DNA from: Balneola sp.
GTDB lineage: Bacteria; Bacteroidota; Rhodothermia; Balneolales; Balneolaceae
Direction of reading: 5' to 3'
Assembly: GCA_028284195.1 (NCBI GenBank)
Contig: JANQSE010000007.1
Coordinates: 62,001 to 126,000 of the forward strand
DNA: 64,000 bases
A model generated the notes under the pieces. The model saw only the letters and a list, made by a program, of their open reading frames with translations, was not told the DNA's origin and searched no databases. The translations under genes were made by a program, and so were the position numbers. Every line of letters starts with the position of its first letter. Position 1 is the stretch's first letter. Below, one piece after another: positions 1 to 64,000 of the stretch.

Positions 1-1513
1 TCACATTAAAGTTAGTAGTATTTCTTTGACGTCTGAAAACACTACCATCACGACCTGGATCAGCAATAGGAGATTCGTAATCAGTGTCAGTGATAGCTCG
101 GTAATCAATACCTGCTAATCCATTAATGCTTAACCAGTCTGTAATTTTATAAGTAGGAGCTATGTTAGCAACAATTTGAGTTATTCTGGTTTCACGATCT
201 TCTTCAAACAAAATAACAGCAGGGTTATTTTGACCGCCTTGCTCAGTGTTAGGATTGTAACTTCCATCTGGTAGGAATGGGAAAGATACGGGAGCCTCTT
301 CAATTGACTGATAGAAAGGACAGTTTACAAAGAATCCATCCTGGCAAACACTAGGAGAATCAGTAGATGTTAAACCTAGGGTTACGCGAGCATCAAATTT
401 ATCATTGAAGTCATGATCAATGTTTGCTCGAACATTATATCGGGTAAAGTCAACATCTTCTACCTGTGATTCTGTATACTCACGACCACCAGAGATAAAG
501 AAACGAGTTTTCTCATCTCCACCTGTAGCATTAAAGTTTAAATTTTGGCTAACACCTCTTCTGTAAATGAAGTCCTGCCAATCAAAATCTTGTAAATCTG
601 CAACTGCAACTGCAGGATCATAGCCATAACGACTAGAAAGTACACTACGAGTAGTCGCTTCGCCCCATGCATCAACGTGAAATTCAAACCATTCTTCGGA
701 ATTTAAAAGATCATATTGTCTTTCAACTTCTCTGAATCCAGTTTCAAAATTAACATTAATTTGGGTAGCACCTGCACGCCCTCGCTTTGTAGTGATCAAA
801 ACTACACCATTTGCAGCTTGGGCACCATAAATTGCTGCAGCTGAAGCATCTTTCAACACCTCAATCGACTCAATGTCTTGAGGAGCGATCGCGTTTAGAG
901 GGGATAGGTCATTTACAGTACTCTGGTTTGCAAAACTTATTTGAACACCATCCACAATATATAGAGGAGCATTTCCTGCGGTGAGAGAGCCTTGTCCACG
1001 AACACGAACATTAAATCCACCACCAGGGTTACCACTAGTTGTTGTAATAGTTACACCAGCAGCACGACCTTGCAGTAAGGATTCTGTATTCTGAACTGTA
1101 ACATCTTCAAAATCTCTAGAGCTTACTCGAGCAATAGAGCCGGTAAGTTCTCTTTTTGATACTTGGCCATAACCAGTAACAATAAGTTCATCTAAGCCAA
1201 GGATGTCAGTTTCCAATTCAATATTTAAGGTAACAATACCGCTTCCTACTTGTACTGTAGTTTCAAATGTTTTGAAACCAACAGAACTTGCGCGAAGCGT
1301 ATAAGTTCCTGCAGGCACAGCAGTAAGTGTGTACTTACCTTCGGCATCGGAAGTAGTTCCTTTGCTTATCTGTACAAGAACAATATTAGCAGCTGGAACT
1401 GTAACCCCATTATCTGCTTCGGTAATAGTACCTGTTATGGTACCTGATTGTGCAAAAGCAGCTAGAGGTAGCAGTAGTGCTAAAAGAAGAGAAAAATGTA
1501 GCTTTTTATACAT
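1..1513 (-). CDS. SusC/RagA-family TonB-dependent outer-membrane receptor (C-terminus cut by window edge)
   Basis: My own minus-strand translation from the ATG at 1511-1513 stays open to the window edge (about 504 residues). It starts with a signal peptide ending near AAFAQ. A CarboxypepD_reg-like beta-sandwich follows (GTITGTITEADNG, then DAEGKYTL and a GFKTFE segment). Next is the plug domain with VTGYGQVSKRELTGSI, the family's RVRGQGSL motif, PLYIVDGV, and IEVLKDASAAAIYGAQAANGV, which are hallmarks of SusC/RagA proteins. The first barrel strands follow and the rest lies outside the window. Such receptors import oligosaccharides, peptides or other large substrates with a SusD-type lipoprotein; that partner is not visible here, so the substrate is unknown. 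Family assignment is firm. Confidence 0.95.
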   Translation of the reverse strand, partial: MYKKLHFSLLLALLLPLAAFAQSGTITGTITEADNGVTVPAANIVLVQISKGTTSDAEGKYTLTAVPAGTYTLRASSVGFKTFETTVQVGSGIVTLNIELETDILGLDELIVTGYGQVSKRELTGSIARVSSRDFEDVTVQNTESLLQGRAAGVTITTTSGNPGGGFNVRVRGQGSLTAGNAPLYIVDGVQISFANQSTVNDLSPLNAIAPQDIESIEVLKDASAAAIYGAQAANGVVLITTKRGRAGATQINVNFETGFREVERQYDLLNSEEWFEFHVDAWGEATTRSVLSSRYGYDPAVAVADLQDFDWQDFIYRRGVSQNLNFNATGGDEKTRFFISGGREYTESQVEDVDFTRYNVRANIDHDFNDKFDARVTLGLTSTDSPSVCQDGFFVNCPFYQSIEEAPVSFPFLPDGSYNPNTEQGGQNNPAVILFEEDRETRITQIVANIAPTYKITDWLSINGLAGIDYRAITDTDYESPIADPGRDGSVFRRQRNTTNFNV

Positions 1514-1638
1514 ATTTAGCCTCTTAATTAATTAAAGGTTTTATTTTTTGTGCTAATTGTAAAATACAGTTAACAACACGTAATATTGCAAGATGAGCTA
1601 AGAATTACAAAGATTTTTTAAACTTTTTTAATATTAAA

Positions 1639-3057
1639 TCAAAGGTTGTCTCTCAAAATTGTACCATTAAGCCAAGATTCTCTTTGTTGGTATTCGATGT
1701 TAAAATATCTTTGATCTCTAACGAGTAAAAAATGGTTGAAGGAAAAGTTTTTTGTACTGTTTCTGGGTTTGGTAAAAAAGAAGTTTTCAAAAAAATCCTG
1801 ACTATTATAAGAATAAGACCATTTCATAGTATTAAGTGTACTATCTATATACCAAGGGGCGCCAAATAGTATATACATCATGCCAGGGTCAGTTTTCCAG
1901 CCTTCCTTAAAATTAGTGAATTGTTTGTTTGCCTCTTCAACCCGCTCGTAGTATAAAGAGATCACATCTTTGGCAATACGTGAATTCTTGATATTTGAAA
2001 GCCAAAACCTATCAATCGCTGCTTTCAGTGAATCATCTGAGTTAATGCTCATCATCTCTTTGTATTTTTTTGATGACATTAAATAGATCAAGGGTTGAGC
2101 GAGTTCTCTTGGTGTTTTGATAGAAGGGTAATGTTTGCTTTTAATGGAAAAATGACGAGACTTACGAGATAGTTCTTCTTTGTTTTCATCATATAAATCA
2201 ACTTCAAATTGGTAAGCCCCTCTTGCCAAATCAACAAAGTGATACTTTATAAGTACATATCCGTTTTGATTTAGAATCCTGGAATTTTCACTAATTACTT
2301 CAAATTTGTCTAAATCGACACCTTTATTTTGTATAGAAGAGTTTGCATACGCAAATCCACTTAATGGACGTGCTGGTTCAGTATCTGAATTAAATTTTAT
2401 TAATCTAGTTTTAACTAAAAGCTGTTTATTAGATTCCGAATTAGTAACCTGGAAGACAAATCGTATAGAATCAATCTTCCCTGGTAAATCATAGGTACTT
2501 ATTGTAGAAAATTCTTGCTCTCCCTCTAAATCTTTTCCAAGTAAATTTATTCCAGTAAGGGAAGGCTTTGAAGTTGTTGGATCAGGAATAAAGGTGTTCA
2601 TTTTTCTAGTAGTCTGTTTCCCTGATCCTAAATCGGTTACAGTAAGCCATACTTCATACTCACCTGGTTGTTTAGCTTCTCTGTGAGAAAAAGTATATAT
2701 ATCTTGGTTAGTAGAAATATCGTCTCTTTTACTCGATATAGTTTTGTTGATTACTTTTGGAGCGGTAACTCGTGATGAACCACCTTTGTCAATGAATTTT
2801 AATTCAAGCGATACTTGTGCTTGGAATTCATCTTCGATTTTTTTGTACACCAAACTTCCATATACTATATCAGCGCTTATATTAATTCCAGGGTTCCCAT
2901 TCTCATCAAAAAGACCCAGTACAAAAAATCTCACTTCAGGATAACCCGGTTGATAGCCATATGATGAGCCATGAGATACATCTAGACTTTGTGTTGAAGA
3001 ACATCCTAAAAGTATAAGAATGCCTACTAATAATAGAGTTAAAATATTATTGTACAT
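1639..3057 (-). CDS. GWxTD domain-containing lipoprotein
   Basis: The open frame extends to 3201, but the ATG at 3055-3057 gives a proper lipoprotein signal (MYNN, a hydrophobic stretch, then ILLGC with lipid Cys about residue 19), so I take that start (472 aa). The middle is beta-rich, resembling Ig-like or fibronectin-like repeats (for example PGEYEVWLTVTDLG and RGAYQFEVDLYD). The C-terminal 90 residues hold the GWxTD motif (GWKTD, about residues 386-390) followed by YILFGAPWYID. The family is typical of Bacteroidota and related phyla and its biochemical role is unknown. The gene is divergent from pyruvate kinase, whose start is about 95 bp away. Confidence 0.85.
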   Translation of the reverse strand: MYNNILTLLLVGILILLGCSSTQSLDVSHGSSYGYQPGYPEVRFFVLGLFDENGNPGINISADIVYGSLVYKKIEDEFQAQVSLELKFIDKGGSSRVTAPKVINKTISSKRDDISTNQDIYTFSHREAKQPGEYEVWLTVTDLGSGKQTTRKMNTFIPDPTTSKPSLTGINLLGKDLEGEQEFSTISTYDLPGKIDSIRFVFQVTNSESNKQLLVKTRLIKFNSDTEPARPLSGFAYANSSIQNKGVDLDKFEVISENSRILNQNGYVLIKYHFVDLARGAYQFEVDLYDENKEELSRKSRHFSIKSKHYPSIKTPRELAQPLIYLMSSKKYKEMMSINSDDSLKAAIDRFWLSNIKNSRIAKDVISLYYERVEEANKQFTNFKEGWKTDPGMMYILFGAPWYIDSTLNTMKWSYSYNSQDFFENFFFTKPRNSTKNFSFNHFLLVRDQRYFNIEYQQRESWLNGTILRDNL

Positions 3058-3152
3058 ATCTTCAAATTTTTTTGAAAAAACATAAACCGTTTCTAAAGTA
3101 ACATCTTTTAGGATATCTTTAGTATAAGTAAATTTTTTGCACAAATAATTAT

Positions 3153-4586
3153 ATGATTTCAACAAATCGCAGAACAAAAATCGTTTGCACAATCGGGCCA
3201 AGTTGTAACAGCAAAGAGGGAATAGAAAATTTAGTTTTACACGGAATGAATGTAGCTCGCTTGAATTTTTCTCATGGGACCCACAAAGAACATGCTATAG
3301 TAATAAAACATATACGTGATATTGCCAAAAAACTGAAGTACAGTATTCCCATTTTAATGGATTTACAAGGTCCAAAGATAAGGGTTGGAACAATGAAAAA
3401 CGGTGGCCAGGTGTTGAAAACAGATAGTATTGTTTCTATAACTGGAGAAAGTGTTCAGGGTACACCTTCTAAAATACCAATCGATTATAAAAACCTTGTT
3501 AAAGAAGCTGAAGTTGGAAATACTATTTTACTGGATGATGGATTGCTAGAATTTGAAATTACAGAAAAGACAGAGAAAGGGCTAAAAGCAAGAGTTGTGG
3601 TTGGGGGTTTACTTAAATCGAGAAAAGGTGTAAATCTCCCGAATGTAAATATCTCAATTCCCGCGTTAACAGAAAAAGATATAAAGGATATTGAATTTGG
3701 TATTGAGCAAGATGTGGATTTTATAGCACTTTCTTTTGTAAGGTCTGCTAAAGATATCAGAGATATTGTATCTCGTGTTCGTTCAGCTGGTAGCCAAGCG
3801 GCTATCATTGCGAAAATAGAAAAGCCGGAAGCTCTTGATGTGATAGATGAGATTATTGAGGAATGTGATGGCATTATGGTGGCTCGTGGTGATTTAGGGA
3901 TTGAGATACCAACCGAAAAAGTTCCGATAGTTCAAAAGTCATTAATTGAAAAGTGCAGAATGGCGGGCAAACCAATTATCACTGCTACTCAGATGTTAGA
4001 TTCTATGATCAATAATCCACGGCCAACCAGAGCAGAAAGTTCCGATGTTGCAAATGCAGTAATTGATGGTACGGATGCGGTAATGTTATCAGGTGAGACA
4101 GCGGCAGGTAAATACCCAATGGAAGCAGTTAATGTAATGAATCGTATCTGCAAGCATGTTGAGGAGAACCGATCTAATTTATTTAACAGCTTGGAGTATG
4201 ATAAACCTGAATGGAAAGAGAAGCAGGTTGAAGAATCATTATCTCATTCCTGTGTAATGATAGCTGAAAATGTGGAAGCTAAAGTTATAGGTACATTAAC
4301 AAATTCGGGAAGTACTGCAAGAAGAATAGCCAAATTTAGACCTCGTGCTCCAATTATCGCATTTACTGAAAGCCAGAAAGTCAGGCGCCAGTTGAATTTA
4401 GTATGGGGTGTTTATTCTGTACGGGTGGAAAAGGTATTCGATACTGATAAAGGTGTAAAGCTAATGGAAGAATACCTTCAGGAAAATGGACTTGTTAAAA
4501 AAGGAGACCGTGCTATTCTTACTACAGGTATACCCATTGCTAAAAGGGGCAGCACCAATATGATTAAAGTAAGCACCATCGAATAG
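3153..4586 (+). CDS. pyk: Pyruvate kinase
   Basis: The 477-residue protein is full length for the family. It converts phosphoenolpyruvate and ADP to pyruvate and ATP in the cytoplasm, the last step of glycolysis. Visible signatures are TKIVCTIGPSC at the N-terminus, MDLQGPKIRVG, the Mg/K-site segment IAKIEKPEALD, VARGDLGIEIP, and the TATQMLDSMINNPRPTRAE block followed by SGETAAGKYP. The C-terminal allosteric-type domain is present (TNSGSTARRIAKFRP). The ATG at 3153 precedes MISTNRRTKIV, the usual family start. The next gene starts 37 bp downstream on the same strand. Confidence 0.97.
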   Translation: MISTNRRTKIVCTIGPSCNSKEGIENLVLHGMNVARLNFSHGTHKEHAIVIKHIRDIAKKLKYSIPILMDLQGPKIRVGTMKNGGQVLKTDSIVSITGESVQGTPSKIPIDYKNLVKEAEVGNTILLDDGLLEFEITEKTEKGLKARVVVGGLLKSRKGVNLPNVNISIPALTEKDIKDIEFGIEQDVDFIALSFVRSAKDIRDIVSRVRSAGSQAAIIAKIEKPEALDVIDEIIEECDGIMVARGDLGIEIPTEKVPIVQKSLIEKCRMAGKPIITATQMLDSMINNPRPTRAESSDVANAVIDGTDAVMLSGETAAGKYPMEAVNVMNRICKHVEENRSNLFNSLEYDKPEWKEKQVEESLSHSCVMIAENVEAKVIGTLTNSGSTARRIAKFRPRAPIIAFTESQKVRRQLNLVWGVYSVRVEKVFDTDKGVKLMEEYLQENGLVKKGDRAILTTGIPIAKRGSTNMIKVSTIE

Positions 4587-4623
4587 CCTACAGCGTTAAC
4601 TTATATATTTTCATATGTAGCTC

Positions 4624-7344
4624 ATGAAAAACCATCTGTTAATTTTATGTGTTTGCCTGATTGGCTTGGGATGCGGAACCGGTTTAAAATCCAGATGGGG
4701 CAACTTTACTGCTTATTATAATACCTATTATAATGCCAAAAAAAGTTATCAGGCTGGATTGGAAAAGGTAGTAACCGCCAATTCTACATATAACCCTCAG
4801 CAGCCTATCAGAATTCATGAAATCCCAATTAATGTTGGTTTGCGAGATTTTGAAAAAGCCATTAATAAAGGAGCGGAAATACTAAGAAAGCATGGCGATT
4901 CTAAATGGGTAGATAATTCTCTGAACCTTATAGGGAAATCCTATTATTTCAGGAAAGAATACTTTTCAGCCGATCAGAAGTTTCTTGAGCTGGTTGCAAC
5001 AACAGATGATAATCGCTTAATTCAGGAAGCAGTGATTTGGAGGAGCCGTGTTTTGCTCGAAATGGAATTATATGGCCAGGGCATTCAATACATCACCGAG
5101 CAGTTGAAAAGTCTTGAGGGGCAGTGGACAGTTCGCAACAAAGCAGAACTAAAGTCTATTTTAGCTCAGTATTATGTAGTGCAGCAAAACTGGGAACAGG
5201 CAATTATTCAGCTTAATGAGGCATTGCCGGATCTGGCTTCAAAAAAGTATAAAGAGCGGGGATATTTTTTGTTAGGGCAGCTAAATGAAAGAACTGGTAG
5301 CTCAAGAGAAGCATACGTGGCATTTACGGAGGTTGAGAATCATTATTATGATTATGATTTACAATACTTGGCCCTTAGAAAAAAGGCAGAAACAGCCCGC
5401 AATCTTGGAGATTCTGGTGTAGCGCTTCAAACATTTTCAAAAATGATAAAGGATGATAAGAACACTGAGTTTAAAGCAGAACTCGATTATGAAATAGCCA
5501 AAACACATCAGGACAGAAAAGAATATCAGGAAGCAGAGTACATATATAAGAGCATATTACATAACACAATTAACCGGCCTACTGCTGAAACCAAAGCATT
5601 AGCTTATTATGGTTTAGCAGAAGTGTACAGGTTTGGATATGATGATTTGGAAATGGCTGCAGCTTATTACGATACAGCTTCCCGACAGAATGCTGCGCTT
5701 CAAAAATTACCTGAAAATTTTAATGCAAGCGAACTGGCAGTTTCTTTTGGAGAATATTCCCGATTAAAAAAAGAACTCGCATTCAGAGACAGTGTACTGT
5801 GGGTTTCAAGTCTTTCGCAAACACAGTTAGATTCGTTAATAGCCGAAATCAAGAAAAGAAAACTAAGAGAAATAGAAGAAGCCCGGCAAAATATTGAACA
5901 TGAGCAGAATACACTTGTAAATATTACAGGTGAAGAAACATCTGAAATTGGAAGTAATGGCAATGGATTTTTAAATGTGAATAATCCAGCGGCGCAGTCT
6001 AATGCTAAGGTTCAGTTTCAAGCTATTTGGGGAAACAGGCCATTGGTAGATAATTGGAGAGTTCAGGAACTTATTGTTAATTCAGGGCCAAATCAGCAAA
6101 CTATAAACTCCGATATTAACACATCTCAATTCGGTGGTCAATCAACGGTGTTAGATGTATCTGTGGATCTTTCTGATATCCCATTCTCTGAAGAGGAAAA
6201 AAGAAAAGTAAAAAGCGGAGCTGCAAGCTTTAAATATGAACTGGGTAATCTGTTTTTTATCTCATTAGAGATGCCAGACAGTGCGATAATATATTTTCAG
6301 GATATTATCCGGAATCACCCTGAAAGTGAAGAGTTTGCGGTGTCATTATATTCATTATCTGAAGCCCAGAGTATTTTGGGGTTAAATGAAGAAGCAAAAG
6401 ATAACGCAATTGAGTTGATAGACCGGTTTCCAGGATCACAATACGCTGTTCCATTGGCTGATAAATATGGAATTGAATTGCCGAAAACAACCAAAATAAA
6501 AGATCTTACGCTCCTTCAGCAGTATCATAAATTGAAGGCAGACACATCACTTTCCAAATCTCAATTTGCCGAAAAAAGCACAACGCTGGCGCTGGAAAAT
6601 AATGACAATATAGAGTCAGCCGGGATACTTTATGAAGCGATCCAGCAGTACATTCTTCTTGGAAAAGAAGGTATGGTTTACAACACAAATTATGCGCAAT
6701 TGGTGAGGCTGAAATCTGATTGGAAACAAGCCAGACAAGAGTTTGAACAGGAACAGAAAAACGCTCGTGCTTTGCTTCAGGATACGTCTGTTACTGATCT
6801 GGAAAAACAAACCCTCCAATCTCTTATAGACTCTACATTGGCGGAACCAAATCTTGATGATTTTTTTTCGTATTCAGGAGAAAACTGGAATAAAGCACGA
6901 ATTAATATTGACCTCTTTTTAACAAATTTTCCGAACTCACCATTAACTTCTCAAGTCAGGATTTTAAAACAAGAACTTCAACTTCCCGCTAAAAAGATAG
7001 GTGCTGCCTCAGCACCTGAAGCAGAAGTAAAGCAGAATAGTGAAACTCTAACTTGTACCGACCTTAAAATTGAACCCATAATTCGAGGTGGATTGGATAC
7101 ATTTCTTGCTAACATTGCAAATTCTGGTAGCGTTTCAGAACAAGATCAGAAAGGAATTACATATCGTTTTTTAATCAATCAAAGAGGAGTAGTAGAAAAG
7201 TATAATCTTGTATCGAATTCCATTAATGAAGATATAGCTCGTGCGTTTAGCGAGGCTATTGATGAAGGCCTTTCCTTTGAACCTGTTTTATTAAATGGTG
7301 AAGCTATACAAGTAGAGTGTTTTGTTACTTTTCCAATCAGGTAG
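4624..7344 (+). CDS. TPR-repeat lipoprotein, SprE/PorW-like, with a C-terminal TonB-C-like domain
   Basis: The 906-residue protein has a lipoprotein signal (LIGLGC, Cys about residue 17). The mature protein begins with an RWGNFTAYYNTYYNAKKSYQ segment that resembles SprE/PorW proteins, which in Bacteroidota support gliding and type IX secretion. Many helical TPR-like repeats follow (KSYYFRKEYFSADQKFLEL, GYFLLGQLNERTG, YYGLAEVYRFG). A charged coiled region lies near residues 400-430. The last 70 residues (YRFLINQRGVVEKYNLV to VECFVTFPIR) look like the C-terminal domain of energy-transducer TonB, an unusual end for a TPR lipoprotein. The SprE/PorW assignment is by resemblance only. The gene ends 8 bp inside the convergent pyrD. 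Confidence 0.75.
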   Translation: MKNHLLILCVCLIGLGCGTGLKSRWGNFTAYYNTYYNAKKSYQAGLEKVVTANSTYNPQQPIRIHEIPINVGLRDFEKAINKGAEILRKHGDSKWVDNSLNLIGKSYYFRKEYFSADQKFLELVATTDDNRLIQEAVIWRSRVLLEMELYGQGIQYITEQLKSLEGQWTVRNKAELKSILAQYYVVQQNWEQAIIQLNEALPDLASKKYKERGYFLLGQLNERTGSSREAYVAFTEVENHYYDYDLQYLALRKKAETARNLGDSGVALQTFSKMIKDDKNTEFKAELDYEIAKTHQDRKEYQEAEYIYKSILHNTINRPTAETKALAYYGLAEVYRFGYDDLEMAAAYYDTASRQNAALQKLPENFNASELAVSFGEYSRLKKELAFRDSVLWVSSLSQTQLDSLIAEIKKRKLREIEEARQNIEHEQNTLVNITGEETSEIGSNGNGFLNVNNPAAQSNAKVQFQAIWGNRPLVDNWRVQELIVNSGPNQQTINSDINTSQFGGQSTVLDVSVDLSDIPFSEEEKRKVKSGAASFKYELGNLFFISLEMPDSAIIYFQDIIRNHPESEEFAVSLYSLSEAQSILGLNEEAKDNAIELIDRFPGSQYAVPLADKYGIELPKTTKIKDLTLLQQYHKLKADTSLSKSQFAEKSTTLALENNDNIESAGILYEAIQQYILLGKEGMVYNTNYAQLVRLKSDWKQARQEFEQEQKNARALLQDTSVTDLEKQTLQSLIDSTLAEPNLDDFFSYSGENWNKARINIDLFLTNFPNSPLTSQVRILKQELQLPAKKIGAASAPEAEVKQNSETLTCTDLKIEPIIRGGLDTFLANIANSGSVSEQDQKGITYRFLINQRGVVEKYNLVSNSINEDIARAFSEAIDEGLSFEPVLLNGEAIQVECFVTFPIR

Positions 7345-8368
7345 CGTGTATTTGGATTCCTTTTTTTAAGCGTTTTACCAAGCCAGGGCCTTCATATACT
7401 AAGCCCGTATAAATTTGAAGAAGATTTGCTCCGGCATCAATTTTATGCTGTGCAGATTCAGGGCTGTCGATACCGCCTACCCCAATGATAGGCTTTGATC
7501 CTTTTAATACCTCATACAACCAGGAAACTATAGCATCACTTTTTTCAGATATTGCTGCTCCGCTTAAGCCTCCATTCCCAATTTTATCTAAAGCGGTTTG
7601 AGGCGTGGAAAGTCTTTCACGATTAGATGAAGTATTTGTAGCTACATAGCCATCTATGTCGAATTTCTCACAAATTTCAACGAGTTGTTGCAAGTCTTTT
7701 TTGGGCGTATCAACCGAAAATTTCACTAACGTTGGTATTTGAGAAGATGAGAGGTTTAATCCTTTCAGCAAAGCGGTTAATGCGCCAGGGTCTTCAAAAG
7801 TTTTGCCTTCTCCTGTATTAGGGCAGGATATATTTATCGTTATATAATCAGCAGCTTCTTTCGCCTTTTCGTAGCTGTAAGCATAATCAGCAATAGCGGC
7901 ATTTCCATGGATAGCAGTATCGTTGGTTTTCGCGATGTTTACTCCAAGCGGGATATCCAATGAAAGCTTTTTAAGGCGTTCAGTCACAATCTCTGCACCG
8001 TCATTGTTCAAACCCATTCTGTTGATTAATGACCGATCCTCGGGCAGGCGAAAAGCCCGGGGCTTGAGGTTTCCTTTCGAAGCTTTTGTAGTGATACTTC
8101 CTATTTCTACAAACCCAAATCCTAAAGACTGCATCGCTTTTGGAGTTGTGCCATTTTTATCAAATCCGGCTGCAAGCCCTATCGGGTTTTTAAATGTCAA
8201 TCCCCAGAATTCCTGTTCAATATTTTTACTACTGCCATAAACAAGAGATACCATTGATTGCAATATCGCTGAATTGTTAGTTGAAGAGGCTATACGGAGA
8301 GCAAATTCATGAGCTTCTTCTGCATCTTTTCTGAAAATGAAAGGCCTGGCCAGATATTTATAGATCAT
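7337..8368 (-). CDS. pyrD: Dihydroorotate dehydrogenase, class 2-like (quinone-type)
   Basis: The 343-residue protein catalyses the fourth step of pyrimidine synthesis, dihydroorotate to orotate. It has the class 2 N-terminal helical extension expected to contact the membrane (residues 1-30), then NPIGLAAGFDKNG, EIGSITTKASKGN, KPRAFRLPEDRSLINRMGLNN, a KFSVD segment, GYVATNTS, GGLSG and the FMN-phosphate loop GVGGIDS. At the position where class 2 enzymes normally use a catalytic Ser, the sequence reads NISCPNT, with Cys at residue 182 as in class 1 enzymes. The ATG at 8366-8368 gives a family-length protein. It is convergent with the TPR gene and divergent from pabB. Confidence 0.92.
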   Translation of the reverse strand: MIYKYLARPFIFRKDAEEAHEFALRIASSTNNSAILQSMVSLVYGSSKNIEQEFWGLTFKNPIGLAAGFDKNGTTPKAMQSLGFGFVEIGSITTKASKGNLKPRAFRLPEDRSLINRMGLNNDGAEIVTERLKKLSLDIPLGVNIAKTNDTAIHGNAAIADYAYSYEKAKEAADYITINISCPNTGEGKTFEDPGALTALLKGLNLSSSQIPTLVKFSVDTPKKDLQQLVEICEKFDIDGYVATNTSSNRERLSTPQTALDKIGNGGLSGAAISEKSDAIVSWLYEVLKGSKPIIGVGGIDSPESAQHKIDAGANLLQIYTGLVYEGPGLVKRLKKGIQIHAT

Positions 8369-8448
8369 AAAATTTTGATGTGTTCAATAATAAGAAAACC
8401 CTGAAATAAATGATGGATTAGCCTTATCATCGAAGGCATTCATTTAGT

Positions 8449-9708
8449 ATGGCAGATCAGGATAAAATCATAGCAACGTTGGTGCAGTATTTCCGAAAAA
8501 AAGGAGATGTGATTGTGCTTGAGTCTCAAATGAAAAATCATCCTGCGAGTACTAAAACATATATTGCTGCAGAACCTGCGAACTATATAAAATTTAAAGA
8601 AGGTAAATTATGCACTTCTTTAGATTCAGTTCAAAATATCCAATCAGAAAATCCATGGGAGGCTTTAAACAAGTTTCAAAAAACTGTTCAGGATTGGATG
8701 TTCGGCTTTTTGAGCTACGATATGAAAAATCATATCGAGAATCTGAATTCGGAAAATCGCGTGTTGCTAAAAACTCCTGAGCTCTATTTTTTTGTTCCGG
8801 GGTTCCTGGCTGAAATATCTCTCCAATCCGGTTTAAAGGTATTAAGAGGGAGTATCCCTCAGAATGTGCCAGATAGTATTGCTGAAGGCGATGTGAGTAT
8901 TAGGTCGAAAAAGAGGACACCAAAAGAGTGGTACGTGCAGAAGATTAGCGCGGTACAGAAACAGATAAAAGAAGGGGCATACTATGAGGTTAACCTTTCG
9001 CATCCGTTAGAGTTTGAATTTGATGGAAAAGGCTGGGATTTATATCAAAGAATGAAATTAACAGGGGAGGTACCGTTTGCATCTTATATGAAGTTAGGCG
9101 ATACAGAAGTTTGTTCGTCTTCTCCTGAGCGATTTCTATGCAAAAAGGGAGATAGAGTTTTTTCCCAGCCTATAAAGGGCACTATATCTCGTTCTCACGA
9201 GAATGACGAGCTGACGATTAAGAAACTGAGTGAATCCAAAAAAGATCAGGCCGAAAACCTGATGATTGTTGATCTTGTTCGAAACGATTTGAGCAGGGTA
9301 TCAAAAAAAGGCTCAGTAAAAGTGAAAGATCTGTTCGAAATACAGAGCTTTAAAACGGTGCACCAAATGGTGTCGACAGTAGAAGCTATAGCGAAGGGAA
9401 ATGTGAGTGCAGTTGATATTGTTCAAGCATGTTTTCCTATGGGGTCAATGACGGGGGCACCCAAAATAGCTGCAATGCAAGCGATCGAAGAATTTGAGGA
9501 TTATAAACGTGGAATTTATTCCGGTTCGATAGGTTATTTCACCCCCGAAGCAGATTTCGATTTCAGTGTTGTGATAAGAACTGCCATTATTCAAAACAAT
9601 ACATTAGTCTATGCCGTTGGAGGGGCTATTACTTCTGATTCTGTTCCGGAGCATGAATGGGAAGAAACATTAGTGAAAGCCCGGCCAATTACTGACCTGA
9701 TGAATTAA
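8449..9708 (+). CDS. pabB: Aminodeoxychorismate synthase component I
   Basis: The 419-residue chorismate-binding enzyme has EVNLSHPLEFEF, SSSPERFL, PIKGTISR, LMIVDLVRNDLSRV, QSFKTVHQMVSTV, FPMGSMTGAPKIAAMQAIEE and RGIYSGSIGYF. The Lys in PIKGT (about residue 243) is the PabB signature; TrpE has an AGT-type motif there. The expected reaction is chorismate plus ammonia or glutamine to 4-amino-4-deoxychorismate for folate synthesis. The N-terminal lobe is shorter and more divergent than in E. coli PabB. No pabA or pabC is next to it. The ATG at 8449 is the first reasonable start. Confidence 0.9.
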   Translation: MADQDKIIATLVQYFRKKGDVIVLESQMKNHPASTKTYIAAEPANYIKFKEGKLCTSLDSVQNIQSENPWEALNKFQKTVQDWMFGFLSYDMKNHIENLNSENRVLLKTPELYFFVPGFLAEISLQSGLKVLRGSIPQNVPDSIAEGDVSIRSKKRTPKEWYVQKISAVQKQIKEGAYYEVNLSHPLEFEFDGKGWDLYQRMKLTGEVPFASYMKLGDTEVCSSSPERFLCKKGDRVFSQPIKGTISRSHENDELTIKKLSESKKDQAENLMIVDLVRNDLSRVSKKGSVKVKDLFEIQSFKTVHQMVSTVEAIAKGNVSAVDIVQACFPMGSMTGAPKIAAMQAIEEFEDYKRGIYSGSIGYFTPEADFDFSVVIRTAIIQNNTLVYAVGGAITSDSVPEHEWEETLVKARPITDLMN

Positions 9709-9766
9709 TTTCCTCTTTAGTGAATGATGTTATTGTGTTCTGGGTTCATGTAACAAATATGGAGTT

Positions 9767-11275
9767 ATGAGTTATAAATACGAGCACATCACCACCCTTG
9801 GTGAACTAAAAGAAAGCGGCTGGCAATCGGTCTCGGTAAAGCAGGAGCTACGAAAAAATATGATGGCCGTACTAAACGAGAAAGAGAATCTTTTTCCGGG
9901 TATTCTTGGCTACGAAAAAACAGTACTTCCTCAAATACAACATGCCATTCTTTCAAAACATGATATGATTCTGTTGGGTTTACGAGGGCAGGCTAAAACA
10001 CGGCTACTGAGAGCATTAGTACAGTTTTTAGATGAATACATACCCATAGTGAAAGGTTCAGTAATCAACGATGACCCGTTAAATCCCCTTTCCCGTTTCG
10101 CCAAAGATACGATCAATAAAAAAGGAGATGATACAGAAATTAGCTGGCTGCATCGCTCATTCCGATATGGCGAAAAACTTGCTACCCCCGACACCACAGT
10201 AGCCGATCTTATAGGTGATATTGATCCTATCAAAGCTGCGACTCAAAAATTAGATCTGGCGGATGAAAATGTAATCAACTATGGGTTGATACCCCGAACA
10301 AACAGGGGGATCTTCGCAATCAATGAACTCCCCGATCTGCAACCCAGAATACAGGTAGCACTACTTAATATTATGCAGGAAAGGGATATCCAGATACGTG
10401 GATTTAATATCAGAATGCCAATTGATGTATCGATGGCTTTTTCTGCGAACCCCGAAGATTATACGAATCGAGGTAACATTATTACTCCTTTAAAAGATCG
10501 TATTGATGCCCAGATAATTACACACTATCCACGGGAAATTGAGACCGGAGTACATATTACTAAGCAGGAAGCCTGGCAGCAAAGAGAAGAAAATCCAAAG
10601 ATCCATATTCCGGATATTTACAGGGAGATTATAGAGCAAACCGCTTTTGAGGCTCGTGAGTCTGAATACATTGATCAAAAAAGTGGTGTTTCAACACGTA
10701 TGACCATTACTGCTATGGAGCAGGTAATTTCATCGGCTGAACGGCGGGGTGTTTTAAATGGTGAAGATGAGGTACAGGTACGGATTTCAGATATTTACCA
10801 TATGGTTCCTGCATTAACCGGAAAGCTAGAGTTGGTATATGAAGGTGAGCAGGAAGGGGCTATCAGCGTTGCAAAACATATTATTGGAAGGGCGATAAAC
10901 AAAACATTTAAGAAAGTATTTCCGGACCCTCAAAGTAAAGCCGAAGATGTGAAGGTTATGTATAAGCCCATTACAGATTGGTTTGCTGAAGGCAACGAGG
11001 TAAATATACCAGACGTGTTATCGGATACAACATATAAGGAAGCACTTGATGCTGTTAACGGCCTTGAAGATCTTGTTAAAAAACATATTAAAAAAACCGG
11101 ATATCAGGAATTATATGCATGGATGGATTTAGTGTTAGAGGCTTTGCATCAAAACTCATTGTTAAGCAAGCAAGACCTGGATGACGAAACACTTTACACC
11201 GACATGTTGGGCTCTATGTTTTCTTCGATTACAGGAAGCCAGAGTGATGAAGGTTATGAAGATTTTGATCTATAA
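9767..11275 (+). CDS. ChlI-like (magnesium chelatase/MoxR-class) AAA+ ATPase
   Basis: The 502-residue protein has Walker A GLRGQAKTRL (about residues 71-80), GDIDPIKA, a Walker B-like GIFAINELPDL, the sensor segment FSANPEDYTNRG and an arginine-finger region LKDRIDAQI. It resembles the ChlI/BchI subunit of magnesium chelatase, but no ChlD- or VWA-type partner or chlorophyll gene lies nearby, so a chelatase role is unlikely. Such ATPases usually remodel a VWA protein or another client. The C-terminal 150 residues are helical and unassigned. It stands alone between pabB and rpmE. The client is unknown. Confidence 0.8.
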   Translation: MSYKYEHITTLGELKESGWQSVSVKQELRKNMMAVLNEKENLFPGILGYEKTVLPQIQHAILSKHDMILLGLRGQAKTRLLRALVQFLDEYIPIVKGSVINDDPLNPLSRFAKDTINKKGDDTEISWLHRSFRYGEKLATPDTTVADLIGDIDPIKAATQKLDLADENVINYGLIPRTNRGIFAINELPDLQPRIQVALLNIMQERDIQIRGFNIRMPIDVSMAFSANPEDYTNRGNIITPLKDRIDAQIITHYPREIETGVHITKQEAWQQREENPKIHIPDIYREIIEQTAFEARESEYIDQKSGVSTRMTITAMEQVISSAERRGVLNGEDEVQVRISDIYHMVPALTGKLELVYEGEQEGAISVAKHIIGRAINKTFKKVFPDPQSKAEDVKVMYKPITDWFAEGNEVNIPDVLSDTTYKEALDAVNGLEDLVKKHIKKTGYQELYAWMDLVLEALHQNSLLSKQDLDDETLYTDMLGSMFSSITGSQSDEGYEDFDL

Positions 11276-11280
11276 AATGA

Positions 11281-11311
11281 TTGAATTCGCATTCAGATAA
11301 TGCTATCTTTA
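11281..11311 (+). promoter_or_regulatory. Predicted Bacteroidota-type promoter of rpmE
   Basis: TTG at 11281-11283 is followed after 20 nt by TATCTTTA at 11304-11311, a good fit to the TTTG/TAnnTTTG pattern of Bacteroidota primary sigma promoters. It lies 32 bp before the rpmE ATG. Prediction from pattern only. Confidence 0.55.
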
Positions 11312-11342
11312 AAGCCTTTGAAAATCGAACACACGCAAAGCC

Positions 11343-11558
11343 ATGAAAAACGGAATCCATCCAGAGTATAAAGAAATTACAGTCATTATGAGTGATGGTA
11401 CAGAGGTAAAAACCAGAAGTACTATGCAAACCAAAGATGGCGTATATAAAAGTGAGGTAGATTCAAAAAACCACCCTTTTTATACAAAGAACAACAATTT
11501 TAGTGCTAAAGCAGGCCGTGTTGACCGCTTTAAGCGCATGTACGACAAGAAAAAATAA
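11343..11558 (+). CDS. rpmE: 50S ribosomal protein L31, zinc-free type
   Basis: The 71-residue protein starts MKNGIHPEYKEITV and ends with RVDRFKRMYDKKK, the conserved L31 ends. The Cys residues that form a zinc site in classical L31 are absent; the protein contains no Cys, so it should not need zinc. It has its own predicted promoter just upstream and a strong terminator just downstream, so it is probably a single-gene transcript. Confidence 0.93.
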   Translation: MKNGIHPEYKEITVIMSDGTEVKTRSTMQTKDGVYKSEVDSKNHPFYTKNNNFSAKAGRVDRFKRMYDKKK

Positions 11559-11574
11559 ATACATTTTTTTGATC

Positions 11575-11610
11575 AAAAGGATGCATCGTAACTGATCGCA
11601 TCCTTTTTTT
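11575..11610 (+). terminator. Rho-independent terminator of rpmE
   Basis: The arm AAAAGGATGC (11575-11584) pairs with GCATCCTTTT (11598-11607) across a 13-nt loop, and the T-run continues to 11610. It begins 16 bp after the rpmE stop codon and precedes the hydrolase gene at 11619. Confidence 0.9.
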
Positions 11611-11618
11611 ATATAGCC

Positions 11619-12254
11619 ATGGATATAAAAGTATTTGAAGTAGGCCCATTCGCAGAAAACACGTATATGTTAATTAAAGATACTTCTGCAATTCTTATAG
11701 ATCCGGGTTTTTCTAATGAAAGTGAATTTCAATCATTCAAAACAATACTTTTAAATGCTCAGGCAAACCTGGAAGCTATTGTATTAACGCATGCTCATGT
11801 TGATCATGTTTTGGGTTTGCATAGAGTGCTAAAGGATTTCGATGTTGATGTATTTCTTAATACAGATGACCTGTTTCTCTGGGAAAATTTTGGCAGCCAG
11901 GCAACCATGTTTGGCTTAAATCAGGTTGGGTTTTCATTCACTCCCAAATCGTTAGCAGAAACCGGCATGTTTAAAGTTGGAGCTTTTGAATTTGAATGTC
12001 TGTATACCCCCGGGCACTCGCCGGATCATACTTCGTTCTATTTTAAAGACGAGAATATGGTAATTGCCGGAGATGCACTGTTTAACGGAAGTATTGGTAG
12101 AACGGATCTTTACAAAGGTGATTTTGATATGCTTGCGATGTCCATTCGTGAGAAACTATATGCACTTCCTGAACAGACAAAAGTGTATCCCGGGCATGGC
12201 CCGGCTACAACGGTTGGTTATGAGAAAGCGAATAATCCGTTTGTAAAAGCTTAA
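11619..12254 (+). CDS. Metallo-beta-lactamase-fold hydrolase (glyoxalase II-like)
   Basis: The 211-residue cytoplasmic protein carries the dinuclear metal motif THAHVDHVLGL (HxHxDH), the third-His segment LYTPGHSPDHTSFY, the bridging Asp in VIAGDALFNGSIGRTDL, and a last His in VYPGHGPATTVG. This layout matches the short YcbL/glyoxalase II-like group acting on thioesters such as S-lactoylglutathione or analogues. The substrate cannot be told from sequence. It starts right after the rpmE terminator, so it needs its own promoter or readthrough. Confidence 0.85.
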   Translation: MDIKVFEVGPFAENTYMLIKDTSAILIDPGFSNESEFQSFKTILLNAQANLEAIVLTHAHVDHVLGLHRVLKDFDVDVFLNTDDLFLWENFGSQATMFGLNQVGFSFTPKSLAETGMFKVGAFEFECLYTPGHSPDHTSFYFKDENMVIAGDALFNGSIGRTDLYKGDFDMLAMSIREKLYALPEQTKVYPGHGPATTVGYEKANNPFVKA

Positions 12255-12261
12255 CGTTTTT

Positions 12262-12290
12262 TTGAACCACAGAGAGCACAGAGAATAGAA
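12262..12290. repeat. Degenerate 'ACCACAGAG' intergenic repeat
   Basis: The segment GAACCACAGAGAGCACAGAG lies just after the hydrolase gene. It resembles the ACCACAGAGxxCACAGAG-type intergenic repeat seen in many environmental bacterial genomes. Only one partial copy is visible here, so this is recognition by pattern. Confidence 0.4.
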
Positions 12291-12371
12291 AACCAGCCAC
12301 AACAATTTCTCACGCTCAGATCATGTCGAAGCTGTAACAAAACTCTGTAGTATCTGTTGCTACCTTAATAT

Positions 12372-12974
12372 CTAGCTAAGTTTTTCCAGCTCTTTTTGAT
12401 AATGCTCTGCTTTGCCCGGGTTCAATTTTTTAAGCTGATTATACATCTCTACAGCCAGTTCCTTCTTGCCTTGTTGGGCATGGATTTTAGCAAGGGTTTC
12501 GGAAATGATGTCGCTTATATTTTCGGCTTCCTCTGCAAGATTGGTATCATCAAATGGTTCGTTATCTCCTGGTATTGTTATCTTTTGAGATTCGACAGCT
12601 TCCAGCATTGCAATTAAACTATCCAGGTCAAGGATTGGCGATTTACGGTTTGCTTGGTTCAGTTTCTTTGAAGAGGAATAATTAGTTGACGGTATAGCCG
12701 CGTCAAACTTTTCGGGATGAACCAGAAAATAATGCAGATGCTCCATTAACGGGCTGCCTGGTGCATATGTTTTTGCTTTTAAAGCTTCTTTAATTGCCAT
12801 TGGGTTATCATCGTACGAATGATAGAACCAGGCTAGCAAAAAATGGCCTACTGCATCAGGTCCTCGTTTCTTTAAGTGCTGGGTTAGTTTTGATATCGCA
12901 CCATCAGGATCTTTTTCGAAACGCTCGTGAAATGAGCGCAAAGATTGGGGTATGTTAAAAGGGAGTTCAGCCAT
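12372..12974 (-). CDS. TPR-like helical protein of unknown function
   Basis: The 200-residue soluble protein has no signal peptide. Its N-terminal part has paired-helix repeats (AISKLTQHLKKRGPDAVGHFLLAWFYHSYDDN, written here as separate helices around residues 24-56). Its C-terminus ends in a TPR unit (LAKIHAQQGKKELAVEMYNQL, residues about 166-188). A Ser/Asp-rich linker lies between. It follows lptE on the same strand with a gap of about 48 bp, so it is probably the last gene of the sigma-54 activator-lptE operon. No specific function is recognised. Confidence 0.7.
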   Translation of the reverse strand: MAELPFNIPQSLRSFHERFEKDPDGAISKLTQHLKKRGPDAVGHFLLAWFYHSYDDNPMAIKEALKAKTYAPGSPLMEHLHYFLVHPEKFDAAIPSTNYSSSKKLNQANRKSPILDLDSLIAMLEAVESQKITIPGDNEPFDDTNLAEEAENISDIISETLAKIHAQQGKKELAVEMYNQLKKLNPGKAEHYQKELEKLS

Positions 12975-13022
12975 CGTAATTAAGAGCGATAATACATTTC
13001 ACTGCACTTAGATTCAAAACAA

Positions 13023-13535
13023 TTACCAATTACTGACGGCATCGTTAAACATATTATTAGCAATTTCTTCCAATGCTTCATCGGCTGCTGTTTGCTCACC
13101 TGTTATTGGGTCTTCAGTTGGATCAAAGGTAAAAGATCCATTAAAAGGTTTGTCCCATTCAGGGCTGTCTTTAGATGTATAAAGGAAGCTTGCACTTACT
13201 GTAATGGTAACTTGATTTTGGTTGGCTTGCTCATCGCCTCCAATGCTAAATGGGCGGTTGCTGTAGTTGATGATGGAGCCATCTAAAACAGCATCCGCTT
13301 CTTCTTCAGAGTTAGCAAGGCGAAGTTTACTTTGATTTATGAAGCGGTCAATTAAAATACGATTTAACCGATCACTAAGATCTCCGAGCCCGCTACGGGA
13401 TTGGTCAGGGAAAAAGGGGATATAGATGCTGTTAACACCTTCGGGGATAGAAGCACCTGTAAAACTGTATCGCAGGCAGCCGGAGAAAACAAAAGTTCCA
13501 AACAACAATAAGAGAATTAGTTTACGCAAGGCCAT
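13023..13535 (-). CDS. lptE: LPS-assembly lipoprotein LptE
   Basis: The 170-residue lipoprotein has a signal ending in FSGC (lipid Cys about residue 19) followed by LRYSFTGASIPEGVNSIYIPFF, the pattern of Bacteroidota LptE proteins. It then has the DRLNRILIDRFINQSKLRL helix, an EADAVLDGSI strand and a C-terminal EALEEIANNMFNDAV helix. LptE plugs the LptD barrel that inserts lipopolysaccharide into the outer membrane. Its start overlaps the stop of the sigma-54 activator by 14 bp, so the two are translationally linked. The lptD gene is not in this window. Confidence 0.85.
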   Translation of the reverse strand: MALRKLILLLLFGTFVFSGCLRYSFTGASIPEGVNSIYIPFFPDQSRSGLGDLSDRLNRILIDRFINQSKLRLANSEEEADAVLDGSIINYSNRPFSIGGDEQANQNQVTITVSASFLYTSKDSPEWDKPFNGSFTFDPTEDPITGEQTAADEALEEIANNMFNDAVSNW

Positions 13536-14823
13536 ATTGATCTAACTTTCTGTAGAGTGTTCGTTCACTTATGCCAAGAGTTTCTGATGCTTTTCTTCTA
13601 TTACCATCGTATTTCTCTAACGCCTGTTTAATCAGGAATTGCTCGGTTGCTTCAATAGAAGGAATTTCATCTCCACCAAAGAATTTTATTATTGCGGATT
13701 CTTCACTTTCATGAACCTCAGATACAGTTTCATGGGTAGGTTTTGGCATTTCCTGCATTCCAAGCAAGGCGTGTTCATTAAGGTTTATGCCCATTTCAGA
13801 AACGCCTGAGTTTCCAACATCACTTCGCATGGCCGGAGGAAGAGCTTTTACATCTTTACCAGGCATGGTTGAGTACATAAAGTTAGCAAGCATCTTTTTA
13901 ACGTCAGAAATATCGGTACGCAGTTCAACCAAAGCGCGGTACACAAGCTCTCTGTCGCGCCGATCAAACTCATTCTGAGTATTGGATTGTTGGCCTTCTC
14001 CATTTGGAAGCATTGGAAGATTATCAGCAGATCCCTGATGCTGTCGTCCTTTTAAATATTTTTGCAGGCGCTCAACGTCAATGAATTGAGATTTCTCTAA
14101 CACAACTAATTGTTCAGCTACATTCCGAAGTTCACGAATATTCCCCGGCCACCGATAGGAGATCAATAATTCACGAGCGTCATCAGAAAAGCCTTTGAAC
14201 ACCGAATCATACCGGGCTGAAAATTCTTGTACAAATTTTCTGAAAATCGGTACAATATCTTCCTGGCGATCCCGAAGCGGAGGTAAGTGAATTTGGACCG
14301 TATCAAGGCGATAGTAAAGATCTTCTCTAAATGAACCATCTTCAACCAATTTCCACAAGTCTAGATTGGTAGCTGCAATAACACGAACATCGGTTGTTTG
14401 TACTTTACTGGACCCAACTCTGAAAAACTCACCATTTTCGAGTACTCTTAACAGTTTTACTTGTACGTTTTTTGGAGTGTCGCCGATTTCATCAAGAAAA
14501 ATTGTGCCGCCGTTTGCTTTTTCGAAGTATCCTTCGCGACTTTCGTTAGCACCAGTGAAAGCACCTTTCTCGTGTCCAAAAAGCTCACTTTCAATAATTC
14601 CTTCAGGTATAGCACCACAATTTACAATAATAAGGTTGTTTCGCTTTCGCTCACTTAATGCATGAATTGCCCGGGCGGTAACATCTTTACCAACCCCGCT
14701 TTCGCCCTGTAAAAGCACACTGATATCCGTTTTTGCAACCTGCATGATTTTGTCAATTACATGGCGCATTTCCTGTGATGTGCCGAGCAATCCAAATTGT
14801 TCCTGAAAAACTTCGCGATCCAT
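13522..14823 (-). CDS. Sigma-54-dependent activator (AAA+ plus Fis-type HTH, no receiver domain)
   Basis: The 433-residue protein starts almost directly with the sigma-54 activator ATPase: Walker A GESGVGKD (residues 40-47), GAFTGA (87-92), Walker B GGTIFLDEIGD, and RWPGNIRELRN. After a low-complexity linker it ends with a Fis-type helix-turn-helix (NRRKASETLGISERTLYRKLDQYGL). There is no N-terminal receiver, GAF or PAS domain, so activity must be set by partner proteins or expression. Its coupling to lptE suggests a role in envelope gene control. This gene order, activator then lptE, is recurrent in Bacteroidota. Confidence 0.92.
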   Translation of the reverse strand: MDREVFQEQFGLLGTSQEMRHVIDKIMQVAKTDISVLLQGESGVGKDVTARAIHALSERKRNNLIIVNCGAIPEGIIESELFGHEKGAFTGANESREGYFEKANGGTIFLDEIGDTPKNVQVKLLRVLENGEFFRVGSSKVQTTDVRVIAATNLDLWKLVEDGSFREDLYYRLDTVQIHLPPLRDRQEDIVPIFRKFVQEFSARYDSVFKGFSDDARELLISYRWPGNIRELRNVAEQLVVLEKSQFIDVERLQKYLKGRQHQGSADNLPMLPNGEGQQSNTQNEFDRRDRELVYRALVELRTDISDVKKMLANFMYSTMPGKDVKALPPAMRSDVGNSGVSEMGINLNEHALLGMQEMPKPTHETVSEVHESEESAIIKFFGGDEIPSIEATEQFLIKQALEKYDGNRRKASETLGISERTLYRKLDQYGLA

Positions 14824-14850
14824 TGTCTGAATTTTCGTCTGTCAAATTGA

Positions 14851-14862
14851 CGTAAATTTACG
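14851..14862. promoter_or_regulatory. Perfect 12-bp palindrome upstream of the sigma-54 activator
   Basis: CGTAAATTTACG is a perfect palindrome 28 bp upstream of the activator ATG. Read on the minus strand it contains TAAATTTA, which fits a -7 box, although no good -33 box lies at the right distance. It may be an operator overlapping a promoter. Inference only. Confidence 0.35.
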
Positions 14863-14987
14863 GATTACTTTGCTACTAAGTAAAATCCATTCAAATAAAA
14901 GATCGTGCTTGGGGCTTTAGCCGGGTTTATTTTTGAAGCCGATATTGGTACACAACTGCACGTCTGTGCGGGGGTACTTAATCACTT

Positions 14988-15467
14988 TCATTTTATCAGT
15001 TCTGTAGCTTGTTCGATTGGTAACGCTCTTGTTTCTTTAAATGTAGAAAGCACCAGATTTGAGCGGGTTTTACTTACTCCTTCCCATGCTTGTATTCTGG
15101 ATAAAAGCCGTTCGAAAGAAGAAGTATTTTTTGTTCTCACTTTTAAGAAATGTGAGCCATCGCCTGTTATCGAATGGCATTCTAAAATCTGAGGTTCCTC
15201 TGATGCACAGCCCACAAAGTTGGAATAATTTTCAGATCCGTCAACCTGAACAAACATAAAAGCTGTGATATCGAAATGAAACTCTTTTGAATCGAGTATG
15301 GCTTTATATCCGGTAATCAAACCACGTTCTTCCAGTTTTCTCATTCGTTCAGAAACCGAAGGCACCGAAAGCCCCACCATTTCGGCAATTTGGTTTCGCT
15401 GGGCTCTTCCATATTGCTGGAGATGCTTTAAGATGGAGATGTCGATATCATCAAGTAAGTTGCTCAT
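14988..15467 (-). CDS. Lrp/AsnC-family transcriptional regulator
   Basis: The 159-residue protein has the Lrp N-terminal winged helix-turn-helix (DDIDISILKHLQQYGR, QIAEMVGLSVPSVSERMRKLEERGLITGY) and a C-terminal RAM/ligand domain with HSITGDGSHFLKVRT. Lrp proteins bind an amino acid and switch nearby metabolic or transport genes. No obvious amino-acid pathway is adjacent; the neighbour is serS, transcribed divergently from a 167-bp gap. The target is unknown. Confidence 0.9.
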   Translation of the reverse strand: MSNLLDDIDISILKHLQQYGRAQRNQIAEMVGLSVPSVSERMRKLEERGLITGYKAILDSKEFHFDITAFMFVQVDGSENYSNFVGCASEEPQILECHSITGDGSHFLKVRTKNTSSFERLLSRIQAWEGVSKTRSNLVLSTFKETRALPIEQATELIK

Positions 15468-15577
15468 TTTAGATATTTCCTAAGATTTATTGGCGGAGAA
15501 GATAATATCCTAAAAAAATAAGGGTAGCAATACGTTAAGCAAAAATGATTTGAGTTATCATAAATTCAAAAAAAGGG

Positions 15578-15608
15578 TTAAACAAAAAGGGAATAGGCCT
15601 TATCTTTA
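15578..15608 (+). promoter_or_regulatory. Predicted promoter of serS
   Basis: TTA at 15578-15580, then 20 nt, then TATCTTTA at 15601-15608, 26 bp before the serS ATG. It matches the TAnnTTTG-type box with the expected spacing. Pattern-based. Confidence 0.5.
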
Positions 15609-15634
15609 CAGCTTAAACTTAAATGGCTTAGAGA

Positions 15635-16903
15635 ATGCTGGACATCAACTTCATAAAAGAAAACAAAGATACTGTTAAAAAGGGAATGCTTGATAAAGGC
15701 GAGCAGGAAAGTTCACTGGTAGATGAGGTAATTACCAGGGATGAAGAATGGAGGTCTCTTGTTCAGAAGGTAGATGAACTAAGAACAGAGAGCAATGCAA
15801 AAGCGAAACAAATTGGTTCGTTGATGGGGCAGGGGAAGAAAGAGCAAGCCCAGGCTATTATAGCAGAAACTTCTCAACTAAAAGAAGATGTAAAACAGCT
15901 TGAGGAAGAATTAAATAAAATAGCTGAAGAACGTGAAAACCTGTTACTGAGGATTCCAAATGTTCCCCATTCAAGTGTGCCCGTAGGTGCAACCGAAAAC
16001 GACAATGAAGTTTTTGGAGCCTGGGGAGAGCCGAACAAAGAAGAATGGCGCAAGCCTCACTGGGAGATTGTTGAACGTTACGGCTGGGTTGATTTTGAGC
16101 GCGGCGTTAAGGTAACAGGTGCGGGTTTCCCATTTTATGTAGGGCCGGTTGCTCAGCTGCAACGTGTATTAATCAATTATTTTATTAATGAAGCGGGTAA
16201 CGCAGGTTATACAGAATTACAAGCTCCATATTTTGTGAATGAAGACTCAGCCAGGGGTACCGGGAACATTCCGGACAAAGAAGACATGATGTATGTAGTA
16301 CCACGAGATGAGTTTTTTGCCATCCCAACTGCTGAAGTTCCGGTTACCAATTTTCATCGCAACGAGATTTTATCTAACGACAAACTCCCGGTAAAATATG
16401 TTTGCTACACTCCCTGTTGGAGAAGGGAGGCTGGTTCTTATGGAAAGGATGTACGGGGGTTAAATCGTCTCCATCAGTTTGATAAGGTAGAGCTGGTAAA
16501 GATTGTTCATCCTGATAATTCTTATGATGAACTGGAGAGTTTAAGAGAACACTCCGAAAAACTGCTGCAGGCATTGGAATTACCTTACAGAACTTTGCTG
16601 ATGTGCACGGGAGATATGGGATTTACACAAAGTAAAAAGTACGATCTGGAAGTTTGGAGCCCGGGGCAGCAGCGCTGGCTGGAAGTAAGTTCTTGCTCTA
16701 ATTTTGAAAGTTTTCAGGCGCGAAGAATGCAACTACGTTACCGAAAAGGAGAGAAAGGAACAGAGATGGCCCATACGCTTAATGGTTCTGCTTTGGCACT
16801 TCCAAGAGTGATGGCAGCAATTCTGGAAGCTTACCAGGAAGAGAATGGAAAAGTACGAGTGCCCGAAGTGCTGAAAGGATTTATTGATAGGGATTATCTT
16901 TAA
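15635..16903 (+). CDS. serS: Seryl-tRNA synthetase
   Basis: The 422-residue class II synthetase charges tRNA-Ser. The N-terminal coiled-coil arm (about residues 30-105) is rich in Glu/Lys heptads. The catalytic core shows RGTGNIPDKEDMMYV, FAIPTAEVPVTNFH, motif 2 YTPCWRREAGSYGKDVRGL, HQFDKVELV, the ECWSxxQ-like LEVSSCSNFESFQARRMQLRYR and motif 3 AHTLNGSALALPRVMAAILE. All motifs look intact. The stop codon overlaps by 3 bp the stop of the convergent small membrane gene. Confidence 0.97.
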   Translation: MLDINFIKENKDTVKKGMLDKGEQESSLVDEVITRDEEWRSLVQKVDELRTESNAKAKQIGSLMGQGKKEQAQAIIAETSQLKEDVKQLEEELNKIAEERENLLLRIPNVPHSSVPVGATENDNEVFGAWGEPNKEEWRKPHWEIVERYGWVDFERGVKVTGAGFPFYVGPVAQLQRVLINYFINEAGNAGYTELQAPYFVNEDSARGTGNIPDKEDMMYVVPRDEFFAIPTAEVPVTNFHRNEILSNDKLPVKYVCYTPCWRREAGSYGKDVRGLNRLHQFDKVELVKIVHPDNSYDELESLREHSEKLLQALELPYRTLLMCTGDMGFTQSKKYDLEVWSPGQQRWLEVSSCSNFESFQARRMQLRYRKGEKGTEMAHTLNGSALALPRVMAAILEAYQEENGKVRVPEVLKGFIDRDYL

Positions 16904-17103
16904 TCCTTCTTCTTGGCGAAATACCAGATTGCCCAGCCTATCCCGAAAATAATAAGGGCTATGCCAAACCCACCCAGAAAAGCGTACAGCAAGTAGGGGA
17001 TGATGATGCTAACTACGATGCCGGTAATGGCTTTGATGGGAGATGCGGCAATGCTTGCCGATCCGAGGAATGATTTTAAAACACGTGCTAATCTTGCTAA
17101 CAT
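16900..17103 (-). CDS. Small hydrophobic membrane protein
   Basis: The open frame reaches 17175, but the ATG at 17101-17103 is preceded by AAGGAGACATC, a strong ribosome binding site, so I place the start there (67 aa). The protein has a short amphipathic N-terminus, then two adjacent hydrophobic stretches (about residues 24-44 and 46-60) and a Lys/Asp tail (FAKKKD). No family is recognised. The good ribosome site and the hydrophobic pattern favour a real gene. Confidence 0.6.
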   Translation of the reverse strand: MLARLARVLKSFLGSASIAASPIKAITGIVVSIIIPYLLYAFLGGFGIALIIFGIGWAIWYFAKKKD

Positions 17104-17169
17104 GATGTCTCCTTGTTTATAAACTCGGAAGGAATACGGACGGTTTTTTAAAAAGATTCGCTCTTTTCT

Positions 17170-17240
17170 AGCCACAAAAGCACTAAAGATGCAATTTAAC
17201 TGATATAAGTTCTTCCGTGTTTCTGTGCTTTAGTAGCTTA
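17170..17240. repeat. Degenerate inverted 'CCACAAA..GCACTAAAG' intergenic repeat
   Basis: AGCCACAAAAGCACTAAAGA near 17171 is mirrored by TCTGTGCTTTAGTAGCTT near 17221-17238, forming an imperfect inverted repeat between the small membrane gene and the dus gene. It resembles the common intergenic family with CCACAGAG/CTCTGTGG arms. Only one copy of this form is visible. Confidence 0.4.
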
Positions 17241-17247
17241 ATGGAAA

Positions 17248-18243
17248 TCAAGCCAAAGCAAACACATCTGCTTCTTTAAAGTTGAGAAGGATTTCCAGGA
17301 TTGGTTCCATAGTGTCGTGTTTCATCAACTCCATTCGAAGTTTTTTAGCATTACGAATTCCTTTAAGGTATTGTCCGTAATGCTTTTTCATAATGATGAC
17401 TCCATAACGTTCGCCCTGGTGTTCTACGGACAAACGAAGCTGCCTGGCACAAACATTAAGTTTTTCTTCCAGGGTAGGTTCCGGCAACAGTTCTCCTGTT
17501 TCCAGGTAATGGCGTGTTTGTTCAAAAATCCAGGGGTTGCCAATTGCTCCGCGGCCAATCATTACTCCATCTACGCCGGTTTCATCGAACATCTTTTTAG
17601 CTAATTCGGGGGATGTAACATCACCATTGCCGATAATGGGGATTTCAAGTCCGGGCGTGTTTTTTAATTTCTTCAGCCACTCCCAACGTGCATCGCCTTT
17701 GTATTTCTGGCAGCGGGTTCTGGCATGGACTGTTAGAGCTTTAACTCCCACACGTTGCAACATCAAAGCAACTTCCTGGATGCGAATGGTGTCATCGTCC
17801 CAGCCTAACCGTGTTTTAACAGTAACGGGGCGGTCTGTTACAGCATCTACAACGGTACCCGCCATCCGCTCCATCATATCTAAGTCTTTAAGGCATCCGG
17901 CCCCGGCTCCGCGTTTTACTACTTTATACACCGGGCATCCAAAATTAATATCCACCACATCTGGATTGTTATTCAAAGCCACTTTTGCAGCACCATGCAT
18001 AGCTTCTTCCCGCCCGCCAAAAATCTGGATACCAAACGGACGTTCACTTTCATGGTAGCTCATTTTATGAAGGGCAATATCAGAATCTCTTATCAGTGCC
18101 TCTGAGCTAATGAACTCCGTAAATACGATATCTGCACCTTTTTCTCTGCAGATCCTCCGAAATGGAGAATCAGTAACATCTTCCATGGGGGCAAGAAAAA
18201 GTGGATTTTTTAAAAGTGTAATGGCATCAATTTTCATAAACAA
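17248..18243 (-). CDS. dusB: tRNA-dihydrouridine synthase (DusB type)
   Basis: The 331-residue FMN enzyme reduces uridine to dihydrouridine in tRNA. Seen are LAPMEDVTDSPFRRICREKGAD at the N-terminus, DINFGCPVYKVVKRGAGAGCLKD with the catalytic Cys, VTVKTRLGWDD, LTVHARTRCQKYKGDARWE and PIIGNGDVTSPE with GVMIGRGAIGNPWIF. The long C-terminal helical domain is present. An alternative start two codons in (18237) would give MKIDAITLL. It is divergent from the aldolase gene. Confidence 0.92.
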   Translation of the reverse strand: MFMKIDAITLLKNPLFLAPMEDVTDSPFRRICREKGADIVFTEFISSEALIRDSDIALHKMSYHESERPFGIQIFGGREEAMHGAAKVALNNNPDVVDINFGCPVYKVVKRGAGAGCLKDLDMMERMAGTVVDAVTDRPVTVKTRLGWDDDTIRIQEVALMLQRVGVKALTVHARTRCQKYKGDARWEWLKKLKNTPGLEIPIIGNGDVTSPELAKKMFDETGVDGVMIGRGAIGNPWIFEQTRHYLETGELLPEPTLEEKLNVCARQLRLSVEHQGERYGVIIMKKHYGQYLKGIRNAKKLRMELMKHDTMEPILEILLNFKEADVFALA

Positions 18244-18359
18244 AAGATAAGGAAAGTAATTGGAATGTTGAGTCGCTAATTCAGCAAACGCAGCTAGTCA
18301 TTTCGTTGATTAACCCCTATATTTTAGTCTGCAAAAATTTAATTTAATCTAACGTACAA

Positions 18360-19436
18360 ATGTCACTTGGAAAAAAGAGCATAGAAGAGCTTCTTGGGGA
18401 TGAAGCTTCGTATTTATTGAATCATACCAGCCAAACTATCAAAAAAGACCGCTTGATTAAACCATCCGTTAGCTATGTTGATGAGGTTTGGTATCATTCT
18501 GACAGAAATAACAGGGTTTTGGGAAATCTGCAATGGTTGATGGATCATGGCCGCTTAGGGGGTACAGGTTATGTTTCAATTCTACCTGTTGACCAGGGAA
18601 TTGAACATTCGGGTGGAGCATCATTCGCAAAAAATCCGGATTATTTTGATCCTGAGCATATCATCAACCTGGCTATTGAAGCAGGCTGCAATGGAGTGGC
18701 ATCTACGTTTGGGGTATTGGCGAGTATGTCGCGTAAATACGCTCACAAAATTCCATTCATTGTTAAGATCAATCACAACGAACTGCTAACCTATCCCAAC
18801 ACATTCGACCAAATTATGTTTGGCACCATCGAACAAGCTTATAATATGGGTGCCGCAGCAGTAGGAGCTACCATATATTTCGGATCAGAAGAATCGAACC
18901 GGCAGATACAGGAAGTGGCTGAAGCCTTTGCTTACGCACACGAGCTGGGTATGGCAACTATTCTTTGGTGTTATACAAGAAATAGTGCATTCAAAGTTGA
19001 CGGGGTAGATTATCATGCTTCGGCTGACTTGACCGGACAGGCAAATCATATTGGAACCACTTTAGGTGCTGATATTATCAAACAAAAGCAGCCAACCAAT
19101 AACGGTGGCTATAAAGCTTTGAATACAGGTGATTCCAGCTATGGTAAGCTTGATGAGCGTATTTATTCTGAGTTAACATCAGATCATCCGATTGATCTTA
19201 CCCGTTACCAGGTAATTAACTGTTTTAGTGGTCGGGCTGGATTAATTAATTCAGGTGGTGCATCGGGAGATAATGATTTTGTAGATGCTGTAAAAACTGC
19301 TGTGATTAATAAACGCGCAGGCGGCATGGGCTTGATCAGCGGCCGTAAAGCATTCCAACGCCCTCTTGATGAAGGTGTAAAGCTATTGAACATGATCCAG
19401 GATGTATATCTGGATGATGAAATAACTTTAGCCTAG
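18360..19436 (+). CDS. fbaB: Class I fructose-bisphosphate aldolase (FbaB/DhnA type)
   Basis: The 358-residue protein belongs to the archaeal-type class I aldolases, which cleave fructose-1,6-bisphosphate through a Lys Schiff base and need no metal. Visible are [75 protein letters not shown] and a C-terminal [15 protein letters not shown] that forms the phosphate site. Length and motifs look complete. A terminator follows, so it is probably monocistronic. Confidence 0.93.
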
Positions 19437-19455
19437 TTCAAACGTATTTGTTTTG

Positions 19456-19493
19456 CATGCCTCATTATTTTGGTGATGAGGTATGTATTTTTA
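19456..19493 (+). terminator. Terminator downstream of the aldolase
   Basis: CATGCCTCAT (19456-19465) pairs with ATGAGGTATG (19476-19485), with one G-U pair and a 10-nt loop, followed by TATTTTTAT. It starts 19 bp after the aldolase stop and lies just before the TTG start of the next gene. Confidence 0.78.
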
Positions 19494-19502
19494 TAAGCCA
19501 AC

Positions 19503-20546
19503 TTGAGTACCGAAGCAGTAAATAACACGAAGCCACAAAACTTTATCTCAAAGAGGTATTTGTTTTTTTCTATTGGCTTAAGTGTTGCTACAATGGCTGG
19601 TGTAATCTGGTACACGTATACTCCCGGAGTGCTCGAAAACCTGGCTCCAAAACGATTGCCGGGGTTATTTATAGCGGTTCTTGTTTCTTTTCTCAGAATC
19701 TGGTTTTCGGCAGCAAAAATCAGATTTCTGGCAGAAAAACAAATGTCGTGGCTAGCTTCTTTTCGGGTTGTATTGGCATGGGATTTCGCCTCAGCTGTAA
19801 CTCCATCTACTATTGGAGGTGCGCCTATGGCAACCTATGCTATGAGCAAAGAAGGAATGCGACTTGGATCAGCGACTGCTATTGTATTATATGGAGTGCT
19901 GCTCGATCAAATCTGGTTCGCTATTGCCATTCCAATTTTACTGATCGCCGGAGTTTTTTATGAGGTTGTACCCCCGGAAATTGGGTTAATTGGCGAAGCG
20001 TCTATGATCCTTCTATATGTTGCTTTATTGAGTTATGCAGGATTACTGGCTTATGGTGTATTGGTAAACCCTTCGGCTATTAAGAAGGTTGTACTTGTTG
20101 TTTTTAAGCTGCCAATTCTTCGCAAGCACAGAGAAAAAGTAGCGGTTGAAGCAGAGAATCTGGAAGGATATGCTCATCAGCTAAGGAAAAAGCCACCAAG
20201 TTTTCTTTTTAAAGCATTTTTCTTCTCTACAATATCCTGGCTATGCCGGGTAGCCCTTGCTACTATTGTGGTTTTAAGCTTGTTACCCGCGCCGGAAATT
20301 CTATCGGTGTTACGAAGTTTAGCAATGAATTTAGCATTCCTTGTTGTACCTACACCAGGGGGTAGTGGCGGTATAGAGGGGCTTTTTGTGTTATTCCAGG
20401 GACCGCTTATCTCCAGGCAGTCTTTTATAGGGCTTGCTGTATTTTTATGGAGAATTATTAGTTACTACATCAGCATTGCTTTAGGGATGTTTGCAACGAC
20501 CTGGTACATCAACAAATCGGTAGTGGAAAGCCAAAACAAAGAATAG
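19503..20546 (+). CDS. Lysylphosphatidylglycerol synthase TM-region/flippase-like protein (UPF0104)
   Basis: The 347-residue integral membrane protein uses a TTG start at 19503. It has about eight hydrophobic segments and the family motifs WDFASAVTPSTIGGAPMATY and FLVVPTPGGSGGIEGLF. The family resembles the membrane half of MprF and AglD-type proteins and is generally thought to move or modify lipids. There is no soluble transferase domain. It is followed at 1 bp by radA, so the two are probably cotranscribed. The substrate is unknown. Confidence 0.82.
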   Translation: MSTEAVNNTKPQNFISKRYLFFSIGLSVATMAGVIWYTYTPGVLENLAPKRLPGLFIAVLVSFLRIWFSAAKIRFLAEKQMSWLASFRVVLAWDFASAVTPSTIGGAPMATYAMSKEGMRLGSATAIVLYGVLLDQIWFAIAIPILLIAGVFYEVVPPEIGLIGEASMILLYVALLSYAGLLAYGVLVNPSAIKKVVLVVFKLPILRKHREKVAVEAENLEGYAHQLRKKPPSFLFKAFFFSTISWLCRVALATIVVLSLLPAPEILSVLRSLAMNLAFLVVPTPGGSGGIEGLFVLFQGPLISRQSFIGLAVFLWRIISYYISIALGMFATTWYINKSVVESQNKE

Positions 20547-20547
20547 G

Positions 20548-21885
20548 TTGGCAAAACAAAAGATTCAGTTCGAGTGTGCAGAGTGCGGACATACTTCCCC
20601 AAAATGGTTAGGAAGTTGTCCCAGTTGTGGGAAATGGAATACGTTCGAAGAATCTAAAGCAGAATCAAAATCTATTGAGCATAAAGCCAAAATCTCCGGG
20701 TTAGTAAGCTCAGAAAAACCAAAAAAGATATCAGAAGTAGAAGGCTCGGATAAAGCAAGATTCCTAAGCAACATCAAAGAGCTGGATCGTGTACTGGGTG
20801 GCGGCTTTCTACCAGGAGCGTATGTTTTGATTGGCGGAGAACCGGGAGTAGGAAAAAGTACATTAACTCTTCAGATAGCAAAAGCGAATCCGGAGCTGTC
20901 TATTTTATATTGTGCAGGGGAAGAATCGGCCGGGCAGATCAAACAGCGTGCACAAAGGCTGGAAGTTAATTCTGATAAGCTTTTGATCTACAATGAAACG
21001 CAAGTCAATAAGATCATAGATGAAGTTCAACGGGTAAATCCTGATCTGTTGATTGTTGATTCCATACAAACCGTTTATAGAACCGAACTTCAAAGTATGC
21101 CGGGCAGCATTCAACAGGTAAAAGAATGTGCAGCACTTTTCCAACAGTTGGCCAAGAAGAAGAATATTACTACCGTGGTGATCGGGCATGTTACCAAAGA
21201 AGGAGATATTGCCGGGCCGCGTGTACTGGAACACATGGTGGATACGGTACTCCAGTTTGAAGGAGACAAGAATTATACCTATCGCCTGCTTCGTAGTTTA
21301 AAGAACCGATTTGGAGCAGCACAGGAAGTGGGTGTGTTTGAAATGAAGGAAGACGGCCTGATTGAAGTTTCCAATCCTTCAGAACTATTCATTTCAAATA
21401 AAACGAAAGGAGTAAGCGGAAATGCTATTGTATGTACCATGGAAGGTTCGCGCCCGCTTTTGATCGAAGTACAGGCCTTAGTGACTCCATCCGCTTATGG
21501 TACCCCGCAACGAACTGCGAATGGCTTTGACCGGAATCGCCTGGCGTTACTTCTGGCAGTTCTCGAAAAAAGAGCGGGGTATAGCTTTTCAAATCATGAT
21601 GTGTATTTGAATATTGCAGGCGGATTTCGCTTAAACGATCCTGCGGGAGATTTGAGTGTGTGCTGTGCGCTGGTTTCCAGTTTATTGGATAAAGCCATTA
21701 ACCAAAGATGGGCTTTTATTGGCGAGGTAGGCTTGGGAGGAGAAGTTCGAACAGTTCCACATATTGCACAGCGAAAGAAAGAAGCAGCCAAATTAGGTTT
21801 TCAGGGGTCAATAGTGCCTGAGGGGAAAGGACAGGATGGAATTAAATATGTACATGAAGCCATAAAAAAAGCCCTTACGTTATAA
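20548..21885 (+). CDS. radA: DNA repair protein RadA
   Basis: The 445-residue protein begins with a TTG codon (MAKQKIQFECAECGHTS). It has a zinc ribbon with Cys pairs (CAEC and CPSC, residues about 10-28), Walker A GGEPGVGKST, Walker B LLIVDSIQTV, the RadA-specific KNRFG motif (LKNRFGAAQEVGVF) and a C-terminal Lon-protease-like domain (DVYLNIAGGFRLNDPAGDLSVC). RadA is a RecA-like helicase that drives branch migration in recombination. The stop codon lies inside a hairpin shared with the convergent rpsU. Confidence 0.97.
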   Translation: MAKQKIQFECAECGHTSPKWLGSCPSCGKWNTFEESKAESKSIEHKAKISGLVSSEKPKKISEVEGSDKARFLSNIKELDRVLGGGFLPGAYVLIGGEPGVGKSTLTLQIAKANPELSILYCAGEESAGQIKQRAQRLEVNSDKLLIYNETQVNKIIDEVQRVNPDLLIVDSIQTVYRTELQSMPGSIQQVKECAALFQQLAKKKNITTVVIGHVTKEGDIAGPRVLEHMVDTVLQFEGDKNYTYRLLRSLKNRFGAAQEVGVFEMKEDGLIEVSNPSELFISNKTKGVSGNAIVCTMEGSRPLLIEVQALVTPSAYGTPQRTANGFDRNRLALLLAVLEKRAGYSFSNHDVYLNIAGGFRLNDPAGDLSVCCALVSSLLDKAINQRWAFIGEVGLGGEVRTVPHIAQRKKEAAKLGFQGSIVPEGKGQDGIKYVHEAIKKALTL

Positions 21886-21898
21886 ACGTAAAGGCTTT
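21868..21898. terminator. Bidirectional terminator between radA and rpsU
   Basis: AAAGCC-C-TTACGT pairs with ACGTAA-A-GGCTTT, one mismatch, around a TATA-type loop. On the minus strand it is followed by TTTTTTTA, so it should end rpsU transcripts well; on the plus strand the tail is weaker. It overlaps the last codons of radA. Confidence 0.8.
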
Positions 21899-21925
21899 AA
21901 AAATTGTGACGACAACTTTTTGAAT

Positions 21926-22120
21926 TTAGTAATTCTCTCGTTGACGGCGACGTTGCTCGCGAACAGCTTTTTTCATAGCTTCGCGGCGTTCAATAGAAGG
22001 TTTGGTGAACTGTTGTCTGTCCTTATATTCATTAAGAATACGAGAACGGGTAACCAGTTTTTTAAACCTGTTTATCGCGCGTTCAACACTCTCGTTGTCT
22101 TTAACTTCAACACCTAGCAT
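21926..22120 (-). CDS. rpsU: 30S ribosomal protein S21
   Basis: The 64-residue protein starts MLGVEVKDNESVERAINRFK and has the basic tail typical of bS21 (REAMKKAVREQRRRQRENY). It binds near the anti-Shine-Dalgarno end of 16S rRNA. A GGAAGTGAG ribosome binding site precedes the ATG. It has its own promoter-like box upstream and a terminator downstream. Confidence 0.95.
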   Translation of the reverse strand: MLGVEVKDNESVERAINRFKKLVTRSRILNEYKDRQQFTKPSIERREAMKKAVREQRRRQRENY

Positions 22121-22167
22121 TGAGTCTCACTTCCTTTCATTTGTTTTAAGTCCCATAATCGGGGTTG

Positions 22168-22199
22168 CAAATATACAAAAAATGTGGCAAAATCGAAGG
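22168..22199 (-). promoter_or_regulatory. Predicted promoter of rpsU
   Basis: On the minus strand TATATTTG (complement of 22168-22175) matches the -7 box consensus exactly. The -33 region is T-rich without a perfect TTTG. The box lies about 48 bp upstream of the rpsU ATG. Confidence 0.5.
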
Positions 22200-22228
22200 T
22201 TGAAAAAATTAACTAACCAAAAGAGTAC

Positions 22229-22999
22229 ATGAGTGAACAAAAGCCGGAACCTCAGGCAGATAAAAATCAAAAAGGCTTTGTAGAAGAACTTCTTGGGGAT
22301 GTATTTAACCTGGACCGTGGTTTGCCGGGTACCATTTTGGGAATGATAAAAACACCGGGAGAAGTAGTGGACGCATATTTTACCGATCGGGGCAAGTATG
22401 TTACTCCGTTGCGCTATTGTGTTTTCATTTTGGCTGTAACTACCTTTATTTCTACCCGATTTATCGACTATGAGGAAATGATGAAAAATGCGATGGAGTT
22501 GGGTGCTGGCGATAGTGTGGAGGTATTGGTTGAACGACTTTCTTCAGTAACTCCATCCTTTGATTGGGCGGCATATTTTCAGGCTATTAATGATATCTCG
22601 GTTTCACTAGTACAAAAATTCAATCAGATTCTTTATCTCGCATTGCTTGTTCCTGCCATGGCATTCTTTTTAAAGCTCTTCTTTAAGTATAAAAAGAGCA
22701 GGTTTATTGAGCATTATGTATTGATGGTGTATTCATTAACTACATTCTCCATCTTTAGTTTATTAATGATTCCTTTAATGTTGAACCTTGAGAATACCGA
22801 TTCCGGGATTTCGTTTCTTTTGGGAATCCCCTTAATATTCGTATATCTGATATGGACATCAGGTAAATATCTAAACTTAAAAGGGGTTTCGGAATATCTA
22901 CAAGTGTTGATAGCCTTGGTTCTTGGATACATTTTATATACCATTGTTCAGGTAATAATTATGTATTTGGGAGCCTATTTAATGGTAGTTTTTAGTTAA
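22229..22999 (+). CDS. DUF3667-like integral membrane protein
   Basis: The 256-residue protein has a short polar N-terminus, then NLDRGLPGTILGMIKTPGEV and YFTDRGKYVTPLRYCVFIL, the pattern of DUF3667 proteins. About five to six hydrophobic segments follow. The four-Cys zinc-ribbon N-terminus seen in many DUF3667 proteins is missing. Function is unknown. It overlaps the convergent TIGR02757 gene by 4 bp. Confidence 0.72.
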   Translation: MSEQKPEPQADKNQKGFVEELLGDVFNLDRGLPGTILGMIKTPGEVVDAYFTDRGKYVTPLRYCVFILAVTTFISTRFIDYEEMMKNAMELGAGDSVEVLVERLSSVTPSFDWAAYFQAINDISVSLVQKFNQILYLALLVPAMAFFLKLFFKYKKSRFIEHYVLMVYSLTTFSIFSLLMIPLMLNLENTDSGISFLLGIPLIFVYLIWTSGKYLNLKGVSEYLQVLIALVLGYILYTIVQVIIMYLGAYLMVVFS

Positions 23000-23778
23000 G
23001 AATTAACACCTAGTCCAAACAGAGCAAAGTCATATTTAGCGGGGTCTTCCGGGTCAAGAGTTCTGAGATTTTCAGTTAGTTCAAGAACTGCTTTCCAGTC
23101 ATTTTGCTTTCGGGTTAACAAACCCAGCTTTCTGGCCTGGCGCCCAACATGCACATCCAGAGGAATTTTTAATTGCGAAGGCGATATAAAACCCCATATT
23201 CCTACATCCACTTCACTTTTTCGGATACACCAACGTAAGTACATATACAAGCGCTTGGCGGAACTGTTCTTTTCAGGATTAGAAATATGTTTCCTTGTAC
23301 GTTGAGGCGTTTCTGGGTAGACCTCAAAAAATCGTTGATGAAAAACGGCAATTAATTCTCGGTTTTCTTGATGGGCTTGTTGATAGCAATCCTTCCAAAA
23401 GCTTTCAAAATCCCCGAACTGTTGAAGAATGCTTTGCAGGATTTTGATCAGCCAGTAAATATCTATGGGTTTAAATGTTCTGTGTTTAAAATCATCAAAT
23501 AAAGCTGCATCGGAATCTGAAAACCGGATGATAAACTCTGTTGGCCGGTACCCCATTCGTTGAAATAAATCATCCACTTTGGCAATTACAATATCCCGGC
23601 GTCCCCAGGCCATAATTGCTGTAAAGAACCCGGCAATTTCCTGGTCCGTTTTCTCCTCAAAAGCATGCATAAACTGGATCGGATCAGAATCGATAAATTC
23701 TTTTCTCTCGTATTTTAGGACTAAAGAATCGAGGTCTGATTTAAGCTCGAGAAGCGTTTTGGGAGTAGCTTTAGACAT
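22996..23778 (-). CDS. TIGR02757 family protein (DUF2400)
   Basis: The 260-residue soluble protein shows the family blocks LVLKYERKEFIDSDPIQF, AGFFTAIMAWGRRDIVIAK, KRLYMYLRWCIRKSEVDVGIWGF, QLKIPLDVHVGRQARKLGL and the C-terminal LDPEDPAKYDFALFGLGV. The last blocks recall helix-hairpin-helix DNA glycosylases, and the neighbouring mutY fits a DNA-repair theme, but the function is not established. A 200-bp repeat-containing gap separates it from mutY. Confidence 0.85.
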   Translation of the reverse strand: MSKATPKTLLELKSDLDSLVLKYERKEFIDSDPIQFMHAFEEKTDQEIAGFFTAIMAWGRRDIVIAKVDDLFQRMGYRPTEFIIRFSDSDAALFDDFKHRTFKPIDIYWLIKILQSILQQFGDFESFWKDCYQQAHQENRELIAVFHQRFFEVYPETPQRTRKHISNPEKNSSAKRLYMYLRWCIRKSEVDVGIWGFISPSQLKIPLDVHVGRQARKLGLLTRKQNDWKAVLELTENLRTLDPEDPAKYDFALFGLGVNS

Positions 23779-23870
23779 AGTTTAAACTACTGCTTTTGCT
23801 ATTTCAAAAGAAGGAAAAATCCAATAAATCAACTTCTCGGTTAATATTTTATTCACTTATATCAAGTTGC

Positions 23871-23966
23871 CGTGATGCTGAACTTGATTCTCCGAAGGAG
23901 TCCTTTGAACAGCATTCTATAGCTACGCCTAATCACCACAGACCCTGAGTCGAGTTCAGGGTGACA
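23871..23966. repeat. Intergenic repeat of the 'GTGATGCTGAACTTGA...GAGTTCAGGGTGACA' type
   Basis: The gap contains CGTGATGCTGAACTTGATTC at its left end and GACCCTGAGTCGAGTTCAG with GGTGACA at its right. These imperfect inverted ends match a widespread bacterial intergenic element, usually GTCATGCTGAACTTG with CAAGTTCAGGGTGAC. Only one copy of this subtype is in the window. Confidence 0.55.
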
Positions 23967-23978
23967 ATTTTTCCAGGA

Positions 23979-25079
23979 TTACGAACCCTCTCCAATCAAC
24001 CTTTCCGTCAAGATCTTATTCGCTTTCGGGAAAGGGTATTGCTCCAGTTCCGAACAATGAACCCATTTAATTTCCTGGCTGCTTTTGGGTTTGGGTGTAC
24101 CTGAAATGAGTTTGCAATTGAAGGCATGTAACGTGATAGAGAAATGAGAATACACATGCTTCAGGTTCATGAATTCCTTATAGGCATGAACTTGCACACC
24201 CAGTTCCTCTTTGAGTTCACGTTCAACGGTTTGTTGAATAGTTTCTCCATCTTCTTGCTTGCCACCGGGAAATTCCCAAAGGCCGCCCAGCATAGCATCT
24301 TCCGGCCGGAGCGCAATCAGCACTTTTCCATCTTCGCGTTCGATAATGCCAACCCCGATATGCTTATGGGGTTTTTTCTTTGCCGGAGATTTGTAAGGGA
24401 TAACATCAGTTTTGGCAGTTTTAGTAGCTATGCAGCCTGCCTGAATGGGACAGTTCAGGCAATCAGGGTTAGTGGGCGAGCACACAATAGAACCTAGTTC
24501 CATCATTGCCTGGTTAAACTCTGCCGGGTGTTCTTCGCTTATTAATTGATCAACCAGTTCCTGAACTTGCTTTATTGTTCGGGTACTTCGTATGTCGTCT
24601 TCAATTCCATAATAACGGGTAACCAGGCGTATCACATTTCCATCCACAACCGCATTGGGTTGATCGAATGCAATACTTGTAATGGCTGCAGCGGTGTAGG
24701 GGCCAATTCCCTTCAGGCTGATAACTTCATCATAACTCTCAGGAAACTTCCCGTTAAATTTGTTTACAATAGTTTTTGATGCTGCATGCAGATTTCGAGC
24801 CCGGCTGTAATATCCCAGGCCTTCCCACGCTTTTAACACCTGTTGCTGATTGGCTGAAGCGAGGTCATGAACCGATGGAAAAAGCTTCATAAAACGTTCG
24901 AAATACGGCCAGGCCTGGTCAACGCGCGTTTGCTGAAGCATGATCTCAGATATCCAGATTTTGTAGGGATCTTTTTCTCCCCGCCAGGGCATTTCTCTTT
25001 TATGATCCTGAAACCAAGCCAGCAGCTGATGGTTAAATTCCTGCTTCGGGAGCTCGGCCAACTTAGTTTCCGTTTCCAC
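23979..25079 (-). CDS. mutY: A/G-specific adenine DNA glycosylase with NUDIX-like C-terminal domain
   Basis: The 366-residue protein removes adenine mispaired with 8-oxoguanine. It has SEIMLQQTRVD with the catalytic Glu (about residue 45), the helix-hairpin-helix LKGIGPYTAAAI, VVDGNVIR with the catalytic Asp (about 146), and the iron-sulphur Cys set C200, C207, C210, C216 (Cx6Cx2Cx5C). Residues about 235-366 form the NUDIX-like domain that recognises 8-oxoG (GGLWEFPGGKQEDGE). The start is GTG at 25079. It overlaps the end of the upstream exported-protein gene by 17 bp. Confidence 0.95.
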   Translation of the reverse strand: METETKLAELPKQEFNHQLLAWFQDHKREMPWRGEKDPYKIWISEIMLQQTRVDQAWPYFERFMKLFPSVHDLASANQQQVLKAWEGLGYYSRARNLHAASKTIVNKFNGKFPESYDEVISLKGIGPYTAAAITSIAFDQPNAVVDGNVIRLVTRYYGIEDDIRSTRTIKQVQELVDQLISEEHPAEFNQAMMELGSIVCSPTNPDCLNCPIQAGCIATKTAKTDVIPYKSPAKKKPHKHIGVGIIEREDGKVLIALRPEDAMLGGLWEFPGGKQEDGETIQQTVERELKEELGVQVHAYKEFMNLKHVYSHFSITLHAFNCKLISGTPKPKSSQEIKWVHCSELEQYPFPKANKILTERLIGEGS

Positions 25080-26595
25080 GTTGGATGTCCATCACTGTAA
25101 GAGTGATATCCTGAGAAGAAGCCGCTCCTAATTGATCGGAGGCAATCACACGAAAAGTAAATTCTCCGGTTTGGTCTTTTCGTGGCGTCCAGGTAAACAT
25201 TCCTGTTTCTTCGTTAATGGAAGCACCTTCCGGTAAATCAACCCCCAAATACCGGATAAGTGCACTGGAAGGCTTTTCCGGGTCAATTGCCTGAATTTGA
25301 ATGGAGTAAGGCTCATTCACAGCAATGGTTGAAACCCGGACAGGGCTGAATCTTGGAGGTGTGTTAAAAGAACGAACATCCACAGTAAACCGGGTACTGT
25401 CGATGTCTCCTTTAGAATTTGCAGCCACAACAGTGAACCAGTTCATTCCGATTTGGCTTGGAGAAGGCTGCCAGAAAAAACCCTGCTTTTTAACCAAAGC
25501 ATTCGAGTTTGTAGAACGAATAGTAAATTCAACATCGCTGGCTGAATGGCCGTTTTCAGTTTCAAAACCCAGCAGCAGGGAATTTGGGTAAGTGAGAATT
25601 TGATTTGGAACAGGTTTGATTTTAAACGGGCCTCTTGGTGAATTTGTGCTGGCTGGAATTACGCTTGAGATTGCAATTTTTGCAACTTTATTATTCTCAA
25701 CAATCCAAAGTTGATCGCCGCTTTTTGCAATGTAATTTCCAGCTTTGGAATCGGTTTTCCAGGGAATCAGAGTGTCCTGCTCTTTAGCATACCAGAGTTT
25801 TCCTGTAGCAGTTCGGATGAATATATAATCTTTCCAGTGCAGAATTTTTTGAACAGGTTCGCCGACAGAACCGGTTTTTCTTCCCAATCCATTTGCTGTG
25901 ATCTCAAAAATCTCTCCATTGGCGTTGGTTCCCCACAAGCGATCACCATCTATAAAAAGATCGGCCAGCTTTTCGGAGATATTGAGGCTTTGGTTAAAAC
26001 TGAGTTGATTATCCCGGGATGTAAATACTTCTAGCTTTGAATTGCCGGTGAGAACAAACAATTGATTGGTTTTAGCAGAAGCCGCAATATCAAGTACCGC
26101 TACATTCTGGCCAACTTCTGTTGCTGTGGTTATATCAGAATCTATAGTTTCGGGGGTATCCAAAGAAAGAAACCCCAATCCCTCGTTGCCTAATGCAATG
26201 TATAATTTGTTTTGTAATCTGGCGGTTGCCAAAGGTTTTGAAGGCAGATAGGTAGCTGAATAAACACCCAATACGGAGGTAGGCTCCAGAACAGTTAGCC
26301 GCCGGGTATCTCCGTTCAAATAAGCAAAGCGAACATCAGCGGAAAGTTGATTACCCCGCCGCTGCATGCCTGATGAAGTGTAAAGCCATTGCAGCTCATC
26401 CGGTTTTATTCTGAAAACAGCCATACCGTCCTGCTCAGAAAGTATATACAAATGTGTTTCTGACGCCTCCATTGCTGACACTTCCGGTATATTCATAAGC
26501 TGCGAATAATCCAGCACCAGAGATTCTTGTGCCTTTACTGCTACAGAGCAAAATGCTAAAGTAAAAACGATTAAAGAGTGCTTAAATACCTTCAT
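25063..26595 (-). CDS. Exported beta-propeller/Ig-like protein of unknown function
   Basis: The 510-residue protein has a signal peptide (MKVFKHSLIVFTLAFCSVAVKA). The first 300 residues have repeated beta-blade-like units (NQLFVLTGNSKLEVFTS, GDRLWGTNANGEIFEIT, KDYIFIRTATGKLWYA). The C-terminal part has two Ig/cadherin-like domains (NSLLLGFETENGHSASDVEF and NEPYSIQIQAIDPEKPSSA ending in GEFTFRVIASDQLGAA), like putative-Ig (He_PIG) domains. It is probably periplasmic or surface exposed. No specific role is recognised; transcription probably continues into mutY. Confidence 0.7.
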   Translation of the reverse strand: MKVFKHSLIVFTLAFCSVAVKAQESLVLDYSQLMNIPEVSAMEASETHLYILSEQDGMAVFRIKPDELQWLYTSSGMQRRGNQLSADVRFAYLNGDTRRLTVLEPTSVLGVYSATYLPSKPLATARLQNKLYIALGNEGLGFLSLDTPETIDSDITTATEVGQNVAVLDIAASAKTNQLFVLTGNSKLEVFTSRDNQLSFNQSLNISEKLADLFIDGDRLWGTNANGEIFEITANGLGRKTGSVGEPVQKILHWKDYIFIRTATGKLWYAKEQDTLIPWKTDSKAGNYIAKSGDQLWIVENNKVAKIAISSVIPASTNSPRGPFKIKPVPNQILTYPNSLLLGFETENGHSASDVEFTIRSTNSNALVKKQGFFWQPSPSQIGMNWFTVVAANSKGDIDSTRFTVDVRSFNTPPRFSPVRVSTIAVNEPYSIQIQAIDPEKPSSALIRYLGVDLPEGASINEETGMFTWTPRKDQTGEFTFRVIASDQLGAASSQDITLTVMDIQRGNGN

Positions 26596-26600
26596 ATAAC

Positions 26601-27575
26601 TTACAGCCAGTTATGTTTTTTGTACCAGTGAATAGTTCTGGAAATTCCTTCCTGTATTGTAACCTCAGGTTTGTAGCCAAGTTCCTTTTCAGCTTTTGCT
26701 GACGAGCACGTCCATTCCAGTACGAGCTCGTTCGTCTTTTCCTTGTTCACAACGGGGTACTTACCAAATAATGATGCGATGTTTTCAATCAAACTTCCAA
26801 TTTTTTTAACCAGCGCAGGTTTCAATTTTAATTTAAGGGCATTTTTACCCGTTACTTTAGCGGTGATGTTATGGATTTGGTTCCAGTCGTAAATCCGGGG
26901 CCCGGTAATAAAATATGTATGCACTCCCGGATCTGTTTTTTGAGCTGCTCTTAAAATTCCATCAATCAAATCACTAATATAAACCATAGAAACTCCAGGG
27001 CGGGTTCCATCCCCAACAATAGTACTTAACCCTTTACTAAACGTTTTGAAGTAGGTGTAGATTTGATCTTCCCTTGGCCCGTACACAGCCGGGGGGCGGA
27101 TAATTTTTATAGAATCATGCTTTTTTGCTATTGTTTGTATCGATTTCTCCATGTCTCTTTTCGACCTTCCATACATACTTACAGGATTATATGGATCGGT
27201 TTCATCAACAGGGGTTCCATTGCTGGGCCCTGTAGCAGCCAGCGAAGATAGAATTACGAAATTTTTGACTCCATTTTTTTGTGCTATCCGGATGAGGTCT
27301 TCAGTTGCCTCTACATTTGCAAGTGTAAATTCTTTTTGGCTGGGAGCTTTAACAATAGCCGCTAAATGAAAAACAATATCAGCTCCTTTAGTGCCTTTAG
27401 AGAGAGCTTTAAAGTTGTTTAAGTCGCCATCGATTTTTATAAAGTTTTTATCGGTTAGCCACTTTTCTTTTGATCGCACCAGGCACCGTACCTCTTTAAA
27501 TTCTTCCATTGCCATTAATCTGTCGGCAAGATGGCTTCCAATAAAACCTGTTCCTCCTGTTATAAAGGCTTTCAT
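26601..27575 (-). CDS. NAD(P)-dependent epimerase/dehydratase (extended SDR)
   Basis: The 324-residue protein has the Rossmann motif TGGTGFIGSHLADRL, a GDLNN cofactor-specificity segment, VFHLAAIVKAPS, LSSLAATGPS and the YGRSKRDME active-site motif (YxxxK). It is divergent from two glycosyltransferases and close to serine palmitoyltransferase. In Caulobacter an SDR-type reductase works in ceramide synthesis, so a ketosphingoid or oxo-ceramide reductase role is possible. A nucleotide-sugar or sterol-type epimerase is an alternative. Family is firm, substrate is inference. Confidence 0.85.
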   Translation of the reverse strand: MKAFITGGTGFIGSHLADRLMAMEEFKEVRCLVRSKEKWLTDKNFIKIDGDLNNFKALSKGTKGADIVFHLAAIVKAPSQKEFTLANVEATEDLIRIAQKNGVKNFVILSSLAATGPSNGTPVDETDPYNPVSMYGRSKRDMEKSIQTIAKKHDSIKIIRPPAVYGPREDQIYTYFKTFSKGLSTIVGDGTRPGVSMVYISDLIDGILRAAQKTDPGVHTYFITGPRIYDWNQIHNITAKVTGKNALKLKLKPALVKKIGSLIENIASLFGKYPVVNKEKTNELVLEWTCSSAKAEKELGYKPEVTIQEGISRTIHWYKKHNWL

Positions 27576-27582
27576 TAATTAT

Positions 27583-27599
27583 GTATATTTGGCGGTTAT
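27583..27599 (+). promoter_or_regulatory. Promoter-like motif upstream of the GT4 genes, shared with the spt promoter
   Basis: GTATATTTGGCGGTTAT contains a perfect TATATTTG -7 box and matches 15 of 17 bases of the sequence at 30009-30025 upstream of spt. A matching TTTG -33 box is not evident here. It lies about 72 bp before the first glycosyltransferase ATG. Confidence 0.45.
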
Positions 27600-27670
27600 T
27601 TTTTTGGTGCTGTTAATTTCAAATTATAAAGATAGCAAGATACGCATCTGCTTTTTGCTTTTAAACTTTT

Positions 27671-28831
27671 ATGGAAGAACTTCGAGTTGCTCTTTTTACG
27701 GGTAATTATAATTATATGCGGGATGGTGCTTCGTTAACACTGAACCGGTTAGTTAAATATCTTGAAGAACAGAGCATTCCTGTTCTTGTTTTTGCTCCTT
27801 CTATTAAACAACCTGCTTTTCAGCATTACGGAAAAATGATTGGCACACCATCTATTCCAATGATTGTTCCGGGAAGAGATGAGTACAGGATCGCGTATTC
27901 ACTACCAGATTATGCAAAGAAAAAACTGGAAGAGTTTAGCCCAACCATAGTTCATGTTTCTACTCCAGATCATCTGAATTTCAAAGCAATTAAATGGGCG
28001 CAGGCTAATCGTGTACAATTGGTGGCTTCGTACCACACGCATTTCACATCCTATTTTTCTTATTATGGTTTAGGGCCTATAGAATTTTTGTCTTGGCAGT
28101 ATCTGAAATGGTTTTACGGGCAATGTGCCCACACCTATGTTCCTTCCGAGTCAATGATTGAGGAGTTAAAAACGCAGGGAATTACAAAAGGTGTAAAAGT
28201 TTGGGCAAGGGGCGTACATACAGAGCTTTTTAATCCCGAAAAAAGGGATATGGAATTCCGGCGATCGGCAGGCTTAAAAGACGATGACATTGTAGTAACC
28301 TTCGTTTCCAGATTGGTCTGGGAAAAAGAACTTCGTACGTATGCCGAGAGCGTGAAAAGAGCGCAGGTGAAAAATCCCAAAGTAAGAGCAATGATAGTAG
28401 GAGCAGGCCCGGCTGAAAAAGAGCTTCGTCAAATATTGCCTCAGGCACATTTTACAGGGTTTGTGAAAGGGGAGGAGCTTGCAAGAGCCTATGCCAGCAG
28501 CGATGTGTTTCTATTTCCATCCCACACAGAAACTTTTGGAAACGTAACCCTGGAAGCGATGTCAAGTGGTTTGCCATGCCTGGTTGCCGATGCTATTGGG
28601 AGTAAATCTTTGGTGAAAGATGGAGTAAACGGGAGATGGGCAGAAAAGCAGAGCATCAAAGATTTCACTGAAAAACTGGAATGGATTATTTCAGATCAAG
28701 CCCGAATGAGAGAGATGGGAAGAGCGTCACGCAAAATGGCATTGACTTACGAGTGGGACACCATTAATGCCGGGTTGGTACAGAACTATCGTGAAGCACT
28801 TGCAATGCCTAAGCCGCAATTAAAATTTTAA
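27671..28831 (+). CDS. Glycosyltransferase family 4 (MgtA/SqdX-like)
   Basis: The 386-residue GT-B enzyme starts with RVALFTGNYNYMRDGASLTLNRLVKYL and has the acceptor-side PTIVHVSTPDHLN and ASYHTHFTSYFSYYG segments typical of lipid-linked GT4 mannosyl-type transferases. The C-terminal donor site shows FVSRLVWEKEL, AMIVGAGPAEKEL, and the EX7E motif in SHTETFGNVTLEAMSSGLP. There are no membrane spans; it likely works on the inner-membrane surface. Closeness to spt makes a sphingolipid acceptor plausible. The next glycosyltransferase starts 4 bp after its stop. Confidence 0.88.
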   Translation: MEELRVALFTGNYNYMRDGASLTLNRLVKYLEEQSIPVLVFAPSIKQPAFQHYGKMIGTPSIPMIVPGRDEYRIAYSLPDYAKKKLEEFSPTIVHVSTPDHLNFKAIKWAQANRVQLVASYHTHFTSYFSYYGLGPIEFLSWQYLKWFYGQCAHTYVPSESMIEELKTQGITKGVKVWARGVHTELFNPEKRDMEFRRSAGLKDDDIVVTFVSRLVWEKELRTYAESVKRAQVKNPKVRAMIVGAGPAEKELRQILPQAHFTGFVKGEELARAYASSDVFLFPSHTETFGNVTLEAMSSGLPCLVADAIGSKSLVKDGVNGRWAEKQSIKDFTEKLEWIISDQARMREMGRASRKMALTYEWDTINAGLVQNYREALAMPKPQLKF

Positions 28832-28835
28832 GAGT

Positions 28836-29969
28836 TTGAGAATCCTCTATATATCACATCTTCATCCACTTGACGATGCTCCATTAGAAAATATGGGCGG
28901 CATGCAAAGGGTAAGCATGCAACTGGTGCGCGAGTTAAAAGCAAGAGATGATATCGAAATAAAGACGATTATACAGCATGCGCATTGGAAGGGTATCGAG
29001 GTTAAAACTGCTTTTTTTCTTATAGGTTTGGCCTTCCGCCTTCCTAAAATAGTGGATGAATTTAAACCCGATGTCATTTTGTTTTCATCAATGGTAACGG
29101 CGTCTTTGGCAAAGTTCACCAGCAAAAAAATTGATGTGCCTATGGTAACCATCAATCACGGACAAGATGTGAAGTTGCCGATAAGTATCTACCAAAATTT
29201 AGTTCCCAAAATATTTGAAGTATTAGATGGAGTGATTTCAGTTTCAAGGGCTACACGGGAGGAGTGTATAAAAAGAGGAATGGTGCCTGATAAAGGAGTT
29301 GCGCTTCCCAACGGGTTTGATATGGAAGATTTCAAAGATGCGCCGGACAAACCATCGGGCCGCAAAGAAATTGAAAAAGCATTAGGTATTAACCTGGGCC
29401 AAAAAAGCCTGCTTTTAACTGTAGGCAGGCAGGTAAAACGAAAAGGGCACGAGTGGTTTATTAAAGAAGTAATGGCCAAAATAAAGTCTGATGTAATGTA
29501 TGTTGCTATTGGGGAAGGCCCTGAACATGGAAATCTGAAAAAAATCGTGAGCTCATCTCCACAAAAAAGCCGCATTCTGCTTGCAGGGAAACAACCAGAC
29601 GAAGTTTTAAAGCAGGCTTATGCAGGTGCCGATGTTTTTATTATGCCGAACATACCTATATCCGGAGATATGGAAGGTTTTGGAATTGTACTTTTAGAAG
29701 CAAACCTGGCGGGAACTCCAGCAGTAGCCGCTGATCTGGAAGGTATTAAAGATGTGGTAGCTGATGGAATGAATGGGTACAGGATTCCAGTTCGCGATAG
29801 CGATGGTTTTGCTGCCCGGATCGATGAATTGTTGCAGAATAACCTGGAAACGATGAGCGAATCGGCGCGAAGTTATGTGCTTGAAAATTTTACCTGGGGT
29901 AAAGTAGCTCAGCAATATATTTCGTACCTTAAGCTGGTTATCGAAAAAAAAGAGCAACAGCGTAGTTAA
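28836..29969 (+). CDS. Glycosyltransferase family 4
   Basis: The 377-residue protein uses TTG at 28836 (MRILYISHLHPLDDAPLENM). It has the GGMQRV acceptor loop, VTINHGQDVKLP, an LLTVGRQVKRKGHEWF donor segment and the EX7E motif in DMEGFGIVLLEANLAG. Its start is 4 bp after the stop of the preceding glycosyltransferase, so the two form an operon and may add two sugars in turn. The spt gene downstream has its own promoter-like element in the 81-bp gap. Sugar and acceptor are unknown. Confidence 0.88.
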   Translation: MRILYISHLHPLDDAPLENMGGMQRVSMQLVRELKARDDIEIKTIIQHAHWKGIEVKTAFFLIGLAFRLPKIVDEFKPDVILFSSMVTASLAKFTSKKIDVPMVTINHGQDVKLPISIYQNLVPKIFEVLDGVISVSRATREECIKRGMVPDKGVALPNGFDMEDFKDAPDKPSGRKEIEKALGINLGQKSLLLTVGRQVKRKGHEWFIKEVMAKIKSDVMYVAIGEGPEHGNLKKIVSSSPQKSRILLAGKQPDEVLKQAYAGADVFIMPNIPISGDMEGFGIVLLEANLAGTPAVAADLEGIKDVVADGMNGYRIPVRDSDGFAARIDELLQNNLETMSESARSYVLENFTWGKVAQQYISYLKLVIEKKEQQRS

Positions 29970-29986
29970 TCTCTGTTCAATCATAA

Positions 29987-30025
29987 TTTGATAGGAAATT
30001 AATACTAGGTATATTTCGCCGTTAT
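29987..30025 (+). promoter_or_regulatory. Predicted promoter of spt
   Basis: TTTG at 29987-29990, then 19 nt, then TATATTTC at 30010-30017, an excellent fit to the Bacteroidota promoter pattern. The box continues as GTATATTTCGCCGTTAT (30009-30025), nearly the same as upstream of the glycosyltransferase operon. It lies 33 bp before the spt ATG. Confidence 0.6.
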
Positions 30026-30050
30026 ATAAGAATTTTTGAGGACACCCTGC

Positions 30051-31286
30051 ATGGCAGACACAAAGACACAAGTAGCTAAGAACGACATCTTTGCGAAAGC
30101 GTACAATTTTACTAAAGCAGACGAAGTAAAAGAACGTGGGTTGTATCCATACTTTAAACCGTTAGAAGCTACTGATGGAACCATAGTAGAAATTGAAGGC
30201 CATGAAGTAATAATGGCAGGTTCCAATAACTACCTGGGGTTAACTAACGATCAAAGAACTATTCAGGCAGCGCAGGCAGCGCTTACTAAGTATGGAACAG
30301 GGTGTACAGGTTCACGCTATTTAAATGGTACTCTTGATATTCATCTGAAATTAGAAGAAAAGCTTGCCGAATTTATGGGCAAGGAAAATTGTGTGCTTTT
30401 CAGTACAGGGTATCAAACCAATGAAGGTACTATCCAAACCATCGCTGACAGGAATGATATTATTTTTTCTGATCGTGATAACCATGCTTGTATTGTTGTA
30501 GGTACACTTTGTTCAAATGCTAAAACTGTTCGTTACCGCCATAACGATATGGAGCAGCTAAGAAAGCTTTTAGAAAAAGCTGATCCGGATGCTGGTAAAA
30601 TCATTATATCAGATGGTGTATTCTCCATGTCGGGTACGTTAGCAAAGGTTCCCGAATTAGTTGCTCTGGCAAAAGAATTTGATGCACGCCTGTATCTGGA
30701 TGATGCCCACGCTATTGGGGTTATTGGTGATGGAGGCAGAGGTTCTGCATCTGTATTTGGCCTGACTGACGAAGTTGATCTGATTAGTGGAACTTTTTCA
30801 AAATCATTTGCTTCGCTGGGGGGCTTTATTGTTGGCGATAACACCGTAATAGAATTTTTGCGGCATCAATCTCCGGCGCATATTTTCAGTGCATCTATGC
30901 CGCCTGCGAATGTCGCCACTGTACTAAAAGCACTGGAAATTCTTCAGGAAGAGCCATGGAGAATTGAGCGGTTAGAAGAGATCTCGATTTACATGAGAAC
31001 CGAGCTTAAAAATCTTGGCTTTAATGTGTGGACCAGCGAGTCTCCAATTATTCCCGTGGTAATTGGAGACATGATGGATTGTTTTAAGTTCTGGAAAGAT
31101 TTGTTTGAAGAAGGGGTATATGCAAATGCAGTAGTTCCTCCTGCTGTACCTCAGGGGCAGTCGCTGTTGAGAACAAGTTACATGGCGAGCCACACCAACG
31201 ACCACTTAGATCGAATTTTGGAAGCTTTCCGAAAAGTTGGCATCAAGAATGGTATGATTGATCAGAACGGTTATTCTGCTAATTAA
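30051..31286 (+). CDS. spt: Serine palmitoyltransferase (alpha-oxoamine synthase family)
   Basis: I chose the ATG at 30051, which has GAGG upstream at a good distance, over the in-frame TTG at 30036; this gives 411 residues. The PLP enzyme condenses serine with an acyl thioester to 3-ketosphinganine, the first sphingolipid step. Visible are GSNNYLGLTND, GTGCTGSRYLNGT, DRDNHACIV with the stacking His (about 145), LDDAHAIGVIG (Asp 217, His 220) and TFSKSFASLGGF with the PLP Lys (about 251). KBL and BioF are relatives, but the N-terminus and motifs fit bacterial Spt best. The GNAT gene follows by 12 bp. Confidence 0.88.
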   Translation: MADTKTQVAKNDIFAKAYNFTKADEVKERGLYPYFKPLEATDGTIVEIEGHEVIMAGSNNYLGLTNDQRTIQAAQAALTKYGTGCTGSRYLNGTLDIHLKLEEKLAEFMGKENCVLFSTGYQTNEGTIQTIADRNDIIFSDRDNHACIVVGTLCSNAKTVRYRHNDMEQLRKLLEKADPDAGKIIISDGVFSMSGTLAKVPELVALAKEFDARLYLDDAHAIGVIGDGGRGSASVFGLTDEVDLISGTFSKSFASLGGFIVGDNTVIEFLRHQSPAHIFSASMPPANVATVLKALEILQEEPWRIERLEEISIYMRTELKNLGFNVWTSESPIIPVVIGDMMDCFKFWKDLFEEGVYANAVVPPAVPQGQSLLRTSYMASHTNDHLDRILEAFRKVGIKNGMIDQNGYSAN

Positions 31287-31298
31287 AAGTATCGGTTT

Positions 31299-32420
31299 AT
31301 GAATACTAATGGGGTTACCATCGTTTCTACAGACGATGAACGGAGAAAATTTATTGAGTTTCCATATACACATTATGCTGATAGTGATGTATGGGTTCCC
31401 CCTTTAAGGATGGATCAAAAAAAGCTTATCGATACAAAGAAAAACCCCTATTACAACAATGCTGAAATAGCCCTCTTTATTGCAGAGCATAATGGAGAAA
31501 TAGCCGGTAGAATTTCTGCGGTTGTTGATCACCGGTTTAATGAGCACCATGGTACTAAAACGGGGCATTTCGGATTTTTTGAGTGTATTGATGATCAAGA
31601 GACAGCAAATTTGCTGTTCCGTGTTGCCTGCGACTGGCTGAAAGACAACGGAATGAAAGATGTGCTTGGCCCTGCAAGCCCCGGTATGATGGACACCATC
31701 GGGTTATTGGCTGATGGTTTTGATAAACAGCCATATTTATTGATGCCTTACAACAAACCTTATTACCAAAAACTGGTTAAGGGAGCTGGTTTCAAAGAAG
31801 AAATGGATCTTTTTGCCTTTTTAGTAGATAAAGAAGATATAGACCTCTCACGGTTTGAACGCGCATTACAGATCGTATATAAGAGAAACCCCGGGTTAAA
31901 AATCCGTGAAGTGAGTATGAAAAAGATCAACGAAGAAGTTGAGATCGTTCGTAACATATACAACCAAGCCTGGGAAGATAATTGGGGATTTCTGCCGCTT
32001 ACATTTGAGGAGCTGCAAGCCACCGCCGCAGATTTTAAGATGATCTTAGACCCACAATATGCCCATATAGCAGAGATTGATGGCGAACCTGTTGCATTCT
32101 CAATCGCACTATTGGATTACAATCAGATCTTCAAAGAAATGAATGGCAAACTTTTCCCGTTCGGTATTTTTAAGTTTTTGTTTGGTAAAAAGAAGATTGA
32201 TCAGCTAAGAACTGCTTTGATGGGAGTACTCCCGGAATACAGAGGAAAAGGAATTGATGCTTTAATGACCCAAAAAGCAATTGAGCATGGCATAGAAAAT
32301 GGAGTTAATCGCTCTGAATTAAGCTGGGTGTTAGGAACTAATACAGAAATGATTCGCCTTGCTGAGAGAATTGGGGCTAAGCTTGATAAAACGTACAAAA
32401 TGTACCGGAAAGAATTGTAA
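31299..32420 (+). CDS. GNAT-superfamily acyltransferase, candidate bacterial ceramide synthase
   Basis: The 373-residue soluble protein has WVPPLRMDQKKLIDTKKNP, the AGRISAVVDHRFNEHHG strand, GFFECIDDQETANLLF, GPASPGMMDTIGLLADGF, and a C-terminal acyl-CoA-binding segment LPEYRGKGIDALM. It is much longer than single-domain acetyltransferases, consistent with a duplicated fold. It follows spt by 12 bp. In Caulobacter a GNAT-superfamily protein acts as ceramide synthase, so N-acylation of the sphingoid base is a good guess. That role is inference from context; the superfamily is clear. Confidence 0.75.
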   Translation: MNTNGVTIVSTDDERRKFIEFPYTHYADSDVWVPPLRMDQKKLIDTKKNPYYNNAEIALFIAEHNGEIAGRISAVVDHRFNEHHGTKTGHFGFFECIDDQETANLLFRVACDWLKDNGMKDVLGPASPGMMDTIGLLADGFDKQPYLLMPYNKPYYQKLVKGAGFKEEMDLFAFLVDKEDIDLSRFERALQIVYKRNPGLKIREVSMKKINEEVEIVRNIYNQAWEDNWGFLPLTFEELQATAADFKMILDPQYAHIAEIDGEPVAFSIALLDYNQIFKEMNGKLFPFGIFKFLFGKKKIDQLRTALMGVLPEYRGKGIDALMTQKAIEHGIENGVNRSELSWVLGTNTEMIRLAERIGAKLDKTYKMYRKEL

Positions 32421-32518
32421 GTGCACTTTCGGGAAGGTATCTGTATAAAGTTTTCTTTTTTCGGTGTAATATTTTTCAAGAAATATTTTATCAGGTTTTA
32501 TTTTGTTATAATTATTTC

Positions 32519-32944
32519 GTGAAAATTTCTAAGTCATATCAACTTGTTTCGGGTGTGCTAAGTGTATGTATTGTACTAAGCTTTACACTCTCAATGTGTT
32601 CGGTAAATATGCTGGAAAGTATATGCGATCAAATGATGATGGATTCTATGCCAGAAATAACGCATATACACAATCCTTTAAACGATATGCATCATTCACC
32701 TAAGGCTGATGCTTCTGAGTGTAATATGGCGATAGACTGTGATTGTACAATTAACGCCAGAAATTTTGGAACCATACCTGTAACAGTCGTTCTTAAAACT
32801 CAACCATTACTTTCTTTATCTATTTCTTTTGTGGATGAGATCCAGTTTTCTGAAAACACATCAGCAAAAAATGTTCAGCATTTTTTAAAAGATTCTTACT
32901 CTTCGCCTCCGCTCTTTCTGGCGAACGAGTCATTTTTGATCTAG
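32519..32944 (+). CDS. Small secreted Met/His/Cys-rich protein of the copper locus
   Basis: The 141-residue protein uses GTG at 32519. A hydrophobic signal (residues about 8-26) is followed by a segment dense in possible soft-metal ligands: MMMDSMPEITHIHNP, NDMHHSP and ECNMAIDCDC. The C-terminal half lacks recognisable motifs and ends SPPLFLANESFLI. No family is recognised. Its place before the multicopper oxidase suggests copper binding or sensing in the periplasm, which is inference. Confidence 0.6.
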   Translation: MKISKSYQLVSGVLSVCIVLSFTLSMCSVNMLESICDQMMMDSMPEITHIHNPLNDMHHSPKADASECNMAIDCDCTINARNFGTIPVTVVLKTQPLLSLSISFVDEIQFSENTSAKNVQHFLKDSYSSPPLFLANESFLI

Positions 32945-33070
32945 GGATAACTACGGCCTTTTTTCTGCACCGCTGTAATCAGTAAAGTATATCAATTTTA
33001 TAAAATGCAGCAGCTTTTAGCAGGCAATTCACTTCTATTCCAACGATTAACTCCATTTTTTGACAGAATT

Positions 33071-35356
33071 ATGAAACGTATTTATTTCTTATCAGTAATT
33101 TTATTGCTGACAACAAACTATCTTCTATATGCTCAGGAACTGATTCCTGAAATGAAAGGGGACAGTATTATATATCACCTTACCATAGACTTTAAAAAAG
33201 TAAATTTTACAGGAAAAGATGTTACTGCGATATCAATCAACAATAGTATTCCTGGTCCCACACTTCGATTTAAAGAAGGAAAACATGCAGTTATAAAAGT
33301 AACAAATAACATGGATGTGGAGACATCCTTACATTGGCATGGCTTGTTGCTTCCTAATTATATGGATGGGGTTCCTTACCTTACAACTCCACCAATTCGG
33401 CCGGGCAAAACACTAACCTATGACTTTCCACTCACCCACTCGGGCACATATTGGTTCCATTCACATACGGGCTTACAGGAACAAAGAGGGGTGTATGGGA
33501 GCATCATTATTGATCCAAAAGAAAAAATTCTTGATTACGATAAAGACTTAGTACTGGTGCTATCGGATTGGACAAACGATAACCCTCATCAAATTTTAAA
33601 GAACTTAAAGCGACATAATGAGTGGTATGGAATCAAGATAGGAAATGTTCCTTCATTGGTTAATTCTATAAAAAGCGGCACGCTCAAATCACAGTTAAAA
33701 CTTTGGGCTATGAAAATGCCATCAATGCATATTTCTGATATACCGTATGATGCATTCTTGATCAATGGAGCCGAAGAACAGGTATACGATCAGTTTAAAC
33801 CGGGAGAGAAAGTAAGAGTCCGGGTTATTAATGCCGGAGCTTCTTCATACTTCTGGCTCAACATTGCCGGAGGACATTTAAACATTGTTTCTGCGGACGG
33901 TATAGATGTACAACCGGTTCATGTGCCAAAAGTCCTTATTGGCCTGGCAGAAACATACGATTTTATTATTGAGGTTGATGAGGCAAAAAGTCTGGAATTT
34001 CAGGCAACAGCACAAGATGTAACCGGATCAGCTTCTGTATTTATTGGTTCCGGAGAAAAAATGTATGCACCAGATATTCGCAAGCCCGATTATCAGGAAA
34101 TGGGAATGCGAATGGCCGAAATGCATGGTGGGGCAGGACATGATATGTCATTACAGGGAGAAGAAAAGGGGATGGTTACTAAGATCGATCATTCTTCAAT
34201 GGATCATGAGGAGATGAAGAAGGAAAAAAATAAAGGACATGAAGATCATAAAATGGAAAGAATGGAAAAGAAAGAAAACAAAAAAGATGAAAATCATACC
34301 GGCCACAAAATGAGTACTGATCCAACAGCACTAATGACCATGTGGGATGTTGGCTACAATAACTCAGTATTGAAATCAAAAGAAAAAACAACTATTCATA
34401 CAGGAGATTCTCTTAGAAATCTCACATTCAATCTAACAGGAAATATGTGGCGTTATACCTGGAGTATAAATGGGAAGGTGCTTTCTGCTGCAGATAAGAT
34501 CAAGATTAAAAAGGGAGAAATAGTACGTATTACCCTGAATAACACAACTATGATGCATCACCCAATGCACCTTCATGGCCATTTCTTTCGGGTGTTGAAT
34601 GGAAATGGAGAATATGCTCCGTTAAAACATACTGTTGATGTGCCCCCAATGAGCAGAGTTACTATCGAGTTCGCAGCTAACGAAGAGAAAGACTGGTTTT
34701 TTCATTGTCACTTACTGTATCACATGAAAGCAGGCATGGCCCGTATTTTTAGTTATGAAGGAAGCAAAAGAGATGAACGTTTAGCTCCATACCCCGTGGG
34801 GACTTTATACAAAATGGATAAGGCCTGGTTTACCTGGGGAACATTGGAAGGGGCTAGCCAGTACGGAAGTTTGTCGCTGGTAAGTTCAAACACTTATAAT
34901 CAGATTAACCTGATGGCAGAGTTTGGTTGGAATCAAAATTATGAGTTTATGTTAGATTATGAACGTTTCGTGGGCGAGTACTTTCGGTTATATGGAGGTG
35001 TTAAATCTGAAAATGAAAAGAAAGACGCATTCGAAGATCATGATCTGGTTGGGCGGATCGGCGCAAGATATCTGCTTTGGTATGTTTTGGATACAGATGT
35101 TAGTATTGATTACAAACTGCGCCCGGAGTTAAACCTGAATACACACATCCCATTTACCCGGCGTTTTATAGCCACTGGACATTTTGAGTGGAAAACCAAT
35201 TTTGGATTAGTTGAAGAGGTTCGTGGTAAAGATGTTATTGACCAGGAATTTACTTACACAGCAGGATTTGAGTACTTGCTTAATAAAAACTTCTTTTTGA
35301 TTGGAAACTATGATAACCGTTTTGGATGGGGTGGAGGATTAGGGTGGAGGTTTTGA
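33071..35356 (+). CDS. CopA/PcoA-type multicopper oxidase fused to a PcoB-like outer-membrane barrel
   Basis: The frame opens at 33005, but the ATG at 33071 gives a signal peptide (MKRIYFLSVILLLTTNYLLYAQ), so 761 aa. Copper ligands are complete: HWHG (88-91), HSH (130-132), HHPMHLHGH (496-504) and HCHLLYHMKAGM (545-556, with Cys 546, His 551 and axial Met 556). Residues about 340-415 form a Met/His/Glu/Lys-rich linker. After the oxidase ends near 570, about 190 residues of alternating strands (AEFGWNQNYEFMLDYERF, GRIGARYLLWYVL) end in GLGWRF, a beta-signal with terminal Phe, like CopB/PcoB. The likely role is periplasmic Cu(I) oxidation. It ends next to the convergent copA stop. Confidence 0.88.
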   Translation: MKRIYFLSVILLLTTNYLLYAQELIPEMKGDSIIYHLTIDFKKVNFTGKDVTAISINNSIPGPTLRFKEGKHAVIKVTNNMDVETSLHWHGLLLPNYMDGVPYLTTPPIRPGKTLTYDFPLTHSGTYWFHSHTGLQEQRGVYGSIIIDPKEKILDYDKDLVLVLSDWTNDNPHQILKNLKRHNEWYGIKIGNVPSLVNSIKSGTLKSQLKLWAMKMPSMHISDIPYDAFLINGAEEQVYDQFKPGEKVRVRVINAGASSYFWLNIAGGHLNIVSADGIDVQPVHVPKVLIGLAETYDFIIEVDEAKSLEFQATAQDVTGSASVFIGSGEKMYAPDIRKPDYQEMGMRMAEMHGGAGHDMSLQGEEKGMVTKIDHSSMDHEEMKKEKNKGHEDHKMERMEKKENKKDENHTGHKMSTDPTALMTMWDVGYNNSVLKSKEKTTIHTGDSLRNLTFNLTGNMWRYTWSINGKVLSAADKIKIKKGEIVRITLNNTTMMHHPMHLHGHFFRVLNGNGEYAPLKHTVDVPPMSRVTIEFAANEEKDWFFHCHLLYHMKAGMARIFSYEGSKRDERLAPYPVGTLYKMDKAWFTWGTLEGASQYGSLSLVSSNTYNQINLMAEFGWNQNYEFMLDYERFVGEYFRLYGGVKSENEKKDAFEDHDLVGRIGARYLLWYVLDTDVSIDYKLRPELNLNTHIPFTRRFIATGHFEWKTNFGLVEEVRGKDVIDQEFTYTAGFEYLLNKNFFLIGNYDNRFGWGGGLGWRF

Positions 35357-37750
35357 TTAAAGATCAGAACCTCTTAATCTCAGCGCATTCCCAATAACCG
35401 ATACAGAGCTGAAACTCATAGCAAGAGCTGCAATCATCGGGGAAAGCAGGATTCCAAAAATAGGATACAATACTCCTGCAGCAACGGGTACGCCAACAGA
35501 GTTATAAACCAATGCAAAGAAAAGGTTTTGCTTGATATTCTTTACCACCTGACGGCTAAGATTTTTTGCTTTCACTATTCCGTTAAGGTCTCCTTTTACC
35601 AAAGTAATCATCGCGCTTTCTATGGCTACATCTGTTCCGGTTCCCATAGCAATTCCCACGTCGGATTTTGCAAGTGCAGGGGCATCATTTGTACCATCAC
35701 CAGCCATCGCTACTTTTTTGCCCTCCTGTCGCAGACGTTCGATTTCATCAAGCTTATCTTTAGGCAGGCATTCCGCTTTATAAAAAGATAAGCCAGTTTC
35801 TTCCGCAACTGCTTTAGCTGTTTGTGGATTGTCTCCGGTAAGCATTATCACATTAAGCCCTTTCTCCTGAAGTAATGTAACAGCTTTTTTACTGCTTTCT
35901 TTGATAGCATCAGAGATCACTACAAATCCGGCAATTTCATCATCAACAGCTAACCATGAAACCGTTTTGCCCCGATTTTGATAGGCGTCAGCTTTTGCCT
36001 TGTGTTGTTCCGAAACAGAGGTATCAGAATCAGTGAACATTTTTGAATTGCCGATCTTAACAACTTTCCCGTCCATACTGCCCTTAACCCCTTTTCCGGT
36101 TACGGATTCAAAATCAGAAACCCTTAGCAGTTCTGTATCTTTTGCCTTAGCAAACTCGACTGTTGCTTTAGCCAGAGGATGTTCACTTTCATTATTCAGC
36201 GAAGCGATATATTGGGTAACTTTTTCTTCGGAGAAGCGGTTACTCACAGAAATTATGGCTTCAACAGAAGGTTTGCCTTCAGTAATGGTGCCCGTCTTAT
36301 CAATGATTAATGTATCAACTTGATTCATTTGTTCAAGAGCTTCCGCATTTTTAATAAGCACCCCATTTTGAGCTCCTTTACCCACACCAACCATTACCGA
36401 CATTGGGGTTGCAAGGCCTAAGGCACACGGACAGGCTATAATAAGAACAGCTATTGCATTTATTAAGGCGTACACATATGGCGGTTCCGGCCCCAAGAAA
36501 GCCCATAGTACAAAAGTAATTACTGATATAAGAATAACCAGCGGCACAAAGTAAGCAGATATTCTATCAGCCAGATTTTGAATAGGAGCCCGGCTTCTGC
36601 TTGCCTGATTTACCATTTCCACTATTTGAGAAAGCAAAGTGTCTGCGCCTACTTTTTCTGCCCGCATTACAAAAGAGCTGTTACCGTTAATGGTTCCTGA
36701 GTTGACAGAATCACCATTGGATTTTTCAACCGGAACAGGTTCTCCGGTAATCATAGATTCATCGATAGTAGTTTGGCCTTCTACAATGAGCCCATCTACC
36801 GGAATTTTTTCTCCAGGTTTAACTTTTAAGAGGTCACCGGCTTTAATTTCGTTGATATGTATTTCTTCTTCTTTTCCATCTCTAATTCTTATTGCAGAAT
36901 TAGGAGCTAATTTCATTAACTCTTTAACCGCATTGTTAGTTTGTGAGTGAGCTCTTGCTTCTAAAACCTGCCCGAGCAGAACAAGTGTTAGGATTACCGT
37001 CGTAGTTTCAAAATATAGATGGACGGTTCCGGCTTCGGTTTTAAATTGTTCGGGGAAGAAGTCGGGGAAAATCAATGCAAACACGCTGAATAGCCACGCA
37101 ATACCTGCCCCAATCCCGATGAGGGTGAACATGTTCAGGTTCATGGCCCGCAGTGATCGCCACGCTCGTTCAAAAAACATCCGGGTTGCATAAAAAACGA
37201 CAGGAAGTGAAAGCACAAACTGAGCCCAGTTCCAAAAAGTAATATCAAGAAGTGCATAGAGAGGATTCTTTGTGAGCATATCTGACATCGCGATAAGAAA
37301 GATAGGTAGGGTGAAGAAAACGGCAATCTTGAGTTTTCCAAGAAGCTCTTTATATTTTTTTTGTTCTGTCGATTCATCCGCTTCTTTAGGAACTAAGTCC
37401 ATTCCGCACACGGGGCAATCGCCGGATTTTTTATAGGTTTTATCTCCCTCACAATGCATAGGGCAGTAAAAAACTCCGTTCCCATCAAGATTTTCGGCGG
37501 TTTCTTTATGGCTTAAGTGAGTATGGTTGGATAGTGGTTTTGCTGTATGGATCGAATAATTTCCCGAAAGAGTATCTAGTGATTTCTGAAGCTCTTCAAC
37601 CTTAATATGTTCCGACATTTCAATTTCAGCAGTATGGTCTTTTAAAGAAACAGAAATCTGTTCAACATGCTCTACTTTTGAAAGAACTTCGGTTATGTGG
37701 TTTTTGCAGCCATTACAGCTCATTCCTTTAATGTGATAGGTATGCTTCAT
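35357..37750 (-). CDS. copA: Copper-exporting P1B-type ATPase
   Basis: The 797-residue inner-membrane pump has an N-terminal HMA domain ([11 protein letters not shown], Cys 12 and 15), then a heavy-metal-binding module ([25 protein letters not shown]), then eight expected membrane spans. The copper-site motif [12 protein letters not shown], the phosphorylation motif [11 protein letters not shown], the nucleotide-domain ESEHPLAKA and the hinge [20 protein letters not shown] are all present. It exports Cu(I) from the cytoplasm. It is downstream of the HMA-AraC gene (89 bp away), which probably controls it, and convergent with the multicopper oxidase. Confidence 0.95.
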
Positions 37751-37838
37751 AAGGAGTTTTTGATATGAATATCTCCAGAATTTCTTAACGATTACTTACA
37801 GTATTGATAATAAGGTGTGTAAGATTTTAACCGATTGC

Positions 37839-38411
37839 CTAAATCTTGTCTAAAGGTGTGCGTTCAGCCGATGCCATAGCTCTGAAAGCAGAGGGAGAAA
37901 TGCCTGTTTCGGCTTTAAATTGATTCGATAAATACTGAGAGCTGCTGTATCCTAATTCCCAAGCAATTTCGCTGATGGTTTTCTCTCCATATACCAGAAG
38001 TTCTTTTGCTTTTTCGATGCGTTGTTGGATCGCATATTTTTCGATAGTACGCCCCTCCATTTTTGAAAAAATGGAACTGAGTGTTGAGTAACTTTGTCCT
38101 ATGCTCTCTTCCAGATATGTGGACATATTTATTCTGGTATCGCTTTTTTGATGATGAATGTATCCGATAATCGCTGATTTTATTGCCGACACCAACTTGG
38201 AGTTTTTATCATCAATCAAATCGAAGCCTTCTTTCCGGAGCATTCCGGAGAGCACTTCTTTGTTGATGCTAACAGGCTTTTCAAATTCAACCACTCCAAG
38301 ACCGATATGTTTTACCGGATAATTCAGGGCATTCATTATTTGTCCAACTACTTTGATACAGCGGTCGCAAACCATATTTTTGACAAAAATGTTAGAACAG
38401 AGATTTGGCAT
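37839..38411 (-). CDS. AraC-family regulator with N-terminal HMA-like metal-binding domain
   Basis: The 190-residue protein begins with an HMA-like ferredoxin fold (NIFVKNMVCDRCIKVVGQI, Cys 15 and 18; VEFEKPVSINKEVLSGMLRKEGFDL), lacking the upstream Met of classical GMxCxxC. The C-terminal 100 residues are an AraC DNA-binding domain with KTISEIAWELGYSSSQYLSNQFKAETGISPSAFR. The layout suggests that Cu(I) or a copper chaperone binds the N-terminus and changes transcription of copA and perhaps the oxidase operon. The regulator and copA point the same way, so cotranscription is possible. The domain call is firm; copper sensing is inference. Confidence 0.82.
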   Translation of the reverse strand: MPNLCSNIFVKNMVCDRCIKVVGQIMNALNYPVKHIGLGVVEFEKPVSINKEVLSGMLRKEGFDLIDDKNSKLVSAIKSAIIGYIHHQKSDTRINMSTYLEESIGQSYSTLSSIFSKMEGRTIEKYAIQQRIEKAKELLVYGEKTISEIAWELGYSSSQYLSNQFKAETGISPSAFRAMASAERTPLDKI

Positions 38412-38474
38412 AATTGGTTTTTAAAAGACATCGAAAAATAGCTAAAATCCTGGGTCGGATGAAGGCTAATCTAT

Positions 38475-38506
38475 CCTGCCGATCAGGTATAAAAATGTTA
38501 TCTTTG
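38475..38506 (+). promoter_or_regulatory. Predicted promoter of fumC
   Basis: TATCTTTG at 38499-38506 matches the -7 box exactly. The -33 position holds CCTG, a partial match to TTTG at the expected distance. It lies 24 bp before the fumC ATG. Confidence 0.5.
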
Positions 38507-38530
38507 AGGGAACATAAAATAAAGGAGATC

Positions 38531-39919
38531 ATGAGCAATTTCAGAGTTGAAAAAGATTCTATGGGTGAAGTTAAAGTGCCAAAAAACGCTCTTTATGGAG
38601 CCCAAACTCAACGTGCACACGACAACTTCCCGATCAGTGGAATTAAGTTCAACAGAGATTTTATTCAGGCATTAGGGTACATCAAAAAATCGGCAGCACT
38701 CACGAACTCTACACTTGATTTAGTAGATGAAAAGATTGCAAATACTATAACAGAGGCTGCACAGGAAGTAATTGAAGGGAAGCATGATCAGGAATTTGTA
38801 ATTGATATTTTCCAGACTGGTTCAGGTACTTCCTCTAACATGAATGCGAATGAAGTGATCTCCAAGAGGGCAAACCAGCTTAGTAATGATGAATTAGGCA
38901 TTCATCCAAACGATCATGTGAATTTTGGCCAAAGCTCGAACGATGTGATTCCAACAGCAATCAGGATATCGGCAGTGCTAGCAGCAACTAACAAATTGAT
39001 TCCTGCTCTCGAGCATTTGAGAGATACTTTTATTAGCAAAGGAAAAGAATATGCTGACGTGGTAAAAACAGGGCGTACCCACTTAATGGATGCAATGCCT
39101 GTTACCATTGAGCAGGAATTTAGCGGATATGCGCGGCAGGTAGATTTGGGAATTGACCGGATTGAATCTGCATTAGCCAGAATGGCTGAGCTGCCACAAG
39201 GCGGAACTGCTGTTGGCACAGGAATTAATACCCATGCCGAGTTCGGGAAGCGTTTTGCTGAGAAAGTTTCTGAATTAACAGGAATCGGTTTTGAAGAAGC
39301 AGAAAACCATTTTGAGGCACAGGCAACAGTGGACGCTCCTGTTGAACTTTCAGGGCAGTTAAAGACCATCGCCGTTAGCTTAATGAAAATTGGCAATGAT
39401 TTACGTTGGATGAACTCCGGACCAAATGGAGGGTTGGGAGAAATTCAACTTGCCGCATTGCAGCCTGGTTCTTCCATTATGCCGGGCAAAGTAAATCCGG
39501 TTATTGAAGAATCGCTTACTATGGTATGCGCCCAGGTAATTGGGAATGATACATCTATTACAATTGGTGGGCAGGCCGGAAATTTTGAACTGAACGTGAT
39601 GCTTCCGGTGGTGGCTCATAACCTGCTTCAATCAATCGAAATTCTTGGAAATGCAGCTCGCAATTTGGCAGATCGTTCAGTTTCGAGGTTAGAGGTTCGA
39701 AAAGACATAATTGTCGATATGGTAGGTAGAAACCCGATTCTTGTAACAGCATTGAATCCAATTATCGGATACGATTTAGCTGCTAAAATTGCGAAAAAAG
39801 CTTTTGCAGAAAACCGACCTTTATTTGATGTGGCCAAAGAGATGACTGATCTTTCGGATGAAGAGTTAAAAAGTGCTTTGGATCCAATCAAAATGACCAA
39901 AGGTGGATTTACTGACTAA
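38531..39919 (+). CDS. fumC: Class II fumarate hydratase
   Basis: The frame opens at 38414, but the ATG at 38531 is preceded by AAAGGAGATC and begins MSNFRVEKDSMGEVKVP, the family start, giving 462 residues. FumC interconverts fumarate and malate in the TCA cycle without a metal cluster. Visible are ALYGAQTQRA, QTGSGTSSNMNANEV, FGQSSNDVIPTA, KTGRTHLMDAMPVT and the signature GSSIMPGKVNPVIEE. All substrate-site motifs are intact. Confidence 0.96.
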   Translation: MSNFRVEKDSMGEVKVPKNALYGAQTQRAHDNFPISGIKFNRDFIQALGYIKKSAALTNSTLDLVDEKIANTITEAAQEVIEGKHDQEFVIDIFQTGSGTSSNMNANEVISKRANQLSNDELGIHPNDHVNFGQSSNDVIPTAIRISAVLAATNKLIPALEHLRDTFISKGKEYADVVKTGRTHLMDAMPVTIEQEFSGYARQVDLGIDRIESALARMAELPQGGTAVGTGINTHAEFGKRFAEKVSELTGIGFEEAENHFEAQATVDAPVELSGQLKTIAVSLMKIGNDLRWMNSGPNGGLGEIQLAALQPGSSIMPGKVNPVIEESLTMVCAQVIGNDTSITIGGQAGNFELNVMLPVVAHNLLQSIEILGNAARNLADRSVSRLEVRKDIIVDMVGRNPILVTALNPIIGYDLAAKIAKKAFAENRPLFDVAKEMTDLSDEELKSALDPIKMTKGGFTD

Positions 39920-40064
39920 GTATTTTTGTTAGTCACTTTATCAGGTTATTAAAAGACGAAAACCGGGAGCGCTTTATTTTGAAAGAAAAGCGCTATATCG
40001 TATTATTGAGCCCCGATTATCTAGGGTTCCTTTCTATTGTATGTAAATTATTTAATTACTGAAA

Positions 40065-42485
40065 ATGGCAGAGACGAAGACACGTAAAAAAATATCGGCA
40101 TTCAGTGCAGCTAAGAAAAAAGAGATCTTAGCGGATTATAAATTAGGCTGGTTAAGCCGCTATATGTCTTTGATTGGTAGAAAAGAAGTACTAACAGGAA
40201 AAGCTAAGTTTGGGATTTTTGGCGATGGAAAAGAGATGCCACAAATTGCGATGTCTAAAGTTTTTAAAGATGGAGATTTTCGTTCCGGTTATTATCGCGA
40301 CCAAACATTTATGCTTGCCATTGGAGGGGTAACCCCGGTTCAGTTTTTTGCCCAACTTTACGCTACCCCTGATACGGAGTTAGAACCACATTCTGGTGGG
40401 CGGCAAATGAATGCTCATTTTGCAAGCCGCTTGTTGAATGATGATGGTACATGGAAAGATCAAACTAAGATGAAGAATACTTCTTCTGATATGTCGCCTA
40501 CTGCCGGGCAAATGGCCAGGCTGCTTGGATTGGCGCAAGCATCTAAAGTCTATCGTAACGAAAAAACGCTAAAGGGCAAAGAATGGAATAAATTTTCCAA
40601 AAAAGGAAATGAAGTTGCTTTTGGCACTATTGGCGATGCCAGTACATCTGAAGGGGTTTTCTGGGAAACTATTAATGCAGCAGGTGTGCTCCAGGTTCCC
40701 ATGATTATGTCGGTTTGGGACGATGGCTGGGGTATTTCCGTTTCTAAAAAATACCAAACCACAAAAGAAAGTATCTCGGAAGTTCTATCAGGTTTCCAAA
40801 GAACCAAGAACAAACCCGGATACGAAATACTAAAAACCAAGGCATGGGATTATCCCTCTTTAATTGAAACGTACCAAAAGGCAGAAGAAATTGCCCGTAA
40901 ACAACATGTTCCGGTTTTAGTGCATGTAGAAGAAGTAACACAGCCACAGGGGCATTCCACTTCAGGATCGCATGAGCGGTACAAGACCGAAGAAAGATTG
41001 AAATTTGAGGAAGAGTTTTGCTGTCTTCAGAAAACCAGGGCATGGATACTCAAAAATAAAATTGCTGCCAAAAAGCAGCTTGATGAGTTAGAAGAAGAAG
41101 CACTGAACGAAGCGAACTCAGCAAAAAAAGAAGCCTGGAAAAATTATAGTGAGCCGATAAAAGCTGAAAAGACTCAGATGATGGATTGGCTGGCTGGTTT
41201 GAAAGAAGAGACCGGGCAGGCAAAAATTGACGACGTGATAAAACGCCTTAAAATGGTTCAGAATCCAATCAGAAAAGATGTGCTTTCTGCGGGCAAAAAA
41301 GCGTTATATGCCACGGCCGGTAAATCCAGCTCAACAAAAACAACATTGATTGAGTGGGTTAAACAAAGCGAAGAAAACAACAAAGAGCGGTTTAATTCTC
41401 ACTTATTAAGTGAAACTGAGTTTTCTCCTCTTAGGATTGAAGAGGTGAAGCCCGAATATTCTGAAAAGCCAAAAAATGTGGATGGCCGGGTTGTTCTGCG
41501 TGATAATTTCGATAAGATTTTTGAGAAATACTCAAATACTCTGGTTTTTGGCGAAGACGCCGGAAAGCTGGGTGATGTAAACAAAGGTCTGGAAGGCATG
41601 CAGGACAAGTACGGAGAGATACGTGTTTTTGATACTGGAATTCGTGAGGCTACCATTTTAGGCCAGGGAATTGGGATGGCACTGCGGGGGCTTCGCCCAA
41701 TTGCTGACATACAGTACCTGGACTATGTGCTTTATTGTTTTCAAGGAATGAGTGATGATTTAGCCTCTCTGCGTTATAGAACCAAAGGTGGCCAGGCTGC
41801 GCCGTTGCTTGTTCGAACCAGAGGACACAGATTGGAAGGAATTTGGCATTCAGGCTCGCCAATGGGGGTTTTGATTAACGGTTTAAGAGGTATACATATA
41901 TGTGTTCCAAGAAATCTAACTTCTGCTGCCGGGTTTTATAACACTTTGATTCAAGGGGATGATCCGGCACTGGTTATTGAACCCCTAAATGGATATCGCC
42001 TTAAAGAAAAGATGCCCGATAATCTGGGAGAATTTACAACACCGCTTGGAGTTCCGGAAGTCGTGAAAGAAGGAGAAGATATCACAGTAGTTTCTTATGG
42101 CTCAACATTCAACATCATTGAAGGGATGATTCCACAGTTTGAAGAAACGGGAATATCTATCGAGTTAATTGATGCCCGTACACTGCTTCCATTTGATCGA
42201 AATCATATGATTGTTGAGTCGCTCAGGAAAACAAACCGTTTGTTGGTTGTGGATGAGGATGTTCCGGGAGGAGCTTCCGCGTTTATCATGCATCAAATAC
42301 TGGAAATTCAGGAAGGGTATAAACATCTTGATTCGAAACCTCATTGCCTGACAGCTCAGGAGCATCGCCCTGCTTATGCTACTGATGGAGATTATTTTAG
42401 CAAGCCAAATGCGGAAGATATTTATGAAGAAGTGTATGAGATCATGAGGGAATGTGAGCCTGATCGATTTCCGGAACTGTATTAA
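40065..42485 (+). CDS. 2-oxoacid (branched-chain type) dehydrogenase E1, fused alpha and beta subunits
   Basis: The 806-residue protein joins E1-alpha and E1-beta. The alpha half (about 1-460) shows FRSGYYRDQTFMLAIGG, EPHSGGRQMNAHF and the thiamine-diphosphate site GDASTSEGVFWETINAAG. The beta half (about 475-806) shows LVFGEDAGKLGDVNKGLEG, FDTGIREATILGQGIGMAL, QYLDY and IELIDARTLLPFD with EDVPGGASAF. A charged helical linker joins them. It decarboxylates 2-oxoacids and passes the acyl group to a lipoyl E2. E2 and E3 are not nearby. Pyruvate versus branched-chain substrate cannot be settled from sequence. Confidence 0.88.
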   Translation: MAETKTRKKISAFSAAKKKEILADYKLGWLSRYMSLIGRKEVLTGKAKFGIFGDGKEMPQIAMSKVFKDGDFRSGYYRDQTFMLAIGGVTPVQFFAQLYATPDTELEPHSGGRQMNAHFASRLLNDDGTWKDQTKMKNTSSDMSPTAGQMARLLGLAQASKVYRNEKTLKGKEWNKFSKKGNEVAFGTIGDASTSEGVFWETINAAGVLQVPMIMSVWDDGWGISVSKKYQTTKESISEVLSGFQRTKNKPGYEILKTKAWDYPSLIETYQKAEEIARKQHVPVLVHVEEVTQPQGHSTSGSHERYKTEERLKFEEEFCCLQKTRAWILKNKIAAKKQLDELEEEALNEANSAKKEAWKNYSEPIKAEKTQMMDWLAGLKEETGQAKIDDVIKRLKMVQNPIRKDVLSAGKKALYATAGKSSSTKTTLIEWVKQSEENNKERFNSHLLSETEFSPLRIEEVKPEYSEKPKNVDGRVVLRDNFDKIFEKYSNTLVFGEDAGKLGDVNKGLEGMQDKYGEIRVFDTGIREATILGQGIGMALRGLRPIADIQYLDYVLYCFQGMSDDLASLRYRTKGGQAAPLLVRTRGHRLEGIWHSGSPMGVLINGLRGIHICVPRNLTSAAGFYNTLIQGDDPALVIEPLNGYRLKEKMPDNLGEFTTPLGVPEVVKEGEDITVVSYGSTFNIIEGMIPQFEETGISIELIDARTLLPFDRNHMIVESLRKTNRLLVVDEDVPGGASAFIMHQILEIQEGYKHLDSKPHCLTAQEHRPAYATDGDYFSKPNAEDIYEEVYEIMRECEPDRFPELY

Positions 42486-42551
42486 AACATTCATCTTTTT
42501 AAGAGGAAATACCTTAGAAATTCTTTGCGGAGCTTGGAGGTTTAAATAAGG

Positions 42552-43886
42552 TTATATCAATCCTCTCGCCTTCAATTCCAGATATTTATTTATCGCGTTT
42601 ACAGAAAGCTCCTTAGGAGGGGTGAGGATTGTATGTATGCCTCTTTGATTTAAGGTTTTCACAATTTGCTTTTTCTCATAGCTGAATTGTTCGGCAATTG
42701 TTTTGGTGTAGATTTCGCCAACGGTTTTTGGCTCCATTTCAAGCAGGGAACTCATCTCGGTGTTTTCGAAAAATACAGTAACCAATAAATGATCTTTGGC
42801 AACGTGTTGTAAATAAGGCAGGTGGCGTTCCATCCCGGAATATGTTTCAAAGTTGGTGTAGAGTAAGATGAGACTTCGTTGCTTGATATGGGTTCTCAAA
42901 GATATGAGAAGCCGCTCATAATCTGATTCCAGGAAATTGGCTTCGAGGTTATAAAGAGCTTCCTGAATACGTTGAATGTGTGTACGTTTTTTTTGAGGGA
43001 GAACTACCGTGGAATCGTTATTTGAAAAAGTTACCAATCCGGCTTTGTCTTCTTTCAGCAGTGCAATATTTGAGATTACCAGGCTGGTATTAATTGCATA
43101 GTCCAGCAAATGCAATTCATCAAAAGGCATTTTCATGACCCTGCCCATATCAATTACATTAATTACCTGTTGTGATTTTTCATCCTGATATTGGTTGATC
43201 ATTAATTGGTTTGCACGGGCAGTGGCTTTCCAGTTTATAGATCGAATATCATCTCCGGGCACGTAATTTCTGATTTGATCGAACTCCATGGTGTGTCCTA
43301 TTCGCCGGATCTTTTTAATGCCAATATCAGTAAGGCGGTTTGATATGGCATATAGTTCAAATTTTCTCATCTGGATAAAAGAAGGATACACAGGTACATC
43401 CATATTTTTTCCTGTGATGTATTTTCTTCTGGCTATTCCAAACATAGTTTCAGCAAAACAGACGGTACATCCAAAATTGTAAACTCCTCTTTCTGTAGGG
43501 CGCACTTCGTAGGTTTTCTTCTTTTGTTCTCCGGGTTTTAATCCTGTTATGATGTTAAAATCCCGAATCTGAAATTGGGGAGGTAGTTCTTCGATAATTT
43601 CAAGTTTACACCGAAATACATAGCTGCTGGAAATTGTTAGCGTAATTTTATTTTGATCACCGTTGGATAGGCGTTTGGGAGCAATTCGTTCTATTTGGAT
43701 TCCATCATTAATTCTGAAAAGCAGAAGCACATCAAGGATAGTAATCAGTGCCAGCCCGATTAGTGTAATTTGAGCAACTGCTTCTAACGCCGGAATAAAG
43801 AAGCCGCCAAGAAACAGGAAAACCGTTCCAAATAAAATCTGGAAGAAACGATTCGAAAAATAAAGGGACTTAAAAAAGCGGACTAT
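42552..43886 (-). CDS. DUF58 protein with probable ATA start codon
   Basis: The first standard start (GTG at 43730) would remove the membrane region and begin inside the family's conserved LLLFRINDGIQIERIAP segment. The frame stays open upstream to an ATA at 43884-43886, giving IVRFFKSLYFSNRFF and two hydrophobic segments, the normal DUF58 N-terminus (444 aa). GGAGG lies 6-7 nt before that ATA, which overlaps the moxR stop. The body has ERGVYNFGCT, DQIRNYVPGDDIRSINWKATAR and a VWA-like NVIDMGRVMKMP. DUF58 proteins work with MoxR ATPases in envelope functions. Product is firm; the ATA start is inference. Confidence 0.8.
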   Translation of the reverse strand: MVRFFKSLYFSNRFFQILFGTVFLFLGGFFIPALEAVAQITLIGLALITILDVLLLFRINDGIQIERIAPKRLSNGDQNKITLTISSSYVFRCKLEIIEELPPQFQIRDFNIITGLKPGEQKKKTYEVRPTERGVYNFGCTVCFAETMFGIARRKYITGKNMDVPVYPSFIQMRKFELYAISNRLTDIGIKKIRRIGHTMEFDQIRNYVPGDDIRSINWKATARANQLMINQYQDEKSQQVINVIDMGRVMKMPFDELHLLDYAINTSLVISNIALLKEDKAGLVTFSNNDSTVVLPQKKRTHIQRIQEALYNLEANFLESDYERLLISLRTHIKQRSLILLYTNFETYSGMERHLPYLQHVAKDHLLVTVFFENTEMSSLLEMEPKTVGEIYTKTIAEQFSYEKKQIVKTLNQRGIHTILTPPKELSVNAINKYLELKARGLI

Positions 43887-44917
43887 CTCGGCACCTCCAC
43901 TTTTTCTAGCATCATAGCAATAACCTGATCCGGGGTAATTCCTTCCATTTCTTTTTCGGGCGTAAGAGTTATTCGGTGGCGAATAACCGGTTTTATGATA
44001 GCTTTAACATCCTCAGGTGTGATGAAATCTCTTCCTTTTATTGCTGCATGAGCCTGAGAAGCTCGCATCACAAATACAGCAGCTCTTGGGGACGCACCGA
44101 TGGATATGGAGCTGCTGTTTCTTGTAGCCTGAATGATTTGGGCTATATATTTCATTAATTCAGGTTCAACATGCACCCGGTTAATCACTTCTCTTTGAGT
44201 AATAACTTCATCTGCTGTAACAACCTGTTCAAGCAAAGAAATGTCTATTTTGTTTTGCCGGTTAAAGCTGCCATCCAGAATATTGATTTCTTCTTCCAGA
44301 TTTGGATACGGTACTTCAATCTTGAACAAGAAACGATCTAACTGAGCTTCCGGTAAACGATAGGTGCCTTCGTGTTCGATTGGATTTTGAGTTGCTATAA
44401 CCATGAAAGGAGCCTCCATGATATAAGTGGTTCCATCAACTGTTACCTGGCGTTCTTCCATTACTTCAAAAAGAGCAGCCTGGGTTTTAGCCGGCGAGCG
44501 GTTAATCTCATCAATCAAAATGAAGTTCGAAAAAACAGGGCCTTTTTTAAATTCAAAATCATTGGCTTTGTTGTTGAAGATAGAAGTTCCAATTACATCA
44601 GCAGGCATCAAATCCGGAGTGAACTGGATTCTCGAAAAACCGGAATTAACGGTGCGTGCCAGAAGTTTTGCAGTAAGTGTTTTTGCAACCCCGGGTACGC
44701 CCTCAACTAAAACATGTCCGCCCGCTAGCAGAGCAGTAATTAGTTGCTCGATCATTTCTGTTTGGCCTACAATTACTTTTTCAATTTCAGTTCGTATGGA
44801 ACTGGCCAGTTTCTGAACTCCCGATAGGTCTATTCTGGATGAGAATTCAGCCTCAGAAGCTGAAGCAGTTTGGGTATGTTCGTTAATGGGCTTGTTTGAA
44901 GTTTCTTCTGTGCTCAT
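43883..44917 (-). CDS. MoxR-family AAA+ ATPase
   Basis: The 344-residue protein has Walker A EGVPGVAKTLTAK, QFTPDLMPADVIG, Walker B NFILIDEINRSPAK, sensor IATQNPIEHEGTYRLPEAQLDRFLF and the C-terminal lid ASPRAAVFVMRASQAHA. MoxR ATPases act as chaperones for VWA or DUF58 clients; here the DUF58 gene follows at once. Its start overlaps the stop of the DUF4350 gene in an ATGA arrangement, and its stop carries the probable ATA start of DUF58. Tight coupling supports a single operon. Confidence 0.95.
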   Translation of the reverse strand: MSTEETSNKPINEHTQTASASEAEFSSRIDLSGVQKLASSIRTEIEKVIVGQTEMIEQLITALLAGGHVLVEGVPGVAKTLTAKLLARTVNSGFSRIQFTPDLMPADVIGTSIFNNKANDFEFKKGPVFSNFILIDEINRSPAKTQAALFEVMEERQVTVDGTTYIMEAPFMVIATQNPIEHEGTYRLPEAQLDRFLFKIEVPYPNLEEEINILDGSFNRQNKIDISLLEQVVTADEVITQREVINRVHVEPELMKYIAQIIQATRNSSSISIGASPRAAVFVMRASQAHAAIKGRDFITPEDVKAIIKPVIRHRITLTPEKEMEGITPDQVIAMMLEKVEVPR

Positions 44918-46137
44918 CGTTTACTTTGGTTATAGAATCGATCGATTCTTTGGGTTAATAGTTTCAGGGTATCAGCAGAAATATTTTTGGCTTGCCGGAT
45001 TTCAGCAAAAAGAGAAAAGAGCGCATCTATTTCCTGAATGTTAATACCCGAACGTTTAGCTACGTTATTTAAAAATTTGTCGTCAACCTTGTGCGTTTCC
45101 AGTCCAAGATTGGAACGAATGTATTCCAGGAAGAAGTCGATACGTTTAATAGCAATGGTTGTATGTGTTCCTTTTTCCAGGTACAAATCCCCAATAGTTT
45201 TGGCAAATTCAATACTTGAATTCACTGGTGGTTTTATTACAGGAATAATTCGCTGTTTTCGTTTACCTCTGAAGATCATAAAGGCCACAATGCCAAACAT
45301 AGTTATATACCAGGCTGTGCTCAGGGTTTTATCTGCCAATACATATTTGATAGGGCTGTTTTCATATCTGCGGCCGTCTTTATAATACTCATCCCAGATA
45401 AGGGTATTACCAGCAGGCAGGTAAGAGAGCGCAGTGAAGGCATATTCAGCATAACTCACATCCCGCATAAAGAAATTAGTAAATACAGCCGGGTTTGCAT
45501 GCACAAATAAAGCACCTTCTCCAAAGTCTATTTTTGCAAAATTAGCCAGGTTCTTTTCGTCTATGCCAAGTATTGTTGCAGAAGAAGAATCAACCGATGT
45601 AAGATATCTTCGGATTAATTTGGGGTATTTCCAAACTTTGGTGGTATCAAATGTTGGGTTTGTGAATGCAAGGGCAAAAGTGTCAACAGATTGAACATTG
45701 AAGTTTGTGATGGAAGAATCCCAGGGGGAATAGGCGAGGTCAGCTTTCAGGTTCAATGTATCGGCCAATGCCAGGTTAAATGTACTTGCGGCCATAAATA
45801 CATAATCTCCTTCAGCTACACGATTCAGCAGCATTTCAGTCTCAAAACGGTCAAAGCCCAATTCCGAATTGATGAAGATCCAGTTATAGCGTTCGTTTGG
45901 TGAGTTGAACTCGTTATTCAGGGAAACAAATAAAGGTTGATTGTTTACCAGTACCTTGTTTTTTACAGTAAGGCGAGGGCTTTCTTCTTTTAAGATGTAT
46001 GCTCCGTAAGGGATTTTATCCAATGCCGAATAACTTTCGCTCCAGTTGATGGGTTTGGGGCCAATGGCTTGTAAGAGTACATACAGTACAATGATGGAGC
46101 CCATTACTGTAAAGTATAGGATCTCTTTTTTATTCAT
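44914..46137 (-). CDS. DUF4350 membrane protein
   Basis: The 407-residue protein has one N-terminal membrane span (LYFTVMGSIIVLYVLLQAIG), then NWSESYSALDKIPYGAYIL, typical of DUF4350, a periplasmic GATase-like domain, a second span near residue 280 (WYITMFGIVAFMIFRG) and a helical cytoplasmic tail. It is a standing member of MoxR/DUF58 operons in Bacteroidota; function is unknown. It overlaps the DUF4129 gene by 8 bp and moxR by 4 bp. Confidence 0.82.
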   Translation of the reverse strand: MNKKEILYFTVMGSIIVLYVLLQAIGPKPINWSESYSALDKIPYGAYILKEESPRLTVKNKVLVNNQPLFVSLNNEFNSPNERYNWIFINSELGFDRFETEMLLNRVAEGDYVFMAASTFNLALADTLNLKADLAYSPWDSSITNFNVQSVDTFALAFTNPTFDTTKVWKYPKLIRRYLTSVDSSSATILGIDEKNLANFAKIDFGEGALFVHANPAVFTNFFMRDVSYAEYAFTALSYLPAGNTLIWDEYYKDGRRYENSPIKYVLADKTLSTAWYITMFGIVAFMIFRGKRKQRIIPVIKPPVNSSIEFAKTIGDLYLEKGTHTTIAIKRIDFFLEYIRSNLGLETHKVDDKFLNNVAKRSGINIQEIDALFSLFAEIRQAKNISADTLKLLTQRIDRFYNQSKR

Positions 46138-46846
46138 GCGTATTCTCCAACAGGCTTAGCAAAACGGAGTAGGATTTTTGCATGGCAGCGAAGCGATCCG
46201 GACTGATATTGAAGTTGCCGTACTCGGCATAATCATGGATGAAGGTGAGCGTGTTGAATGATTTTTTTAGCGGGCTATTGGTGATCTCTTCCAGGTATTC
46301 ATGATTTGTTTTGTCGTTTGCCCAGGAGATAACTTCATACTCGTTTAAAACTTGCAGTACCTTTAAGTAAAGATACCGGGCCGCTAATTGATAGTTTTGC
46401 TTTTGGACGGCCTCGTTCATGAGCTTATCAAGATCAACAGAATCAATGTGCTCTTCGTGCAGATTTATTTTCAGTTTTTTGGAAGCCGACCTTCCTGTAA
46501 AAGCTGCATCAAGATTTCCTTTAAAGAACGCATTAAGCAATAACCCCAAAGCAATAACAAAAAGAATAAGTAAGATGATTCTTCCGGAGATAATGCCATA
46601 GGAGCTTCTAAAAATACGATCGAGCTGTTTGCTCAGCCAGCCCAAAAAACGCAGCATCCATGAATCGGATGACTGGATATCAGTTTCGTATTGAAATGCT
46701 TTGTCACTCCTATAGGTGTTGATTCTTTCTTCTTCCGGCAGGCGAACATCCACGGTAGTGGTATCAACAGGAAGTTGCTGCGCTCTACTTGTTGATGCAG
46801 GAAGCATAACAGCCAGAAAAGAAACAAAGAGAACGACTTTTTGCAT
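46130..46846 (-). CDS. DUF4129 membrane protein
   Basis: The 238-residue protein has a signal peptide (MQKVVLFVSFLAVMLPASTSRA), a periplasmic stretch, one membrane span near residues 85-106 and the C-terminal DUF4129 helical domain (NYQLAARYLYLKVLQVLNEYEVISW, NHEYLEEI). It is part of the MoxR operon. Function is unknown. It lies 33 bp after the next upstream gene on the same strand. Confidence 0.82.
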   Translation of the reverse strand: MQKVVLFVSFLAVMLPASTSRAQQLPVDTTTVDVRLPEEERINTYRSDKAFQYETDIQSSDSWMLRFLGWLSKQLDRIFRSSYGIISGRIILLILFVIALGLLLNAFFKGNLDAAFTGRSASKKLKINLHEEHIDSVDLDKLMNEAVQKQNYQLAARYLYLKVLQVLNEYEVISWANDKTNHEYLEEITNSPLKKSFNTLTFIHDYAEYGNFNISPDRFAAMQKSYSVLLSLLENTHE

Positions 46847-46879
46847 GCTTAGATGTTCTGTTGGCTATATTTAATCTAA

Positions 46880-47767
46880 TTATAATTGATCTATTTGTGA
46901 TCGCAATCCAGAGCCGTCTTTTCTTTCTCTTAGGTTAAAGAAGTGGAGCCCTAAGGATATGAATTGAGCAGAGGAGAAAATGAGTTGAAAGAAGTACATA
47001 ACTGCGTAAACAACTCCCATAAATGCCCCCATGTTTTGATCTAAGGCACCATCTCCAATTCCAACAATCAGCCCAAAAATAATTAAAACGGGTATAATCA
47101 TAAGATAAGAGAGCATCCCGAAAATGAGAGCAATTACAAAGTACACGCCAAAAGTAATCCAGAAATTATCCCTGGTTAAATCCCAGGAACGCCTTAGAGC
47201 TTCAACCGGGGTACTGTTTTCGATAAAATATGCAGCCGGGAACAGCATAAGTTTAACAGCTATATATATCATTAAAGGAAAAAATACCATAATAGCTATG
47301 AAGACAAATTCCTGAAGGATCAAAAACAGGATAATCATCAAAAAATAAAGAGGAACGGCAATTCCAATATAAATAGCCACCAGAATCAGGCTTTTCAAAA
47401 ACATCCCCCTGCTAAATTCACTAAGGTTAGCTGGTACATCGCCTTTTGATGTATGCATCATATGTTGATGTACAACTGCCAGCAGCAACCAGGTTGTTAT
47501 AAACACAGCAACTATTCCAAAGAAGACGGCTGCTCCCGAACCAATAACTTGCGAAGGATCACTTTCAATAAGCACAGGATCCTGGAACGCTGTTCCAAAA
47601 AGGCTGCCTAATCCTCCACCTAATAAGAGTGCAGCTAATAGCAGAGAAGGCAGCACATATACAGCAAAAGGTTTTAACAAGGTAACATTATGAACCCTGA
47701 TGTATGTGAAGGTATCTCCAATGATTTGGCCCAGATCTCTGGGCTTATCTAATTCAAGTTTTTGCAT
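46880..47767 (-). CDS. Multi-pass membrane protein in the MoxR operon
   Basis: The 295-residue protein has a short N-terminus (LDKPRDLGQIIGDTFTYIR) and about six membrane segments. VEALRRSWDLTRDNFWITFGVYFV recalls the glycerophosphodiester-phosphodiesterase membrane domain or DUF975-type families. The N-terminus overlaps the stop of the SpoIIM-like gene by 14 bp. The role is unknown; context suggests the same envelope complex. Confidence 0.7.
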   Translation of the reverse strand: MQKLELDKPRDLGQIIGDTFTYIRVHNVTLLKPFAVYVLPSLLLAALLLGGGLGSLFGTAFQDPVLIESDPSQVIGSGAAVFFGIVAVFITTWLLLAVVHQHMMHTSKGDVPANLSEFSRGMFLKSLILVAIYIGIAVPLYFLMIILFLILQEFVFIAIMVFFPLMIYIAVKLMLFPAAYFIENSTPVEALRRSWDLTRDNFWITFGVYFVIALIFGMLSYLMIIPVLIIFGLIVGIGDGALDQNMGAFMGVVYAVMYFFQLIFSSAQFISLGLHFFNLRERKDGSGLRSQIDQL

Positions 47768-48731
47768 AGTGTAGTTGTTTTTGAGTGTATCCTATATGTT
47801 GTGGTAGCAGTACAAAGTATATGATAATATAGGCGGCTGAAAGTGAAATAATAGCCCAGCTGCTCCAGTCTGGCATTTCAGTTAACCGGGTTACAAAAGA
47901 TTCTAAAAATCCGGCTGCAATAAACAATGGTACTAATCCAATAATCATCTTTACGCCCTCTTTCGCTGCTTTAACCATGCTGGCTGTGCGAGAAAGCGTG
48001 CCGGGAAAAAGAAAACTGTTGCCTAACACAAACCCGGCTGCACCGGCAATTACAATAGCAGAAAGCTCGATAGTACCATGAATCATAATTACCCGAATGG
48101 CTTCATAGAGCAATCCTTCATTGTTAAAGAAGTTCAGGAAGCAACCCACCATCACTCCATTGATGAGCAGAAAATAGCCGGTTCCGAATGCAGTGAGCAA
48201 ACCCATAATAAAAGCATTGAAAGAAACCCTGATATTGTTATAAGTAATGCCAAAAAACATATTCATTTTCCGGGCACTTTTGTAAACGGCCAGGGGGTCT
48301 CCGTTTTCGATATTGGTTAATGTCATGTTTACGTACCGGTCTCCAAGAATTACCCGTGCAAAGCTGTTGTCGTACGTTTGGGAGAGCCAGCCAATAGCTA
48401 TTGCAGTCATAAAAACCAGGAAAGCATACAAAAGTTCTTTTTGCTTTGATGCGTACAGCGCAGGGAGTTCATAACTCCAGAAAGTAATAAAACGGCTGAA
48501 ATTTTCTTTTCGTGTTTTGTGTATCGAGTCATGAACTTTAATTGAAAGTTCATTCAAATAACGTTCGGTCTTGGAATTTGGATACTGACTTTGAGCATAA
48601 GCGAGATCGTTAGTTAGCTCTGCATACAGTTCGGAAAGCTTATCGGGGTTATAGCCGGAATTTTTCGAAAGCACCGATTCAAACTCTTCCCATTTTTTTG
48701 CATTCTTCCTTAAAAAAACTACTTCCCGCAA
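47754..48731 (-). CDS. Stage II sporulation protein M-like membrane protein
   Basis: The 325-residue protein starts at TTG 48731 (MREVVFLRKNAKKWEEFE, the family start). It has an N-terminal helical domain with YAELTNDLAYAQSQYPNS and a multi-pass SpoIIM domain with FGITYNNIRVSFNAFIMGLL, NGVMVGCFLNF and IMIHGTIELSAIVIAGAAGF. In non-sporulating bacteria these proteins sit in MoxR/RDD operons and their role is unknown. It is the first gene of the minus-strand operon. Confidence 0.88.
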   Translation of the reverse strand: MREVVFLRKNAKKWEEFESVLSKNSGYNPDKLSELYAELTNDLAYAQSQYPNSKTERYLNELSIKVHDSIHKTRKENFSRFITFWSYELPALYASKQKELLYAFLVFMTAIAIGWLSQTYDNSFARVILGDRYVNMTLTNIENGDPLAVYKSARKMNMFFGITYNNIRVSFNAFIMGLLTAFGTGYFLLINGVMVGCFLNFFNNEGLLYEAIRVIMIHGTIELSAIVIAGAAGFVLGNSFLFPGTLSRTASMVKAAKEGVKMIIGLVPLFIAAGFLESFVTRLTEMPDWSSWAIISLSAAYIIIYFVLLPQHIGYTQKQLHYAKT

Positions 48732-48748
48732 ATTTTGATAGCCCTGCT

Positions 48749-48779
48749 TTTGTAATTGATAAGTTTGACGCTATTTTAG
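48749..48779 (+). promoter_or_regulatory. Predicted promoter of the RDD gene
   Basis: TTTG at 48749-48752, 19 nt, then TATTTTAG at 48772-48779, close to the full consensus with ideal spacing. It lies 53 bp before the RDD ATG in the region between the divergent SpoIIM and RDD genes. Confidence 0.6.
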
Positions 48780-48832
48780 ACGTTTGTTTTACAGAAGAAT
48801 AGTAGTTCATTTCGCTATAAATACAAACCCTG

Positions 48833-49582
48833 ATGAATAGAATTAGTTTAGAAACCTCACAGCACGTGCTCATCAATTATGAGCCCGCTGATATATTTGA
48901 AAGAATACTCGCCTGGTTTATTGATATTATGATGCTGATAGCGTATTCATTCATTATCAACTTTATATGGGATGGGGTTACCGCCGATGATTTTACCTGG
49001 CAGGGCGATTATGGGTGGATTCAATTTCTCATAATTACTCTACCCGTTTTTTTATACCACCTGATAATCGAAACTCTGTGGAAAGGATATTCGCTTGGTA
49101 AAAAGATCATGAAAATCCGGGTAGTTAAGATAGATGGAAGCCGGCCCGGGCTAGGGAGTTATATAGTAAGGTGGCTATTCCGGATATTTGAGATCACCCT
49201 TATGGGAGGGGTATTTGCTCTGATTACCATTTTGATAAATGGTAAAGGGCAGCGATTGGGAGATATTGTTGCAAAGACTTCGGTTGTGAGAGACAGAAGC
49301 AAAACAAAACTTTCTGATACTATTTTTGCTGATATCGATACCGATTATACACCTCATTTTAGTGGTGCTCTTGATTTAACTGATAAAGACATCAATATCA
49401 TTAAAGAGGTTTTGGGCTCAAGAAATACCTATGACTACAACACCTGGTTTGTGATGGTTACTAAAACCCGAAAAGCAATTGAGGAGAAAACAGGAATTAT
49501 CAATCCTGATATGAAAGGTGATGAATACCTCGAAGCTGTTATTGAGGATTATAATCATCAACACGCAACGCAACCAGCTTAG
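48833..49582 (+). CDS. RDD-family membrane protein
   Basis: The 249-residue protein shows the RDD signature: FERILAWFIDIMMLIAYSF with the Arg-Asp pattern, ETLWKGYSLGKKIMKIRVVKIDGSRPGLGSYIVRWLFR (a split conserved block around residues 82-119) and GQRLGDIVAKTSVV. About four membrane spans are followed by a soluble helical tail. It is divergent from the SpoIIM-like gene, as usual for this locus. Function is unknown. Confidence 0.9.
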   Translation: MNRISLETSQHVLINYEPADIFERILAWFIDIMMLIAYSFIINFIWDGVTADDFTWQGDYGWIQFLIITLPVFLYHLIIETLWKGYSLGKKIMKIRVVKIDGSRPGLGSYIVRWLFRIFEITLMGGVFALITILINGKGQRLGDIVAKTSVVRDRSKTKLSDTIFADIDTDYTPHFSGALDLTDKDINIIKEVLGSRNTYDYNTWFVMVTKTRKAIEEKTGIINPDMKGDEYLEAVIEDYNHQHATQPA

Positions 49583-49585
49583 TTA

Positions 49586-49610
49586 TCATTACGAGGGAAA
49601 CGAAGCAGCC
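49586..49610. repeat. Short 'TCATTrCGAGG...ACGAAGCA' repeat fragment (left)
   Basis: TCATTACGAGGGAAACGAAG lies directly after the RDD stop. It resembles the 50695-50755 element (TCATTGCGAGGAGC, then GACGAAGCAATCTTCC), a common TCATTGCGAGG/CGAAGCAAT intergenic repeat type. The two fragments bracket the toxin-antitoxin pair. Confidence 0.45.
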
Positions 49611-49757
49611 ACTAAAAGAATGTTTTGGTCGCATTTCGAAAGTTCCCTCAATGGTTCTTATTGTGGAGGTTTTTCTCCCGTCAGTGATTGGGCTGGCAAA
49701 TTATGTGGCGAACCTGCGGATTAAAATTTTTGACTCGGGTACCTGGCTGGTTAAATA

Positions 49758-49808
49758 TCAACCCATCCCGCAGAACTCAGCTTTTTCTCTAAAACAGGGC
49801 CTCGAAGG
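49758..49808 (-). pseudogene. Decayed fragment of the recG 3' end
   Basis: This 50-bp stretch aligns with the 3' end of intact recG (59639-59689) at about 78% identity including the shared stop. On the minus strand it encodes a frameshifted version of FEPYFKEKAEFYGMG, ending AEFCGMG. One extra base and an internal stop break it. It points to an old duplication or recombination around recG. The left neighbour sequence (49611-49757) matches nothing I recognise. Confidence 0.6.
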
Positions 49809-49829
49809 TTGTGCATTTATTAGGCAGGG

Positions 49830-50246
49830 TTATTCCCAGGGATTTATTAAATCAACTCCACATTCTTCAAAATCCTGCGTGTTTCTTGTAGCAACCTGCA
49901 ACCCTCTTGATTTGGCGATTGCAGATATTTGAGCATCGTATTGACTGATAGGCTTTCCGGATTTTCTTCTTGATGAAGTTATTTGAGCGTATGCTATACT
50001 TGCTTCAGAATCGAAAGATAAAACTCTACCTTTAAAATCTTCCTCAAACATGGCAAGTGCACTTTTGATTAATGCAGATTTTCTTTTTCCATTTGAGAGT
50101 AAAGCTATTCCATATAAAATCTCGGCCTGAGTTATTGCAGAGGTAAATAATAAATCCGGATTTTTAGCCGATACCCAGCTCACTACATGTGAAGAAGGCT
50201 CGGGTTTCATAAGTTCAGATATCACATTGGTATCAAGAAGGATCAT
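49830..50246 (-). CDS. PIN-domain toxin ribonuclease (VapC/FitB-like)
   Basis: The 138-residue protein has the PIN acidic set: Asp 5 (ILLDTNVISE), Glu 42 (TQAEILYGI), Asp 104 (SQYDAQISAIAKS) and Asp 125 (RNTQDF). The DTNVISE and C-terminal LINPWE patterns match FitB-type VapC toxins, which cleave RNA. It overlaps the upstream antitoxin gene by 14 bp on the same strand, the usual operon layout. The pair is flanked by repeat fragments, so it is probably mobile cargo. Confidence 0.9.
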   Translation of the reverse strand: MILLDTNVISELMKPEPSSHVVSWVSAKNPDLLFTSAITQAEILYGIALLSNGKRKSALIKSALAMFEEDFKGRVLSFDSEASIAYAQITSSRRKSGKPISQYDAQISAIAKSRGLQVATRNTQDFEECGVDLINPWE

Positions 50247-50490
50247 TTTGAAAATTTAATGGTTCCCGAATAGGTTCTCGCGGTATTTCCGGTAATTCGA
50301 TACCTCCGGTTTTGTGAAACCTTTTTTGGATAGATTTAGCAAGATTTACCGCAGGCTGCGATTCCTTTGCTAGTGCCGATCTTAAAATATTCCGGACTTC
50401 CTCTTCCATAGATCGTCCATTTTTTGCGGCCTGAACTCTGAGTTTTGTCTTATCTCTTTCATCCAAATTTCGAATAGTTATACTGGCCAT
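50233..50490 (-). CDS. Ribbon-helix-helix antitoxin (FitA-like)
   Basis: The 85-residue protein begins MASITIRNLDERDKTKLRVQ and has a RHH core with AAKNGRSMEEEVRNILRSAL, the FitA pattern. The C-terminal tail (PEIPREPIREPLNFQNDPS) should wrap the PIN toxin. It is expected to bind the promoter upstream, where a CAATG-ATAG-CATTG inverted repeat at 50522-50535 could be the operator. Confidence 0.88.
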   Translation of the reverse strand: MASITIRNLDERDKTKLRVQAAKNGRSMEEEVRNILRSALAKESQPAVNLAKSIQKRFHKTGGIELPEIPREPIREPLNFQNDPS

Positions 50491-51065
50491 AGTTTTGTGT
50501 TCATTTTGACTTCAAAGTAATCAATGATAGCATTGCAATCAATTAAGTGTATAGATATAGTAACTTCTATCTGCCTTACTTATTTCCTGAGCAGCAGGTT
50601 TAGAAAAAGGAAGCTGGCATTGAATTTATAATTTGTTTAGAAACCTTATATGGATATTGGATATTCTTTTGTTCGATCATCTTTTTTTATTTAGTCATTG
50701 CGAGGAGCCATTTATATAAATAAAGTTCATGTATTAGTCGACGAAGCAATCTTCCTGAACCAACCTTTATCATGAGATTACCCGCCTTCCAGAATACTTG
50801 TACGGCAGACAGACCTGCCTGCGCGAAGCTTCGGTATAAGCAGGCATCGTCGATGAATACCTTACCCCAAGTTAATTGGATACTCCTTCTGGATGACAAG
50901 AAAAGTCACTCAGAGACCCGAACATTCGGGACGATGAGTCTGCCCAACCAAGAAACGGGTTAGATGAGAATGGTGCAGATCCATCGCTCCGCTCTGGATG
51001 ACATAGGATGAGTCTGTTTAATCATCTCGTTTTGTTCAGGAATAAAAACCTGCCGGTTTACCCTT
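50491..51065. repeat. Gene-free repeat patch between the antitoxin and the TonB receptor
   Basis: This 575-bp stretch holds no convincing gene. It contains the TCATTGCGAGGAGC...GACGAAGCAATCTTCC element (50695-50755), an inverted pair CTGCCTGC/GCAGGCA (about 50814-50845), a short TCTGGATGACA box (about 50889) and the long repeat at 50928-51010. Small frames here (for example 50687-50899 minus and 50772-50963 plus) look accidental. Such nested elements mark an unstable site. Confidence 0.55.
50928..51010 (+). repeat. Direct repeat copy 1 (pairs with 59530-59616)
   Basis: It begins GGGACGATGAGTCTGCCCAA and matches the second copy at about 52 of 58 bases in the same orientation; both then carry a TCTGGATGA box after a variable stretch. 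This copy lies just past the stop of the TonB receptor gene. Confidence 0.85.
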
Positions 51066-53822
51066 TCAAAACGAGATGCTGAAACTCACATTTGGGGTAA
51101 AGCCCAACAAAAATCGGTCTTCTTGAAAAATCTCTACCTCTGTTTCGTTTAAATCAGATCTGTCAGGTTCAAAAAACCGGTTGAAAATGTTTCTTTGGTT
51201 ATACAGGTTCAATGCAGAAAGGCCGATTTTACCCGTCCAGTTTGAACGCTGCCTGCCCGAAAAATAATACCATACTGATGCATCCAGCCTGTGATAATCG
51301 GGGAGCCTTTCTGTGTTAATATTACCGTATTCTATGGTGTAAAAAATTTCGGGGTTGGTATCTGTATCATTATCATCTGCGGCTTCGTTTCTTAAAGCAA
51401 TGTCAGAAGTTGGCATAGTATATGGCAGCCCGGTTTTGTAAGTCCATCTGAGAGAAAACTCGATTTTGTTGAGCGTTAAAGACTGAGAAATGGAAATGGT
51501 ATGTGGCCGGTCGAGAGAAGAAGTAAATCGATTATTATTCAACTCACCAAAAAAGCTTTCTGCTTCACTGTAAGAATAGCTGATCCAGGTACGGTATCTT
51601 TTAAATCTCTTTCTTAGCAGAATATCCACTCCACGAATATATTCTTCGCCGGTAATAAACTCATTGCCGGTATTTCCGCCAAAATTGTAATTCGCTGATG
51701 TAAGGCCGGTAAGCTTTTTCGAATACCCTTCTACATCAAATAACCAACCTTTGCCCTGTATAATAAATCCTGCATTAGCCTGAAGATTATGGATAATCGG
51801 AAATTCAGTAATATTGGCTGTGAACCATATTTCTTCTGAACTGTTGGATATAGTGTTCTCAAAATTGGTGAGAGTCCGGAAAATTTGATGATGGCTGGTT
51901 GCGGAGGATTTTAGCGTAAGCCAGTTGGTGGGAGAATAGGAGGCTGAAAGTTGAGGATCCAGCGTGTGTACGCCTGCATATTCAAAGAAATTGTACCGGA
52001 AACCAACATCAACTAAAAAACCAAAATCAGGTTTGTAAATGTAATTGCCAAAAAGCCCGAAACTATTCCCCTGCTCATTAAAACTTTCGATAACATCAGG
52101 TGTAAAGCTGTTTTCTTCTCTCAAAGCATAGCTGATGTTAATTCGATTGAACTGCGTACCGAATTTCAGCAATCCGGTTTTAAGTGCAACTGAGTGGATG
52201 AGTTTAAGCTCCAGATTTTGAAGATCGTTTTTTCTTAAACCACGATCTGAAAGTGAATCGGGGGCATTTACAAATTCATCTTCAAACTCATCATCATCCT
52301 TATTTGGGTCATCCAGGTCATCATCCGGATCGTCATCGTTATAAGAAGCGTATTTAGCAATTTGTTTTGGAGTGTCATCAAGCCCGTTAATTTCACGCTG
52401 AAATAAAAACTGATAATCAAGTTTGTACTGAGAGTACGAGGCCGTGGCTGTAGTAGACCAAATATCGCCCCAGTTGGCATTCCATGTTGTGTTGATTCCA
52501 TAATGCCCCACATCATGTTTCTGGAAATCTGCTGTTTCCCGATTTTGATTTACCGATTGGAAATTCAAAATATTGGTACCGGCGAAAAAGCTGGCCGAAA
52601 AACTCTGGTCCAGCGAAGGATTATAAATCACTTTTGAATTTATATCCCAGAACCTGATTTCATTATCAGCATCAAACTCTTCTTCTAATACTATATTGCG
52701 GCTTTCATTTAAACGGCTTCCGTTAAACAGTTTGTCATCATAAGCGGTATATGTTGGGGTGGTATAATAATCATTGAGGGATCTTCTTGTGGATAGATAG
52801 ACGGATAACTGCTCATTTTTTGTGGGGATCATGGCAGAGCCGTTAAAATGCGTCATGTTTGAATCGAATTGGTAGCGGGCTTTCGCTGGTATATAGTAGG
52901 GGGCATCCAGATCGATTAAGCCTGCAGCACTTCCGCCATATTGCGTGGGGATGGCATTTCGGTAAATGTTCATTCTTGAAACTGAGGAGGGCACAAAAGA
53001 AGATACCAATCCAAAATAATGAGCACTATGGTACACGGGAATGTCGTCCCAGTAAATGGCTACCTGATCGCTATGGCTTCCACGAACATTCAGATCAGAA
53101 GCAGATTCATTTGCAGAAGAAATTCCCGGGATTTGCTGTAAAGAATACAACGCATCAGGTTCCGATAATCCTGGAATTATATTCGAATCGCCGGGGTACA
53201 TACTAAGTTGAGAGCCATTTTCGCTTACTGTAATTCCTGAATTCAGGTACTCAGTTACTGTAATTCCTTCTAATAAAATCTGATTTGGTTGAAGAAAAAT
53301 AGTGTCAATCTCGTTCACATATAAGTCAACAGCCAAGGCCTTGAAAGTGTCGAAGCCTATGTAAGAAATTTCCACTGTTTTATTTCCGGGTTTTTTGATG
53401 TAATAATCAATAGAGCCATCCAGATTAGCATGTGTTCCTTTAAAAGCGTCTGTTTCTTTTAGCTGAGCATAGCCAAGAGGCAGTCCGTCATCAGCAGCAA
53501 TAATGGTGAGGGTAAGCTGAACACCAATATCTTCAATAGATTTAATGGTAATGAAATTTCCTTCCACAAATTGAAACCCAAGCCGGTAAGGTTTCAGGAG
53601 TTTATTTAAAAAAACATCAATTCCTTCATTTTCGGATGAGATACTGATTAATGCCGATGGCATATTGTTATTGGAATAAGAGAAAAGCAGGTTGTACCGG
53701 GCTGAGATTTCATTCAGAATAGAGATCATGCTTTTTTGCTCCGCCGAATAGGTGATACTTTGAGCGTTTACAGCTTTGGAAATACTCATCAATAAAAATA
53801 TTGCAAGTAAAATCGGGCGCAT
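51066..53822 (-). CDS. TonB-dependent outer-membrane receptor with N-terminal STN signalling domain
   Basis: The 918-residue protein has a signal peptide (RPILLAIFLLMSISKAVNAQ), an STN domain (about residues 22-95: SITYSAEQKSMISILNEISA to FQFVEGNFITIKS), a carboxypeptidase-regulatory-like strand set (about 100-180), a plug with DALYSLQQIPGISSANESAS, DLNVRGSHSDQVAIYWDDIPVY and a long barrel that ends NVSFSISF. An acidic loop lies near 490-525. STN receptors pass a substrate signal to FecR, which lies 7 bp upstream. Nothing identifies the ligand. Confidence 0.92.
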   Translation of the reverse strand: MRPILLAIFLLMSISKAVNAQSITYSAEQKSMISILNEISARYNLLFSYSNNNMPSALISISSENEGIDVFLNKLLKPYRLGFQFVEGNFITIKSIEDIGVQLTLTIIAADDGLPLGYAQLKETDAFKGTHANLDGSIDYYIKKPGNKTVEISYIGFDTFKALAVDLYVNEIDTIFLQPNQILLEGITVTEYLNSGITVSENGSQLSMYPGDSNIIPGLSEPDALYSLQQIPGISSANESASDLNVRGSHSDQVAIYWDDIPVYHSAHYFGLVSSFVPSSVSRMNIYRNAIPTQYGGSAAGLIDLDAPYYIPAKARYQFDSNMTHFNGSAMIPTKNEQLSVYLSTRRSLNDYYTTPTYTAYDDKLFNGSRLNESRNIVLEEEFDADNEIRFWDINSKVIYNPSLDQSFSASFFAGTNILNFQSVNQNRETADFQKHDVGHYGINTTWNANWGDIWSTTATASYSQYKLDYQFLFQREINGLDDTPKQIAKYASYNDDDPDDDLDDPNKDDDEFEDEFVNAPDSLSDRGLRKNDLQNLELKLIHSVALKTGLLKFGTQFNRINISYALREENSFTPDVIESFNEQGNSFGLFGNYIYKPDFGFLVDVGFRYNFFEYAGVHTLDPQLSASYSPTNWLTLKSSATSHHQIFRTLTNFENTISNSSEEIWFTANITEFPIIHNLQANAGFIIQGKGWLFDVEGYSKKLTGLTSANYNFGGNTGNEFITGEEYIRGVDILLRKRFKRYRTWISYSYSEAESFFGELNNNRFTSSLDRPHTISISQSLTLNKIEFSLRWTYKTGLPYTMPTSDIALRNEAADDNDTDTNPEIFYTIEYGNINTERLPDYHRLDASVWYYFSGRQRSNWTGKIGLSALNLYNQRNIFNRFFEPDRSDLNETEVEIFQEDRFLLGFTPNVSFSISF

Positions 53823-53829
53823 GGCTGGA

Positions 53830-54777
53830 TTAGTTAAAAACGGTTAGCTCTTTCGTATGTTCGTTATAGGAATACTCAATACCAAAAGGATCGAGAACTA
53901 ACATAACGGCATTACCGGCATCCCGGATAGAAAAATTACCGGTGTAGATTAGCGAATCAGGAATGGCTGCCCCTGATACCCGTATTCCAAACTGGCTTTG
54001 AAGCTCCTGTATGGCCAGGTTTAACGGTACATTGTTCAGTGAAATAATTCCTGATGTCCAGCTTGGGGATTCAGAAATTTCAAAATTTAATTTCTGTACG
54101 GGTTTACCGGGTTCATATCTGATTTCCTCACCGGGATCCAATTCTCTGGAAATAGTATCTATTTCTACCCTGATCCGTCCTTCATACACAGAAGCATCAA
54201 AGAAACCATTGCGGCTTTTTACGTTGAAACGGGTTCCAAGTACAGTTACTGAGCCAAAATCGGTGTTAACAGAAAAAGTACTCCCTGTTTTTACGTCAAA
54301 AAAAGCTTCTCCGTTTAAAGTGAGCCGGCGGTTGTTTTCCCAGTTCTCGGTGTGGTAGGAGAGAGATGAATTTGCATTTAAAATAATTTCAGATCCGTCG
54401 GGTAATTGAATGTTCTTTTGTTCAGCAAAAGCAGTTTGATACTCTATAAGGCCTGTTTGGTTGGTTTGATAAAAATAAACTCCAACTAAACCTACAATCA
54501 GAACAGCGGCAGCAACCGTCCATATTTTTACTTTGTTGAGTGTATGCACAACAGCTTTTTTCGGAGCTTTGGAGGCTGAATTGCGGCGGCGCGATTTCAG
54601 ATCTGCAAACCCGGCATCAATATTAAATTCCGGAACCTCAAAGCCTTCGGTTAACCGGGCAATTTGTTCGAACTCATTAAATTCCTTAGAGCTTTCAAAT
54701 TCACGTAGTTCTTCTTTGGAAAGCCCGCTGGCAAGCCATTTAGCTAAAAAAGTATCGTCATCTTTCCAGGAGTTCAT
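53830..54777 (-). CDS. FecR-family anti-sigma factor
   Basis: The 315-residue protein has an N-terminal cytoplasmic part (FLAKWLASGLSKEELREFESS), one membrane span (about 84-103, WTVAAAVLIVGLVGVYFY), the FecR domain (NIQLPDGSEIILNANSSLSYH, LTLNGEAFFDVK, VLGTRFNVKS, VYEGRIRVE) and a C-terminal DUF4974-like domain (LNNVPLNLAIQELQSQFGI). It should hold or activate the adjacent ECF sigma factor depending on the STN signal. It follows the sigma gene by 2 bp. Confidence 0.93.
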   Translation of the reverse strand: MNSWKDDDTFLAKWLASGLSKEELREFESSKEFNEFEQIARLTEGFEVPEFNIDAGFADLKSRRRNSASKAPKKAVVHTLNKVKIWTVAAAVLIVGLVGVYFYQTNQTGLIEYQTAFAEQKNIQLPDGSEIILNANSSLSYHTENWENNRRLTLNGEAFFDVKTGSTFSVNTDFGSVTVLGTRFNVKSRNGFFDASVYEGRIRVEIDTISRELDPGEEIRYEPGKPVQKLNFEISESPSWTSGIISLNNVPLNLAIQELQSQFGIRVSGAAIPDSLIYTGNFSIRDAGNAVMLVLDPFGIEYSYNEHTKELTVFN

Positions 54778-54779
54778 AA

Positions 54780-55292
54780 CTAAATTCTGTCTGCGTATTC
54801 GTTCAATTTTTCTCTCAATGTTCCAAGTGCTTTGCTCATTCTTTTTTCAACTGCTTTCTGGCTGATGCCAAGCCGTTCAGCAATTTCTTTATAAGAGAGT
54901 TTGTCGATCCGGTTTAGTAAAAAAGCTTCCCTTTGCCCATCCGGTAAATCACTGATAATGGTTTCTACACTGTTCTTAAACTCATCATATTCGAGTTTGA
55001 ATTCGGGAGTTTCATATTCGAACGATTGCTCCGAATTGGTTTGAAATTCCATTCTTACTCTGTCGTGCTTAATCAGGTTTAGCATGGTATTTCGTGCAAC
55101 GGTAAACAAAAAGCTTTTGGCTGCTTCAGGTACAATATCTTTACACTTTTCCCAAAGTTTAGAGAAAGCTTCCTGAACCAGATCGTTAGAGCGTTCCAGG
55201 TTTTTGCATCGGTAGTACAAGTAATTTCTTAGCTGTACGGAATGTTTCCGATACAATTTCTCTATTGTTTTATCTTCACAAATATTTGCCAT
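54780..55292 (-). CDS. ECF RNA polymerase sigma factor (FecI-like)
   Basis: The frame opens at 55400, but ECF homology starts only near ANICEDKTIEKLYRKHSVQLRNY; I place the start at ATG 55290-55292 (170 aa). ATG 55298 is equally possible. Region 2 shows YLYYRCKNLERSNDLVQEAFSKLWEKC and FLFTVARNTMLNLIKH; region 4 shows LPDGQREAFLLNRIDKLSYKEIAERLGISQKAVEKRMSKAL. Its probable targets are the two identical promoter pairs at 56746-56785 and 59291-59330. It sits 2 bp before fecR. Confidence 0.9.
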   Translation of the reverse strand: MANICEDKTIEKLYRKHSVQLRNYLYYRCKNLERSNDLVQEAFSKLWEKCKDIVPEAAKSFLFTVARNTMLNLIKHDRVRMEFQTNSEQSFEYETPEFKLEYDEFKNSVETIISDLPDGQREAFLLNRIDKLSYKEIAERLGISQKAVEKRMSKALGTLREKLNEYADRI

Positions 55293-55407
55293 TGCCATCC
55301 AAGATAATAGATTATTTAGAGATTGATAACTTTTCAGAGCGGGCAAAAGGTTCATTTTATCAATTCTGGAAATCAAAGATATTTGTACTGCCGCATTCAT
55401 TGATGTT

Positions 55408-56529
55408 TTAAAACTTAACCTCTATTCCTGTTTGAAAATACGATGTAGTGTATTCTCTGTAAGCAAAGGTATTAGTTCGTTCTCTGTTCGAATTCCGTGT
55501 TACAAAAGAAGCCTTGGTGGTTAATGCTAAACGAGTTGTAAGTGGGGCTTTCAGCCCGAAAGAAAAATCCCAGAATTGGTGATTAAGTGACCTTCCACTT
55601 TGGGTTTTAAAATTACTGAAGTTCCTGAGTGTACGCTCTGCCCCAAGCTTGATCCTGGTTTCAGCGATGTAAAACTGAACATCCGTTCCAAATTCTATTT
55701 CATTGTAATTAAGGTTCCCTGATGGATAATCACCGACCAATGTGGCTGTTACCGGAAACTCAATTTCAAAGCGGCTGTTACTTGTTTTTAACTTGTATGC
55801 AGTGCCGGCCTCAACTTTTGAAAAAGCTCTTGAAGCTGCAATTATTGGGGAGTTTTGTGCAGTAAAGGCGATATTATTTTGATCCCGATACTGTAATTCT
55901 GTTTCTGCAGAAATTTCGTGAGTAACCACGGGGTTCTTCCACTTTTTCTTATATAATGCTTCCAGATAGTATGCCGAGTATCTGGTTTCGTTATTATCAA
56001 ACTGGTCATAAATTTTAAGCCGGTATTTGGCTTCAAATTTCAGCCAGGCTCTGTCGCCGAGATAAAAATCCAGATGAACCGGAGCTTCGAATTGCCGGTA
56101 AGAAAGTCTTGTGCTGTATATCAGGTCGTTTTGATTTACTCCGTCTTGCTGCTTTCTTTTAAATTCCGGAGCAAATTCAATGTACCGGTTATCGGCATAA
56201 TTAGCCCGGTAAGACGCGTATAGCCGGTATTCGTTTTTGTGAGCCTGGCTTTGTTGGTAGTATAAGTTAAGGCCAAGGTCAGCACTGATCTTTAGCCGGC
56301 TGTTTTCCCATTTTTTGTGATAGTCGGTATCAATGAAGAACCCATTGAATACAGAGTTCTGCCACAGCTGGTTTCTGGATAATGTCTCCGATGTTTCTAC
56401 CAATACATCCGGGCTTTTAAAAATATTCCATTTATAGCCATTGGTAACTCCGGTTTTTGCTTGCCATTGAGCGATTGCAGGAACGGCAATAAATAAGTAT
56501 GCGAGTGTAAATATGGTTAATTTTTTCAT
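55408..56529 (-). CDS. Predicted outer-membrane beta-barrel protein
   Basis: The 373-residue protein has a signal peptide (MKKLTIFTLAYLFIAVPAIAQ) and then about 14-16 alternating amphipathic strands (YRLYASYRANYADNRYIEFAP, HEISAETELQYRDQ, FEIEFPVTATLVG), ending TSYFQTGIEVKF with a terminal Phe beta-signal. No family is recognised. It lies in the same direction and close to the small secreted peptide gene (7 bp) and upstream of the sigma factor. Its mates suggest a porin or assembly partner of the peptide. Confidence 0.72.
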   Translation of the reverse strand: MKKLTIFTLAYLFIAVPAIAQWQAKTGVTNGYKWNIFKSPDVLVETSETLSRNQLWQNSVFNGFFIDTDYHKKWENSRLKISADLGLNLYYQQSQAHKNEYRLYASYRANYADNRYIEFAPEFKRKQQDGVNQNDLIYSTRLSYRQFEAPVHLDFYLGDRAWLKFEAKYRLKIYDQFDNNETRYSAYYLEALYKKKWKNPVVTHEISAETELQYRDQNNIAFTAQNSPIIAASRAFSKVEAGTAYKLKTSNSRFEIEFPVTATLVGDYPSGNLNYNEIEFGTDVQFYIAETRIKLGAERTLRNFSNFKTQSGRSLNHQFWDFSFGLKAPLTTRLALTTKASFVTRNSNRERTNTFAYREYTTSYFQTGIEVKF

Positions 56530-56536
56530 GGTTCTG

Positions 56537-56722
56537 TTATTTTAAAATATTAGCAAAAAAAGTGTTTGAGGAAGTGTTTTGGTTAGGCGCCTGCTGGGGC
56601 CGGACTTCCACAACAATTGGTTCATTAGCTGTTGATTCAAGTGCAAAAGTGTCGAATGCAGCGATACTCAAAAAGAAAGCTATCAGTATTAAAAAAGGTG
56701 TTTTTGGTTGTTTGTAATTCAT
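56537..56722 (-). CDS. Small secreted peptide (61 aa) in the ECF-controlled operon
   Basis: The 61-residue product has a clear signal peptide (hydrophobic core about residues 9-24, likely cut after TFA at 27), leaving about 34 residues: ESTANEPIVVEVRPQQAP followed by an Asn/Ser-rich end and FFANILK. There is no Cys. It matches no family I know. It starts 24 bp after an ECF-type promoter pair shared with the transglutaminase gene, which supports its being real and coregulated. It could be a substrate of the ligase/transglutaminase or a small signal. Confidence 0.62.
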   Translation of the reverse strand: MNYKQPKTPFLILIAFFLSIAAFDTFALESTANEPIVVEVRPQQAPNQNTSSNTFFANILK

Positions 56723-56745
56723 GATTCAGTTGTTTGGTTGTTTTG

Positions 56746-56785
56746 TTTATTTCTAAAACAACTGAAGTGAAGTTTACCCTACCCC
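56746..56785 (-). promoter_or_regulatory. ECF-type promoter A (upstream of small peptide)
   Basis: On the minus strand GGTAGGGTAAA, 9 bp, AGTTGTTTTAG, then an AT-rich AAATAAA. The same blocks with the same 9-bp spacer occur at 59291-59330. It lies 24 bp upstream of the peptide ATG. Confidence 0.72.
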
Positions 56786-56849
56786 TTCACTAAATTTTTT
56801 TTGTCCCTGTATATTTTTAACCTTCTAAGGCGGAAAAGAACTTGTTGAT

Positions 56850-57731
56850 TCAACAAGCAGCAAATTCAGTAAGAGTTGCTTTCAATCCTTTTTTGTTTGC
56901 CATTTGGATACCCAGGCCGGGACGCACATTCACTTCCAGTACTAATGGCCCTTTGTTTTTATCAATCACGATATCAATACCCAGATAGTTGAGTGGAAAT
57001 GACCGGGCTACTTTAACAGATAATTCCATCAGGTCTTGCCAGTCAGGAATTTGAATGTCCCGGATTTTTGCCCCACTGTCGGGATGATGTTCGATGTAGC
57101 TTTTTCCATCGTATGTGTGGGTGAGTTTTCCGGTTTGCAGGTCAATCCCAACTCCCAGGCCGCCTTGGTGAAGGTTTGCTTTTCCGTCCGATTCGCTAGT
57201 AGGAAGCCGCAACATAGCCATCAAAGGCTTTTGATTGCAGAGAATCACGCGGATATCGGCTACCCCATGTTCATAAATATTGGTAAGCGTGGCGTGGGGG
57301 AGAATCAGCTCTTCAATAATTGCTTTATCGGTATCTCCAAAGGAGTATATTCCGAACAGGATATTGGCTATATGCGAAAAGATCTGATCTTCAGAAACAG
57401 GATTCTTTCCCTGAAACCATTGATTGTTTTTACGGCGCAGTATTTTAATTCCATTGCCGCCGCTGCCCATTGCCGGTTTAATTACAATGCTATCATTTGC
57501 CTGAAGGCTTTCCCACGTGCGTTCAATATTCCCGATATGGTGGATTACTGCAAATGTTTTGGGGCAAGCCAGGCCATTGCCTTCAAGAACTTGCTTGGTC
57601 AATAATTTGTCATCTGCGAATTTGTAATCTTTACGGTTATTCAACTCATAAATTAATGAGCAGTTGCGTTCATTGATTCCAAGAATGCCATTCGGCATAC
57701 TCAATCTGGATGAAAAGAACTTACTTAACAT
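56850..57731 (-). CDS. ATP-grasp ligase (alpha-L-glutamate ligase/RimK-like)
   Basis: The frame opens at 57776 but I use the ATG at 57731, giving 293 residues (MLSKFFSSRLSMPNGILGINERN). The ATP-grasp core shows VIKPAMGSGGNGIKIL, IIEELILPHA, ADIRVILCNQKPLMAML, HQGGLGVGIDLQTG and the metal-site PLVLEVNVRPGLGIQMAN. Relatives form peptide or amide bonds, often adding Glu. The start overlaps the stop of the transglutaminase-7TM gene by 11 bp; in other bacteria this gene pair is recurrent. The target is unknown. Confidence 0.88.
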   Translation of the reverse strand: MLSKFFSSRLSMPNGILGINERNCSLIYELNNRKDYKFADDKLLTKQVLEGNGLACPKTFAVIHHIGNIERTWESLQANDSIVIKPAMGSGGNGIKILRRKNNQWFQGKNPVSEDQIFSHIANILFGIYSFGDTDKAIIEELILPHATLTNIYEHGVADIRVILCNQKPLMAMLRLPTSESDGKANLHQGGLGVGIDLQTGKLTHTYDGKSYIEHHPDSGAKIRDIQIPDWQDLMELSVKVARSFPLNYLGIDIVIDKNKGPLVLEVNVRPGLGIQMANKKGLKATLTEFAAC

Positions 57732-59274
57732 GGCTGGCCTCGATTTTTTTAGTATCAAAGTTGCCGAAGCGTGCATACTCGGTAACCCTCAAGCCAATCC
57801 ACTTACCTAACAGTAATCCAAACCCTGCGAGGCTGCATAGTATTTCCGGAAAGGTGATGAAAAAGTGTTGAATTATCTCGGCAGATAAAATCCACATGCA
57901 GCACATAGTTACAAGCAGCGTTTGCCCATAGATAGACAGAGCTTCTTTTACAGAGTCTTCGTCAATTTTGCGGGCGAATTTTTCTGCAATCATCGTAAGT
58001 ATAATTACAGGAAACATAAGTGTTGAATAAGGATCGACCCATCCGGTTTTAAAGAATATATTCATACAAACGAGGCTGTAAATGGCTACGGTAATTAGCA
58101 TAACAATCATTTTTGGAGTATGAAGTATTCCCCATTTGTCGAGAGGAAAGCTCATAAGGCTGATACAAACAACAATGGATGTAAAAAACAACAGCCCTTG
58201 AGTGGCTCCCATTTCTATAAAAGCAAAAGCGAGCAAAACCGGCAGAAAAACCCCATAGGTTTGCAGCCCTATCACGTTTTTAAAAATACCTACTATTAAT
58301 GCACCAAGGGGCAAAAGAAGTAGTAGTAAAAATGGCTTTTTTGGTACCGCTCCTGAATCAATCATCTCCCAGATGTTAAGCAGCGAAGAAGATTTGTAAT
58401 CATTTTTTCGGATCTCCTTGATGTGGTACATATAATCGAATTGATAGCCGGTATTTCGGGTAATCAGAAATTCGTCACCCTCATATATTTTTAAATAGTA
58501 AGCAGGCAGCGATGCAAAGTGATCATTTAAAGCATCGAAGGGAACCCATTGTTTGCCAATATAGGCTTCTACCCAGGCATGAGAGGTTCTTTTGCTACCT
58601 TCGTTTAAAATAAGCCCTCCAACCATTCTAGCCGGTATATTGTTATGCCGCAGCATGGCTACCAGCAAGCGGCTTTTTCCGTTACATGAACATTCCCGAT
58701 CCTGAAGGCAGGTAAGTGCATCGGTAAGATCAGAAATACTAGAAGATGGAATATCTAACACGAAGTTGAAAGACTTTCGAATAATATCCATCACTGAAGA
58801 ATCACTGCTGATTCCGAGGTCCTTGTTTAAGGCCTTTATTTTCGAGCTCGTTGACTGAATGATATCGCTTGGAATGGTAAATTCAGGATGGATGCCAGCC
58901 AGAGAAGGTTTAGCTAATTGATCTGTGATTTGATACTTCACAGAAGATGTTTTTACCTCAAAAGATAAAGTGATTGTAGTATCGCTACGAGAGTTGCCTT
59001 TCCACGTTATTAATGAATTTCCTCTGATTTTTTCTGTTTGAATATCCGCAGAAAGAGTATCATTTTTTTGAAGTTGCACAGATTGCCTGAACGAGTTCTG
59101 AGGAAGGAAAGAAGTTACCCGGTAACCCGATTCTGAGTTTTCGATATTAAATTCATAAGTAACCCTGTATTTTTTAGAAGAGATAATACTTTTTTCTGTT
59201 TCTTCGGCAGATGTAACCCGAAAGCCGATCCAGATGAATGGAATAATGATTAAAGAGTATGTGAAAATTTTCAT
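57721..59274 (-). CDS. Transglutaminase-like domain fused to 7-TM region
   Basis: The 517-residue protein has a signal/anchor (FTYSLIIIPFIWIGFRV), a beta-rich domain, a transglutaminase-like domain (about 180-280) and a C-terminal block of about seven membrane spans (from residue 315: FLLLLLLPLGALIVGIF, then GVFLPVLLAFAFIEMGA). The family is often called an inactive transglutaminase, yet here Cys 197 (CSCNGKS), His 232 (TSHAWVEAY) and Asp 247 (PFDAL) keep the catalytic order. The domain probably faces the periplasm. It pairs with the ATP-grasp ligase and has an ECF-type promoter. Confidence 0.88.
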   Translation of the reverse strand: MKIFTYSLIIIPFIWIGFRVTSAEETEKSIISSKKYRVTYEFNIENSESGYRVTSFLPQNSFRQSVQLQKNDTLSADIQTEKIRGNSLITWKGNSRSDTTITLSFEVKTSSVKYQITDQLAKPSLAGIHPEFTIPSDIIQSTSSKIKALNKDLGISSDSSVMDIIRKSFNFVLDIPSSSISDLTDALTCLQDRECSCNGKSRLLVAMLRHNNIPARMVGGLILNEGSKRTSHAWVEAYIGKQWVPFDALNDHFASLPAYYLKIYEGDEFLITRNTGYQFDYMYHIKEIRKNDYKSSSLLNIWEMIDSGAVPKKPFLLLLLLPLGALIVGIFKNVIGLQTYGVFLPVLLAFAFIEMGATQGLLFFTSIVVCISLMSFPLDKWGILHTPKMIVMLITVAIYSLVCMNIFFKTGWVDPYSTLMFPVIILTMIAEKFARKIDEDSVKEALSIYGQTLLVTMCCMWILSAEIIQHFFITFPEILCSLAGFGLLLGKWIGLRVTEYARFGNFDTKKIEASHVK

Positions 59275-59290
59275 AGTTGAGTTAGTTTCG

Positions 59291-59330
59291 TTTATTACTA
59301 AAACAACTATGATGGAATTTACCCTACCTG
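59291..59330 (-). promoter_or_regulatory. ECF-type promoter B (upstream of transglutaminase-7TM)
   Basis: On the minus strand GGTAGGGTAAA, 9 bp, AGTTGTTTTAG, then TAATAAA. It agrees with promoter A in both 11-bp blocks and in spacer length, while the 9-bp spacer differs at 6 positions. It lies 17 bp upstream of the transglutaminase ATG. Confidence 0.72.
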
Positions 59331-59529
59331 CCCAATTCCCTTCGAGGCTAAAGTCGCTGTCTTGTTTATAGCATTGACACTATTTGGTACATAAACAAGC
59401 AAGGAGTTCAGTCCGTCGCCTCCTCATAAAGCCCAGGCCTTCCCAAAAAAAATTCCCTGACGAAAAAGCAGTTCTGCCCGCAAGAAAAATGGGGCAGGAA
59501 AAGAAACAATCTTCGAAAGCATTCGAGAC

Positions 59530-59616
59530 GGGACGATGAGTCTGCCCAATCAAGAAACGGGTTGGATCAGAATTGTGCGGATCCTTCTCCCGACCGCTGT
59601 CGGGATCTGGATGATT
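59530..59616 (+). repeat. Direct repeat copy 2 (pairs with 50928-51010)
   Basis: It begins GGGACGATGAGTCTGCCCAA and agrees with copy 1 at about 52 of 58 bases, same orientation. A small GACCGCTGTCGG-type insert distinguishes it. It lies just after the recG stop. Confidence 0.85.
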
Positions 59617-59638
59617 GATAAGGAAAGTTGGATTGGGA

Positions 59639-61708
59639 TCAACCCATCCCATAAAACTCAGCCTTTTCTTTAAAGTATGGCTCGAAAGTCTCTTTTAAAG
59701 ATTGATGTTCAGGTAATTCCAGACCGGAATCTCGTTCAATCAGTTCTTTTGCTTTTGCCTTTGCCTGGGCAAGAATAAATTGATCTTCCACAATGTCGGC
59801 TACTTTAAAATCGGGCAAGCCGCTTTGTTTGGTACCGAGAAAATCGCCGGGGCCGCGTAATTTCAGGTCGGCTTCTGCAATTCGGAATCCATCATTAGTT
59901 TCCTCCATGGTTTTGAGCCGGAATGCTCCGGCTTTGCTCACTTTCACATCCGGCATTAGTATGCAGTAACTCTGTCGTTCGCCCCGGCCAATTCTTCCAC
60001 GTAGCTGATGAAGTTGAGAAAGTCCAAATCGTTCAGCGTGTTCAACGATCATAACAGATGCATTAGGGACATCCACACCTACTTCAATAACCGTCGTAGA
60101 AACCAAAATCTGGATATTATTGTTGATGAAGGCTTTCATAGCCTGATCTTTCTCGTCTGATTTCATTCTGCCGTGAAGCAAGCCTGTTTTAAAATCCGGG
60201 AATCGCTTTTTCAGCTTTTCAAAGCCTGCGGTGGCATCTTTTAAGTCCAGAGCTTCCGATTCTTCCACTAATGGATAGATTACATATACTTGCCCGCCGT
60301 TTTTAACTTCGCTTTCCACAAAATCCCAAACACCCTCACGTTTTTTGTTCCCACGGATGGCAGTTCGCACAGGTTTACGCCCGGCAGGGAGATCTTTTAT
60401 GATAGAAATGTCTAAGTCAGCATAAACCGTCATGGCCAAAGAGCGGGGGATAGGAGTAGCACTCATTACCAAAATGTGAGGATGAAAACCTTTGTTAAGC
60501 AGTTCAGCTCGTTGTTTTACACCAAACCGATGTTGTTCATCAATTACAGCAAGGCCCAATTTATGGAACCGGACATCCTGCTGGATAATGGCATGAGTTC
60601 CAACCACAATCTGGCATCCGCCGCCTTCTAGATCGGTGAGAACATCCATTCGTAACTTTGAGTTTTGCCCGCCTGACAGCAACCGAATATTGATATCCAA
60701 TCCTTGCAGATGGTCCGAAAGTGTCCGGTAGTGTTGTTCGGCAAGAATCTCTGTGGGAGCGAGAAACGCAGCCTGAAATCCATTGTCCAGGGCCATCAAT
60801 AAAGCACCAATGGCTACAATGGTTTTTCCTGCACCCACATCTCCCTGAATAAGGCGGTTCATTTGTTTTCCGGATCGTATATCTTTTTTAACGTCTCCCA
60901 AAGAAGATTTTTGCCCTTCCGTTAACTCAAAGGGAAGAAGTTCATTAAAATATTTCGACGTGTATGTTCCGGTTTCAGAAAATACATGGCCCGATTTTCT
61001 TTTTTCAACGGTATGATGGATTTTTTCCATGCTGAGTTCAAACAAAAATAACTCCTCAAATTTAAACCGCTCTAAGGCTCTTTTATGTTCGGAATGATTT
61101 TCGGGGAAATGGATCATCCGGTAAGCTTCAGGCCGGGATGGAAATTTCATTTCTTTGATAAGAGCATCAGGTAAGAATTCTTTTATGGTGATTTGGTTCA
61201 AAAGTGTATCGATCCACCCAGCTATAATTTTATTGGTAAGACGTGCTTTACTGAATTCTTTATTGCCTGGATAAATAGGTACGATCTTTGAAAAGCTACT
61301 TACATCACCTTCCTCAGACAATTTGTCCACTTCGGGATGGGCTATTGTTATCGATTTTCCGTAGCGTTTAGCTGCTCCAAAAAAAGCAACGAGTTCTCCT
61401 TCTTTGAATATTTTTTTGAAATAGGAGGCTCCCCGAAACCAAACTCCTTTTACCACTCCGGTTTTATCATAAATAGATACTTCTAATCGCTTACTCTTTT
61501 TGAATCCCACATCTTCGATCTTAGTAACCTTGCCAACCACGGTTACCTCTTCTCCTGAACCCATCAAATGATTGATCTTTTGAACATTACTTCTGTCGAG
61601 ATATCGCCGGGGAAAGAAATTCAATAAGTCTCGCTCGGTCCGAACTTCTTCTGAAGCTAATGCATCAAGTTTTTTTGAGCTCAAACCGGGTAGTTTTGAA
61701 ATAGACAA
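59639..61708 (-). CDS. recG: ATP-dependent DNA helicase RecG
   Basis: The 689-residue protein starts with TTG (MSISKLPGLSSKKLDAL). It has the OB-fold wedge domain (VTVVGKVTKIEDVGF), RLIQGDVGAGKTIVA (Walker A), VIDEQHRFGVKQR (DEQH box), VMSATPIPRSL, STTVIEVGVDVPNASVMIVEHAERFGLSQLHQLRGR (given as the C-terminal helicase block about 535-570) and the TRG-like LRGPGDFLGTKQSGLPDF. It remodels stalled forks and branched DNA. A decayed copy of its last 50 bp lies at 49758-49808. Confidence 0.96.
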   Translation of the reverse strand: MSISKLPGLSSKKLDALASEEVRTERDLLNFFPRRYLDRSNVQKINHLMGSGEEVTVVGKVTKIEDVGFKKSKRLEVSIYDKTGVVKGVWFRGASYFKKIFKEGELVAFFGAAKRYGKSITIAHPEVDKLSEEGDVSSFSKIVPIYPGNKEFSKARLTNKIIAGWIDTLLNQITIKEFLPDALIKEMKFPSRPEAYRMIHFPENHSEHKRALERFKFEELFLFELSMEKIHHTVEKRKSGHVFSETGTYTSKYFNELLPFELTEGQKSSLGDVKKDIRSGKQMNRLIQGDVGAGKTIVAIGALLMALDNGFQAAFLAPTEILAEQHYRTLSDHLQGLDINIRLLSGGQNSKLRMDVLTDLEGGGCQIVVGTHAIIQQDVRFHKLGLAVIDEQHRFGVKQRAELLNKGFHPHILVMSATPIPRSLAMTVYADLDISIIKDLPAGRKPVRTAIRGNKKREGVWDFVESEVKNGGQVYVIYPLVEESEALDLKDATAGFEKLKKRFPDFKTGLLHGRMKSDEKDQAMKAFINNNIQILVSTTVIEVGVDVPNASVMIVEHAERFGLSQLHQLRGRIGRGERQSYCILMPDVKVSKAGAFRLKTMEETNDGFRIAEADLKLRGPGDFLGTKQSGLPDFKVADIVEDQFILAQAKAKAKELIERDSGLELPEHQSLKETFEPYFKEKAEFYGMG

Positions 61709-61826
61709 TTGGTATAATGTTATATATCAATTAATAAATAATTATTTCATCTTTTAAAGTTCTTTCATCAATTTTGGCCAATTGAGAAGTGTCTTCAATT
61801 ATTTAAGAAATAATGTTGAGAATAAT

Positions 61827-61858
61827 TTTTAGAAGTACAGAAAAATCCTCTATATTTG
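61827..61858 (+). promoter_or_regulatory. Predicted promoter of the rpsL-rpsG-fusA operon
   Basis: TATATTTG at 61851-61858 is a perfect -7 box; a T-run at 61826-61830 sits where the -33 box is expected, without a perfect TTTG. The box lies 41 bp before the rpsL start codon. Confidence 0.55.
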
Positions 61859-61899
61859 CAAGCTCTCGATTTGATGGCAATAACCAAACAATTTGAACA

Positions 61900-62274
61900 G
61901 TGCCAACTATACAACAACTTATTCGAAAAGGTAGAAAAAGTAAGACCCGCAAAACAACTGCGCCTGCAATGCAAAGCTGTCCGCAAAAGCGTGGTGTTTG
62001 TACTCGTGTTTATACTACCACCCCTAAAAAACCGAACTCGGCTCTTCGTAAAGTAGCTCGTGTTCGTTTAACAAATGGAATTGAAGTTTCAGCTTATATC
62101 CCGGGTGAGGGGCACAACTTGCAGGAACATAGCATTGTATTGATTCGTGGTGGGCGAGTAAAGGATTTGCCTGGTGTTCGTTACCATATTATTCGTGGTA
62201 CACTTGATACCGCGGGAGTAGATGGCAGAACGCAAAGCCGTAGTTTATACGGTACAAAGCGCCCAAAAGGGTAA
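61900..62274 (+). CDS. rpsL: 30S ribosomal protein S12
   Basis: The 124-residue protein starts with GTG ([14 protein letters not shown]). It has the highly conserved [20 protein letters not shown] (Lys at the streptomycin-relevant position, wild-type form), [25 protein letters not shown] and the end YGTKRPKG. It helps keep decoding accurate. It heads the str operon and precedes rpsG by 26 bp. Confidence 0.97.
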
Positions 62275-62300
62275 AACAAGAAATTTTAGACTGATCGAGC

Positions 62301-62768
62301 ATGCGTAGAAGAAAAGCAGAAAAACGAGATGTACAGCCGGATCCGATTTTTGAGGACAAGCTAATTACACGTTTTGTAAACAACCTGATGAGGGATGGGA
62401 AAAAGAATGTTGCCCGTAAAATCGTATATCAGGCATTTGCAATTATTGAAGAGAAAACCGGAGAAACCGGGATCGAGATTTTTAAATCAGCAATGCAAAA
62501 CGCAACTCCTGTTGTGGAAGTTAAATCCCGTCGTGTTGGTGGGGCTACATATCAGGTGCCGATGGAGGTTCGTCAGGAGCGGGGGACAGCACTTGGTATG
62601 AGATGGTTGATTCGTGCAGCACGTTCCCGCAACGACAAGTCAATGTCATTGAGGCTATCTCGTGAATTGATGGATGCTTCTAACAACGAAGGTGGAGCAG
62701 TTCGTAAGAAAGATGAAGTCCATCGTATGGCAGAAGCAAACAAGGCATTCTCACATTTCAGATTTTAA
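62301..62768 (+). CDS. rpsG: 30S ribosomal protein S7
   Basis: The 155-residue protein starts [20 protein letters not shown] and has [20 protein letters not shown]-type signature (here [19 protein letters not shown]) and the end [11 protein letters not shown]. It nucleates assembly of the 30S head. The next gene, fusA, starts 18 bp downstream. Confidence 0.97.
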
Positions 62769-62786
62769 AAGTATTTCACAAGTAAA

Positions 62787-64000
62787 ATGGCAGAAGTAAA
62801 AGAAAAAAATTCCAAAGTACTTGACCAGATGCGTCGAACCCGTAACATTGGAATCATGGCACATATTGACGCCGGGAAAACCACTGTTACCGAGCGTATT
62901 TTGTTTTACACTGGTCGTAGCCACCGTATTGGCGAGGTGCACGATGGTGCAGCTACCATGGACTGGATGGAGCAAGAGCAGGAGAGAGGTATTACCATTA
63001 CCTCTGCTGCAACTCACTGTATTTGGAAAGATCACCGAATTAACATTATTGACACTCCTGGTCACGTTGACTTTACTGTTGAGGTAGAGCGTTCTCTTCG
63101 TGTACTTGATGGGGCAGTATTCGTTCTTTGTTCTGTTGGTGCTGTTCAGCCGCAATCAGAAACTGTATGGCGTCAGGCTAACAAGTACAAAGTTCCTTGT
63201 ATGGCGTTCGTTAACAAAATGGACCGTACCGGAGCTGATTTTTATAATGTAGTTAGCCAGCTTGATGAGAAATTGAATGCAAATCCAATTCCGATTCAAA
63301 TTCCAATTGGTGCCGAAGAAAATTTCAAGGGCGTTGTTGACCTTATTAATATGCGTGGTATTGTTTGGGATGATGCTTCTTTGGGTGCTAAATACGATGA
63401 GATTGAAATTCCGGCAGATCTGGCTGATAAAGCAGCTGAATATAGAGTTCAGATGTTGGAAGCTATTGCTGACCATGATGAATCTTTGATGGAAAAGTAC
63501 CTGATGGAAGAAGAAATTTCTGAGGAAGAAATTCTTACTGCTATCAGAAAAGCCACTATCGCTAAAGACATTACTCCTGTAATGTGTGGTACCGCTCTTA
63601 AGAACAAAGGTGTTCAGGCAATGTTAGACCGTGTGATTTCTTTCATGCCCTCTCCGCTTGATGTTGAAGCCGTAAAAGGCATTGATCCAAAAACTGACGG
63701 CGAGGTTATCAGAGAAGCTGATATTGATGCTCCTTTCTCTGCTTTGGCATTTAAGATTATGACAGATCCTTACGTAGGTAAGCTTACATTTGCCCGTGTT
63801 TATTCTGGTCGCCTAGAAAAAGGTTCTTATGTGTTGAATGCATCGACAGGTAAAAAAGAACGGATCGGCCGCCTTCTTGAAATGCATGCTAATGACAAGA
63901 AAGATCTCGAGTTTGTTCAAGCCGGGGATATCGTAGCTGTAGTAGGTGTTAAAGAAGTTTACACAGGAGATACACTTTGTGATTTAGATAACCCTGTGAT
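62787..64000 (+). CDS. fusA: Elongation factor G (C-terminus cut by window edge)
   Basis: My translation from ATG 62787 gives about 404 residues to the window edge. The GTPase domain is complete: [18 protein letters not shown] (P loop), the switch I region [42 protein letters not shown]. Domain II begins near [26 protein letters not shown] drives translocation on the ribosome. The remainder lies outside the window. Confidence 0.97.

Follow-up and report, generated by a model that had tools for sequence, protein, structure and literature searches.

A two-block promoter motif predicted to join a FecI-FecR-TonB operon and an RloB/RloC-like gene pair in one regulon of Balneola sp.

The described systems that come closest to the locus studied here are FecI-FecR-FecA cell-surface signalling and the RloABC system of Pseudomonas aeruginosa. 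FecI-type sigma factors are very numerous in Bacteroidota and, to our knowledge, their promoters are hardly known. In P. aeruginosa, mutants of RloB and RloC are affected in hypo-osmotic tolerance, morphology, biofilm formation and antibiotic tolerance (PMC12239564), and in Shewanella vesiculosa more vesicles are released when an RloB-type gene is disrupted (PMC12096838). The cluster that we describe in Balneola sp. is best read, from its genes and promoter motif, as FecI-FecR-TonB cell-surface signalling with an RloB/RloC-like envelope module as its output.

In the window (the whole stretch of 64,000 nucleotides that was analysed), the cluster consists of two units, each behind a predicted promoter:

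59298-59328, minus strand: predicted ECF promoter P1, GGTAGGGTAAA-N9-AGTTGTTTTAG, its second block ending 23 nt before the ATG (59274) of the transglutaminase-7TM gene
57721-59274, minus strand: RloB-like membrane protein, a transglutaminase domain fused to 7TM_transglut (PF14402), C197-H232-D247 intact
56850-57731, minus strand: RloC-like ATP-grasp ligase, TIGR02291-like, PF14397
56840-56858, minus strand: terminator-like hairpin with a T-rich tail, 3' of the ATP-grasp gene and between the two units, a consensus match only
56753-56783, minus strand: predicted ECF promoter P2, its second block ending 30 nt before the ATG (56722) of the small peptide gene
56537-56722, minus strand: 61-aa peptide with one N-terminal hydrophobic segment and a K.[ST].PYL-like start
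55408-56529, minus strand: 373-aa outer-membrane beta-barrel of about 14-16 strands, with a generic OmpG/CymA-like fold
54780-55400, minus strand: FecI-type ECF sigma factor, Sigma70_r2 E 5e-12, r4_2 E 5e-16, TIGR02985-like
53830-54777, minus strand: FecR-type anti-sigma regulator, PF04773 E 3e-19, 2 bp downstream of the sigma gene
51066-53822, minus strand: TonB-dependent receptor, plug E 1e-8, with an STN/FecR_C-like N-terminal signalling domain at weak scores

The transglutaminase-7TM protein matches PF14402 at E 3e-36, together with PF01841, and scores 121 bits against the NCBIfam RloB model, below the cut-off of 900. The ATP-grasp protein reaches 283 bits with TIGR02291 (cut-off 314) and E 1e-70 with PF14397, and the likely start of its gene, the ATG at 57731, overlaps the preceding transglutaminase-7TM gene. 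The hairpin that follows (56858-56840) is of a kind whose matches did not exceed chance in the same scan. In the P2 unit, the genes for the peptide, the barrel, the sigma factor, FecR and the TonB-dependent receptor succeed one another in this order with intergenic gaps of 2 to 8 bases. The structural model of the barrel (pLDDT 77) matches many barrels, all at low TM scores, and the comparison therefore gives no function. The original prediction had named an STN receptor: a TonB-dependent receptor with a plug is indeed present, but the signalling domain is seen only weakly, as residues 28-94 match FecR_C at E 0.001 and STN at E 0.11, both below the Pfam cut-offs. The peptide belongs to a family of 52-83 aa proteins with one hydrophobic segment, the same conserved start and a variable C-terminal half, whose genes, in several families, separate the ATP-grasp gene from the barrel gene (L067 12397-12621, L074 12342-12542, L081 12540-12746 and others). 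Elsewhere in the window, overlapping PIN-like and small ribbon-helix-helix-like proteins (49830-50490) resemble, by eye only, a VapBC/FitAB toxin-antitoxin pair.

A pattern search of the window finds GGTAGGGTAAA-N9-AGTTGTTTTAG in two exact copies, P1 and P2, both on the minus strand. They lie where the original prediction had placed two spaced-block copies, upstream of the transglutaminase-7TM and peptide genes, and they have the properties that it described: identical 11-bp blocks, a 9-bp spacer whose sequence mostly differs, and a following AATAAA, which we find as AATAAAC 3' of the second block at both sites. The distances that it gave to the start codons, 24 and 17 bp, are right to within one base, since the AATAAA ends 23 nt before the ATG at P2 and 16 nt before it at P1. 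The genome-wide two-block search that it had proposed shows that the motif is not scattered: P1 and P2 are the sole matches at ≤3 mismatches in the whole genome (2,682,890 bases; 2.68 Mb), where the reversed pattern has none at the same tolerance, and 100 dinucleotide-preserving shuffles of the window likewise give no match at ≤3 mismatches, the real window giving P1 and P2 only. The anticipated two-operon regulon agrees with the two motif-bearing units of this genome, and the FecI-like sigma factor expected in the same cluster is the ECF sigma listed above, with matches to both Sigma70_r2 and r4_2.

The 11-bp blocks, although identical in the two copies as had been claimed, are longer than what relatives have in common: comparison with the upstream sequences of the clusters in two relatives, G041 and G012, cut the invariant core to GGTAGGGTA-N14-TGTTTT. 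At ≤2 mismatches this core is no richer in the Balneola genome than its reversed control, and three extra one-mismatch sites lie in or near unrelated genes; we therefore claim no third target.

Within Balneolaceae we sampled 147 relatives. The long pattern matches at ≤3 mismatches in five of these genomes, including that of Balneola sp. itself. G041 and G012 possess the orthologous cluster with the core at both positions, and exact cores number three in each of them and two in the Balneola genome. An orthologue of the sigma factor at E < 1e-98 is present in only 3/147 (Balneola sp., G012 and G041; the next best match is at 1e-31), and these are the same three genomes that have the cluster promoters. 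Two further members of the family, G043 and G047, keep the transglutaminase, ATP-grasp, peptide and barrel genes; beside these we found no sigma, FecR or receptor gene, there is no core upstream, and their genomes hold no orthologue of the sigma factor. In both, the catalytic Cys of the transglutaminase is lost.

In the window, recG (59639-61708) adjoins the cluster. The barrel gene of G012 is displaced from the cluster and lies near recG, beside a DUF3541 gene (L030 7188-9719, contig C3); an exact core precedes the barrel gene and a one-mismatch copy precedes the DUF3541 gene, a motif-bearing neighbour that is absent from the other loci examined. Further copies precede, in G041, the gene of a Reg_prop sensor and that of a lipoprotein with a weak resemblance to DUF6055 (L028 1764-1792 and L158 6947-6975) and, in G012, the gene of a MauG-type cytochrome peroxidase lipoprotein (L157 4014-4042). 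These sites may be additional targets, or may be due to chance.

Among 84,980 species genomes scanned, relatives of the transglutaminase gene were found at 80 loci; a related sigma gene lies nearby in 32 loci, counting the window and G012. Mismatches were scored over the 14 core positions in Bacteroidota and Balneolota loci. Among the sigma-linked loci, many of which come from related Flavobacteriaceae and are phylogenetically non-independent, the region upstream of the transglutaminase-7TM gene contains the core at ≤3 mismatches in 31/32 and at 0-2 in 27/32, the matches being weaker (2-4 mismatches) in loci of the Cyclobacteriaceae type. The region upstream of fecR does so at ≤3 mismatches in 22/29, and the reversed pattern never falls below four mismatches in the same upstream regions. 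Among 30 loci without a nearby sigma gene, only 5 have ≤3 mismatches. Upstream of fecI the matches score at background level or close to it, save where fecI follows the peptide gene (G012). The motif thus recurs at a fixed spacing before orthologous genes throughout the phylum; a lack of conservation there would have counted against the original prediction.

The first block, GGTNGGGT, occurs in 56/61 upstream regions as against 65/2480 random stretches; in 43 cases the second block comes at one and the same spacing, any other spacing being represented once or twice. A logo of 53 sites reveals conservation at positions outside the search pattern: GG before and AA after the first block, and CC before, and A and AAA after, the second. 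Conserved spaced blocks near genes may also be operators, and with P1 and P2 as predicted promoters the blocks could instead bind a DNA-binding regulator that co-occurs with the cluster. They form neither inverted nor direct repeats, however; their spacing is fixed as in a -35/-10 pair, and A/T-rich sequence comes next, shortly ahead of the start codon. In sequence terms the block pair has the features of a -35/-10 pair, not those of a palindromic operator. Moreover, of the regulators only the ECF sigma follows the motif from genome to genome, and a domain search of the cluster genes found no other DNA-binding protein. We consider an operator improbable, and favour a promoter read by a sigma factor.

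Which sigma factor this would be is indicated by the sigma proteins of the motif loci, which form one clade with full support (100/100). The clade takes in only three sigma genes without a known transglutaminase neighbour; the distant sigma of L077, picked up by our distance rule, falls outside it. To compare motif and clade, we used 394 phylum genomes chosen independently of the cluster, which contain clade sigma genes in 38 cases, the transglutaminase gene in five, and exact GGTRGGGTR-N14-TGTTYT in 29. The exact motif is present in 21/38 genomes with a clade sigma versus 8/356 without (Fisher p 2e-18), and a comparison of coordinates shows a clade sigma gene no more than about 4 kb away from 22 of the 27 exact sites found in genomes with such a sigma. 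The remaining 17/38 sigma-bearing genomes have no exact match, and variants such as GGTAGGGAT occur. Because the reversed pattern also matches in about 25/394 genomes, we regard isolated matches in sigma-less genomes as chance level.

A motif specific to RloBC-like clusters would not explain these results, as most sigma-clade genomes lack RloBC-like genes and many of them carry the motif near the sigma gene; its targets there include genes for lipoproteins and a tRNA_anti-like OB-fold gene with a DUF5777 barrel gene behind it. The promoter therefore appears to belong to the sigma clade rather than to the RloBC-like genes. Nor is the motif common to all FecR systems: the other FecR loci of the phylum sample, the second one of the Balneola genome included, have no copy at ≤2 mismatches before fecR, with the sole exception of L173 (G169), whose sigma is a member of the same clade and which carries the motif, in exact and nearly exact form, upstream of fecR and of a lipoprotein gene. 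In Flavobacteriaceae, loci L212-L215 show the motif promoter before the tRNA_anti-like OB-fold gene; in L212 the receptor gene and the OB-fold gene flank it, and the DUF5777 barrel gene comes after the OB-fold gene.

The Balneola genome does contain a second FecI-FecR-TonB locus (C15, L154), and the promoters could conceivably be read by this or another FecI paralogue, or by a housekeeping sigma factor, with the cluster's own sigma acting on other targets. The C15 locus is without the motif, however, and G043 and G047 also lack it although other sigma factors must be present there; together with the strong co-occurrence of motif and sigma clade, this makes a different sigma very improbable. 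That the similarity of the two blocks merely reflects a recent local duplication or chance, as the presence of only two copies, separated by 2.5 kb within one cluster, might suggest, is hardly conceivable given that the blocks are identical while the spacers differ, that the same blocks stand before orthologues in several families, and that shuffles yield none.

We are thus fairly confident that the blocks are -35 and -10 promoter elements, that the sigma factor encoded at 54780-55400 reads both units, and that the scheme holds from receptor to promoter. We infer recognition by this sigma, and the transcript starts, from what the sequences display directly, namely the motif with its fixed spacing and its conservation, the way it co-occurs with the sigma clade, and how the operons are laid out; control of both units by the receptor is proposed after the FecI-FecR-TonB paradigm. 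A ligand would bind the TonB-dependent receptor at the outer membrane, the N-terminal domain of the receptor would act on FecR, and FecR would cease restraining the sigma factor, or begin helping it. The sigma holoenzyme would then initiate at P1, giving expression of the transglutaminase-7TM and ATP-grasp genes, and at P2, giving expression of the peptide, barrel, sigma, anti-sigma and receptor genes. Very probably, then, an outside cue at the outer membrane switches on an envelope-modifying gene set. Judging by the resemblance to RloB and RloC, what the system alters is probably the envelope, or else a secreted or surface molecule; the purpose suggested by this gene resemblance is envelope remodelling by the pair.

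The predicted wiring is not the same throughout the phylum. Balneolaceae have the promoter upstream of the peptide gene, or of the remainder of that operon, which would put the sigma within its own regulon; in Balneola sp., the position of the sigma gene inside the P2 unit would make the system autoregulatory. In the majority of other Bacteroidota the promoter instead sits between fecI and fecR, an arrangement in which the RloBC-like genes would be induced together with the anti-sigma and the receptor only. One may speculate further that the sigma factor, FecR, the receptor and GGTAGGGTA-N14-TGTTTT constitute a portable cassette placed on varied envelope cargo in different Bacteroidota, and that in the Balneola version the peptide is a substrate of the ATP-grasp and transglutaminase proteins which exits via the barrel and whose product is sensed, a combination that we think doubtful.

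We know of no previous description of the GGTAGGGTA-N14-TGTTTT promoter consensus. Full-text literature searches, covering mostly open-access papers, returned no earlier description of the motif, the gene pair or FecI promoters in Bacteroidota, although a similar consensus may have been predicted before. A defined consensus of 29 bp, linked to a single sigma clade in several families, makes regulons readable from genomes. It also links a surface-sensing receptor to RloB/RloC-like genes, whose Pseudomonas counterparts affect envelope stress, morphology and antibiotic tolerance, in a version of the cluster whose transglutaminase is, by its intact triad, apparently active and whose reaction is open to testing.

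Like RloABC of P. aeruginosa (PMC12239564), the cluster has adjacent genes for a transglutaminase-7TM protein and an ATP-grasp protein. The RloB family, under which the transglutaminase protein is annotated, is described as inactive, whereas here the triad is intact: C-H-D is kept in 32/32 sigma-linked loci, that of the window included, in a sample drawn by patterns in the transglutaminase domain that take in neither Cys nor His. A search for PF05618 detected no RloA-type retropepsin in the Balneola genome (98.5% complete) or in G041; in its stead the cluster encodes a membrane peptide and an outer-membrane barrel. On account of the intact triad and the lack of this retropepsin, we keep the cluster apart from RloABC. 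Control apparently differs as well, lying with an ECF sigma here and with VxrB in Vibrio cholerae (PMC12239564). The Flavobacteriaceae loci of the same ECF clade share the sigma, FecR and TonB receptor genes with the same promoter, but their cargo consists of lipoprotein genes, or of the tRNA_anti-like OB-fold gene with the DUF5777 barrel. With FecI-FecR-FecA signalling, finally, the cluster shares the same three proteins in one operon and, as far as the sequence indicates, a promoter motif common to the target operons; it differs in that the target is an envelope-modification module rather than an iron carrier system, and in that the sigma gene appears to lie behind its own promoter.
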